Shown here: positions 1 through 43,971 of the stretch, one piece after another
Layout of the letters: the number at the start of each line of letters is the position of its first letter
How positions within the stretch are numbered: the stretch's first letter is position 1
Origin: Cupriavidus sp. AU9028
Lineage (GTDB): Bacteria > Pseudomonadota > Gammaproteobacteria > Burkholderiales > Burkholderiaceae
Assembly (NCBI RefSeq): GCF_019795295.1
Contig: NZ_JAIMCG010000025.1
Location: forward strand, 1-43,971
Direction: 5' to 3'
Length of the DNA stretch: 43,971 nt
Position numbers and translations under genes: made by a program
The notes under the pieces: generated by a model
Told to the model about the DNA's origin: nothing
The model's input: only the letters and a program-made list of their open reading frames with translations
The model's database searches: none

Positions 1-113
1 CGCGTCGCTCTCGCGCTCGGCTGACAACGTTGCAGCAAGTTCGACACCGCGGACATAGTGCACCGGTGCCGGCCGTTCCAACGGCAAGGCCGACACGTGC
101 TCCGGCGCTTCGT
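1..113. repeat. Terminal direct repeat, copy 1 (circular joint)
   Basis: Bases 1-113 are identical to bases 43859-43971. The repeat lies inside a coding region that stays in frame when the two ends are joined there. This is what an assembler overlap at the ends of a circular contig looks like. A genuine tandem repetition of the whole unit would look the same in this window. Confidence 0.95.
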
Positions 114-1977
114 ACAGCAAACAGCCCAGCGCCCAGTCACGTAGGACATCGTGCGCCGGCTCAGCGCGCACTGCGCTCAGCGCCCGGAGCGAGCCACTTT
201 CAATAAGTGCGGTGACAGCGTCGGCTGGCGTGGTGCTCGTGTCCATCGGCGCCGATGAGGCGAGCGCGTGCTCCGCGAGCGAGCGGAGCACGCGACGCCG
301 CTGCATGCGTCCTGTCGAGCTTGCCGAGTCGCCCGACTCCCACCACTGCCATGCCATCTGCGCCTCGCTGAAGACGGCCGCTGCGTCATCCGCCGTGCCT
401 CGGGCCAGCCTGTCAAGGCGGTACAAGTTCCGCACCACCTTGTGGGCCGGATGATCAGGCCGCAGCAAGGCGGCGAGCGCGGGACTGGCCGCGCACAACT
501 GCGCAATCTCGCTGTCTGACAGGTGATCGACAAGCAACGGGGGGGCCGTGCCCAGTTCCGCCAAGGCTCGCGCGGGCAACCACTCGCGCGCGTCGGCGTC
601 GAAGTCGAGCCGTGCCGTTGCCACGACCCGAAAACCCGGGACCTGCGCCGCGGCACGGAGCAGGTCTCTGACCGTCGCTCTCTGGGCCTCGTCGTCAAAC
701 CGGTCAATGCCATCGACAAACAAGGTGCCGCCACCATCACCGGCAAGGTCGGTCAAAAACTCGGAAGCAGATGCCGAACACCCGAGCTGCGCCGCCAGTG
801 CAGCCCAACCGCCTCCAGGAATATGATGCGGGGCGACTACGATGATGCGGGACTCAAGTTGAATCCGCTGAGCGAGGTTTTTGAGCACGCCAGATTTGCC
901 GACGCCGCCGGGACCACGGATCTCAAGGTAACGGCCACGGTCTAGAGCAGAAATGGCCTCTCCAACTCGATCGTCACGGTTCAGTGTCACGCCATGTACG
1001 GTCGAGCGAATAGCATCCAGCGTGCTTTCCGCGCTCTCCGCAAGCCGCTCTCGTGCACCATGCCAGTGCCGATCCCCGGCGAGCCGGTAACCGCGCTCGC
1101 TGGTGAGGCGCTCACGCAAGGCTGGCGCGTCCAACTCGCCTCCCGCAGCATCGATTTCGAGAGCTATTTCTTGCAGCGAGTCCCACAGCGCATTCGCTCG
1201 CGCTGCGTCTTCAGGCGCCAGCAGCATCGCGCACCGATCTCTCGCCAATTGGTTGCAGACGGACCCAGGCTGTTCGAAGTCGAACGCAAGGACCTGGAAG
1301 CGAGAGAGCAGCCGCCACACGGAAGCGTCGTCATTGGCTGCACCCGCCACGCCCATATGTCCCCGAAACACGTCGACGAAGCTGCGCATATCTTTGTGCG
1401 CCGCGCCGGGCTCGTTCATACGACGGAAGAAGCCGTCAGCGTCTCGATAGTCTCGAGCCCACCTCAATACGCTTTGAATGTGCTGCTCGACCTTTGTTGA
1501 TGTGCGCGCAATCGCCACCGCGAGCTCATGGCGCGTCTCAGCGAACGCCGGCAGGGCCGCCGCCTGACACGCCAGCGCAACGACATCCGCGAATGTTTCG
1601 TCGCTAGCTGTAAACGCCAGCGTGCGCTTGGCCTGAATCTCAAGCGTCGCCGGCCGGCCGAAGCGATCGTGTCCCGCGACGATAATGTCGTCCATCGGGT
1701 GGCCCATGGCCCCGCGTTGGAACGCTACCCGAGTGACTACGACTCCCGGCAGCCCACGGGCCTCCCCTCTTGAGAGCAGCGGCAATAGGTACTGCGCGCC
1801 GACATGGCCCTCCAGCCGAGCGCCGGCTGGCCCTGCAGCGGCAGGGCTCGCGGCGGCGGGTGCGTCATCCGCGCGGCGAGGGGGGCGCTTGCTCTTATGA
1901 GTGTTGGGCTCAGCGGCGTCGGAGGAGGATTTCTTCGCCCTGGACAGCGAGTCAGGCTTATTTTCAGGTGTCGTCAT
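1..1977 (-). CDS. PD-(D/E)xK nuclease-STAND NTPase fusion, 5' 659 codons (gene crosses the joint)
   Basis: Joined through the circular overlap, the frame from ATG 1977 runs to TGA at 43703-43705 and encodes 710 residues; I translated every codon and met no stop. Residues 1-45 are charged and Ala/Pro-rich. At about 54-65 there is a GHVGAQYLLPLL stretch, then Asp96-Asp97 and Glu113-x-Gln115-x-Lys117, which fits a PD-(D/E)xK nuclease core of the Cap4/DUF4297 or Mrr kind. Walker A GPGGVGKS ends at Ser362; Walker B-like LFVDGID is at 419-425. The rest is alpha-helical and Leu/Ala-rich. Nuclease-STAND fusions occur among antiphage sensors of the Avs kind, so a defence role is inferred. About 285 residues follow Walker B, which is short for such sensors, so the C-terminal sensor may be reduced. 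It starts 110 bp after the RES gene and is followed by copF. The RBS (gagaag) is weak. Confidence 0.75.
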   Translation of the reverse strand, partial: MTTPENKPDSLSRAKKSSSDAAEPNTHKSKRPPRRADDAPAAASPAAAGPAGARLEGHVGAQYLLPLLSRGEARGLPGVVVTRVAFQRGAMGHPMDDIIVAGHDRFGRPATLEIQAKRTLAFTASDETFADVVALACQAAALPAFAETRHELAVAIARTSTKVEQHIQSVLRWARDYRDADGFFRRMNEPGAAHKDMRSFVDVFRGHMGVAGAANDDASVWRLLSRFQVLAFDFEQPGSVCNQLARDRCAMLLAPEDAARANALWDSLQEIALEIDAAGGELDAPALRERLTSERGYRLAGDRHWHGARERLAESAESTLDAIRSTVHGVTLNRDDRVGEAISALDRGRYLEIRGPGGVGKSGVLKNLAQRIQLESRIIVVAPHHIPGGGWAALAAQLGCSASASEFLTDLAGDGGGTLFVDGIDRFDDEAQRATVRDLLRAAAQVPGFRVVATARLDFDADAREWLPARALAELGTAPPLLVDHLSDSEIAQLCAASPALAALLRPDHPAHKVVRNLYRLDRLARGTADDAAAVFSEAQMAWQWWESGDSASSTGRMQRRRVLRSLAEHALASSAPMDTSTTPADAVTALIESGSLRALSAVRAEPAHDVLRDWALGCLLYEAPEHVSALPLERPAPVHYVRGVELAATLSAERESDA

Positions 1978-2087
1978 GCTTCTCGATGGTGCGCCGTGCC
2001 GGCGACCCAAGTGCGATCCCACTTCCTTGAGAGGCCATCACGCCCGCTTGCGGCGCCCTGCCCAGTCACCTTGATTCCTGGATCGCA

Positions 2088-2789
2088 TCAATCGATAGAA
2101 AAATGGCCGGACATCGGATCGGCATAGTTCGCGTCGGACCGCAGCGCTTCATAGTGCGGCATCAACGCGAAAGGCGTCACCTGGACCCCGACGCTGTTGC
2201 GGAACCGGTCGAGCGCCTCGGAGCTAACTGCCAGCGCACCATGGTTCTTGTGTTTGCGCGAGGGATACCGGAAGCCAAGCACAGCGCCCCCGGGCAAGCC
2301 GTCCAAGACGTCGAACATCTGCAGCCCAAACCATTGGCACCAGTCGTGGTCACCGTGAATCCGGTCGTAGATGCCCAGCTTGCTCAGTGCAGTGCCATGA
2401 AGGTCAACAATTCGCAGATCCTCCTGCAGCGTGAAGGTGACCAGCAAGCCCGATTGGGTAACCGCAGCCGGGATATAGAAGGTCCCCGGCTGTGTCATGT
2501 CGTTGGTGCAAAAGCCCGATTCCCACAAGGCCGTTAGAAGGTCCTGCGCGGCATACAGCCAGTACAGCGAAAACTGACCGTCCGGTCCGCGAAGCGCCTC
2601 GGGAGGGCCGAACCGGTACGTTTGTTGGACATAGGCCGGGACGACCGCAGCCGGGTGCCGGACAGCTCGGAAGAGCCGCGTGCCGGCCGGCAGGACCACC
2701 ACGGCGTCAGCCAAGGCTCGACGCAGGTGGTCCAAGGAAGGAAGGAAGGCTGCAATCGACGGCGGTACAACGATGTTGGGCGATGGCAT
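2088..2789 (-). CDS. RES-domain toxin (NAD+-targeting family)
   Basis: A 233-residue protein with the RES fold pattern. TRLFRA near residue 27 carries the conserved Arg. YRFGPP and LYWLYAAQDLLTALWES carry the conserved aromatic and the Glu of the rFgp...LYxA...tAl.E signature. A later GFRYPSRKH segment matches the family's C-terminal part. RES toxins of RES-Xre modules resemble ADP-ribosyltransferases and degrade NAD+. I start it at ATG 2789, 7 bp after the stop of the upstream gene; the longer frame to 2906 would overlap that gene widely. Its partner is the 204-residue antitoxin-like protein immediately upstream. That order (antitoxin first, toxin second) is usual for RES-Xre pairs. Activity is inferred from the family. 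Confidence 0.8.
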   Translation of the reverse strand: MPSPNIVVPPSIAAFLPSLDHLRRALADAVVVLPAGTRLFRAVRHPAAVVPAYVQQTYRFGPPEALRGPDGQFSLYWLYAAQDLLTALWESGFCTNDMTQPGTFYIPAAVTQSGLLVTFTLQEDLRIVDLHGTALSKLGIYDRIHGDHDWCQWFGLQMFDVLDGLPGGAVLGFRYPSRKHKNHGALAVSSEALDRFRNSVGVQVTPFALMPHYEALRSDANYADPMSGHFSID

Positions 2790-2796
2790 CAACTGA

Positions 2797-3411
2797 TCAG
2801 TTCCGAACTGCGTTGGGCAGTGCGGCCAACTGCGCGACCACCCTGCCCTGCCGCTCGTTTGCGGGTTCGGCGAGGTGGCCACGCTGTGCGGTGGTGAGCG
2901 CCGCACGCGATTCGAAGGCCTTACCTGCCAGCAGTTCGGCCGGCGTCAGGTCGTCGAACGCGTCGACCGGGGTTACCCAGAACGCGTGGATTTCGCTGCT
3001 CGGCAGGTCTTTCATCTGCCGCAGGACCGCAGCCAAGAGCTCCGGTACCGGTGGCGAGAACTGCCAGGCCGGGAACGCGCGACCGATCGCCTTGCCGCGC
3101 GGGGTCACGCAATAAAAGCGTGCGTCCTCCACTGCGCGGTACAGCGTCGCCTGCGACATCTCCACCAGATCCTGTGCAATGACCTCCGAGGGCTTCAGAT
3201 ATGACACGGAGAGCCGATCGTCCGTCTCTGCCAACGGCGCTTCCGCGAGACCAAGCGTGGTCGTGAGGCACCGGCGCACGACGGCCATTACGCGGGCGCG
3301 TTCGCCGGCGTCAAGGGTGTGCTCCAGCTGCTCATCAATGTCGTGGACCAATTTCTCGACCAGTTGGGAGCCGCGCGCGGCGACCGATGCCGATTGGGCG
3401 TGCAGTGTCAT
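2797..3411 (-). CDS. Antitoxin-like protein of the Xre/MbcA/ParS type, partner of RES
   Basis: A 204-residue protein. Its second half matches the shape of antitoxins that precede RES toxins: a short helical region with ATLYRAVEDARFYCVTP, then FPAWQF, a VPELLAAVLRQM helix, and VDAFDDLTPAELLAGKAF, the end of the toxin-binding DUF2384-like domain. Residues 1-90 have no motif I recognise; they would hold the DNA-binding part, but no clear helix-turn-helix is visible. The RBS GGAG (about 3419-3422) overlaps the end of the upstream gene (stop 3424-3426), so the two are probably translationally coupled. It ends 7 bp before the RES start. It may autorepress the operon, as in characterised RES-Xre pairs. 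Confidence 0.65.
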   Translation of the reverse strand: MTLHAQSASVAARGSQLVEKLVHDIDEQLEHTLDAGERARVMAVVRRCLTTTLGLAEAPLAETDDRLSVSYLKPSEVIAQDLVEMSQATLYRAVEDARFYCVTPRGKAIGRAFPAWQFSPPVPELLAAVLRQMKDLPSSEIHAFWVTPVDAFDDLTPAELLAGKAFESRAALTTAQRGHLAEPANERQGRVVAQLAALPNAVRN

Positions 3412-3423
3412 ATCAATACTCCG

Positions 3424-4056
3424 TCAGATGACCACGCGGGGCGGTGCAAACGCTGGGTGGATGGTGGCCTCTCGTTTGGCGCGCAAGCAGGAAACGACGT
3501 CGCAGGTCTGGGCGGACTTTTGCGGAAGTCCGGCAGCGATTGCGTGGCTACACCGACGAACACGCGCTACGAGTCTTCGCAGGAAGATCCGGAATAGTTG
3601 TTTCACCCGGTGGCGTTCTGCGATCACGTCTGTGTCGCACCCGAGCGTAACAAGGGCGTACACGTAGTCCAGGTAGAAGCCGGGACTGCTGGCAGACGCG
3701 AGGCCAGCGAAAACCCGCTTGGCCACGCGCCGCATCATGCGGTACTCGTCGATGGACAGCGTGATGGTTTGGAGCGGCTGCGCCAACGGCATGTAACGCG
3801 TCGGGTTGTCATCGGAATTCCGATGGATGACGGCCCGCTTCTTCTGCATCTCTAGGGCGATGTGGCTACCCACAGCATCCTCGCTCCTTCCATGGGACCG
3901 TTTCATGTAGGTCAACAGGGAGGTCTTATCTGCCTCGGTGACCGTGTCGGCAGGGCCAGTATGGGGTAGCCCGGCGGCCTGCAGTTGCTCCAGCAGTGCT
4001 TCGGGCTGACGGCCGAGTTGCGCGGCCAGAGATGCGACGGTAGTGATTCGAGCCAT
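3424..4056 (-). CDS. Small protein with an IF-2 N-terminal-like domain
   Basis: A 210-residue protein from ATG 4056. Residues 1-56 (MARITTVASLAAQL, then VTEADKTSLLTYMKRSHG) closely follow the IF2_N domain found in repeats at the N-terminus of bacterial translation initiation factor IF-2. No GTPase or other IF-2 domain follows. The middle part (TITLSIDEYRMMRRVAKRVF...) and the basic C-terminus are unknown to me. It is first in an apparent operon with the antitoxin-like gene (12-bp gap, RBS overlapping its stop) and the RES toxin. A candidate promoter lies just upstream, but no clear RBS is seen. The longer frame to 4119 would start upstream of that promoter's predicted transcription start, so I prefer 4056. 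Function unknown. Confidence 0.65.
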   Translation of the reverse strand: MARITTVASLAAQLGRQPEALLEQLQAAGLPHTGPADTVTEADKTSLLTYMKRSHGRSEDAVGSHIALEMQKKRAVIHRNSDDNPTRYMPLAQPLQTITLSIDEYRMMRRVAKRVFAGLASASSPGFYLDYVYALVTLGCDTDVIAERHRVKQLFRIFLRRLVARVRRCSHAIAAGLPQKSAQTCDVVSCLRAKREATIHPAFAPPRVVI

Positions 4057-4081
4057 GGTTGATTTTGTATCGGACCGTCCT

Positions 4082-4110
4082 ACATTAACCGACTTTCGCG
4101 TTTCTCGCAA
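4082..4110 (-). promoter_or_regulatory. Candidate sigma70 promoter for the IF2_N-antitoxin-RES operon
   Basis: On the minus strand, TTGCGA (4110-4105) and TAATGT (4087-4082) are separated by 17 bp. Transcription would begin near 4076, about 20 bases before ATG 4056. It is based on consensus match and position only. Confidence 0.4.
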
Positions 4111-4844
4111 GTTTCTCATAGCCTGTTCGCGGTGCCTGAGTCAAGCTGTCGAACGTCGTGCGCGCGCAGGGCGGCCACAGCACGAGTCGGTAGCCTCCGG
4201 GCAATGTCATTGGTAATCAGTCGTCGTTGCTCTTGGCAGCGTGTGCAACAGCCCGGTGACACGGTTCTCTCCCGGGTCCTGCTTCACCCGATGGCCACCG
4301 CTTCTCGAAGAACGCCGCCAGATCGTCGGGGCCGCGTTGCCGGCGGAGCCGCCCGCGGGCCTAAACCAGCATGCCAAGCGGGTAGCAAGGCGCGGGAGTC
4401 CGCGTTGTGAAGTCGCCCGGGTCGTCGAGCGCCGGACCATCGCTGCCAAGGGTCAGTGGATGCAGGACACGGGCGGGGCAAGGCCGGATTGATTCGCGCT
4501 GGTTCAGCGCATCGAAACGTTCATTATGATAAGCATACTTATCGTAATAGCCTAAGCATCCACAACCTTTTTACCGCACCTCCTTGGCTATTGTTCGCAC
4601 AAGTTCTTACTGCGAATTTGATCCCTCTTGACTTCAACATGCAACGTGTGCAGCTCAGTAACACCGCATTTCCGTTCGCCACAACCATGAAATGGGGTCC
4701 TCGTTGGTGGACGGCTGGCCGGGGACCTGCTCCCCGGTGCCGGGAGCTGTTCCGCGCTCCCCTCTATGTCAGACCTGCCAAGCTTGCTACGGTACCGCGT
4801 CGACAAAGAGGCGAATCGGGACGGACTGCATGTGACGCTCTGGT
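4111..4844. other. Gene-free stretch with an AT-rich core
   Basis: About 730 bp between the toxin operon and the desaturase remnant. Short frames exist in every direction, but none has a recognisable motif or RBS. Bases 4500-4640 are clearly AT-richer than the surroundings. They hold the inverted repeat at 4523-4548 and an atccaca element at 4558-4564 that only loosely resembles part of a DnaA box. Confidence 0.5.
4523..4548. repeat. Near-perfect 11-bp inverted repeat with 4-bp spacer
   Basis: ATTATGATAAG (4523-4533), spacer CATA, CTTATCGTAAT (4538-4548); the arms differ at one position. Two 11-bp arms with a short spacer could be a tyrosine-recombinase (dif/res-like) core or a repressor operator. 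It does not match the XerC/XerD consensus I know, and no recombinase gene is present here. Confidence 0.6.
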
Positions 4845-5688
4845 TCAGGCTCCGGCCCGAAACGGGTAGACCAGTTGTTCACCGTAGCCATGGGGCACTG
4901 GATCTCCTTCTATGCCGACCACGCCGAGTGGCGAGCAAGGCTGATAAAACGTGCCGAAACAGTGGTCCCAGACCAACCAGAACTCCCCGAAGTTCACCTG
5001 CGCGTCCTCGAAGCGCTCGCGGTGGTGCCAGCGGTGCAGTTCGGCCACGCCCAGCAGGTAACACAGTGGGCCCACCCGGTAGTCGAAGTTCGCGTGCTGG
5101 AATGCCAAGTGGGCGGCCAGGATGGTGATCCATCCGCCCACGACCTCCGCAGGCGTGCCAAGTACGCCGAGGACTACTAGTCCCGGACCGGCCATCAACG
5201 CGGCGTGGAGCGGGTGCCGGCGCTCTCCGTTGAGCCAGTAAAGCCGGCGTGACGAGTGGTGGATGCTGTGCAATCGCCACAAGAAGCCGTGGCGGTGGCT
5301 CAGGCGGTGCATGGTGTACAGCGACAAGTCCAGTGGCAGACTGGCCAGGAACACCTGTGCGAGGTACGGCCAGTCGCTGGGCCACCACAAGCCCCTCCCA
5401 ACCTGACCAGGCACGCAGCAGGAAAAAGCCCAGCACCGCGGCATGCATGACCACCAAGTTGACGATCGCATGGACCACGTCGGCCGGGAAGTCCTGATCG
5501 GGCATCTGCCAGCGGCTGTCGAATGGAAGCCAGTGCTCCAGCAGGGCCACCGCCGTTAGCCCGCAGACCACCAGAGCCGCGAGCCAGGCCAGCGGCCGCT
5601 CGTGCGACGGGGCTGCAATGACCCCGAAGATCACCACAGCCATCACGATTGGGTAGGCGCCGTACCGGACCAAATAACGTACTGCCAT
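4845..5688 (-). pseudogene. Sterol desaturase/fatty acid hydroxylase family, frameshifted
   Basis: The N-terminal part starts at ATG 5688 with a good RBS (GGTGGAG) and shows two or three membrane helices (YPIVMAVVIFGVI, LAALVVCGLTAVALL, AIVNLVVMHAAVLGFFLL). Near 5388-5390 one extra base shifts the frame, and the remainder continues to the stop at 4845 in another frame. That second part carries the family's di-iron histidine motifs HRLSH, HSIHH and HRWHH. Joined, the two parts give a complete integral-membrane hydroxylase of about 280 residues. Family members hydroxylate lipids; the substrate here is unknown. The break may be real decay, because the neighbouring genes are also broken, or a one-base sequence error. 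Confidence 0.75.
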
Positions 5689-5773
5689 CGCAACTCCACC
5701 GGTTGTTAAACGCCTGAAGTGTTCCGAAGTCCGGCCAGGCGAGCTTGAACAAACGTGCTGCGCCCACAAAGGC

Positions 5774-5804
5774 TTGACTCTTTAGTCGGTACAGGGCTTG
5801 CAAT
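5774..5804 (+). promoter_or_regulatory. MerR-family (CadR/PbrR-type) operator-promoter
   Basis: TTGACT (5774-5779) and TGCAAT (5799-5804) are 19 bp apart, the over-long spacer typical of MerR-activated promoters. The spacer sequence (ctttagtcggtacagggct) resembles operators of cadA/pbrA promoters. It faces the P-type ATPase remnant. Confidence 0.7.
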
Positions 5805-5853
5805 TGAGGCTTACGCCCCCGCAGGTGGGCGGGCCGATCGCACAAGGAACAAC

Positions 5854-6244
5854 GATGAGCGACAACTGCGCCGACGCCAGCCAGGCGGCTGACCGCCGAA
5901 CTCCAAGACCCCATGGCTACGCATGGTCGCCGCCGGCGTGCGGGGGATCGGTGCCGAGGTCCTGGCGCTCTCCGGTCTGGGGGAAGGCCTCCCTGCCGGT
6001 CGTTGAAGCCTCGCCAACTGCCATCGCGCGGGGTGGCGTCGGAACGTTCAAGAAAGGTTTGGTCCTGCGGGCATGGTCGGCGATGGGGTCAACGACGCGC
6101 CGGCGCGGGCGAAGTCCAATCGCCAGTCATGCCAGCCTTTGGTTAGCCATCCTCGCCGATATGGGTGCGAGTTTGGCAGTGGTCTTTAACGGGATGAGGC
6201 TGTTGGGAGGGGCCGAATCCGGCCGTCGTGACCATGCAGACTGA
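5854..6244 (+). pseudogene. Remnant of a Zn/Cd/Pb P-type ATPase (cadA/pbrA/zntA type)
   Basis: Only scattered pieces of the ATPase remain. A membrane segment resembling AIA.GGVGTFKKGL lies at about 6015-6065. The hinge motif MVGDGVNDAPA starts at 6073 in a different frame. The last membrane helix, SLWLAILADMGASLAVVFNG, is near 6140-6200, back in the first frame. The phosphorylation site (DKTGT) and the CPC metal site are absent. Hundreds of codons are missing inside, and at least one frameshift is present. The C-terminal end still overlaps the lspA start, as in intact pbr-type operons. An intact MerR-type promoter stands upstream. The gene cannot make a pump. Confidence 0.75.
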
Positions 6245-6728
6245 CCGCGGCGTTCGGCTGGCCTTCTTGCTGGCCGCACTGATGTTGGCGGTGGACGCCG
6301 CAACGAAGGCTGCCATCGTCGCCTGCGTCGATTACGGTGCCCGCCAGGAGTGGCTGCCGGTCCTCAACATCGTGCATGTGCTCAACCGCGGGGCGGCTTT
6401 CAGTTTGCTACACGACGCGGGCGGCTGGCAGCGCTGGTTCTTCATTGCGATCGCCCTGGTCGCTTCAGTGTTCCTGGCTTTCATGATCCGCCGCCACGGC
6501 ACGTCACTCGCCGAACGCATCAGCTTCGGGCTCATCCTCGGCGGTGCCCTGGCGAACATGATCGATCGGGTTGCACGCGGCGCGGTGGTGGATTGGATCG
6601 ACGTTCACTGGGGCCCGCACCACTGGCCCGCATTCAACCTGGCCGACATCAGTATCACCCTCGGGGCGGCCTTGATCGTGCTCCATGAGCTGGTGGGCCG
6701 AAGGCAGGTACACGACGCCGATGGCTGA
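6234..6728 (+). CDS. lspA: Signal peptidase II (prolipoprotein signal peptidase), PbrC-like
   Basis: About 164 residues, the normal size for LspA, with four membrane helices. The two catalytic aspartate motifs are present: LANMIDR near residue 111 and WPAFNLAD near 139. VVDWIDV, which precedes the second motif in the family, is also there. LspA cleaves lipoprotein signal peptides in the inner membrane. In the lead-resistance operon of Cupriavidus metallidurans an LspA homologue (PbrC) is linked to a C55-PP phosphatase (PbrB). Here it overlaps the end of the ATPase remnant and the start of the AraC gene, so it is a surviving member of a pbr-like operon. GTG 6228 is an alternative start; no strong RBS is visible for either. 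Confidence 0.9.
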   Translation: MQTDRGVRLAFLLAALMLAVDAATKAAIVACVDYGARQEWLPVLNIVHVLNRGAAFSLLHDAGGWQRWFFIAIALVASVFLAFMIRRHGTSLAERISFGLILGGALANMIDRVARGAVVDWIDVHWGPHHWPAFNLADISITLGAALIVLHELVGRRQVHDADG

Positions 6729-7497
6729 GCGAATCTTGGCAAACCGGCCGCTGCTGACCGTGGGGCGCGGCTGGGCCGTCTATGTCGGCCCTGTCGAACC
6801 GGGCCGGCTGCACCGGCATCAGGCAGCGCAACTCACGTGGACCACCCAAGGGGTGGTGTCCTTGGAGGGTGCCTGGGGCGTGCTCGAGACGCCCGGACAT
6901 TTCCTTCCGGCCGGTGTGCCGCACCAGTTGGTGACGACCCATCCTGTGCGCATAGTGTTCCTCGATCCGACGATGCCCGGACGCAGCCCATCCGCATGGC
7001 TGCCACCGACTGCTGCGGCGCTGACCGCCGTGCAGACGGATCTCCTCGAGCACGGGCTGGACAGGTGGCTGCGCGGCGAGGCGGCAATGGCAGCGCCGTC
7101 GGCGGACGAACGGACCGATGATCTCCGCTGGACAGCGGTGCTGCGCTGGCTCGAACAAGCCCTCGATCGACCGGTGCGTGTACACGAGGCGGCCGACGCG
7201 GTGGGGCTTTCTGCCTCCCGGTTCATGCACTGGTTCTCAGAAGCGTCAGGCCTTTCGTTTCGTGCGTACGTGCGGTGGCTGCGGCTGCAGCATGCGGTCC
7301 GCACACTCGCCGGCGGATCCTCGCTCACCGAAGCGGCGCACCTTGCTGGTTTTGCGGACAGCGCGCATCTGACCCGGACCTTTGTTGCGACGTTTGGGGT
7401 GCGCCCGGCGTCGCTGCGCGGTACGCACATCGTTTGTGTCGATCACGCCAAGCCGCCCGTCACGGCCCATGGGCTGCCGCTTGTCGAGCCGGTCTAA
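6721..7497 (+). CDS. AraC-family transcriptional regulator
   Basis: 258 residues from ATG 6721, which overlaps the lspA stop by 8 bp. The N-terminal half looks like a cupin-type sensor (HRHQAAQLTW, then LPAGVPHQL). The C-terminal 110 residues hold the two helix-turn-helix units of AraC proteins: VHEAADAVGLSASRFMHWF and LTEAAHLAGFADSAHLTRTF, followed by FGVRPASLR. The ligand cannot be read from sequence. Its place between lspA and the uppP remnant suggests it once served the envelope/metal operon. The longer frame from 6685 lies inside lspA and is unlikely. Confidence 0.85.
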   Translation: MAERILANRPLLTVGRGWAVYVGPVEPGRLHRHQAAQLTWTTQGVVSLEGAWGVLETPGHFLPAGVPHQLVTTHPVRIVFLDPTMPGRSPSAWLPPTAAALTAVQTDLLEHGLDRWLRGEAAMAAPSADERTDDLRWTAVLRWLEQALDRPVRVHEAADAVGLSASRFMHWFSEASGLSFRAYVRWLRLQHAVRTLAGGSSLTEAAHLAGFADSAHLTRTFVATFGVRPASLRGTHIVCVDHAKPPVTAHGLPLVEPV

Positions 7498-7515
7498 AAA
7501 CATCATGGAGTTGCC

Positions 7516-7905
7516 GTGGACCTACTGCTGCTTGCCAAGGCGGCCATGCTGGGCATCGTGGAAGAGCTCATTGAATTTTTTCCGATCTCGTCGACTCGAC
7601 ACTTGATCACGGAGTCATCTCTGCTGCGTCTTGACTACGGCTCGGTACAAGTTTTCGAGATTATGATCCAGCCCGGCGTGATGAGCACCGTCATCTGGCA
7701 CTACCGGACGCGATTGGCCGCAATTTCCTTCGGCCCGACCTCTGACCAGACCCGCCGCCGGTTCGCCTGCGATCTGCTGCTGGCCTTCGTTCCACAGCCG
7801 TTCTCGGGTTGTTATTCGCCTTGTTCATCAAAGCACTTCTTCAATCCGACGGTCGTAGCAGTCGCTTTCTCGGCAGTGGCACTTTTCCGCCGCGGCGGAG
7901 GTGAC
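7516..7905 (+). pseudogene. Broken uppP/bacA (undecaprenyl-diphosphate phosphatase)
   Basis: The first 75 residues match UppP: LGIVEELIEFFPISST, with both conserved glutamates, then KVFEI-like VQVFEIMIQPG and VIWHYRTRL. The family's STGH is changed to STRH. After about 7760 the frame is wrong: a shifted frame reads AVLGLLFALFIKALLQ, and the first frame then resumes with FNPTVVAVAFSAVA. Homology stops near 7900, so only about half of the roughly 270-residue enzyme is present. UppP releases phosphate from C55-PP. The analogous PbrB step in lead resistance supplies phosphate for lead precipitation, so its loss here fits decay of a pbr-type module. Confidence 0.8.
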
Positions 7906-7958
7906 CAGGCGTCGCCCACTCAATTTCATTCAGCCGCGACGAGCCAGCCTCATGGCCG

Positions 7959-8510
7959 TCAAGGCAACCGTATGGGAAACTCGTTCTGCGCCGGTGGATA
8001 GCACACGCCGAGGCGACTGTTGCAGCCTTGGTAAAACACCACCACGGAAAACGACACAGGGCCGCTGGCAGGGCGCTCCAGTGGCAGATTCACCTGGACA
8101 GAATGGGTGTACACCTGCGTCTCGCCGAAGAAGGGATCCCGCTTCTTAACGCCGGAGGGTAACACCACGGCTCCGAGCCGAGCGCCCTTGGCAGACTTCA
8201 ACGCGAAGCGCACTGTGTTGCGGTACAGGTAGTGCTCGGGTGCCGGCGTCAACGTCGCCAGGACCGCATTGGGACCCACTGCCTCAACCTTCACGTGAAA
8301 TGCACGTGCAGGAGGCAATGGCTCGGAGGGCTCGTCGCGGCCCAGCAACTTGTCCAGCAGACCGGCCTGCACGGTCCCCGTCAGCAATGCGAGTGCGATA
8401 CCCGCCATAGCGCCCGGCACGGCGGCTTGTCGCGCGCGCCGCGCTTTGGCTTCCCCAGCCAAGTGCTCACCACTTGAGCGGCACGATGGGCCGATCGATG
8501 TCTGTCTCAT
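7959..8510 (-). CDS. Periplasmic DsbD N-terminal-domain protein
   Basis: 183 residues from ATG 8510 (RBS-like aaagg). A hydrophobic segment at about 35-52 (AGIALALLTGTVQA) is likely a signal sequence. The mature part matches the DsbD alpha domain: YLYRNTVRFAL, LPSGVKKRDPFFGE, YTHSVQV, then YQGCNSRLGVCYPP with the two redox cysteines. Full-length DsbD also has a membrane domain and a thioredoxin domain; both are missing, and the protein stops cleanly after the N domain. It may pass electrons to periplasmic metal-binding thiol proteins, but its partner is not evident. It has its own MerR-type promoter, so metal induction is likely. Confidence 0.75.
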   Translation of the reverse strand: MRQTSIGPSCRSSGEHLAGEAKARRARQAAVPGAMAGIALALLTGTVQAGLLDKLLGRDEPSEPLPPARAFHVKVEAVGPNAVLATLTPAPEHYLYRNTVRFALKSAKGARLGAVVLPSGVKKRDPFFGETQVYTHSVQVNLPLERPASGPVSFSVVVFYQGCNSRLGVCYPPAQNEFPIRLP

Positions 8511-8544
8511 GGACCTTTCATTGCGACGATTGCGTTCCTGCACA

Positions 8545-8575
8545 ATTTGAAACCCTGTACCCAGTCCGGAGTCAA
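8545..8575 (-). promoter_or_regulatory. MerR-family operator-promoter for the DsbD-domain gene
   Basis: On the minus strand TTGACT (8575-8570) and TCAAAT (8550-8545) have a 19-bp spacer. The spacer region contains the imperfect dyad ACTCCGGAC-TGG-GTACAGGGT. Transcription would begin near 8538, 28 bases before the start codon. Confidence 0.7.
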
Positions 8576-9075
8576 GTGCCTGCGGCAGGCAAGAGTCGAG
8601 CGGCCTGCAAGTGTTGACGCCGAAGCCACCGCGGCCGCTAGCAGCACTGCGGCATGTGCCAGGTGGGCGGCCGGGGGATACAGGCCAACAAGGGCCGGTA
8701 GCCGGAGCCACTCGATCGATGATCGGCGGGGCGAAGAGCCACCTTCTGCAGCTCGGCTGTCCCCTGCAGCGAGCTGACGGCAAGGTATCTGCCGATCGGC
8801 ATACCCATCCGCGTGCACGGAAATACGACTGCGATCACGGCCCGCAGAACAAAGTCGGTGATCGGGCTGGGCAGCATGGCGCGGCTGTATCTGGTGATGC
8901 TCCGCCTTATTGACAACCACCTCCTTTCTGAACGGCGCCGGCCAGCAGGGCAAACATGGCCGCCGACGCGCACCACTGACGAAGTAGTGCATCTTCCCGT
9001 TTTGGCAATGGATTCACTCTTGCGTATTGAGATCCCGCAACAGGTGTAAAGTTAGATAAGTAACGGAAGGAAGAC
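8576..9075. other. Gene-free stretch between the DsbD-domain gene and cadR
   Basis: About 500 bp. Overlapping minus-strand frames exist, some with hydrophobic runs, but I recognise no family. The last 35 bp contain a likely cadR promoter (TTGAGA at about 9030 and TAGATA at about 9056, 20-bp spacing) and the RBS ggaagga. The rest is probably debris of lost genes. Confidence 0.45.
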
Positions 9076-9552
9076 ATGAAGATTGGAGAACTAGCACAGG
9101 CCACCGGTACCGGCGTCGAAACGATCCGCTTCTATGAGAGGGAGCGATTGCTGCCAACGCCGACTCGCTCCTCAAGCAATTACCGCGTGTACCTCTCCGA
9201 ACATGTGGATCGCTTGGCCTTCATTCGCCACTGCCGGTCCCTTGACATGACACTCGACGAGATCCGTGTGCTGTTGCGTTTCAAGGACGCGCCGGAAGAG
9301 GACTGTCGGGAAGTGAACTCCCTGCTGGACGCACATATTCGGCACGTGACTCATAGGATCCGGGAGCTGAAGGCACTGGAGCGGGATCTAAAGCAACTGC
9401 GCAGCCAGTGCGGTCGCGCTCGCGACGCTAAAGACTGCGGCATTTTGGAGGGTCTGACCAAGACCGCGCAGCAGGTGGTCGCGGTGCCGGGGAAACGGAA
9501 GGAGCATGTCGAGGGGGGCCATGGGCTTGGCAAGGCCTCCCCCAGCACTTGA
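9076..9552 (+). CDS. cadR: MerR-family regulator of the CadR/PbrR group
   Basis: 158 residues with a strong RBS (GGAAGGA). The N-terminal winged helix reads MKIGELAQATGTGVETIRFY, followed by the long dimerisation helix. The metal-site cysteines of Cd/Pb sensors are in place: Cys77 in EEDCREVNSLLDAHI, Cys112 in LRSQC and Cys121 in KDCGIL. The extra cysteine that CadR and PbrR carry near residue 12-14 is replaced (TGTGV). Such proteins bind 19-bp-spacer promoters and activate them when Cd(II) or Pb(II) binds. Three promoters of this kind are present (5774, 8545 and 18511), and this is the only MerR-type gene found, so it probably serves all three. Whether it prefers Cd or Pb cannot be decided here. 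Confidence 0.85.
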   Translation: MKIGELAQATGTGVETIRFYERERLLPTPTRSSSNYRVYLSEHVDRLAFIRHCRSLDMTLDEIRVLLRFKDAPEEDCREVNSLLDAHIRHVTHRIRELKALERDLKQLRSQCGRARDAKDCGILEGLTKTAQQVVAVPGKRKEHVEGGHGLGKASPST

Positions 9553-10392
9553 AGTAACCCGCGCGAAGTGCCCGAACACCGCTTGCTTCCGCGACCGCTG
9601 CTCAAGGGGCCCAAGCGTCGGCACCTTCTTCCGCGTTTCTGTTTCTATCGTGAGGGGTCCTGCGACAATGACGAGGTGGACCGGCAGTAACCGATCGAAC
9701 GTGGCCATCATCGACCACTTCAACAGCGAATAGGACGCGGAGAGCTTAAGCGGTACGAACTAGTGCCGTGCTCAGCCAGTACAAGGGCGATGCGAAGCGG
9801 GCGTTCGCGAAAATCGTCGCATGCAAAAGCTTGAGCGACGGCGAACGCAGCGACCGGTCTGTCTTCGTCGCGTCTGCTGCGATTACGCCTGACACGGCCA
9901 ATCAACTTGGTCTAAGCACTCAATGGCCAGGTCACCAGCCACGCCCGGAAGCTATTCTTTGGCGACATGGAGAGGTGTAAGAGGGGTCGGCGCCGACCAG
10001 CTCGACGAAGGCACATCCAACAAAGAGCTGCGGGAGCACACCGCTCGGATGGTGGACTTGGGACAGAGGCAAATTGGCAGTCGACACCGACGAGAAGCGG
10101 GCGGCGGAGAGGACCGCGGAAACGGCACTGGCGAGGCTCACTGTGTTTGCGCCAGGCACTCGTTCATCACGACTGATTCGGGCGAGTCTTCCCGACCACC
10201 ACTGCGGCGCGGAGCCCGTGCCATTCGGCGTCGGTTTGGGAGTCCGGAGGCTCTGATCTCGTTCCCGTTTGACCAGGTCATGTGTGCTCGAGGCGCGGGA
10301 GACGATGGCGAGATCGAACACTGGGAGGCGGCAGCCGCACGCGGCTATCCGGCGCTCGGCTCCTCGTATTACCCAGGTTTTCAGAGCCTGCC
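9553..10392. other. 840-bp gene-free stretch between cadR and czcD
   Basis: Short frames occur on both strands (for example 9768-9980 plus and 10074-10256 plus), but none has an RBS, a motif or a family I recognise. Around 10010-10180 two overlapping frames each look partly protein-like (KELREHTARMVDLGQRQ, then DTDEKRAAERTAETALARL), as if one gene had been frameshifted. I cannot name it. Confidence 0.4.
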
Positions 10393-11364
10393 TCATTGCC
10401 TTTTGTGCGGTTCCTCCGTCCGCACGCCTGCAGGGCCATTTCGCTGTAGGTAGTGCGCAGCGGACTCGAAATGCGCCGATGCATCAGCCTGCCAACAGGG
10501 CACCAATTCGCATTGAATCGTCACATGCGTGATGCCGAATCGATCAGCCAGAACGGTCCGAATGCTCGGTAGAATCTCCCGTTCTGCATTGACCGCTTCC
10601 TCGTTGACCAGATGCACCGTCAGGCTTGGCTTGCCGCTGGTCAGGGCCCACACATGGAGGTCGTGAATACTCTTGACCCCCTTGACAGCCAATAGCGCCT
10701 CTTCGACCTGCGCGATGTCGATACCTTCCGGAACCCCTTCAAGCAGGATGTTGAGACTCGCTTTCAGCAGGACCCAGGTTCGCGGAAGCACCCAAAGACC
10801 GATCAGCACGGCAACGGCCGAGTCCACCTCGGTCCAGCCCGTGAACCGAATCACCAAGGCACCGACAATGACGCCCAGCGAGCCTAGCAGATCGCTCCAG
10901 ACTTCCAGGTACGCCCCCTTGACGTTGAGACTGTGATCTTTCCCGCCGGCAAGGACGCGGATGCTGAGCAAGTTCACGACGAAACCAACCAAGGCGACAA
11001 GCAGCATCCCCATCGACTCGATCTCCGGGGGAGACTGGAGCCGCCGGTAAGCCTCATACAGGATGTATAGCGCTACACCGAACAGCAGCAGCGCGTTGAA
11101 GGCCGCCGCCAAAATCTCGAAGCGGTAGTATCCGAACGTCCTCGCCTTATCCGCGGGCCGCTTGGCGATCTGAATAGCAGCCAGTGCGATGGCGAGCGCT
11201 GCCGCATCAGTAAACATGTGAGCGGCATCTGAAATCAGCGCCAAGCTCTTGGTCACAATCCCGCCGGCCAGCTCCACCAGCAGAAACGTCGACGTCAACG
11301 TCAGCGCAAACTTCAACGCCCGCTCATTGGACGTCGAGTGGCTATGGTCATGTCCAGCACCCAC
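10393..11364 (-). CDS. czcD: CzcD cation diffusion facilitator
   Basis: 323 residues starting at GTG 11364, which gives the familiar N-terminus MGAGHDHSH and has a strong RBS (AGGAGA, 7-base spacing); the ATG at 11403 lacks these. Six membrane helices are visible. Metal-site motifs are HMFTD in helix 2 (SLALISDAAHMFTDAAAL) and the helix 5 segment YLEVWSDLLGSLG. The cytoplasmic C-terminal domain is complete (VKSIHDLHVWALTSGKPSLTVHL). CzcD exchanges cytoplasmic Zn, Cd or Co for protons. It lies 62 bp downstream of czcA, as in czcCBAD operons. No czcR, czcS or czcE follows, unlike the plasmid pMOL30 locus. Confidence 0.93.
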   Translation of the reverse strand: MGAGHDHSHSTSNERALKFALTLTSTFLLVELAGGIVTKSLALISDAAHMFTDAAALAIALAAIQIAKRPADKARTFGYYRFEILAAAFNALLLFGVALYILYEAYRRLQSPPEIESMGMLLVALVGFVVNLLSIRVLAGGKDHSLNVKGAYLEVWSDLLGSLGVIVGALVIRFTGWTEVDSAVAVLIGLWVLPRTWVLLKASLNILLEGVPEGIDIAQVEEALLAVKGVKSIHDLHVWALTSGKPSLTVHLVNEEAVNAEREILPSIRTVLADRFGITHVTIQCELVPCWQADASAHFESAAHYLQRNGPAGVRTEEPHKRQ

Positions 11365-11426
11365 TAGCACTCTCCTAGAAAAAGCGGCTGGCGGATGCTG
11401 CATGCCGCAACATCCGCCCTGGCCGC

Positions 11427-14400
11427 CTATGTTGGTTGTCCAGCCGGTGAAACGTCCACCTCCTCGTCGCGGCGATGCGCGAGGCGGTAAAGCACTGGCA
11501 GTACTAGCAGCGTCAGCATCGTCGAGGACAAGATGCCGCCAATTACCACCGTCGCCAGGGGGCGCTGCACCTCAGCGCCGGTGCCCGTAGCAATCGCCAT
11601 CGGCACGAAGCCGAGCGACGCCACCAGTGCCGTCATCAGTACCGGGCGCAGGCGCGTCAGCGCGCCAATTCGGACCGCCTCGTCCAGCGAGCGCCCCTCT
11701 TCGCAAAGGGTACGAATAAAGGACAACATCACTAGGCCGTTAAGAACGGCGACGCCCGACAGCGCGATAAATCCAACTGCAGCGGAGATGGAAAGCGGGA
11801 TACCGCGCAGCCATAGCGCGAGAATCCCTCCGGTCAGTGCAAAAGGGATGCCGGTGAACACCAGCAATCCGTCCTTGACGTTATTGAACATGGCAAACAG
11901 CAGCACGAATACCATCAGCAGCGCCACGGGGACGACGATCTGCAGACGAGCGGTCGCCGACTGCAATTGCTCGAATGTACCGCCCCAGGAAGTCCAATAG
12001 CCCGCTGGAACCTTCACCCGGCTCTGGATCGAGGCTTGCGCCTCTGGCACAAAGGACCCGATATCCCGTCCCCGGACATTGGCGCTGACCACAATCCGTC
12101 GCTTGCCGTTCTCGCGTGACACCTGGTTGGGTCCGGGCGCAAGATCCAGAGATGCGACTTCAGCGAGGGGAATATACGTCGTACGGCCCTCGGTGCCACC
12201 GTTCTTGGGCAACGGTATCGGCAGCCGGCGCAGTGCTTCAAGGTCGTCGCGGACGGCATCGGGAAGTCGTACCAGAATATCGAAGCGCCGGTCACCTTGG
12301 AAAAACGTACCAGACTCTTTGCCGCCGATGGCGATGGCCACCGCGTCCTGGACGTCATTGGTGCTGAGCCCATAGCGCGCCGCTCGATGCCGATCAATAT
12401 TGATCGTCAACATAGGAAGTCCGGTCGTTTGTTCGACCTTCACTTCGGTCGCGCCGGGTATTTCCTGTAGGACGGCCGCGATTTTCTGCGCTGTGTCATT
12501 GAGCACCGCATTGTCATCCCCAAACACCTTCACGGCGACATCCGAACGCACTCCGGAGATGAGCTCGTTGAAGCGTAGCTGGATGGGCTGAGAAAACTCG
12601 TAGTTGTTGCCAGGCAACTTGGCCACTTCGGCCTGAATTGCCTCGAGCAGCTCATCGCGTGTCCTGGTCGGCTTGGGCCACTCCGCCTGCGGCTTGAGCA
12701 TGATGTAGCCGTCAGAAATGTTCGGCGGCATCGGATCGGCGGCGATCTCCGCCGTTCCGGTGCGAGCAAAGACCCGTTCGATCTCGGGGAACTTAGCCTT
12801 CAACGCTGCTTCCACTTGCTGCTGCATCTGCACGGACTGCGTCAGACTCGTGCCCGGAATCCGCAGCGCTTGAATGGCAAGGTCTCCTTCGTTGAGGTTT
12901 GGAATAAATTCGCTGCCTAGTCGCGATGCCACTGCCAGGCAAAGGGCAATAACCACGCAGGCAAATGTTAGAACGACCGGCGTATTGGCCAGGGATTTTT
13001 CGAGCAGCGGTTCGTAGCGGGATTTGGCCCACTGCATTAGGCGATTCTCTTTTTCCCCAACCTTGTCGCCGATAAACAGTGCTACGGCTGCCGGCACGAA
13101 GGTGATCGAGAGAATCATGGCGCCCAGCAAGGCAAGCACGACCGTGAAGGCCATCGGGTGGAACATCTTGCCCTCTACGCCCGTGAGCGCGAAGATGGGC
13201 AGATACACGATCATGATGATGAGCTGGCCGTACAGCAGGGGCCGGCGCGCCTCCCGAGACGCGGCAAACACCTCGTGAAATCTCTCAGTGCGCGTGAGCG
13301 GCCTACCATGGTGCGCTTGCGCATGGGACAACCGACGCACACAGTTCTCTACAATCACCACCGCTCCGTCGATGATGATGCCGAAGTCAAGCGCACCCAA
13401 GCTCATCAGATTGGCGCTGATTTTGTAGTTCACCATACCGGTGAAGGTGAACAGCATGGACAACGGGATCACGAGCGCGGTAATTAACGCGGCTCGGATA
13501 TTGCCGAGGAACAGAAAGAGAATCACGATGACCAGAACCGCACCTTCGAGAAGATTCTTCTTTACTGTGGCAATGGCGCGGTCAACCAACACGGTCCGGT
13601 CGTACACCGGGACTGCCTTCACCCCTTCCGGCAGGGACCGATTGATGTTGGCCATCTGGGCGTCGACGGCCTGGGAGACGGCCCGGCTGTTTTCCCCGAT
13701 CAGCATGAACACCGTACCCAGCACCACCTCCCTGCCGTTTTCCGTCGCTGCGCCGGTACGGAGCTCGCGGCCTATCTCCACGTCTGCTACATCGCGAACA
13801 CGGATCGGCTGACCTTGTGCGGTGCCGATGATGATGTCCCGGATGTCGTCGACCGACTTCACCTGAGCGGGCGCCCGGACCAGATATTGCTCACCGCGTC
13901 GCTCAATGTATCCGGCCCCGACGTTGTCGTTGTTCCGCTCCAGTGCCGCTACCACGTCGGTGAGCGTGAGCCCATAGGACGCGAGCCTCTCCAAGCTTGG
14001 CGCCACCAGATACTCCTTGGCATATCCACCAATCGAGTTGATCTCCGTGACGCCCGGGACGTTACGCAATTGCGGCTTGATGACCCAGTCCTGGATCTCC
14101 CGAAGGTCGGTCGGTGTGTATGGCGTGCCGTCCGACTTTCTCGCGCGCTCTTCGGCCTCCACCGTCCACAAATAGATTTCCCCCAGCCCGGTTGAGATCG
14201 GCCCCATCGCCGGAGCAATGCCCGCCGGTAGCCGGTCTCGGACCTCCTGGAGGCGCTGGTTGACCAGCTGCCGCGCGAAGTAGATGTCGGTGCCGTCCTT
14301 GAAGATGACCGTCACTTGCGATAGCCCATAACGGGACAGAGAGCGCGTTTGCTCCAGTCCGGGCAGGCCCGCCATCGCAGTCTCGATCGGATAGGTAATG

Positions 14401-14591
14401 CGCTGTTCGGTTTCAAGCGGCGAATACCCTGGTCCCGCAGTATTGATCTGAACCTGGACATTGGTGATGTCCGGCACGGCATCGATCGGCAAACGCGTGT
14501 AGCTGTATGCCCCCAGCAGTGCCATGCCAAGTACGGCCAGCAGGACGATCCAGCGCTGCTCGATGGCAAAGCGGATGACACGTTCGAACAT
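11427..14591 (-). CDS. czcA: CzcA heavy-metal RND efflux pump
   Basis: 1054 residues, full length for CzcA. Twelve membrane helices and two large periplasmic loops are evident. The proton-relay segment LDFGIIIDGAVVIVEN places Asp402, Asp408 and Glu415 exactly where CzcA has them. The pump sits in the inner membrane and drives Zn, Cd and Co export by proton antiport, with CzcB and CzcC completing the trans-envelope channel. The start has RBS GGGAGAG and lies 14 bp after the czcB stop. Nothing looks damaged. Confidence 0.97.
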   Translation of the reverse strand: MFERVIRFAIEQRWIVLLAVLGMALLGAYSYTRLPIDAVPDITNVQVQINTAGPGYSPLETEQRITYPIETAMAGLPGLEQTRSLSRYGLSQVTVIFKDGTDIYFARQLVNQRLQEVRDRLPAGIAPAMGPISTGLGEIYLWTVEAEERARKSDGTPYTPTDLREIQDWVIKPQLRNVPGVTEINSIGGYAKEYLVAPSLERLASYGLTLTDVVAALERNNDNVGAGYIERRGEQYLVRAPAQVKSVDDIRDIIIGTAQGQPIRVRDVADVEIGRELRTGAATENGREVVLGTVFMLIGENSRAVSQAVDAQMANINRSLPEGVKAVPVYDRTVLVDRAIATVKKNLLEGAVLVIVILFLFLGNIRAALITALVIPLSMLFTFTGMVNYKISANLMSLGALDFGIIIDGAVVIVENCVRRLSHAQAHHGRPLTRTERFHEVFAASREARRPLLYGQLIIMIVYLPIFALTGVEGKMFHPMAFTVVLALLGAMILSITFVPAAVALFIGDKVGEKENRLMQWAKSRYEPLLEKSLANTPVVLTFACVVIALCLAVASRLGSEFIPNLNEGDLAIQALRIPGTSLTQSVQMQQQVEAALKAKFPEIERVFARTGTAEIAADPMPPNISDGYIMLKPQAEWPKPTRTRDELLEAIQAEVAKLPGNNYEFSQPIQLRFNELISGVRSDVAVKVFGDDNAVLNDTAQKIAAVLQEIPGATEVKVEQTTGLPMLTINIDRHRAARYGLSTNDVQDAVAIAIGGKESGTFFQGDRRFDILVRLPDAVRDDLEALRRLPIPLPKNGGTEGRTTYIPLAEVASLDLAPGPNQVSRENGKRRIVVSANVRGRDIGSFVPEAQASIQSRVKVPAGYWTSWGGTFEQLQSATARLQIVVPVALLMVFVLLFAMFNNVKDGLLVFTGIPFALTGGILALWLRGIPLSISAAVGFIALSGVAVLNGLVMLSFIRTLCEEGRSLDEAVRIGALTRLRPVLMTALVASLGFVPMAIATGTGAEVQRPLATVVIGGILSSTMLTLLVLPVLYRLAHRRDEEVDVSPAGQPT

Positions 14592-14605
14592 GAGTCTCTC
14601 CCGTG

Positions 14606-16183
14606 TCAGTGCGAATGCTCGGCACTGGCTTTGCCCAGTTCCGATTTGAGGATGAAGCTATTGGCGGCCGCGTAGCGTGTACCGGGCTTGAGCCCTTCCG
14701 TCACCTCGACCATCTTGCCATTGCTGCGACCAATCTTCACCGGCTGCACCAGAAACCCTCCCGGTACAGCGACAAACACGGCGGTCCCGCCATTGACCTC
14801 CTGTACGGCATCGGCAGACACCGCGACCGGGACCTGTACATTCTCGGTGAGGACGTTAACCGTCACGAACAAGCCAGGCCGCCATGCCATGTTGGGGTTG
14901 ATGAGCGTGACTCGTGCCTTAGCGGTCCGCGTTTGCTCACCCAGTAGCGAGCCGACATACGAGACATTGCCTTCAGCCTTGCCATGAAAAGCGGCCGAGC
15001 TAATCGTGACCTTCTCACCGACCCGGACATCGTTCAGGTCCTTGGCGGAGACAACGAATTCGGCCCAGACCGAGGATAGGTCGGAGATGGTGAAGATGTT
15101 GGCATCCTCCTTCACTGCCTCGCCCAATGCCAGATGCTTCTCGACGATCATGCCGTCGAAGGGCGCACGTAGCTCAAATCGATTGAGTCCCTTTGACGTC
15201 GTCCCGGCTCCAATCGCGGTGAGCTTCTGTTGCGCGTTTTGCACGGCGATCTGGGCTTCCTGAAGTCCAGTCCTAGCCTGCAGGTAGTCCTGCTCGGCGG
15301 AAATTCTCTGCTCCCAGAGCTTCTTCTCGCGTTCGAACGTGGTGCGGGCGAGGTCGAGCCGCTTCTGCGCGGCCAGTAGTTCGCTGCGCAGCTCGGCAAG
15401 CGCCGTGCTGGCGATAACCGCTAGCACCTGTCCTTTCTTCACCTGCTGTCCGATATTGGCCGGTACCGCTTCAACAACGCCCGCCAGGCGAGGCACGACG
15501 TGTGCGGTGCGGTCCTCGTTGAAGCGAATCTCGCCAGGAAATTGGAGGCCGGATTGCACCGTTGCAGAAGTCGCGACCTGAATGCCGATCGCCGCCGTCT
15601 TGATCTGTTCGTCCGTCAGTTCGATCTTCCCTTCTCCCTTGGAAAGTTTAGCGATCATGGGAGCCTTTTCTCCGGGCAGCTGAACCGTGACCGTTGCATC
15701 GAAGACGTGGGGCTCTGCAATGTCGATGTCACTCTCGAAGTAGCCATCCTTGGCACTGAACCGCAACGGCATGGTGTCAGCCGTGGCCCGTTGCAGCTCC
15801 CCGGATAGAGCGACCCCTGTGGTCACGGGCTTGCCGCCTTTTGTCACCCAGGCGCGAATCCGCGCTTGGCCGTTCCGCTCCGACATGGCGAGTTCAATGG
15901 CGCTCTCGCCAAGCGCGTAGAGCGCTCCTCCATTGGGTCCTTTTTTTGCGGCTTCATGGTGCTCTTCATCCGCATGCTCAGGCTCGTCCGTATGCCCCTC
16001 CTTAACAGCATGCCCATGATGTTCGTCGTCGTCATGGCCCTTGGACTCTGCGTGCTGCGCGTGTTCGTGACCATGGTCGTCGCTGTCACCGCTTCGATCG
16101 GTCAGCAATACCGCAGCCGTTCCCAAGACGCCCACGAGGATGAGCACCGCGATCGCGATCCGTTGTTTCTTCGTCATAGCCAT
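14606..16183 (-). CDS. czcB: CzcB membrane-fusion subunit
   Basis: 525 residues. An N-terminal membrane anchor (IAIAVLILVGVLGTAAVLL) is followed by a His/Asp/Glu-rich stretch at 33-80 that likely binds metal before handing it to CzcA. Lipoyl/beta-barrel segments flank a coiled-coil hairpin near 255-320 (ELRSELLAAQKRLDLARTTF). It ends in HSH. The length agrees with CzcB. It bridges CzcA and CzcC across the periplasm. ATG 16177, two codons in, is an alternative start. It lies 16 bp downstream of czcC. Confidence 0.95.
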   Translation of the reverse strand: MAMTKKQRIAIAVLILVGVLGTAAVLLTDRSGDSDDHGHEHAQHAESKGHDDDEHHGHAVKEGHTDEPEHADEEHHEAAKKGPNGGALYALGESAIELAMSERNGQARIRAWVTKGGKPVTTGVALSGELQRATADTMPLRFSAKDGYFESDIDIAEPHVFDATVTVQLPGEKAPMIAKLSKGEGKIELTDEQIKTAAIGIQVATSATVQSGLQFPGEIRFNEDRTAHVVPRLAGVVEAVPANIGQQVKKGQVLAVIASTALAELRSELLAAQKRLDLARTTFEREKKLWEQRISAEQDYLQARTGLQEAQIAVQNAQQKLTAIGAGTTSKGLNRFELRAPFDGMIVEKHLALGEAVKEDANIFTISDLSSVWAEFVVSAKDLNDVRVGEKVTISSAAFHGKAEGNVSYVGSLLGEQTRTAKARVTLINPNMAWRPGLFVTVNVLTENVQVPVAVSADAVQEVNGGTAVFVAVPGGFLVQPVKIGRSNGKMVEVTEGLKPGTRYAAANSFILKSELGKASAEHSH

Positions 16184-16199
16184 TGTTCAAAATCCGTGT

Positions 16200-17459
16200 T
16201 CAGCGTCCGAGGATGCGGTCGATGGTGGTAGCCGCCTGGTAGGTGCGCGCCAACACGCCGAGGTATCGAATGCGTGCTTGGAACAGTGTGCGTTGTGCGT
16301 CAAGTACATTGAGAAAATCGAATTTCCCGGCTTCGAAGCCCTTGGTCGCGGCCTCGTAAGCCTGCTCGGCTGCGGGCAGCACGGTGGTTTTCAACGTCTG
16401 GGCCGAGGCGCGTGAAATGGATAACTGATTGGACGCCTGTTGCAGTTCGTTCGTCAGCCGGACATGCGTGGCGAGGTACTCGTCCTCCGCCTTGTCCGCA
16501 CGGAGAATGGCCTCGTAAAGATTGCCTTGATTGCGATCGAACAGCGGTAACGGTATCGTCACGCCCAAGACCGCCATATTGCGATTGGCCTCGTTGTCGC
16601 GTTGCGCTCCAAGGCTGACCCTAATATCCGGGTATTGGCGGCTCCGCTCAACTTTGACCAGCGCCTGGCGGCGCTCAAGGCCGAGGCGACTAGACAGCAG
16701 CAACGGGGAGTTCTCCAGCTCTTTGCGCAATACGTCGGGGGCAGGCCTGGACGGCAACGCTTCGAGGTTGCCCTGTGCCTCCGAGAACTGGGGACCTGGG
16801 TTGCCCCACAAAGCGGAAAGGCTTTGCCGTGCCGACTGCAGTTCCGCGCTCGCCTCCGCCAGCTCGAGTTCGGCGTTAGCTTGTTCGACCCGGGCCCTGG
16901 TTTCCTCGACAGGGGAAATCTTGCCGGCGGCTACGCGCCGGGCCGCGGCGTCGGCGCCCTTTGCTGCAATCGCCACGGAGCCGGTCGCCAGTTCAACGCG
17001 CGACTGCGCAATCAGAACAGAGAAGAATGAAGCAATAACGGTCGCGCGTACGTCGGCACGCAGACTGCGAAGGTCGGCCTGGGCGACATCGCGCCCGCGC
17101 TCCGCCGCTGCGATTCGCGCCGACCGCTTGCCGCCGAGCTCAATCGGGATGTTGATCTGGCCCGTTGACGTGCGTGTTGCGCTACGCGTGTCCTCAACTG
17201 CCGTCTCGAGCTCTGGGTTGGGAATCGTCCGCGCCTGGAGGATTGCACCCTCGTTTGCTTCGACTTCTTTGCCGGCGGCAGAAAGGGAGAAATTGCTGGC
17301 CAGCGCCAGTGCCAGCGCGTCGTCAAGCGTCAGTGGGCCGGCAGGTTCGCGCAACCCATATACGGGACTGCCCAAGTCGGGCAGAGATTGAGCAGCAACA
17401 ACGGCTGAGGAAAAGAGTAAGGCGGCCGCAAGACCGAACGGGAGAAACTGTCTTCGCAT
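16200..17459 (-). CDS. czcC: CzcC outer-membrane channel subunit
   Basis: 419 residues from ATG 17459, with a signal peptide (FGLAAALLFSSAVVAAQ). Two outer-membrane efflux protein repeats follow; coiled-coil helices contain LDDALALALASNFSL and ALVKVERSRQYPDIRVSLG, and the end reads TYQAATTIDRILGR. It forms the TolC-like channel for CzcBA. The RBS is weak (ggtg). An upstream ATG at 17576 would overlap czcI and bury the signal peptide, so it is less likely. Confidence 0.94.
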   Translation of the reverse strand: MRRQFLPFGLAAALLFSSAVVAAQSLPDLGSPVYGLREPAGPLTLDDALALALASNFSLSAAGKEVEANEGAILQARTIPNPELETAVEDTRSATRTSTGQINIPIELGGKRSARIAAAERGRDVAQADLRSLRADVRATVIASFFSVLIAQSRVELATGSVAIAAKGADAAARRVAAGKISPVEETRARVEQANAELELAEASAELQSARQSLSALWGNPGPQFSEAQGNLEALPSRPAPDVLRKELENSPLLLSSRLGLERRQALVKVERSRQYPDIRVSLGAQRDNEANRNMAVLGVTIPLPLFDRNQGNLYEAILRADKAEDEYLATHVRLTNELQQASNQLSISRASAQTLKTTVLPAAEQAYEAATKGFEAGKFDFLNVLDAQRTLFQARIRYLGVLARTYQAATTIDRILGR

Positions 17460-17532
17460 CGAATCGCACCAAGGAATGAACCGGAGGAATTCGGCGAGAC
17501 GACGGTGTAACGAAGGAACGACGTCTCGCCGG

Positions 17533-17880
17533 CTATGCGAGACGGTGCCATTGCGGGCGATCAGGGGCCCTGGCAAAAAAGGAAGTGAAGCGCAGTTCCA
17601 AGGGATTCGGGGCTAGTTCGACCCGCTGAGCGGCGCGTGTTTCGGGCACTTCGAAACAAGCGAACGGCACCGAAGCAACATGGCAGATGGTGCAGTCGGC
17701 GTCCACAATCGGCTTTTTTTCCGTCTCCGATTTGACGCCGTCTTTGTGCTGATGCTCGTGGTGGCCAAAGTGCCAACTGCCATGTATCGACGGTTCATGC
17801 TGGCAATAGGCCGCCGCGCCGGCCCACGCGAGTTGGAACGGCAAGATCAGCACAAAAAGAATCAGAAAGACCCTTCGCAT
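17533..17880 (-). CDS. czcI: CzcI, small periplasmic protein of the czc operon
   Basis: 115 residues from ATG 17880; ATG 17889 is possible. The signal peptide MRRVFLILFVLILPFQLAWA is followed by AAAYCQHE and a His-rich HFGHHEHQH segment, then CTICH. This arrangement is characteristic of CzcI, which precedes czcC in Cupriavidus czc loci and is thought to modulate expression or metal sensing. It lies 73 bp upstream of czcC and is probably in the same transcript. Confidence 0.88.
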   Translation of the reverse strand: MRRVFLILFVLILPFQLAWAGAAAYCQHEPSIHGSWHFGHHEHQHKDGVKSETEKKPIVDADCTICHVASVPFACFEVPETRAAQRVELAPNPLELRFTSFFARAPDRPQWHRLA

Positions 17881-18024
17881 TGTTTCCATCGAGGGCGGCG
17901 CATCCGCGCAAGCCGGCAATCACGAGTGCCCGAAATGAGGCCCAAGCCGCACAAGGAAGCGTGACGGAACCGCAAGTATAACCAAACACCAGCCATGCGT
18001 TCGGTTCGACGATTCAGGCCGCGT

Positions 18025-18041
18025 TCCCCAGCGTGGGGAAT
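18025..18041. repeat. Perfect 7-3-7 inverted repeat upstream of czcI
   Basis: TTCCCCA-GCG-TGGGGAA between the 58-residue gene and czcI. No T-run follows on either side, so an operator or RNA hairpin controlling czcI is as likely as a terminator. Confidence 0.55.
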
Positions 18042-18071
18042 TCACGGTGACCCGGATGGAGTCGGCAGCCT

Positions 18072-18248
18072 TCACCCGCGTCGCTTCACTTGGGCATTTT
18101 TCTTCTGGCGCTGCTTCTTCTTGACCCGTTCGGCAGGGCCGTACCGCCAGCGTAGGTATGCGGCAAAGCCGGCGTACATCAGCACCAGGCCGGCGGCCAT
18201 TACACCAATGCTCAGTACCACATTGTCTGAAAGAAGGGGTTGTTCCAT
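18072..18248 (-). CDS. 58-residue single-helix membrane protein
   Basis: ATG 18248 to TGA 18072 encodes 58 residues. After eleven residues (MEQPLLSDNVV) comes one hydrophobic helix (LSIGVMAAGLVLMYAGFAA), then a very basic tail rich in Lys, Arg and Gln (LRWRYGPAERVKKKQRQKK). This fits an inner-membrane protein with its positive tail in the cytoplasm. It lies ahead of czcI on the same strand and divergent from pbrT. No family is recognised, and the RBS is weak. A TTGAAG/TATCGA pair about 25-65 bp upstream could be its promoter. Confidence 0.55.
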   Translation of the reverse strand: MEQPLLSDNVVLSIGVMAAGLVLMYAGFAAYLRWRYGPAERVKKKQRQKKNAQVKRRG

Positions 18249-18396
18249 GCGAGGCTTCAGGTCGGTTGGCCTATCGATACCAGTCTTGACGGCAGGACTT
18301 CAATGTTAGTACCTCAGCGGCAATCGTGATCGCCACGACGCGTCGCAGGAGCGTCTTGAGCGCTTCCTTTACCTTCCCCGGCAGTCGAGGTTCCTG

Positions 18397-18419
18397 ACTA
18401 GCGCGCTTCTCGCGCTAGT
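18397..18419. terminator. Strong 9-bp hairpin between divergent genes
   Basis: ACTAGCGCG-CTTCT-CGCGCTAGT, followed on the plus strand by tgttg. The long GC-rich stem could end or attenuate transcription or shield the two divergent units. The same core, one base shorter in the loop, recurs at 31091-31106. Confidence 0.5.
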
Positions 18420-18510
18420 TGTTGAAATGCGAGACGCGAGCCCCCCGCACTGGTGGGACCGAAAAAACCGCCCCGCGTCCGCACTTCCGACCATCCCAAA
18501 GGCGGCACTC

Positions 18511-18541
18511 TTGACATTCGAGTGACTTTAGGGTTTCTAAT
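18511..18541 (+). promoter_or_regulatory. MerR-family promoter of pbrT
   Basis: TTGACA (18511-18516) and TCTAAT (18536-18541) are separated by 19 bp. The spacer has a central AGTGACT palindrome and an AGGGT element. Transcription should begin near 18548, only a few bases before ATG 18551. Confidence 0.7.
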
Positions 18542-18550
18542 AACGCGAAA

Positions 18551-20491
18551 ATGAAAATCGATACCATGAACCGCTTCCTCGCCTTTCTGATTGCTACCTT
18601 CCTCGTCAGCAGTTCACCGGGGTTGGGCGCCCAGACGACCGACCCCGACTCCACCGTCCGCCAGATCTGGCAACAGCTGGACTATGTCGGCGTCGACTAT
18701 GCCGGCGCAGTGGATAATGGCCAAGTCACCAACGAATTCGAGTATGCCGAAATGCGCGAGTTCGTTGGCAATGCGTACCGACAGGTACAAGAACTGCCAG
18801 GTAATTCGGGTCACGAGGCGGTGGTGTCATCGGTGAGTGCGCTAAAGACCGCCGTTGAACAACGTGCGGATCCTTCGGAAGTCAGCCGGCTGGCACGTCA
18901 GGCGAGTGACCTGCTTTTGAAAAGCTACCCTATTCCCGTCGCACCGACGTCCGTGCCCGATTTGAAGCGGGCCGCAGCGTTGTACCAGCAGCAGTGTGCC
19001 AGCTGCCACGGTGCCACCGGAAAAGCCGATGGCCCACTTGCCGCGCGGCTTGATCCACCACCCATCGCATTTGCCGATTCGGATCGCGCGAAGTCACGCA
19101 GTGTCCTGGCGCTGTACCAAACCATCACTCAAGGGGTGGCCGGGACGTCCATGCCAAGTTTCTCAGGACTCCCAGAGGAGGACCGGTGGGCACTCGCCTT
19201 CTTCTCCGGCACGCTGTCACACGATAGGAAGATGCGGGAACGTGGGGCTGCTCAATGGAACAAGGACCCCGCAGTGCGGACGAAAGTACCTGATCTGGCG
19301 GCACTGACGACCGCGACGGAGACTTCTCTCGCGCAGTCGCTGGGCAATGAGCGGGCGCGTGACGTCATGGCCTTCCTGCGCAGCGAGCCACAGAACGTGA
19401 CAAACGCCGAAGCGTCTGGCGTAGCGCTCGCACGCTCCCAATTGAAACGAAGCCTTGAAGCGGCCCGCTCCGGAGACTTCGCAAGCGCCACGCGGTTGGG
19501 GTTGTCTGCCTACCTCGACGGATTCGAGCCGGTCGAGCCGATTCTCGGCTCTCGCAACAAGCCTCTGCTGGACGCGATCGAGAAAGAGATGTTGGCCTAC
19601 CGGGCTGCGATCAGCGCAAAAGACATTGACACGGCGGTGTCTGTGGCCGAGCGTCTGCAAGAGCGTTTCAACGAAGCGCAAGCCGAACTGGAGACTCGCT
19701 CTGACGCGTTGGCGACGTTCCTGGGCGCCTTCACCATCCTCCTGCGCGAGGGTCTCGAGGCGCTATTGATCGTGGTTGGGATGCTGGCGTTCCTGCGCAA
19801 GGCGGGCCGCAATGATGTGGTCCGTCACGTCCACGCTGGCTGGATCAGCGCACTGTTGGCCGGGGGCGCCACGTGGGCAATCGCAACCTATGCGGTCGGG
19901 ATCAGCGGCGCAAGTCGGGAGGTGACTGAAGGCGTATCGTCGCTGTTTGCCGCGATCGTGCTTCTTGCTGTCGGCCTGTGGATGCATCAGAAGAGTACAG
20001 CGGGCCGTTGGCAGGCCTATCTAAAGGAAAAGCTCTCATCGGCCATGTCCCGCCGGTCGGTGTGGGGACTGTTCTTGCTGTCCTTCATTGCAGTGTACCG
20101 CGAGGTCTTTGAAACCGTGCTGTTCTTCTCGGCGATGGCTGTTGACGGTAATGGCACTGCACTGCTGGGCGGCCTAGCGACCGGCGTCGTGACGCTGAGC
20201 GTAGTCGCTTGGGTTCTGATGCGCACGAGCGCCCGCATGCCCATCGGCAGGTTCTTCTCGCTGAGTTCGGTGCTGGTCGCAATCCTTGCCGTCGTACTCG
20301 CGGGCAAGGGCGTCGCCGGCTTGCAGGAAGCTGGGTGGGTGAGCGCTTCGTACTTGGCCGTGCCGAAAGTCGAGATATTGGGGCTGTACCCCTCGCTGGA
20401 GACTGTCGGGGCGCAGCTGCTCGTATTGGCTATCGCGCTACTGGGATTCTTATGGAACGCTCAGACGGCACGAAAACTTTCGGTCGCCTAA
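18551..20491 (+). CDS. pbrT: PbrT, FTR1-type lead/iron permease with cytochrome c domain
   Basis: 646 residues. It has a signal peptide (FLAFLIATFLVSSSPGLGAQ). A periplasmic region with a haem c site, CASCH at 149-153, belongs to a cytochrome c domain spanning roughly 135-225. Then comes an FTR1 permease with seven or so helices and two REXXE-type metal motifs, REGLE at 399-403 and REVFE at 517-521. Length and architecture match PbrT, the Pb(II) uptake protein of C. metallidurans; iron uptake by such proteins is also known. ATG 18566 is an alternative start; neither has an RBS, and the promoter position implies an almost leaderless mRNA. The CDF gene follows 47 bp on, probably in the same operon. 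Confidence 0.88.
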   Translation: MKIDTMNRFLAFLIATFLVSSSPGLGAQTTDPDSTVRQIWQQLDYVGVDYAGAVDNGQVTNEFEYAEMREFVGNAYRQVQELPGNSGHEAVVSSVSALKTAVEQRADPSEVSRLARQASDLLLKSYPIPVAPTSVPDLKRAAALYQQQCASCHGATGKADGPLAARLDPPPIAFADSDRAKSRSVLALYQTITQGVAGTSMPSFSGLPEEDRWALAFFSGTLSHDRKMRERGAAQWNKDPAVRTKVPDLAALTTATETSLAQSLGNERARDVMAFLRSEPQNVTNAEASGVALARSQLKRSLEAARSGDFASATRLGLSAYLDGFEPVEPILGSRNKPLLDAIEKEMLAYRAAISAKDIDTAVSVAERLQERFNEAQAELETRSDALATFLGAFTILLREGLEALLIVVGMLAFLRKAGRNDVVRHVHAGWISALLAGGATWAIATYAVGISGASREVTEGVSSLFAAIVLLAVGLWMHQKSTAGRWQAYLKEKLSSAMSRRSVWGLFLLSFIAVYREVFETVLFFSAMAVDGNGTALLGGLATGVVTLSVVAWVLMRTSARMPIGRFFSLSSVLVAILAVVLAGKGVAGLQEAGWVSASYLAVPKVEILGLYPSLETVGAQLLVLAIALLGFLWNAQTARKLSVA

Positions 20492-20538
20492 CCTAATAAG
20501 CCCGAAGTTGTCAAAAGAATCACTCATAGAGGACGCAC

Positions 20539-21582
20539 GTGCCGCTCGCTCAACGCTCAGTCTTTGACATCCCAAAGATGGATTGTCCGTCCGAGGAGAA
20601 CCTGATCCGCTTCACTCTCTCGGTCGTACCGGGCATCCGGTCGCTCTCGTTCGACTTAGGCAACCGGCAAATGACCGCCGTGCATGAGGGGGACGCCCGG
20701 GCCCTCTTGCAAAAGCTCGAGCCATTAAACCTCGGTGCGCAGCTTTCCCAATCGGAGGCTATTGAGGACGAAGGCACCACAGCTCACAAGAAGACTGTTT
20801 TCTCGATTCCCAAGATGGATTGCCCATCCGAGGAGAACTTGATCCGCATGGCGCTGGGCGATCTGCCGGGCGGTGCGACGATGAGCTTTGACCTGAGTAA
20901 CCGGCAGTTGACTGTCCTTCACGCGGCATCGGCCGAAGACTTACTCAGACGGCTTACGCCGCTTGACCTGGGAGCAACGCTAGCGACTTCGGAATCGGCG
21001 GATCCAGTGGATGAGCTGCTGTCAAATGAGGGGGACGTCAGCGAAGCGCAAACGCTTCGGCTTCTCCTGGTCATCAATGGTGTGATGTTCCTGTTGGAAA
21101 TCATACTGGGCCTGGTGGCCCAGTCGACAGGACTGATTGCCGATTCATTGGATATGTTTGCGGACGCGGCCGTGTATGGTCTCGCGCTGTATGCTGTCGG
21201 CCGGGCGGCAAGCATGAAACTCAAGGCGGCGCACTTCGCCGGCTGGCTACAGCTCGCCCTGGCGCTCGGCGCGCTAGCGGAGGTGGCGCGGCGGTTCGCG
21301 TTTGGCAGTGAACCGGAATCGGCGTTGATGTTGGGCGTCGGTTTGCTAGCCTTGGTGGCAAATGTTGGCTGCCTGGTACTGATCGCGCGCAAGCGCGATC
21401 GTGGCGCGCACATGAAAGCAAGCTATATCTTTTCGGCGAACGACGTGGTCGCTAACCTGGGCGTCATCGCCGCCGGACTTCTGGTGGCTTGGACCGGTTC
21501 TGCGTATCCCGATCTCGTGATCGGTATGGTGATCGGGCTCGTGGTGTTGAATGGGGCGAGACGGATTCTCAAGCTCAGCTAA
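20539..21582 (+). CDS. CDF-type cation transporter with two N-terminal HMA-like domains
   Basis: 347 residues. Two tandem HMA-like domains begin at residues 6 and 85, each with IPKMDCPSEENLIR; they are diverged duplicates with one Cys instead of CxxC. A CDF membrane domain follows from about 170, with about six helices. Helix 2 carries SLDMFADAAVYG, which offers the usual acidic pair. The position of the helix 5 HxxxD motif reads FSAND, so the histidine is missing. The C-terminal cytoplasmic CDF domain is also absent; the protein ends after the last helix. It probably moves a divalent metal together with PbrT, but the substrate and direction are unknown. Confidence 0.75.
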   Translation: MPLAQRSVFDIPKMDCPSEENLIRFTLSVVPGIRSLSFDLGNRQMTAVHEGDARALLQKLEPLNLGAQLSQSEAIEDEGTTAHKKTVFSIPKMDCPSEENLIRMALGDLPGGATMSFDLSNRQLTVLHAASAEDLLRRLTPLDLGATLATSESADPVDELLSNEGDVSEAQTLRLLLVINGVMFLLEIILGLVAQSTGLIADSLDMFADAAVYGLALYAVGRAASMKLKAAHFAGWLQLALALGALAEVARRFAFGSEPESALMLGVGLLALVANVGCLVLIARKRDRGAHMKASYIFSANDVVANLGVIAAGLLVAWTGSAYPDLVIGMVIGLVVLNGARRILKLS

Positions 21583-21625
21583 ACGACGTTTTGCCATATT
21601 GTCCGTTGTCTGATGCACCCTTCTG

Positions 21626-23044
21626 TCAGCGAACGATAAACTGTCCCATCATCCCGTTATCTTCGTGCTCGAGAATATGGCAGTGGTACATGTACGGGGC
21701 CGTCGCCGCGGTATGGGAGAACCGAACAAGCAGTTCGACGGAGTTCTCGACCATGATGGTGTCGCGAAGCCCTTGATCGCGAATACCCGGCGGTGAACCG
21801 TTTCGACTGAGAACCTCGAAGTGAACGCCGTGGATATGGAGCGGGTGTGCCATCATCTCTGCGGACACCTGCCAGACTTCTGTGTCGCCGCGCCTGATCT
21901 CTGCATCGATCCGCTCCATGTCGAACGGGCGGCCATTGATGCCGAACGTTCCCATTCCCGCGCCACCTCTCATCCCGCGCATGCCCATGGTCATGGCAAT
22001 GCGCCGACGACGAACGGCGTTCGACATGGACTGTCGCTCGTGCGTCACGAGCTTGTCGGGGAGCTGAGCGCTGCGCGTGCCCGTTCCCTGAGGCTCAAAC
22101 CTGATGATCGCCTGCCGTTCACCACGCAGGCGATTGCCGCCGCCCATCATGCGCATCATCATCGGCGCATTGCCATCCGGCCCCGTTTCCAGGACGGCGG
22201 GCTGGCCATCGTGGAAATCCACGAGCACCTCTGCTCGCTCACCTGGTGCCAGGCTCAGGGACCGCAGCGCAACCGGTCGTTCCAGCAAGCCGCCTTCAGA
22301 GGCAATCCAGTGGAAGGATCGATGATCCGCAAAAGCTAGATCGAATGCTCTGGCGTTGGAACCGTTCACCAAGCGCAGCCGCACCAGCCGGCGCGGCACA
22401 CGCGCCACCGGATTGACCGTGCCGTTCACCATCAGCGTATCGCCCCGTCGCCCGTGCATGGTCGCCATCATTCCCTGAGGAAGCACCAGCATGCCGTCTT
22501 CGAACTGTCGGTCCTGCAATATCAGTGGCAAATCATCGACGCCGTACTCCGCTGGCAAGCCGAGCGTCGCTTCATCCCGGTCGGTAACGATCAGCAGGCC
22601 GGCCAGACCGGCATAGACCTGCTCCGCCGTGCGACCGTGCACGTGGGAGTGATACCAGAGGGTCGCCGCCGGCTGGCGGATGGGAAGGACCGGCCGCCAG
22701 GTCTTTCGAGGGCGAATCGTCTGGTGTGGGCCGCCGTCGAGTTCGCCAGGAATGAGCAAGCCGTGCCAGTGGACCGTCGTGGCTTCGCCGAGGGCATTCG
22801 TGACGGCGATCTCCACGTCATCGCCGCGATACACCCTCAAGGTGGGGCCAAGATAGCTTCCGTTGTAGCCGAGCGTAGGGCTGTCCCGCTCCGGGAAAAA
22901 GGCAGTGCGCCCAACCTGCGCCGTCATGGCAATGGACTGCCCCTGACGGCGGGCATCAACCAGCTCGGGAATCTTCAACTCCTGGAATAGTGCGCCGCCT
23001 GTCAGGGCAGCCCCGGTCAGGAACGAACGGCGCGTGAAGGTCAT
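21626..23044 (-). CDS. cueO: Periplasmic multicopper oxidase, CueO-like
   Basis: 472 residues. A Tat signal (TRRSFLTGAALTGG) leads three cupredoxin domains. All copper-ligand motifs are present: HWHG near 93, HSHVHG near 130, HPLHIHG near 400 and HCHILEHEDNGMM near the end. A Met-rich stretch (MMMRMMGGGN, then MTMGMRGMRG) lies before the last domain, in the position of CueO's cuprous-ion-binding insert. The enzyme oxidises Cu(I) to the less toxic Cu(II) in the periplasm. RBS gaggag. It converges with the CDF gene (43-bp gap). Confidence 0.88.
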   Translation of the reverse strand: MTFTRRSFLTGAALTGGALFQELKIPELVDARRQGQSIAMTAQVGRTAFFPERDSPTLGYNGSYLGPTLRVYRGDDVEIAVTNALGEATTVHWHGLLIPGELDGGPHQTIRPRKTWRPVLPIRQPAATLWYHSHVHGRTAEQVYAGLAGLLIVTDRDEATLGLPAEYGVDDLPLILQDRQFEDGMLVLPQGMMATMHGRRGDTLMVNGTVNPVARVPRRLVRLRLVNGSNARAFDLAFADHRSFHWIASEGGLLERPVALRSLSLAPGERAEVLVDFHDGQPAVLETGPDGNAPMMMRMMGGGNRLRGERQAIIRFEPQGTGTRSAQLPDKLVTHERQSMSNAVRRRRIAMTMGMRGMRGGAGMGTFGINGRPFDMERIDAEIRRGDTEVWQVSAEMMAHPLHIHGVHFEVLSRNGSPPGIRDQGLRDTIMVENSVELLVRFSHTAATAPYMYHCHILEHEDNGMMGQFIVR

Positions 23045-23494
23045 TGAACGGAATCTCCTCGGGTAAGGATGCGCTCGCCTCGACAGGCCGTAGCAGCAGA
23101 CGAGCGGGTATCACAGCCAGATAGACAGTCCAGAACTGCGGAAAACGCAACTCGTTCTGGAGGCAGCGTGGTCGGCCGATTCCTTGCAGCCCACAACCAA
23201 GATAATGTGTCCGCGGTTGAAAGAAAAACTTTACCTAGATGCCGTCGGCTGCCATCGACCATCAGTCGGGAGTCGAGAGTCAGCTCGGGTCACTTGCCAT
23301 CGCGCCACCGCCCTTCATTGCTAGCCCAGATCACCTCAGATTGCGAATCCCGACACGGCCTCCGGCACGAGGGGACGCAATGCATTTCTTGCAATATGGC
23401 AACTCTGGCTGTCGGCCACACTGTCAGGAAACCGATGCGCAACGCAGCGGCGAGTCGACATCGCAATACGCAAGAGTGCTTTCCCCAAGTTCAG
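23045..23494. other. Gene-free leader between the oxidase and DUF305 genes
   Basis: About 450 bp upstream of the divergent oxidase gene. Weak frames only (for example 23041-23262 minus); no domain is recognised. The CopR-type box at 23495 bounds it and lies closer to the DUF305 gene. Confidence 0.4.
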
Positions 23495-23510
23495 ATTACT
23501 GGTCCATTAC
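23495..23510. promoter_or_regulatory. Candidate CopR box (ATTAC-N6-ATTAC)
   Basis: ATTAC (23495-23499), TGGTCC, ATTAC (23506-23510): direct repeats one helical turn apart, as OmpR-type regulators bind. A TTATAC -10-like element follows at 23534-23539, and the DUF305 start is at 23645. Confidence 0.5.
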
Positions 23511-23644
23511 GAATCTGACAGACCCCTGAAACGTTATACCTCTGGCACGTCTGTTGCACCGTCCGAGTCGCTGAATATTCCCATCGGCGAAGTCGTGTGT
23601 TCCGCCGGTCCATCGCCACCCCACCCCAACCTTGGGAGCTCACC

Positions 23645-24382
23645 ATGCCATCGACTGCTACACGCGACCCTGCTCGCATCTTTCCATCGCTGCTGTCGAC
23701 AGAGGCCTGTCGTTGGATGCGCCGTACACTCCGACATCTCATTACGACCGGCCTGATGGCCATGCTTGTCTTGCCAGCCGCTTATGCCGCCCAGCCAGGC
23801 AGAGGCCACACTGCCAGCTTCGAGGTTCGTCTGATGCGGTTGGTCATTGACCATCATTTTTCAGCGCTCAGGATGACCGAGCTGGCCGCCGGCACAGATC
23901 CGCAGCGCAGCGGACATCTTTCATCGAACGAAGGGACGTCGCCCACGCCAGGATTTCCGGCGACGCACGCCAAGGCCGCTCTCGACGAAATCAAATCCAT
24001 GGCCCGGATGGAGAATCGCGCGCAGAGAGAGCAGATCATGCACCTGCAGATGTTGCTGCGCGATTGGTATGGCGTTGCCCACGAGCCCCGCATAAGAGAG
24101 GATGCTCAACAGATGCTCACTGCTCTGGAGCAGGCCCAGCCCGGCGCGAGCTTTGATCGCGCGTTCCTCGAAACCTTCAGCCGCCATCACTTTTCGTTGC
24201 TGCAGCCGATGAACGCTTGCATCACCGGCGCGGATCGCCTCCATCAAAGCCTGATACGCCTGTGCAAATTGATGTGGCATGAGCAGACATCAGGCATTGA
24301 AGAAATGCGCCAGCTGCTGGAAACGCGCTTCGGCATCGTCGACTATCAGCCGTTCCGTGGCGAGCGTCCGCTGCAGCAGTAA
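23645..24382 (+). CDS. Exported DUF305-family protein
   Basis: 245 residues from ATG 23645 with RBS GGGAG. A basic leader of about 30 residues precedes the signal helix TTGLMAMLVLPAAYAA. The mature part shows the DUF305 pattern twice: VIDHHFSALRMTELA near residue 66 and FLETFSRHHFSLLQPM near 178, with several Met and His residues between (LDEIKSMARMENRAQREQIMHLQMLL). The fold is ferritin-like in DUF305 proteins. Members are common beside copper-resistance genes, but the function is not established. It converges with copS (28-bp gap). Confidence 0.75.
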   Translation: MPSTATRDPARIFPSLLSTEACRWMRRTLRHLITTGLMAMLVLPAAYAAQPGRGHTASFEVRLMRLVIDHHFSALRMTELAAGTDPQRSGHLSSNEGTSPTPGFPATHAKAALDEIKSMARMENRAQREQIMHLQMLLRDWYGVAHEPRIREDAQQMLTALEQAQPGASFDRAFLETFSRHHFSLLQPMNACITGADRLHQSLIRLCKLMWHEQTSGIEEMRQLLETRFGIVDYQPFRGERPLQQ

Positions 24383-24410
24383 GGAGTCGACCGGCGCGGA
24401 AACACCGCAA

Positions 24411-25793
24411 CTACTTGGCGAGACGTGGGAACGTCAAGATGAACCGAGTGCTTCCCGCCGACGACTCTACGGAAATTCGACCTCCGTGCGCCGACATGAT
24501 GGCCTGCGTAATCGACAGCCCAAGCCCAACACTGTCGGAATCGGCCCGGTTGCGGGACTTGTCGGCGCGAAAGAACCGGTCGAAGATCGAGGGCAACAGG
24601 TCCGCACTGATTTCCTTGCCCTCGTTCTCCACGACGATCGTTGCCGCACCGGCTTGTTCCTTCGCCTTGACCAGGATGGCCTTGCCCTCCGGCGTATAGC
24701 GCAGCGCGTTGGAAAGCAGGTTGCTCAGCGCCCTGCGCAGCATCAGACGATCACCCAAGATCCGCGCCTGACCTTCAAGCCGCAAATGCACCCTCTTGTC
24801 CTCCGCCAGCGCATCGTAGAAATCGAACAGCGCGCGCACTTCGTCGCTGACGTTGATCTCTTCTTCGCTGGGCAGCGTGATGCCGTGCTCCATCTTTGCC
24901 AGATAGAGCATGTCGGAAACCATGCGACCAAGGCGTTGCAGTTCCTCGGCGTTGGACGCCAGAACCTCCCGGTATTTCTCTGCATCACGTGGTTGCGACA
25001 GCACGACATGCGTCTGCGTCATCAGGTTGGTAATCGGCGTGCGCAGCTCGTGTGCCAGATCCGACGAAAACTCGGATAAGCGCCGGAAATCGTCCTGCAA
25101 CCGCTCCAGCATGGCGTTCAAGGTGGCTGCCAGATCCGCCATTTCGACGGGGACCGCCTCCACTGGCATGCGTGCGTCCAGCTTGTTCGAGGTCACGCCG
25201 CTCGCGCGTGAGGCCATCATCCGTAAGGGCGCCAAGCCGCGCCTTGCCGCCCACCACCCGAACAAGCCGCTGGCGAGCGCCGCCAGCGCGGTATAGAACG
25301 CCAGCGATTTCCGGAATGCCTGCATGAAATGCGCATGAATGTCCGTGTCCATGCCCACGACGGCGCGCAATGGCGCCGCTGCCGGGTCCGACATTTTCGC
25401 CAGCGCTCGCATGCCGCGGTACTGTTTCCCGTTCTGCTGCCACACCAGGGTGTCTTCGTTCGGCTTCAGCCGGGCGATGGCGGCCAAGGTCGGCGCGAAG
25501 TCGTATCCCTTGGTTGCATAGACGAGCTGGCCTTGCGCGGTTTGGACGTGCACCACGAACCCGGGATGGTGCTCCACCATCTCGGCCAGGCGCGCGGGAA
25601 GCTGTGCTGTCGGTCGTTCCTGGGTGATCTTCTGGATCAAGCGGATGTTGTCACCCAGGATGACGTAGTCCTCGTTGGCGAAGTGGCGGTCCATGGCCAG
25701 CCAGATCAGTACACCGAGACCCAGCAGCACCGCTGCCGACGACAGCGAGAACAGCAGCGTCAGCCGCATCGTCAGCGAAAGCCGCCGCCTCAT
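24411..25793 (-). CDS. copS: Copper-sensing histidine kinase CopS/CusS
   Basis: 460 residues. There are two membrane helices (about 12-30 and 165-185), with a periplasmic sensor of about 130 residues between them. A HAMP segment follows, then the H-box [16 protein letters not shown] with the phosphorylated His near 249, the N-box [13 protein letters not shown] and glycine boxes (DSVGLGLSI). It is the heavy-metal sensor kinase type. Its ATG overlaps the copR stop by 4 bp (ATGA), so the two are translationally coupled. Confidence 0.92.
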
Positions 25794-26473
25794 TCCGTTC
25801 CCTCTGGCGCTTCCAGTACGTATCCCATCCCGCGCACTGTCTGGATCAGTTTTGGTTCGAAGTCGTCGTCGATCTTGGCCCTCAGGCGACGAATGGCCAC
25901 GTCGATCACATTGCTGTCACTGTCGAAATTCATGTCCCAGACCTGCGAGGCGATCAGAGAGCGCGGCAAGACCTCGCCACGCCTGCGCGCGAGCAGTTCG
26001 AGCAGTGCGAATTCCTTACTGGTCAGCGCGATGCGGCGACCGGCACGGGAGGCGCGCCTGCGTCCCAAATCCAGTACCAGATCAGCGACCTGGATGCGGT
26101 CAATGGCCAGCACAGATCCCCGGCGCAACAGCGTGCGGACCCGAGCGAGCAGCTCCGAGAAGGCGAACGGCTTGACAAGATAGTCGTCCGCACCCAGTTC
26201 CAGCCCCTTGACGCGGTCTGTCACGCTGTCACGCGCGGTCAGGAACAAGACAGGGACGGCGTTCTCCGCGGCACGGATGGACTGCAATATGTGCCAGCCA
26301 TCCAGGTCCGGCAACATCACGTCGAGAATGATCAGGTCATACGATTCGTTGAGCGCCAGGTGCTGCCCATCGAGTCCGTTGCCGACCAGGTCGACGACAA
26401 AGCCGGCTTCGGTCAGTCCCTGGCGAAGGTAGTCGCCTGTCTTGGATTCGTCCTCCACCACCAGCAGTTTCAT
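25790..26473 (-). CDS. copR: Response regulator CopR/CusR
   Basis: 227 residues. The receiver domain has VVEDE near residue 5, the phospho-acceptor Asp in [13 protein letters not shown] near 51, and a conserved Lys in YLVKPFAF. An OmpR/PhoB winged-helix output domain follows ([20 protein letters not shown], then [14 protein letters not shown]). It should bind the ATTAC-based boxes at 26563, 33304 and 23495. Divergent from copA across the box at 26561-26589. Confidence 0.93.
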
Positions 26474-26560
26474 TTAGAGCGTCCGATTGGATTGGCAAGC
26501 TGCTCCCGGAAGGGAGCCTTGGTGCGGCTAGTCTAGCGAGACGACTTGCGGGTGACCTCA

Positions 26561-26589
26561 ACATTACCGGAATGTAATGTGCAGGTAAG
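26561..26589. promoter_or_regulatory. CopR box between copR and copA
   Basis: ACATTAC-CGGAAT-GTAATGT is a perfect 7-6-7 palindrome (26561-26580), followed by GCAGGTAAG. It lies between divergent copRS and copABCD. The ATTACC...CAGGTAAG composite recurs at 33304-33330. Confidence 0.7.
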
Positions 26590-26664
26590 TTGACGGTAGC
26601 CTCCTGCTCGTTACTCTCTGCATGCCGACTTCTATGCGGCCATTCAAGCAAAAAGGGACTATTC

Positions 26665-28521
26665 ATGCGACGTGATCGACCGGCCGGTATTGTGCTGCCC
26701 AACCCAACGCGCCGCCGCTTCGTTCAAGGCCTGGCCGCAGGGGGTGTCATGGCGGGATTGTCGGGTCTTGGCGGAACCGTTTGGGCGCAGTCGACTGACC
26801 GCCCCGCCCAGACGCTGTCCGGCACCGCCCCCGTGCTGCGCGGCACCGAATTCGACCTCGTCATCGGCGAATCGGTGGTCAACTTCACCGGCACGCCGCG
26901 CGTGGCGACCACGATCAACGGGATGCTGCCCGGCCCGACGCTGCGGTGGCGTCAGGGCGACACCGTCACCATCCGCGTCACGAATCGGCTGCGCGAGCCA
27001 ACGTCGATCCATTGGCACGGGATCATCCTGCCGTTCGAAATGGACGGCGTGCCGGGGATCAGCTTTCCCGGCATTGCGCCGGGCGAAACGTTCACCTATC
27101 GCTTCAAGGTCGACCAGACCGGCAGCTACTGGTACCACTCGCATTCGGGATTCCAGGAGATGACGGGCGTGTATGGCGGCATCGTGATCGACCCGGCTTC
27201 CGGCTACGACGCCGTTCAAGCTGACCGCGACTATACGATCCTGCTGTCCGACTGGACCGATGAAGATCCGATGCGGGTCCTGTCGAAGCTCAAGGTCCAG
27301 AGCGACTACTACAACTTCAATCAGCCGACCGTCATCGACTTCTTCCGCGATGTCGCCAACGACGGCATGAAAAGCGCGTTGGCCAAGCGGAAGATGTGGA
27401 ACGAGATGCGGATGAATCCGACGGATCTGGCCGATCTGTCGGGCGCCACGCTGACGTATCTGACCAATGGTGTCACGCCAGCCGGCAACTGGACGGGCCT
27501 GTTCCGGCCAGGCGAGAAGGTCAGGCTGCGCTTCATCAACGGAACGGGCAACACGTTCTATGACGTGCGCATCCCTGGGCTGAAGCTGAAGGTGATACAG
27601 GCCGACGGGCAGAACCTGGAACCGGTGACCGTCGATGAATTCCGGTTCGGTCCCGGCGAAACCTATGACGTCGTCGTCGAGCCCCGAGATGAGGCCTACA
27701 CGATTTTCTCCCAATCCATGGACAGGACCGGCTATGCCCGAGGCACGCTGGCCGTTCGTGAAGGTCTGACCGCGCCGGTGCCCGCGCTCGACAAGGCCGA
27801 ATGGCTGACGATGGCGGACATGATGGGTGCCATGGACCATGGTGGCATGGCAATGCAGGGCATGGACCACGGCAGCATGCAAGGCATGAACCATGGTGGC
27901 ATGAGCATGCAGGGCATGGCGGGCACCGCAATGGCGATGGACCATAGCCAGCACAACATGGCCAACATGGCGGCCGGCAATTCGCTGAAGGTCCCCAGCA
28001 CCAAGGCTCGGCACGCCAGAAGCGAATACGGGGCGAGCACCGATATGCGCGTGGACATGGCGCGCACCAACCTCGACGATCCCGGCATTGGCCTGCGCAA
28101 CAACGGTCGTCGTGTGCTGACGCTGGCTGACCAGCACACCATCGGCGGTCCGTTGGACAAGCGTGGCCCTGGACGCGAGGTCGAGCTGCACCTGACCGGC
28201 AATATGGAGCGCTATACCTGGTCGTTTGACGGTGTGGAGTTCGGCAAGTCGACACCGGTCTATTTCAAGTATGGCGAACGCGTGCGCGTGATCCTTCACA
28301 ACGACACGATGATGACGCATCCGATGCACCTGCACGGCATGTGGAGCGAACTGGAGTCGGCGGATGGATCCTTCCAGGCCCGGCGCCACACGATTCCCGT
28401 TCAGCCGGCCCAGCGCATCAGCTTCCTGGTTACCGCCGACGCATTGGGACGATGGGCATGGCATTGCCATCTGATGCTGCATATGGACGCGGGCATGTTC
28501 CGTGAAGTGATAGTGGCCTGA
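26665..28521 (+). CDS. copA: CopA periplasmic copper-resistance multicopper oxidase
   Basis: 618 residues from ATG 26665. It has a Tat signal (NPTRRRFVQGLAAGG). Three cupredoxin domains carry HWHG near 121, HSHSGF near 161, HPMHLHG near 552 and WHCHLMLHMDAGM at the end. A Met/His-rich insert at about 385-435 (MDHGGMAMQGMDHGSMQ...) can hold extra Cu(I). CopA of the plasmid-borne copper systems is longer than CueO and has this insert. It binds and probably oxidises copper in the periplasm. First gene of copABCD. Confidence 0.95.
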   Translation: MRRDRPAGIVLPNPTRRRFVQGLAAGGVMAGLSGLGGTVWAQSTDRPAQTLSGTAPVLRGTEFDLVIGESVVNFTGTPRVATTINGMLPGPTLRWRQGDTVTIRVTNRLREPTSIHWHGIILPFEMDGVPGISFPGIAPGETFTYRFKVDQTGSYWYHSHSGFQEMTGVYGGIVIDPASGYDAVQADRDYTILLSDWTDEDPMRVLSKLKVQSDYYNFNQPTVIDFFRDVANDGMKSALAKRKMWNEMRMNPTDLADLSGATLTYLTNGVTPAGNWTGLFRPGEKVRLRFINGTGNTFYDVRIPGLKLKVIQADGQNLEPVTVDEFRFGPGETYDVVVEPRDEAYTIFSQSMDRTGYARGTLAVREGLTAPVPALDKAEWLTMADMMGAMDHGGMAMQGMDHGSMQGMNHGGMSMQGMAGTAMAMDHSQHNMANMAAGNSLKVPSTKARHARSEYGASTDMRVDMARTNLDDPGIGLRNNGRRVLTLADQHTIGGPLDKRGPGREVELHLTGNMERYTWSFDGVEFGKSTPVYFKYGERVRVILHNDTMMTHPMHLHGMWSELESADGSFQARRHTIPVQPAQRISFLVTADALGRWAWHCHLMLHMDAGMFREVIVA

Positions 28522-28543
28522 CCTTCAACTGGATAGAGATTCC

Positions 28544-29740
28544 ATGCATAAGCGAACAAGAACGATTCTTGCTGCCGCGGTCCTGACGTCCGCCGGCATC
28601 GGCACGACGTGGGCGCAGGCCACCCATTCCCCGGAGGCCCACGCGGGCGCTTCGGCCGCGGATCCGACCAGGAAGGCCGACGCCCCAGCGCGATCGAAGT
28701 CCGTCGGCAAAGCAAATGGTACGGGTGGCAAGGACCACGGCTCGATGCCGGGCATGGACCATGGCTCGATGCAGGGCATGGATCACGGCTCGATGCCGGG
28801 CATGGATCACGGCTCGATGCAGGGTATGGACCACGGCTCGATGCAGGGCATGGATCACGGCTCGATGCAGGGCATGGATCACGGCTCGATGCAGGGTATG
28901 GACCACGGCTCGATGCAGGGCATGGATCACGGCTCGATGCAGGGTATGGACCATGGCTCGATGCAGGGCATGGATCACGGCGACATGAAAATGCAAGGCG
29001 GCAGCGCTCCGCCCGACGCGCGCGATCCGCATGGCTATTCCGGTGGCTATCAACTCGGGGTCGGCAAGTATGCGCTCGGGCCGACCCGAACGCTCCATAT
29101 GGCGGACGAACATCTGTTTGCTTCCGTGCTGGTGGATCGCCTGGAATGGACCAAGGGCCGAGACAGTAATGCAGCGTCCTACGAGGCGCAGGCCTGGTTC
29201 GGCAACTCCTACGACAAGCTGGTGATCAAGGCTGAAGGGGAGGCCGAAGAAGGCAAGGTGCACGAGGCTCGCACCGAACTGCTGTGGGGCCATTCCATTG
29301 CGACGTTCTGGGATACCCAGGTCGGTATTCGAAACGATGCTGGCTACGGCAGACCGGCTCGGAACTGGCTGGCGTTCGGTGTGCAAGGCCTGGCGCCCTA
29401 CTGGTTCGAAGTCGATGCGACCGGCTACGTCGGCACCGAAGGCAGGACCGCGCTTCGACTCTCCGCCGAATACGAGCTTCTGATTACGCAGCGTCTGATC
29501 CTGCAGCCGCGAATCGAAGCCAACTTCTACGGCAAGAACGACCCTGAAATCGGTATCGGCAGCGGCCTGGCCAATGGCGCCGTGGGCGTGCGCCTGCGCT
29601 ATGAGATTAACCGGCAGTTCGCACCGTATATCGGCGTCGAGCGATATCAGACATTCGGCAATACCGCCGACATGATTCGCACGGCAGGCGGTCGTCGTGG
29701 CGAGACCCGCTTTGTGGCCGGTGTTCGTATTTGGTTCTGA
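28544..29740 (+). CDS. copB: CopB outer-membrane copper-resistance protein
   Basis: 398 residues. The signal peptide ends near ATTWAQ-like TTWAQA. Residues 64-148 are eleven DHG units, ten in exact octapeptide register DHGSM(Q/P)GM, giving a Met/His copper-binding arm. The rest matches the CopB beta-barrel (YALGPTRTLHMADE..., LLWGHSIATFWDTQVGIRND, final VAGVRIWF with a terminal Phe typical of outer-membrane proteins). It starts 22 bp after copA. Confidence 0.94.
   Translation: MHKRTRTILAAAVLTSAGIGTTWAQATHSPEAHAGASAADPTRKADAPARSKSVGKANGTGGKDHGSMPGMDHGSMQGMDHGSMPGMDHGSMQGMDHGSMQGMDHGSMQGMDHGSMQGMDHGSMQGMDHGSMQGMDHGSMQGMDHGDMKMQGGSAPPDARDPHGYSGGYQLGVGKYALGPTRTLHMADEHLFASVLVDRLEWTKGRDSNAASYEAQAWFGNSYDKLVIKAEGEAEEGKVHEARTELLWGHSIATFWDTQVGIRNDAGYGRPARNWLAFGVQGLAPYWFEVDATGYVGTEGRTALRLSAEYELLITQRLILQPRIEANFYGKNDPEIGIGSGLANGAVGVRLRYEINRQFAPYIGVERYQTFGNTADMIRTAGGRRGETRFVAGVRIWF
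28733..28988 (+). repeat. 24-bp tandem repeat array in copB
   Basis: Ten 24-bp units (for example gaccatggctcgatgcag plus ggcatg) start at 28733, with a partial eleventh from 28973. Units differ mainly at silent third positions (gac/gat, ggc/ggt) and at Q/P. All reading frames are open through it, so long spurious frames appear on both strands. Confidence 0.93.
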
Positions 29741-29778
29741 CCACGTTCTCTAACCCCCTTTCAATCTGGGAGTTCATC

Positions 29779-30165
29779 ATGCAGACGCACCGTTTCGCCA
29801 TCCGAGCCATGCTCGCCGCCACTGCGGCATTGATCAGTTCGGCGGCTTTCGCACATCCCAAGCTGGTCTCTTCGACCCCGGCTGACAAGGCCGAGGTTTC
29901 CGCCCCTCAGAAGATCGAACTGAAGTTCTCCGAAAACCTGGTCGCCCAGTTTTCCGGTGCCAACCTGGTAATGACCGGCATGCCTGGCATGGCCAATCAT
30001 GCCCCGATGAAGATTGCCGCCAAGGTATCAGGCAGCGATGACCCGAAGACGATGGTAATCACGCCGGCCCAACCGCTCGTTCCGGGCAGCTACCGTGTGG
30101 ATTGGCGCGCCGTTTCGTCGGACACGCATCCGATCAACGGAAATATCGCCTTCACGGTCAAGTGA
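29779..30165 (+). CDS. copC: CopC periplasmic copper chaperone
   Basis: 128 residues with a signal peptide ending AAFA; the mature protein starts HPKLVSSTPAD with the Cu(II)-binding N-terminal His. A Met-rich Cu(I) region (MTGMPGMANHAPMK) and the C-terminal SSDTHPINGNIAFTV, with its conserved Asp and His, complete the fold. RBS gggag. The copD start follows 7 bp after the stop. Confidence 0.93.
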   Translation: MQTHRFAIRAMLAATAALISSAAFAHPKLVSSTPADKAEVSAPQKIELKFSENLVAQFSGANLVMTGMPGMANHAPMKIAAKVSGSDDPKTMVITPAQPLVPGSYRVDWRAVSSDTHPINGNIAFTVK

Positions 30166-30172
30166 TCCGCCG

Positions 30173-31090
30173 ATGGACTGGGCGACTGTATCGGTGCGCT
30201 TTGCACTCTATCTCGACCTGACGGCGCTTTTCGGTTTGCCGCTATTCGGTCTTTATGCGCTTCGCCGTGAGGAGATATCGTCGGGCATCGGCTCGCGGTA
30301 TGTCGCCATTACGTCCGCGCTGGCTGCGGTCGGCATCGGACTGTCGTTGGCAAATATCGCCGTCATGGCCAAGGCCATGACCGGCGCATCCGAATACGCC
30401 GAACTGCAGAGCCACGTTTTCGAGATGATCGTGACGGGTACGGATTTCGGTGCGGCTTGGGCCGTTCGTCTGGTTGCGCTGGTCCTTTGCTTGCTGGTCG
30501 CTCTTTTCGCACGCCGGTGGCCGGCGCTGCAAATTGGTGTATTGGCTGCCGCAGGCGGCGTTGCGCTATCGACCCTCGCCTGGGGCGGGCATGGCGCGAT
30601 GGACGATGGCGTCCGCCGCTATGTTCACCTGGCCTCCGATATTGGACATCTCGCCGCGGCCGGGGCCTGGGTTGGCGCGCTGATCGCTTTCGTGCTGCTG
30701 GCAAGAGCTGCGTCCACACCGGAGACCGTCGCACTGCTGAGCCGCACGTCCAATGGCTTCGCTCAGGTTGGCACTATTGTGGTCGCCACTTTGACGGTGA
30801 CCGGGGTGATCAACTACCTCTTGATTGTCGGCCTGACGCTGCCAGAGCTGTCGCTAACGTCGTATGGCGGCCTGCTTGCCATCAAGCTCGGACTGTTCGG
30901 TACGATGCTGGCCCTTGCGGCAACCAATCGCTACTTTCTGAGTCCGCAACTGGAGCATGCGGTGAAGAGCGGCAATCACGCAGCAGCCGTCCGAACGTTT
31001 CGACGCAGCCTGATCGTCGAAACCAGCGCGGCAACGCTGATCCTGGCTCTTGTGGCGTCACTGGGCATTCTGTCACCGGCGGGCATGTAG
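30173..31090 (+). CDS. copD: CopD inner-membrane copper protein
   Basis: 305 residues from ATG 30173 with about eight membrane helices. The central WGGHGAMDDGVRRYVHLASDIGHLAAAGAW segment (given here as WGGHGAM and HLASDIGHLAAAGAW) contains the conserved histidines of the CopD domain. CopD works with CopC, probably moving copper across the inner membrane. Last gene of copABCD; convergent with the cytochrome c gene. Confidence 0.92.
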   Translation: MDWATVSVRFALYLDLTALFGLPLFGLYALRREEISSGIGSRYVAITSALAAVGIGLSLANIAVMAKAMTGASEYAELQSHVFEMIVTGTDFGAAWAVRLVALVLCLLVALFARRWPALQIGVLAAAGGVALSTLAWGGHGAMDDGVRRYVHLASDIGHLAAAGAWVGALIAFVLLARAASTPETVALLSRTSNGFAQVGTIVVATLTVTGVINYLLIVGLTLPELSLTSYGGLLAIKLGLFGTMLALAATNRYFLSPQLEHAVKSGNHAAAVRTFRRSLIVETSAATLILALVASLGILSPAGM

Positions 31091-31106
31091 AGCGCGCTTC
31101 CGCGCT
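31091..31106. terminator. Hairpin between convergent copD and cytochrome c genes
   Basis: AGCGCG-CTTC-CGCGCT begins immediately after the copD stop and overlaps the stop codon of the opposing gene. It has no T-run. Almost the same sequence is at 18399-18417. Confidence 0.5.
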
Positions 31107-31635
31107 AACGCGGATTGGCGTATTGCTCCGTCGCTTCACGCTGCGCCGCCGACGCCCTTGGCGGCCAAGTGCTCTTGATATACGCGAGGACAGCAATGAT
31201 GTCCTCGTCGGACAGCAATTGGCCGAATGCCGGCATGTCGCTGACATACCCGGCCGGAGCCGTGATGCCCGGCACCAGACCATTCTTGGTAATGGCAAAC
31301 AGCACGGCGTCGGGATGATGCCATGTATGGCCTGTGGCATCGTGCGGCGGCGCCGGCATCCGGCCGCTCGGAAGCCGTTCCCGCCAGTTTGGTTGACCCT
31401 CGAGATTGGCGCCATGGCAGGACGCGCATTGCTGCGCGTAAAGCTGCTTGCCTCTGGCAATACGCCGCGCATCACTGGTGTCGATGCGCAGCTGCCTAGC
31501 CGCCGACGCTCCGTTCCCACCGTCGACGGGCGTCTCAAGAAAGCGCTTCGTCTTCAGCGCGACCGCGGTCGCGGCCACGGCTGCGAGCACCAACAGGCCG
31601 GCAATCAGCCAACGAGACTTGTTCGAGCTTTCCAT
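31105..31635 (-). CDS. Membrane-anchored cytochrome c of the copper cluster
   Basis: 176 residues. An N-terminal anchor ([19 protein letters not shown]) is followed by one cytochrome c domain with CASCHG near residue 69 and a C-terminal methionine ligand candidate in SDMPAFG, then [17 protein letters not shown]. Cop clusters of Cupriavidus include such a gene at this place. It could take electrons from periplasmic copper oxidation; that is inference. Confidence 0.85.
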
Positions 31636-31686
31636 TCGTAGCCGGCAAGGCTCGGTTGCAGCTTCGCTGTCCGAGCCGAGGCGCCA

Positions 31687-32100
31687 TTAATTCCTGGAGA
31701 ACGGCTTTCCGTTGAAATCCACGGTCACCAAGTTGCCATCCATGGGACCCATGCCGGGAGAATTTGCCGGCATGCCCGGCACGGCGATCCCTTTCACGCC
31801 CGGATTGGCAGCCAGTTTTCTCACCGCTACCGCGGGAACGTGCCCTTCGATAATTTGGCCACTGCCTTGCATGACCGCGGTATGGCAGGAGCCCATCTTC
31901 TCGGGAACGCCAAGCTTCGTCTTGATTGCGGCGACATCCGGCGTATTGATGACCTTGGTCTGGATGCCAGCCTCGTTCAAATGCTCCACCCAGCCTTCAC
32001 AGCATCCGCAATTGGCATCCTTGTAGACGACCAGCGCGGGGGGAGCCGCATACGCAAGCGTACCGACAGCGAGAAGGGCAACACCAAGAAGAGGCTTCAT
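31687..32100 (-). CDS. copG: CopG-like DUF411 periplasmic metal-binding protein
   Basis: 137 residues with a signal peptide ending AYAA. The thioredoxin-like DUF411 domain has CGCCEGWVEHL near residue 31 and MGSCHTAVM near 70, whose Cys residues bind copper clusters in CopG proteins. IIEGHVPAVAVRKLAANP and GIAVPGMPANSPGM, typical of the family, follow. CopG can oxidise Cu(I) in vitro in other species. Likely transcribed with the genes upstream on the same strand, although 262 bp separate it from the next. Confidence 0.88.
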   Translation of the reverse strand: MKPLLGVALLAVGTLAYAAPPALVVYKDANCGCCEGWVEHLNEAGIQTKVINTPDVAAIKTKLGVPEKMGSCHTAVMQGSGQIIEGHVPAVAVRKLAANPGVKGIAVPGMPANSPGMGPMDGNLVTVDFNGKPFSRN

Positions 32101-32362
32101 CGAAAATTCCCGAGATATTGGACTTCAGTTTTCGTGGCTATGTTAGCCCGGACCCGCATGATCGGTGTATCACCGGGGGCCGTTCAGGCTTGCTTTGACA
32201 AGCATCAGAGCTTACCGTTCACTGCGCCGACGCATCGGACGAGGCAAACAACTTATCGTAGTGGCCCGATGTGAAAGAGCCCAACGTCCGAGAGGTCTCG
32301 GCCGCTGGGCCTTGCGACGGTATTAGGAAGCCCGGCACATAGAAAATGCCAACGTCCCGCGA

Positions 32363-32638
32363 TCAGATGCCGTCGGTGAAAGCGTCGCGCGTTCCGGCCG
32401 CGTGGCTACCGTCCGTGAAGGTGTCCCGCGTGCCTGTAGTATGGGCGCCATCGGAGAACAGGTCGCGCGTACCTGTAGTATGACTGCCATCGGTGAAGGG
32501 ATCGCGCGTGCCCATCGTGTGGCCACCGGTAGTGAAGATATCGCGCGACGATGTTACGCCGGCATTCGCCAGTCCTGCTGCGCTGCCCAGCGACGCAATC
32601 GTCAATACCAAGAGAGCAGCCTTCTTCAACGTACGCAT
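32363..32638 (-). CDS. Small secreted protein with five 13-residue repeats
   Basis: 91 residues from ATG 32638 with a strong RBS (AAGGAG). After the signal peptide (LLVLTIASLGSAAGLANA), almost the whole mature protein is five copies of RDxFTDGSHTTGT; the first is diverged and the last truncated. The DNA repeat is 39 bp. Short repetitive periplasmic proteins of this kind occur in cop clusters (CopQ-like is possible), but I am not sure of the name. The His, Asp and Thr pattern could bind metal. Confidence 0.7.
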   Translation of the reverse strand: MRTLKKAALLVLTIASLGSAAGLANAGVTSSRDIFTTGGHTMGTRDPFTDGSHTTGTRDLFSDGAHTTGTRDTFTDGSHAAGTRDAFTDGI

Positions 32639-32791
32639 TTTGTTTCTCCTTTTAAGGGTGATTGGCTCGCTGTGAGCCTGCATGATCAGTGTAGGGAGGG
32701 GCTCCCCACCGAGGCATGACACTGCGATTACAAAGCCGTCATCTCAAATCGCCGAGTCGTGGATGGACGTGCCCAGCAACAATTCCGCTTG

Positions 32792-33232
32792 TCAGCCACC
32801 GGTGAAAATCTGGCTGCGATCGATGTTCACGCGCACGCCCCGAGCGATCGGCATGCCGGGGAAAAGGTCGCCCAAGTCAACTGTGCTGCCGTGCACGAAC
32901 TCGGCAAACTGCCAAGCTACGGATTGATCGCCGTCTGCGAATGCCACCGCTTCCCCGGAGGCTACGTTGATGGTTTTCATACCAGGCCGAAGCGTGATAG
33001 TGCGGGACGCCGTGCCAGCCGGGACAACGCTGCCAAAAAGGGCTGCGTGAGGACCGAGACGCGTGCCCGACGTCGTGTTTGCCATCGTTGGAGATGCGGG
33101 CTCGGCGGCCTGCTGCACGTGCTTGGCCCAATCATCGCCCGCGTTAGTTCTTGCCTTGTCCGCGCCCCATGCGGGCGCCACGGACAGCGCCGCCAGGCTC
33201 AATACAGCTGCCGCGTTCTTGTTGATTTTCAT
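32792..33232 (-). CDS. CzcE/CopH-family periplasmic copper-binding protein
   Basis: 146 residues from ATG 33232 (RBS GGAGAG). Signal peptide ends PAWGA. The mature protein follows the CzcE pattern: LFGSVVPAGTASRTITL, KTINVASGEAVAFADG, VAWQFAEF and a C-terminal VRVNIDRSQIF. CzcE and CopH bind copper as dimers in the periplasm. Divergent from the cus operon across a CopR-type box. A copI name is possible from position, but CopI proteins are cupredoxins, which this does not resemble. Confidence 0.75.
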   Translation of the reverse strand: MKINKNAAAVLSLAALSVAPAWGADKARTNAGDDWAKHVQQAAEPASPTMANTTSGTRLGPHAALFGSVVPAGTASRTITLRPGMKTINVASGEAVAFADGDQSVAWQFAEFVHGSTVDLGDLFPGMPIARGVRVNIDRSQIFTGG

Positions 33233-33303
33233 GATTCTCTCCATTGAGTTACGAGGTATTGGCCTCTCGACTTCAATGGTATGAATCCGCCCCTCACCGA
33301 GCC

Positions 33304-33330
33304 ATTACCCGACTATTACATCCAGGTAAG
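33304..33330. promoter_or_regulatory. CopR-type box between the CzcE-like gene and cus operon
   Basis: ATTAC-CCGACT-ATTAC, then ATCCAGGTAAG. Aligned with the copA box it shares ATTACC at the left and CAGGTAAG at the right with the same spacing. It lies 101 bp before the cusD-like start and 72 bp before the opposite gene. Confidence 0.65.
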
Positions 33331-33430
33331 GTGCCGAGGATAAGAGGCAATTTTTCGGTCAAGGAGCATTTCGCAGCGCAACACCTGCCCAACCCTTGCC
33401 AACGTCAAACGCTGGTACCATTCGGCCAAT

Positions 33431-33859
33431 ATGGGCCCACACGTGCGCACGTCCCTCCGGCGGCTTTGGCTGGCCGCATTCCTGCTGACCGCTTTCCTGA
33501 CAGTCCAGCTGGCAGCGGCGGCGTACGCTTGCGCGGGCAGCCGGTACGCCGTCAGTACCGACCGGGACATGACGGGCATGACGGGCATGATTGGCATGAC
33601 CGAGTCGTGTCCCGACATGGCGCAGAAGGCCGTCGAGCCGGATTCGCACGATGGGCTGTGCCTCGAACACTGCCAGCTGGGATCCAAGTCCCTCGACCAT
33701 GCCAGCCCGCAGCTTCCGGTGTTTCATGCAAGCCTGGTCCATCCCGTGATGCTGGTGCCGGAGCCGCTGCTCGCGCGCCCGAGCGCGGCGGCTGCGGGAG
33801 CCACGCCACGCGGCCCTCCTCGCCCGCTCTCCATCCTGCACTGCTGTTTCCGAACGTAG
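33431..33859 (+). CDS. CusD/SilD-like leader protein of the cus operon
   Basis: 142 residues with a signal-anchor helix (LAAFLLTAFLTVQLAAAAYA). Cysteines and Met/His residues occur in MTESCPDM, LCLEHCQLG and the final ILHCCFR. The PLSILHCCF ending resembles CopL-type copper proteins. In Cupriavidus a small gene (cusD/silD) stands at this place. The function is unknown; copper binding is inferred. No RBS is evident, so the start is uncertain. Confidence 0.6.
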   Translation: MGPHVRTSLRRLWLAAFLLTAFLTVQLAAAAYACAGSRYAVSTDRDMTGMTGMIGMTESCPDMAQKAVEPDSHDGLCLEHCQLGSKSLDHASPQLPVFHASLVHPVMLVPEPLLARPSAAAAGATPRGPPRPLSILHCCFRT

Positions 33860-33930
33860 CCTCCGCCGCAACGCCACCTATCGCGCCCCGACACGTCGTC
33901 TGAGGGCGGTCGTTGCTTTGCGGAGGCTTT

Positions 33931-35250
33931 ATGCATTTGCGTTTCCCCCCATTGTGCGGACGCCGGCTGGCGTTCGCCATCACGCTGCTCGGCGCGAGTC
34001 ATACGCCATGGGCGCAGCCGGCGAGCCGGCTCTCGTTGCAGGAAGCGGTCGCGCTCGCCTCATCCCGGTCGAGCGACGCAGAAACATCCTCGTCCGCGGT
34101 GCAGTCCGCCATCGAAATGGCGGTTGCAGGCGGCCAACTGCCGGACCCGGTGCTCAAAGTCGGTGTCAACAACGTCCCGGTCGACGGCCGCGACCGGTTT
34201 TCGCTCGGCACCGAAGCCATGACGATGCGGTCGATCAGCGTGATGCAGGAGTTCACCCGAGCGGCAAAGCGCCAGGCTCGCGCCCAACGTTTCGAGGCCG
34301 AAGCCACCTCCGCGGAGGCGCAGCGCACGGTGGCGCTGGCCGCCGTGCAGCGCGGCACGGCCAGCGCCTGGCTCGAGCGGCAGTACGCCGAGCGAATGCT
34401 CGATGTGTTCGCCGAACAGGCGCAGTCCATCGACTTGATGGTGCGGGCCGCCGAAGCCGCCTACCGCGCCGACCGCGGCACCCGGGCCGAGATTCTGACC
34501 GCTCAGCTCGAACTTCAGCAGCTCCGGAACCGCGAAGACGAGGCGCGCGCGGTTGTGGCTGCATCCCGGGCGATGTTGCGCCGATGGGTCGGCGATGCCG
34601 CGGACCTGCCGCTTGCCGAGCCCCCTGCCCTTGAGTTGCCCACCTGGCTGGGCAATTTGGACGCCGATACCGCGATGCGACTGCCGGACGTGGCCGCCGC
34701 CCAGGCGCAGGTCGGCGTCGCCGAAGCCGACAGCCGGATCGCAAGCGAGAACAAGGTGCCGGACGTCAGCGTGGAGTTGATGTACAGCCAGCGGGGTCCT
34801 GCGTATTCCAATATGGTGTCCGTCAATGTCTCCCTCCCCTTGCCGTGGGACCGGAAGCATCGGCAAGACCGCGAACTGGCGGCGAAGCTGGCGCAAGCCG
34901 ACGCGGCGCGGGCACAGGCCGAGTCGATACGCAGAGGCGTGCTCGGTCAGCTCCGCGGCAAGCAGGCGCAATGGCAGCTCAATCAATCCCGCCTGGCGCG
35001 CTATGCCGACACGACGCTGCCGCTGGCCAAGGCGCGCATCGACGCAGCGCTGACCGCCTATCGCACCGGCACCGGACCGTTGACGGCGGTGGCGGAGGCG
35101 AACCGCAAGGCGCTGGACATCTCGTTGGAGCAACTTCAACTGGAGGCCGCTACCGCGCGCTTGTGGACGGAGCTCGCCTTTCTGCTGCCGCTGCCGACGG
35201 CCGGGCAGGGGCCGGCTCACCCAACGCGCGTTCAAGGGGAATTGCAATGA
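33931..35250 (+). CDS. cusC: CusC/SilC outer-membrane channel
   Basis: 439 residues from ATG 33931 with RBS GGAGG. Signal peptide (LAFAITLLGASHTPWAQ) and two TolC-like repeats with long coiled coils (AEILTAQLELQQLRNREDEA, then LAKARIDAALTAYRTGTG). It forms the outer-membrane exit for CusBA. The stop overlaps the cusB start (ATGA). Confidence 0.92.
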   Translation: MHLRFPPLCGRRLAFAITLLGASHTPWAQPASRLSLQEAVALASSRSSDAETSSSAVQSAIEMAVAGGQLPDPVLKVGVNNVPVDGRDRFSLGTEAMTMRSISVMQEFTRAAKRQARAQRFEAEATSAEAQRTVALAAVQRGTASAWLERQYAERMLDVFAEQAQSIDLMVRAAEAAYRADRGTRAEILTAQLELQQLRNREDEARAVVAASRAMLRRWVGDAADLPLAEPPALELPTWLGNLDADTAMRLPDVAAAQAQVGVAEADSRIASENKVPDVSVELMYSQRGPAYSNMVSVNVSLPLPWDRKHRQDRELAAKLAQADAARAQAESIRRGVLGQLRGKQAQWQLNQSRLARYADTTLPLAKARIDAALTAYRTGTGPLTAVAEANRKALDISLEQLQLEAATARLWTELAFLLPLPTAGQGPAHPTRVQGELQ

Positions 35251-36800
35251 ACAGGACCGCGATCGGTCGCGCAATGGCTGGCCTGATCGTCGCTGCCGGC
35301 GTAGGCGCAGCGTATTTTCTCGGCCATCAGCAAGGGCGCAACAGCACGCCGGCCGCTTCACCCTCCATTGGCGCGTCGGCCGGATCCGATCTGAAGGCCG
35401 GCGATATCGATCCGAAGACAGGCAAACGCATCCTCTATTGGCACGATCCAATGGTGCCGGGCCAGCGCTTCGACAAGCCGGGCAAGTCACCCTTCATGGA
35501 CATGCCGTTGTCTCCCGTCTATGAGGATGCGGGCGGCGGCGCCGCCGTCACCATCGACAGCCGCGTCTTGCAGAACCTTGGCATTCGCACCACGCAGGTC
35601 AAGACGGGACGACTCGAACCCACGCTCGAGGTGCCGGGCAATGTCGCGATCAACGAGCGCGGCATCGAGGTACTGCAAGCGCGTACCACCGGCTTCGTTG
35701 AGCGAACCTATGCCAGGACCACGCTCGACCCGGTCAGCAAGGGTCAGGCGCTGGCGTTGATCTACGCGCCTGAATGGGTGGCCGCACAGGAGGAATACCT
35801 CGCTGTCAGCCGCATGAGCGCCGGCCTGCAGCACGATCTGCGGGAGGCCGCCATCGCGCGCATGCGGCAGGTCGGCATGAGCGAGAGCCACATACGGCTG
35901 GTGCAGAAGAGCGGCAAGCTGCAGCCGCGACTGGCCATCACAAGCTCGATCGATGGCGTTCTGACCGAAATCGGCGCGCGCGATGGCATGACCCTGTCGC
36001 CCGGCATGACCCTGTTTCGGATCGCCAGTCTCGCGACCGTTTGGGTGATCGCCGAAGTACCGGAAAGCCAGGCTGCCCCGTTGCGGCCCGGACAATCGGT
36101 CACGGCCGTCGCGGCAGCGCTGCCCGGGCAGACACTGGACGGCAAGGTCGATGCCATCCTGCCCGATGTCAGCACGGCAACGCGTACGGCCAGGGTTCGC
36201 ATCGAGTTGAACAACAAGGGCCGGCAATTGCTGCCCGGCATGTTCGTGTCCGTTCGCTTTGCGCCAGCCCCGGGCCCGGATCGGCTACTGGTACCGAGCG
36301 AGGCGTTGATTCGTACGGGCACGCGCACCGTCGTCATGGTACAGACCGAGCAAGGCGGATTCAGCCCCGTCGAGGTGAGGATTGGCGCGACGGCGGGCGG
36401 ACAGACCGAGGTCATCGAAGGGCTGAAGGCTGGCCAGAACGTCGTCGTGTCCGGGCAGTTCCTGATCGACTCCGAAGCCAGCCTGCGCGGCACCGAACAG
36501 CGCATGGCGGCTGCGCCCGGGGCCTCGGCGCCTGCATCGCCAGCCGCACCGGGCCCCGAGCATGAAGGCGTCGGACGCATCGAGGCGGTGACCGCCGAAG
36601 GTTTGACGATCTCCCACGGGCCGATTCCGTCGGCGCAGTGGGGCGCCATGACGATGGACTTTGCGGCTCCGCCGGCCGGGCTGCCGCGAGCGCTCAAGCC
36701 CGGCGACCGCATCCGCTTCCGCTTCCACCTCAACAGCGACGGGGTGGCAGTCCTGTCTTCCGTCGAACCGGCGGCTACGGCGCCAGGGGGCAAGCCATGA
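35247..36800 (+). CDS. cusB: CusB membrane-fusion protein with C-terminal CusF domain
   Basis: 517 residues. An N-terminal anchor ([16 protein letters not shown]) is followed by a copper-binding motif ([18 protein letters not shown], then [10 protein letters not shown]), lipoyl/hairpin/barrel domains and a linker of Ala/Pro at about 420-435. The last 80 residues are a CusF-type domain with the ligands His, Trp, Met, Met in [18 protein letters not shown]. It takes Cu(I) or Ag(I) and passes it to CusA. Overlaps cusC and cusA by 4 bp each, implying tight co-translation. Confidence 0.94.
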
Positions 36801-39800
36801 TCGCCCGGCTCATCCTTGCCTCCATCCGGAATCGCCTCCTGGTGTTGTTGGCGACGGTCATGCTGACGGCGTGGGGACTATGGGCGGTCAGAAGTACGCC
36901 GCTCGATGCCTTGCCGGACCTGTCCGATGTGCAAGTGATCATCCGCACGCCGTTCCCCGGCCAGGCGCCACAGATCGTCGAGAATCAGGTCACCTATCCA
37001 CTGACCACGACCATGCTGTCGGTGCCGGGTGCAAGGACGGTGCGGGGCTATTCCTTCTTCGGCGATTCCTATGTCTACGTGCTGTTCGAGGATGGCACCG
37101 ACCTCTACTGGGCGCGCTCGCGGGTGCTCGAATACCTGAACCAGGCGCAATCGCGTCTGCCCGCCGCGGCCAAGCCTGCGCTCGGCCCCGATGCGACCGG
37201 CGTGGGCTGGATCTACGAGTATGCGCTGGTCGACAGGACGGGGCAGCACGACCTGAGCCAACTGCGCGCCTTGCAGGACTGGTTCCTGCGCTTCGAACTC
37301 AAGTCGTTGCCCAACGTCGCGGAGGTCGCCTCGCTCGGCGGCATGGTCAAGCAATACCAGGTCGTCCTGATGCCGGATCGGCTGCGCGCTTACGGGCTAT
37401 CGCAATCGAAGGTGCTGGCGGCACTCAAGGGGGCCAACCAGGAAACCGGCGGCTCGGTGCTGGAACTGGGCGAGGCCGAATACATGGTGCGCGCGTCGGG
37501 CTATCTGAAGACGCTGGAGGACTTCCGGCAAATTCCGCTGGTCACGAGCGACACCGGCATTCCGGTGCGGTTGGGCGACGTGGCGACCATCCAGCTCGGC
37601 CCGGAAATGCGGCGTGGCATCGCGGAACTCGACGGCCAGGGAGAAGTCGCCGGCGGCATCATCGTGCTACGCTCGGGCAAGAACGCGCTCGAGACCATCG
37701 ACTCGGTCAAGACCAAACTTGCCACGCTGCAACAGAGTCTGCCCGCCGGCGTCGAGGTCGTGACGACTTATGACCGCTCCAGCCTGATCAAGCGCGCGGT
37801 GGACAACCTGACCACGAAACTGATCGAGGAGTTTGTCGTGGTCGCGCTGGTGTGCCTGGCGTTCCTGTTCCATCTGCGCTCGGCGCTGGTGGCGATCGTA
37901 TCGCTGCCGCTTGGCGTGCTGGCCGCCTTCCTGGTGATGCGCTACCAGGGCGTGAACGCCAACATCATGTCGCTCGGCGGCATCGCCATCGCGATCGGCG
38001 CCATGGTCGATGCGGCGGTCGTCATGATCGAGAACGCGCACAAGCACCTGGAACGCTGGCATGCGGACAATGGCGGGCGGGAACCGTCAGCTGGTGAGCG
38101 CTGGCAGATCATTGGGCAATCGGCCGCCGAGGTGGGGCCGGCGCTGTTCTTCTCGCTGCTGATCATCACGCTGTCGTTCGTTCCGGTATTCGCACTGGAG
38201 GCGCAGGAAGGACGCCTGTTCTCGCCATTGGCGTTCACCAAGACCTACTCCATGGCGGCGGCGGCGGGACTGTCCGTGACCCTGGTGCCGGTCCTGATGG
38301 GCTACATGATCCGCGGCCGGATTCCATCGGAACAGGCCAACCCGCTCAATCGGTGGCTGATCCGCGCCTACCGGCCAGCCTTGACCAGGGTGTTGACCTA
38401 CCCCAAGACCACGCTGGCCATCGCCGCGACCCTGCTGGTGGCCACCGCCTGGCCGATCATGCGGATCGGCGGCGAATTCATGCCGCCGCTCGACGAAGGG
38501 GACCTGCTGTACATGCCGTCCGCCCTGCCGGGGCTGTCCGCCGGCAAGGCGGCCCAACTGTTGCAGCAGACGGACAGGCTGATCAAGACCGTGCCGGAGG
38601 TGGCGACCGTGTTCGGCAAAGCAGGCCGGGCCGATACGGCGACGGACCCCGCGCCGATCGAGATGTTCGAGACAACGATCCAGTTCAAGCCGCGCGACCA
38701 ATGGCGCCCCGGCATGACCACCGAGAAGCTGGTCGAGGAGCTGGATCGGGTCGTCAAGGTGCCCGGCTTGTCGAATATCTGGGTCCCGCCGATTCGCAAC
38801 CGGATCGACATGCTGGCCACAGGGATCAAGAGCCCGGTCGGCATCAAGGTCGCCGGCACCGACCTGCAGGAGATCGACCGGCTTGCCATGCGCATCGAGG
38901 CGGCGGTCAAGACGGTGCCGGGTGTTACGTCCGCGCTGGCCGAGCGGCTGACCGGCGGCCGCTATATCGACGTCGATATCGACCGCGTGGCCGCTGGCCG
39001 TTATGGCCTCAATATCGCCGACGTGCAGAGCATCGTGTCCTCGGCCATCGGCGGCGAGAACGTCGGCGAGGTGGTCGATGGCTTGGCGCGCTTCCCCATC
39101 AACGTACGGTATCCCCGCGACTATCGCGACTCGATCGAGCAATTGCGCAGCCTGCCGATCGTGACAGACAAGGGTCTGCAGATCACGCTGTCCGACGTTG
39201 CACGCATTCAACTGGTGCAGGGCCCGCCCATGCTCCGCAGCGAAAATGCGCGCCTGTCGGGCTGGATTTACGTCGATATCCGGGGACGGGACCTGCGCTC
39301 CGCCGTGCAGGACATGCAATCCGCGGTGGCCGAGGCAGTACCGATGCCTGCGGGCTATTCGGTCAGTTGGTCCGGTCAGTTCGAATATCTCGAGCGTGCG
39401 ACCGCCAAGCTGAAGGTGGTGGTGCCCTTCACGCTGTTGATCATCTTCGTGCTGCTGTACCTGATCTTCGGTCGGCTCGACGAAGCGATGCTGATCATGG
39501 GAACGCTGCCGCTCGCGCTGATCGGCGGATTCTGGCTGCTCTACCTGCTCGGCTACAACCTGTCCGTGGCAGGGATCGTCGGCTTCATCGCGCTGGCCGG
39601 CGTCGCCGCGGAGTTCGGCGTCATCATGCTGCTCTATCTCAAGCATGCGTGGAACGAGCGGCTGGAAAACGGCCACTCCGATGTTGACGCCCTGCTCGAT
39701 GCCATCCAGCACGGCGCGGTGATGCGCGTGCGCCCGAAGGCCATGACAGTCGCTGTCATTCTGGCCGGTCTGATTCCCATCATGTGGTCGCACGGCACCG

Positions 39801-39967
39801 GCTCCGAGGTGATGCAGCGCATTGCCGCGCCGATGGTCGGCGGCATGGTGACCGCCCCATTGCTGTCGATGTTCGTCGTGCCGGCGGTGTACTTGCTGCT
39901 GCGCCGACGCCAGGCCGGACGGGCTACCCCTTCCCTCAACCCCGCACTTCAGGAGGAATCGCCATGA
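36797..39967 (+). CDS. cusA: CusA copper/silver RND pump
   Basis: 1056 residues, full length. The helix 4 relay [13 protein letters not shown] places Asp405 where E. coli CusA has it. The methionine triad of the substrate site is present in [18 protein letters not shown] and NRIDMLATG, marking Cu(I)/Ag(I) specificity instead of Zn/Cd. Start and stop overlap cusB and cusF. With CusB and CusC it exports periplasmic and cytoplasmic Cu(I). Confidence 0.96.
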
Positions 39968-40302
39968 CAACCCTCAAGACTCTCGCCGCCGTTCTCGCTA
40001 TTGCCGCCGCACCCATCGCCTTCGCGGCCGGCGCAATGGATGGCATGGACATGAAGGCGCCCGCGTCTTCCAGCAAGGCTTCCCATCCCGTTCCGGCGGA
40101 AATCAGGAAGATCGATGCCCAGGCTGGCAAGGTCACGCTCAAGCATGGTCCGATAGAAAACCTCGGCATGCCCGCCATGACCATGGCATTCCCGGTCAAG
40201 GACCGCGCGTCCCTGAGCCGCTTCAAGGAGGGCGATGCCGTTTTGGTGACGTTCGGCAAGATCGGCGGTTCGCCAACCGTTCTCGAAATGCAGCGCAAGT
40301 AG
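39964..40302 (+). CDS. cusF: CusF periplasmic copper chaperone
   Basis: 112 residues with a signal peptide ending AFAA. OB-fold with [18 protein letters not shown]. The His and two Met ligands are present, but the aromatic Trp that caps the copper in E. coli CusF is a Met here. It delivers Cu(I) to CusB. RBS aggagg; overlaps the cusA stop. Confidence 0.92.
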
Positions 40303-40312
40303 GAAACTGTGG

Positions 40313-40344
40313 CGCACGCGATCCATCGATTCTGGTCGCGTGCG
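40313..40344. terminator. Hairpin after cusF
   Basis: CGCACGCGATCC pairs with GGTCGCGTGCG (one bulged T), about 10 bp after the cusF stop and before the opposing gene's end. The 3' side runs into ttcccc, so termination is plausible but the T-run is poor. Confidence 0.5.
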
Positions 40345-40363
40345 TTCCCCACACCCGTCGCGA

Positions 40364-40690
40364 TCAGGCCATGGCGCGACAGGCCTCCGCGCAGCGCTGA
40401 CACGCCTTCGCGCAGTCCTGGCAATGCTGCGACGCATGCTTTGCACATTCCGCACCGCACGCTTCGCAGATGCGAGCGCAAAGCTGACAGACGTCGCTGG
40501 CGAACTGGCTGCCTCGTGACATCATCGCGGCAGCCAGGCGGCAGACCTCTGCGCAATCCAGGTCAAGCCGTATGCAGTTGGCCATCTCCTGCACGTTCGA
40601 CTCTTGCAGGCAGGATGCCGCGCAATGGTCGCAGGCGACGGCACAGGCGTTGCAAGCCTCAATACACGCATTGAATCTTTCATGTGGCAT
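40364..40690 (-). CDS. Cysteine-rich four-helix-bundle copper-storage protein (DUF326, Csp3-like)
   Basis: 108 residues from ATG 40690 with RBS AAGGAG; the longer frame to 40798 is not needed. It has 19 cysteines, mostly as CxxC or CxxxC along helices (ACIEACNACAVACDHC at the start, HCQDCAKACQRCAEAC at the end). No signal peptide is visible, so it should be cytosolic like Csp3, where such bundles store many Cu(I) ions. It converges with cusF. Confidence 0.85.
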   Translation of the reverse strand: MPHERFNACIEACNACAVACDHCAASCLQESNVQEMANCIRLDLDCAEVCRLAAAMMSRGSQFASDVCQLCARICEACGAECAKHASQHCQDCAKACQRCAEACRAMA

Positions 40691-41046
40691 GGCAATACTC
40701 CTTGAGTCGGGCGACGCCGAATGTCCGGCGCCGACTCCACCGGAGCAAAGGCCAGGCCAGCGATGAACGCCGCCTCGCGCTAGTCGACTGGATGGCAATC
40801 GTATGGCCCTGGAGGGCCCGTCATGGCCGACTTCCTGCGCAGCAACGTGCGCATCCGCAACTACTGCGCTGGTCGGTTAACCGGCTCGTCATGGCGTCGT
40901 CATCTGGCATCCCGCCGCGACCGCATGCACTCGTTCTGAACCGACCTCAAGAGCGGTCCACCGTTACAAGGACGGTGGAAAACATGCAAGCGACGACGCA
41001 CGGCTGATGCGCGCTGGCGAGCCGGACCCCGTAGTGTTTGAATCGA
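40691..41046. other. Gene-free stretch between copF and csp
   Basis: No supported gene. It contains an 8-bp stem (TCCACCGT / ACGGTGGA, 40956-40978) about 70 bp after the copF stop, which may help end copF transcription. Confidence 0.4.
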
Positions 41047-43485
41047 TTACACCTTCGCTTGGCGTAACCTCAGGGCATTGAATACGACCGAGGCCGAGCT
41101 CAGGCTCATCGCCAGCGCCGCGATCATCGGCGACAGCAGCAAGCCGGTGGAGCCATACAGGATGCCGGCGGCCAGCGGAACGCCCAAGGCGTTGTAGACG
41201 AAAGCAAAACCAAGGTTCTGCTTCATGTTGCGGATGGTCGCTTCCGACAGCAGCCGCGCGCGTGCAATGCCGACCAGGTCGCCCTTGACCAGCGTCACCT
41301 GCGCGCTGTTCATCGCGACATCGGTACCGGTCCCCATCGCGATGCCTACGTCGGCCTTTGCCAAGGCCGGCGCATCGTTGATGCCGTCGCCTGCCATCGC
41401 CACCACCCGGCCTTGCTGTTGCAGGCGAGAGACCAATGCGAGCTTGTCCGCGGGCTTGACCTCGCCGTGTGCCTCGTCGATGCCCAGCCTGGTGGCAACC
41501 GCGTTGGCGGTCTTTACGCCATCGCCGGTTGCCATGATGACGCGAACCCCGTCCTCCTTTAGCTGCGCCAGCGCCTGTGGCGTGGTTTCCTTGATGGGGT
41601 CCGAGACGGCGAGGATGCCCGCCAATGCGCCATCCACGGCGAGATACATCACGCTGGCACCCTGAGCGCGCAACGCATCGGCGTCGCTGGCCAGCGCTTG
41701 CGTTGCAATGCCTTCGGCCTGCATCAGCGCGGTGTTGCCCAGCGCCAGCTTCCTCCCAGCCACCATCCCACGCACGCCGATACCGCTTTCCGAATCGAAT
41801 GCTTCGGCCTTCTCCAGGGTCAAGCCGCGCTCGCGCGCCGCCTCCACGATCGTCATTGCCAGTGGATGCTCGCTGCCCTGGTCCAGGCTGGCGGCAAGAC
41901 GCAGCACCTCTTGCTCGGCGAAGCCGTCCGATGCGATAGCGCGATCGAATTTCGGTTTTCCCTGAGTCAGCGTTCCGGTCTTGTCGACGATCAGCGTATC
42001 GACTTTGCGCAGATTTTCGATGGCCGCTGCATCGCGGAACAGCACGCCGCTCGAAGCGCCCTTGCCGCTTGCCACCATGATCGACATCGGGGTGGCCAGT
42101 CCGAGCGCGCACGGGCACGCAATGATCAGCACGGCAACGGCATTGATCAGGCCATAGACCCAGCTCGGCTCGGGTCCAAACACGCCCCACGCAAGAAAGG
42201 TGAGCACCGCAATCGCGATGACAGCCAGAACAAAAACACCCGACACCTTATCGGCCATACGCTGCATCGGCGCTCGGGAGCGCTGCGCTTGCGCCACCAT
42301 CTGGACGATCTGCGCGAGGACGGTTTGAGTTCCGACCTTCTCCGAGCGGATGACCAGACTGCCACTGGTATTCATCGTGGCCCCGATGACCTTGTCGCCG
42401 ACCCGCTTGGTGACCGGGATTGGCTCTCCGGTGATCATGGACTCGTCCAGCGAGCTCGCGCCTTCCGTTACCACGCCGTCCACCGGCACTTTCTCGCCGG
42501 GTCGCACGCGAAGCAGGTCGCCGACATGAACATGCGTCAGCGGCACGTCTTCTTCGGTTCCGTCTTCCCGGATGCGTCGCGCGGTCTTCGGCGCCAGCCC
42601 AAGCAACGATTTGATGGCCGCGGATGTCTGCGAGCGCGCTTTGAGCTCCAGCAACTGTCCCATCAAGGTCAGGGAGATAATGACGGCCGCCGCCTCGAAG
42701 TAGACGCCGATGCGGCCATGTTCCGCAAAGGTCGACGGGAACGCCTGCGGGGCCACGGTGGCGATCACGCTGTAGAGGTAGGCAGCGCCCGTGCCAAGTC
42801 CTATCAGCGTCCACATGTTCGGGCTGCGATTGATGAACGACTGGACGCAGCGCTCGAAGAACGGCCAGCCTGCCCAGAGCACCACGGGAGTTGCGACGAT
42901 CAGTTCAATCCAGCTTTGCGTGGATGCCTGGAACCAACCCAGCCGATGCCCGAACATTGCCAGGACAAAGGTCACCACCGTCAACGGCAATGTCCACCAG
43001 AACCGCCGGCGAAAATCGATGAGTTCGGGGTTCTCCCGGTCGTCCAGTGCCGGCAGCATCGGCTCCAGCGCCATGCCGCACTTCGGACAGTTGCCGGGAT
43101 GATCCTGGCGGATCTCGGGATGCATCGGGCAGGTATAGATCGTGCCGGGCGGCGCTTGCTCGGCGCGTTCTTCCTGCGGCGCGACGTACTTCGCTGGCTC
43201 CGCCAAGAACTTGCTCTGGCAGGACTGGCTGCAGAAGTAATAGGCGATGTCCTCGTGCTCGGCGCGCAATGAAGAGGCCGTACTGACTGACATGCCGCAG
43301 ACCGGGTCCTTGGCGCTCGTTGCGCTGCTGCCAAACGATACGGCGCCGTGCTGATGCGGATGGTGATGTGGTGAAGCATGATCGGCATGCGCATGATGCT
43401 GGTCTAATGAGACCGCGCCGTCCCTGTTCGCACGGGTATCCTTATGGGCATCTCCGCGCCGATGCTGATGATTGCTACTCTCCAT
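41047..43485 (-). CDS. copF: Copper-exporting P1B-type ATPase CopF
   Basis: 812 residues from ATG 43485 with RBS GGAGAGGGAG; the frame extends to 43710 but lacks support. The N-terminus is very His-rich (residues 5-47). A YHS-like domain (DPVCGMSV, then [12 protein letters not shown]) and a heavy-metal-binding motif ([22 protein letters not shown]) take the place of HMA domains. Eight helices include the CPC metal site ([12 protein letters not shown]). Catalytic motifs are [16 protein letters not shown] (HP), TGEP and [10 protein letters not shown]. It pumps Cu(I) from cytoplasm to periplasm. Confidence 0.95.
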
Positions 43486-43577
43486 ACTCCCTCTCCTTCG
43501 CAATTCACGCTTCGAGATGGAAACCGGGCCTGCGGCGCATGGCTTGCGGCAGGCCGGCGGTAGCCACATAGTGGAAT

Positions 43578-43608
43578 AGGATGCGCCTTCCCACTGTGGG
43601 AAGGTCAA
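43578..43608 (-). promoter_or_regulatory. CueR-type operator-promoter of copF
   Basis: TTGACC (43608-43603) is followed by the perfect 9-1-9 palindrome CCTTCCCACAGTGGGAAGG on the minus strand (43604-43586), as at CueR-regulated copA promoters. A CATCCT -10 is 19 bp downstream. No cueR gene is on this molecule. Confidence 0.8.
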
Positions 43609-43702
43609 TCCTCCTGATATCCGCTCGCGGTGTTGGAGACTCCGGGAAAATGCGAGAGCCCTTGGGCAACACTGAACCTTTGTCGCCATGCCTCGAGAAC
43701 CG

Positions 43703-43971
43703 TCAGCCACTGACCGACCACAACCGCGCTTGGCAGAGTCCGACGTCGAGCGCGCCCGCCTCCAACGCCAGGCTATCGAAGGGTGCCTGTCGGTCTTGCA
43801 ACGCTCCCTTGCCCAGGTCCGGCGTGCTTACGCGATCCAACCAGGCGAGCCATGCGTGCGCGTCGCTCTCGCGCTCGGCTGACAACGTTGCAGCAAGTTC
43901 GACACCGCGGACATAGTGCACCGGTGCCGGCCGTTCCAACGGCAAGGCCGACACGTGCTCCGGCGCTTCGT
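43703..43971 (-). CDS. 3' end of the nuclease-STAND NTPase gene
   Basis: This is the continuation of the gene that begins at 1977. Bases 43859-43971 repeat 1-113, and 43703-43858 supply the last 51 residues and TGA. The C-terminus reads ...[11 protein letters not shown]. Just past the stop, a different frame (from about 43706 down to 43607) stays open and looks protein-like ([12 protein letters not shown]...), ending immediately before the copF operator. A one-base frameshift that removed about 34 residues is therefore possible but not shown. The copF promoter begins only about 95 bp beyond this stop, so the end of this gene may have been trimmed when the metal genes were joined to it. Confidence 0.7.
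43859..43971. repeat. Terminal direct repeat, copy 2
   Basis: Identical to bases 1-113 (see copy 1). The sequence upstream (43703-43858) supplies the end of the gene interrupted by the window start. Confidence 0.95.

What the first reader, a model, noticed from the sequence alone, without database searches (positions are those of the whole stretch)
1..1977. Nuclease-STAND NTPase: candidate undescribed defence sensor
A PD-(D/E)xK-like core (Asp96/97, Glu113-x-Gln-x-Lys117) joined to a P-loop (GPGGVGKS to residue 362) and Walker B in 710 residues resembles Avs-type antiphage sensors but is shorter after the NTPase. It is easily missed because the gene is cut by the contig ends. It sits beside a toxin-antitoxin pair.
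Basis: partly seen in the sequence, partly recalled or inferred. Interest (0 to 1): 0.75.

Follow-up and report, generated by a model that had tools for sequence, protein, structure and literature searches.

The report
Split gene for Avs4-like phage sensor

Summary
The motifs are real: window 1-1977 (minus strand) encodes an N-terminal DD...ExQxK motif, a P-loop ending at residue 362 and a Walker B. The 710-residue length is not. It assumes the contig is a circle because its ends share 113 bp, but contig C7 of the same genome has the same ends: a repeat with two entries and two exits. At C7's right end the frame runs on for 1110 more residues (659+1110=1769). These match all 20 full-length relatives I aligned (20-74% identical to L021, 1702-1845 aa), from the junction on in 16 and from residue 82-92 in 4. 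The window's own right end gives no significant match (best E 0.16); it belongs to a decayed ~0.5-kb duplicate. So the protein has a ~1100-residue helical C-terminal region. By profile its closest solved relative is Avs4 (8dgf; E 3.8e-26, next 0.009), yet it scores far below the curated Avs4 cut-off and only partly matches PADLOC's candidate PDC-M54A. Best reading: a single-gene, Avs4-like phage sensor with a DNA-cutting effector, rare and often on mobile DNA. The nuclease fold rests on motifs only; there is no phage assay. New member of a known kind.

The parts
1..1977 (-). N-terminal 659 residues of a ~1769-residue nuclease-STAND-helical sensor gene; the rest lies on contig C7 of the same genome (right end)
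1483..1848 (-). putative PD-(D/E)xK-type nuclease domain (residues 44-165)
   Evidence: motif conservation in 20 relatives; strand order of a low-confidence model; no profile match
1687..1692 (-). D96 D97, putative metal ligands
   Evidence: identical in 20 of 20 relatives
1627..1641 (-). E113-I-Q115-A-K117; Q115 and K117 identical in 20 of 20, E113 variable
892..915 (-). Walker A GPGGVGKS (residues 355-362)
700..726 (-). Walker B TLFVDGIDR (residues 418-426)
133..153 (-). HDVLRDW motif (residues 609-615), lining up with HDIYEEW of Avs4 8dgf
1..127 (-). contig-end repeat, left end: first 127 bp identical to C7's left end; first 113 bp also identical to the window's right end and to C7's right end
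2088..2795 (-). RES-domain gene, presumed toxin (neighbour; not part of the system by conservation)
   Evidence: PF08808, 30.3 bits; not shared with the 8 close relatives' loci
2797..3411 (-). 204-aa partner of the RES gene, presumed antitoxin (from position and recall)
   Evidence: no Pfam match

Best explanation
A single-gene antiphage sensor of the Avs4-like kind. Its ~1100-residue helical C-terminal region recognises a phage protein (the portal protein is the first candidate, because the nearest solved relative is Avs4 bound to a portal). Binding lets the STAND NTPase region (Walker A/B, HD motif) bind nucleotide and assemble protomers, which brings the N-terminal D-QxK nuclease domains together; they then cut phage and host DNA and stop the infection, probably by killing the cell. 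Shown here: gene extent and architecture, conserved motifs, relationship to Avs4 by profile (and, more weakly, by fold), mobile or defence-rich settings in some relatives. Inferred: nuclease activity, trigger, oligomerisation, cell death. In this genome the gene is intact only if the window's left end continues into C7's right end; a decayed ~0.5-kb duplicate of part of it causes the assembly break.
For: Gene extent. Three circular plasmid records annotate the gene in one piece: CDS of 5007, 5085 and 5145 bp. Invariant motifs. Avs4 is the top PDB profile match, E 3.8e-26, next 0.009, over Avs4 190-670 and 747-999; 19 of 20 members match the NCBIfam Avs4 model at E<=0.01 and 16 of 20 PADLOC's Avs4 at E<=0.001. 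C-terminal model (pLDDT 70.1): 8dgf Foldseek E 1.2e-12, next unrelated 1.1e-4. Sporadic occurrence, own genome counted: 6 of 399 genomes drawn from the order and 10 of 398 from the phylum at E<=1e-10. Neighbours: GajA+GajB in L016, LmuA+LmuB in L020, a PD-T4-5/AbiD-like gene near the C7 end; TniQ, TniB and Mu-type transposase genes in L046 and L052. That Avs1-4 nuclease effectors cleave phage and host genomes after recognising terminase, portal or another phage protein is stated in PMC12931631 (passages seen).
Confidence: 0.77

Rival explanations
1. The window is a real 44-kb circle and the gene a real short, 710-residue nuclease-STAND protein, as the first reader assumed (and C7 a second, 120-kb circle).
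For: Window ends share 113 bp exactly; the repeat has two entries and two exits, so the graph alone also allows two circles.
Against: The 51 residues that this join would add give no significant match to any of 20 relatives (best E 0.16, about a dozen residues next to the repeat; one 57-column alignment at 32% has E 0.24), while C7's 1110 residues match 20 of 20, E 8.6e-10 or better. C7's left end carries two 1-bp deletions and stops matching after ~485 bp, so the two-circle reading breaks both copies.
Confidence: 0.04
2. A STAND sensor of the same build whose N-terminal effector is not a nuclease or is inactive.
For: No library or profile confirms the nuclease fold; N model poor.
Against: D96, D97, Q115 and K117 are among only 12 invariant columns of the domain in 20 relatives that are as little as 20% identical overall, in the order D-(x)n-QxK; predicted strands at 97-103 and 109-115 fit, though at low confidence.
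Confidence: 0.13
3. A housekeeping or regulatory STAND ATPase unrelated to defence.
For: At least one neighbourhood is ordinary; of 10 neighbour proteins tried, 3 had no PADLOC match.
Against: Sporadic occurrence, plasmid and transposon settings, adjacent Gabija and Lamassu in one locus each, no conserved partner gene among 8 loci, Avs4 as nearest solved relative.
Confidence: 0.06

Closest known systems
Avs4 (AVAST type 4; PDB 8dgf, bound to phage PhiV-1 portal; NCBIfam NF041815)
   Same: NTPase region, HD motif and part of the C-terminal region match by profile (Avs4 190-670 and 747-999); best Foldseek match of the C-terminal model; similar size; N-terminal effector position
   Different: 15.1 bits (window part) and 21.8 bits (L021) against a cut-off of 1500; 10-12% identity in the fold alignments; no match found between the N-terminal domains; trigger unknown
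PDC-M54A (PADLOC candidate defence protein)
   Same: Matches from the nuclease-like domain through the NTPase (window residues 40-507 to model 8-487, E 1.3e-12); similar length (models of 1621 and 1657)
   Different: Partial match; the PADLOC name suggests a multi-gene system (recalled naming), while no partner gene is conserved here; no held paper has both 'PDC-M54' and 'PADLOC'
Avs2 (PDB 9o4e)
   Same: STAND NTPase with nuclease effector (PMC12931631 passage)
   Different: Only a marginal P-loop match, E 0.049
Cap4 / Mrr-type nucleases (PF14130, PF04471)
   Same: D...QxK-type motif
   Different: No significant profile-profile match

Membership tests
Avs4 (NCBIfam NF041815 equivalog) | score above the curated cut-off of 1500 bits | tested here: not met
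   15.1 bits for the 659-aa part; 21.8 bits for full-length L021; 19 of 20 members match at E<=0.01, best E 6.3e-28
Avs4 | NTPase region and C-terminal region related by sequence profile to 8dgf | tested here: met
Avs4 | same fold of the C-terminal region | tested here: inconclusive
Avs4 | recognition of the phage portal protein | not testable with these tools
   none
STAND NTPases | Walker A, Walker B and HD-type motif in one NTPase region | tested here: met
   alignment of 20, matching Avs4
STAND NTPases (Pfam nSTAND1) | score above the gathering cut-off of 27.1 bits | tested here: not met
   24.3 bits; 7 of 8 close N-parts match at E<=1, best 5.5e-6; weak matches unspecific
PD-(D/E)xK nucleases | conserved acidic residue followed by (D/E/Q)xK | tested here: met
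   D96/D97, Q115 and K117 identical in 20 of 20; motif definition recalled
PD-(D/E)xK nucleases | nuclease fold, or profile match to a nuclease family | tested here: inconclusive
   poor model; no match
PDC-M54 (PADLOC) | full-length match to a PDC-M54A model | tested here: not met
   only partial matches in the four proteins whose ranges were shown; 17 of 20 and 9 of 20 members match the two models at E<=0.001
Antiphage defence system | protection against phage | not testable with these tools
   none; only context

The most novel reading that the evidence does not exclude
A separate, uncharacterised type of Avs-like sensor, scattered through Pseudomonadota on plasmids and Tni/Tn7-type transposons, with its own nuclease-domain family and a trigger other than the portal protein.
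Probability: 0.35. Interest if true: 0.55.

Novelty: new member of a known kind. Interest (0 to 1): 0.36.

Why it matters
It corrects a false architecture: a short, sensor-less nuclease-STAND would have been surprising, the real protein is not. It shows how a decayed duplicate can split a large defence gene over two contigs, so that gene finders may miss it. The clade is a testable Avs4-like branch whose trigger (portal or other) is unknown, with intact members in complete plasmids.

Tried and rejected
Rejected: circular reading of the window. Rejected: membership in curated Avs4. Led nowhere: viral-contig scan, 4 stretches with a pattern, 0 relatives; PDB sequence search with 8-row profiles A3 and A2, 0 matches at E<=1 each; nuclease-domain profile against PDB, 6 matches at E<=10, best 0.0061 to 6egc (a designed helical protein, recalled), not credible; Pfam on 21 domain members, nothing sensible; HHalign of the domain against 3 Cap4 and 18-20 Mrr sequences, E 0.14 at best. 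That last test is weak: several Mrr rows were wrong frames, and at least two of 18 rows (L078, L087) look out of frame. A search of the class for curated Avs4 gave 0 of 369 genomes over the cut-off, so I had no Avs4 sequences for a tree. I ran no fold search with the N-part model because its confidence was too low. Literature: one search shows no held paper with both 'PDC-M54' and 'PADLOC'; in the listings I saw no title or abstract start that describes this clade, but I read only passages of one paper (PMC12931631), and most subscription papers, including the main Avs paper as I recall its DOI, are not held.

Rows dropped before counts: alignment A4 (20 members) leaves out L019 (frameshifted relative), L048 (only the nuclease-like domain is similar), partial matches in G166, G471 and G591, the very weak one in G040, the own broken pieces, and 18 of the 21 plasmid records (only H1, H3 and H4 were fetched). 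A1 held an out-of-frame stretch of L019 and was replaced by A3; A2, used for the C-terminal model, keeps L019. In one search, C7's residues match from positions 1-3 after the shared stretch in 16 of 20 relatives and from 82-92 in the other 4 (L047, L053, L054, L055), and in L051 and L052 as well as those 4 only over 449-572 columns. The neighbour scan covered 10 proteins that I chose by eye from 6 of 9 loci: GajA, GajB, LmuA, LmuB and the PD-T4-5/AbiD-like gene are clear; a RecD-like helicase in L015 and a weak PbeA match in L021 are not specific; 3 had no match. The 10 proteins were chosen by eye too; 6 of them are the L046 and L052 transposition genes, and L055 gave a phage integrase and a TniQ match below its cut-off. 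One search used a crude frame caller (frames of 80 aa or more), so small or overlapping neighbours can be missed.

Full report
What is in the window. On the minus strand a frame opens at ATG 1977 and runs off the left end of the window after 659 residues. PADLOC sees the candidate family PDC-M54A over residues 40-507 (E 1.3e-12).

Why 710 residues is wrong. Window 1-113 equals window 43859-43971, and joining these ends gives 659+51=710 residues. But the window is contig C17 of a 42-contig genome, and contig C7 (120,194 bp) has the same ends. C7's right end shares its last 127 bp with C17's right end, and C7's left end shares its first 127 bp with C17's left end; all four share 113 bp. This implies a repeat of about 141 bp with two entries and two exits, not a circle. 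At C7's right end the frame continues for 1147 residues, 37 of them shared. C7's left end holds about 485 bp of a second, decayed copy: 96% identical, with two 1-bp deletions, ending abruptly; C17's right end holds its other edge, which loses similarity within about 40 bp after the shared stretch. The simple reading is one intact gene (C7 right into C17 left) and one dead fragment (C17 right into C7 left). C7 and C17 would then close into one molecule of about 164 kb (arithmetic), perhaps a plasmid, since part of C7 matches PRTRC genes of Cupriavidus plasmids.

Relatives decide it. A scan of genome contigs gave 8 relatives (62-73% identity). In 7 of 8, the N-part and the C7 part lie in one frame of 1758-1819 residues (stop to stop); the eighth (L019) is frameshifted near the N-terminus but keeps the junction in frame. 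The 1110 residues from C7 match 20 of 20, from the junction in 16 and from residue 82-92 in 4. The 51 residues from C17's right end give no significant match (best E 0.16). Three circular plasmid records annotate the gene in one piece.

The nuclease claim. It rests on the invariant D...QxK residues and on the strand order of a poor model (pLDDT 49.8, under 50 throughout residues 1-125). Profile searches of PDB and Pfam and weak HHalign tests found nothing. I keep it as likely, not shown.

Setting. The gene is rare and scattered; own genome counted, 4 of 60 near relatives have a match at E<=0.001, 6 of 399 genomes drawn from the order and 10 of 398 from the phylum at E<=1e-10. No neighbour is shared among the 8 close loci and the window and C7 flanks, apart from the gene itself and a weak 22% match between L014 and L015. 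Gabija genes lie upstream in L016 and Lamassu genes in L020; a PD-T4-5/AbiD-like gene lies near the C7 end; TniQ, TniB and Mu-type transposase genes follow it in L046 and L052; others sit on plasmids. These neighbours were picked by eye, and one plasmid copy sits beside sugar-transport genes, so I claim no rate. The RES-type pair next to it in the window is not shared with the 8 close relatives.

How it probably works. By analogy with Avs1-4, whose nuclease effectors cut phage and host genomes after recognising phage proteins (PMC12931631, passages seen): the C-terminal region binds a phage protein, the NTPase assembles, the N-terminal domain cuts DNA. The portal protein is the first trigger to test, because 8dgf is Avs4 with a portal; this is inference.

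Verdict. The interpretation 'Avs-type sensor' holds, 'shorter type' does not, and 'undescribed' holds only in part. It is an Avs4-like member of a known kind, in a branch that none of the curated families I searched fully covers.

Noticed in passing
window 1-127 and 43807-43971; G000:C7 1-485: A ~0.5-kb decayed duplicate of part of the gene lies in direct orientation some 42 kb from the intact gene, on the other side of a region with metal-transport genes; recombination between the two could excise or fuse that region.
   Followed up: partly
window 28679-29038: An array of head-to-tail 24-bp units encoding Met/His-rich repeats (MQGMDHGS type) inside a 398-aa plus-strand frame, as in copper-resistance proteins (recalled).
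   Followed up: no
window 32369-32563: Repeats with 39-bp spacing, 67-71% alike to the first copy; function not looked at.
   Followed up: no
window 20539-21582: An internal repeat (42 bp, 88%) in a 347-aa frame suggests a duplicated stretch (IPKMDCPSEENLIR).
   Followed up: no
window 2088-4059: RES gene, its partner, and a third small gene (211 aa, weak IF2_N match just under the cut-off) in one row next to the sensor gene.
   Followed up: partly
L048 6162-10712 (-): A 1517-aa frame shares only the nuclease-like N-terminal part (29.5% over 122 aa), suggesting that the domain is swapped between sensors.
   Followed up: no
L019 9905-15210: A Bradyrhizobium relative has a frameshift near the boundary of the nuclease-like domain.
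   Followed up: no
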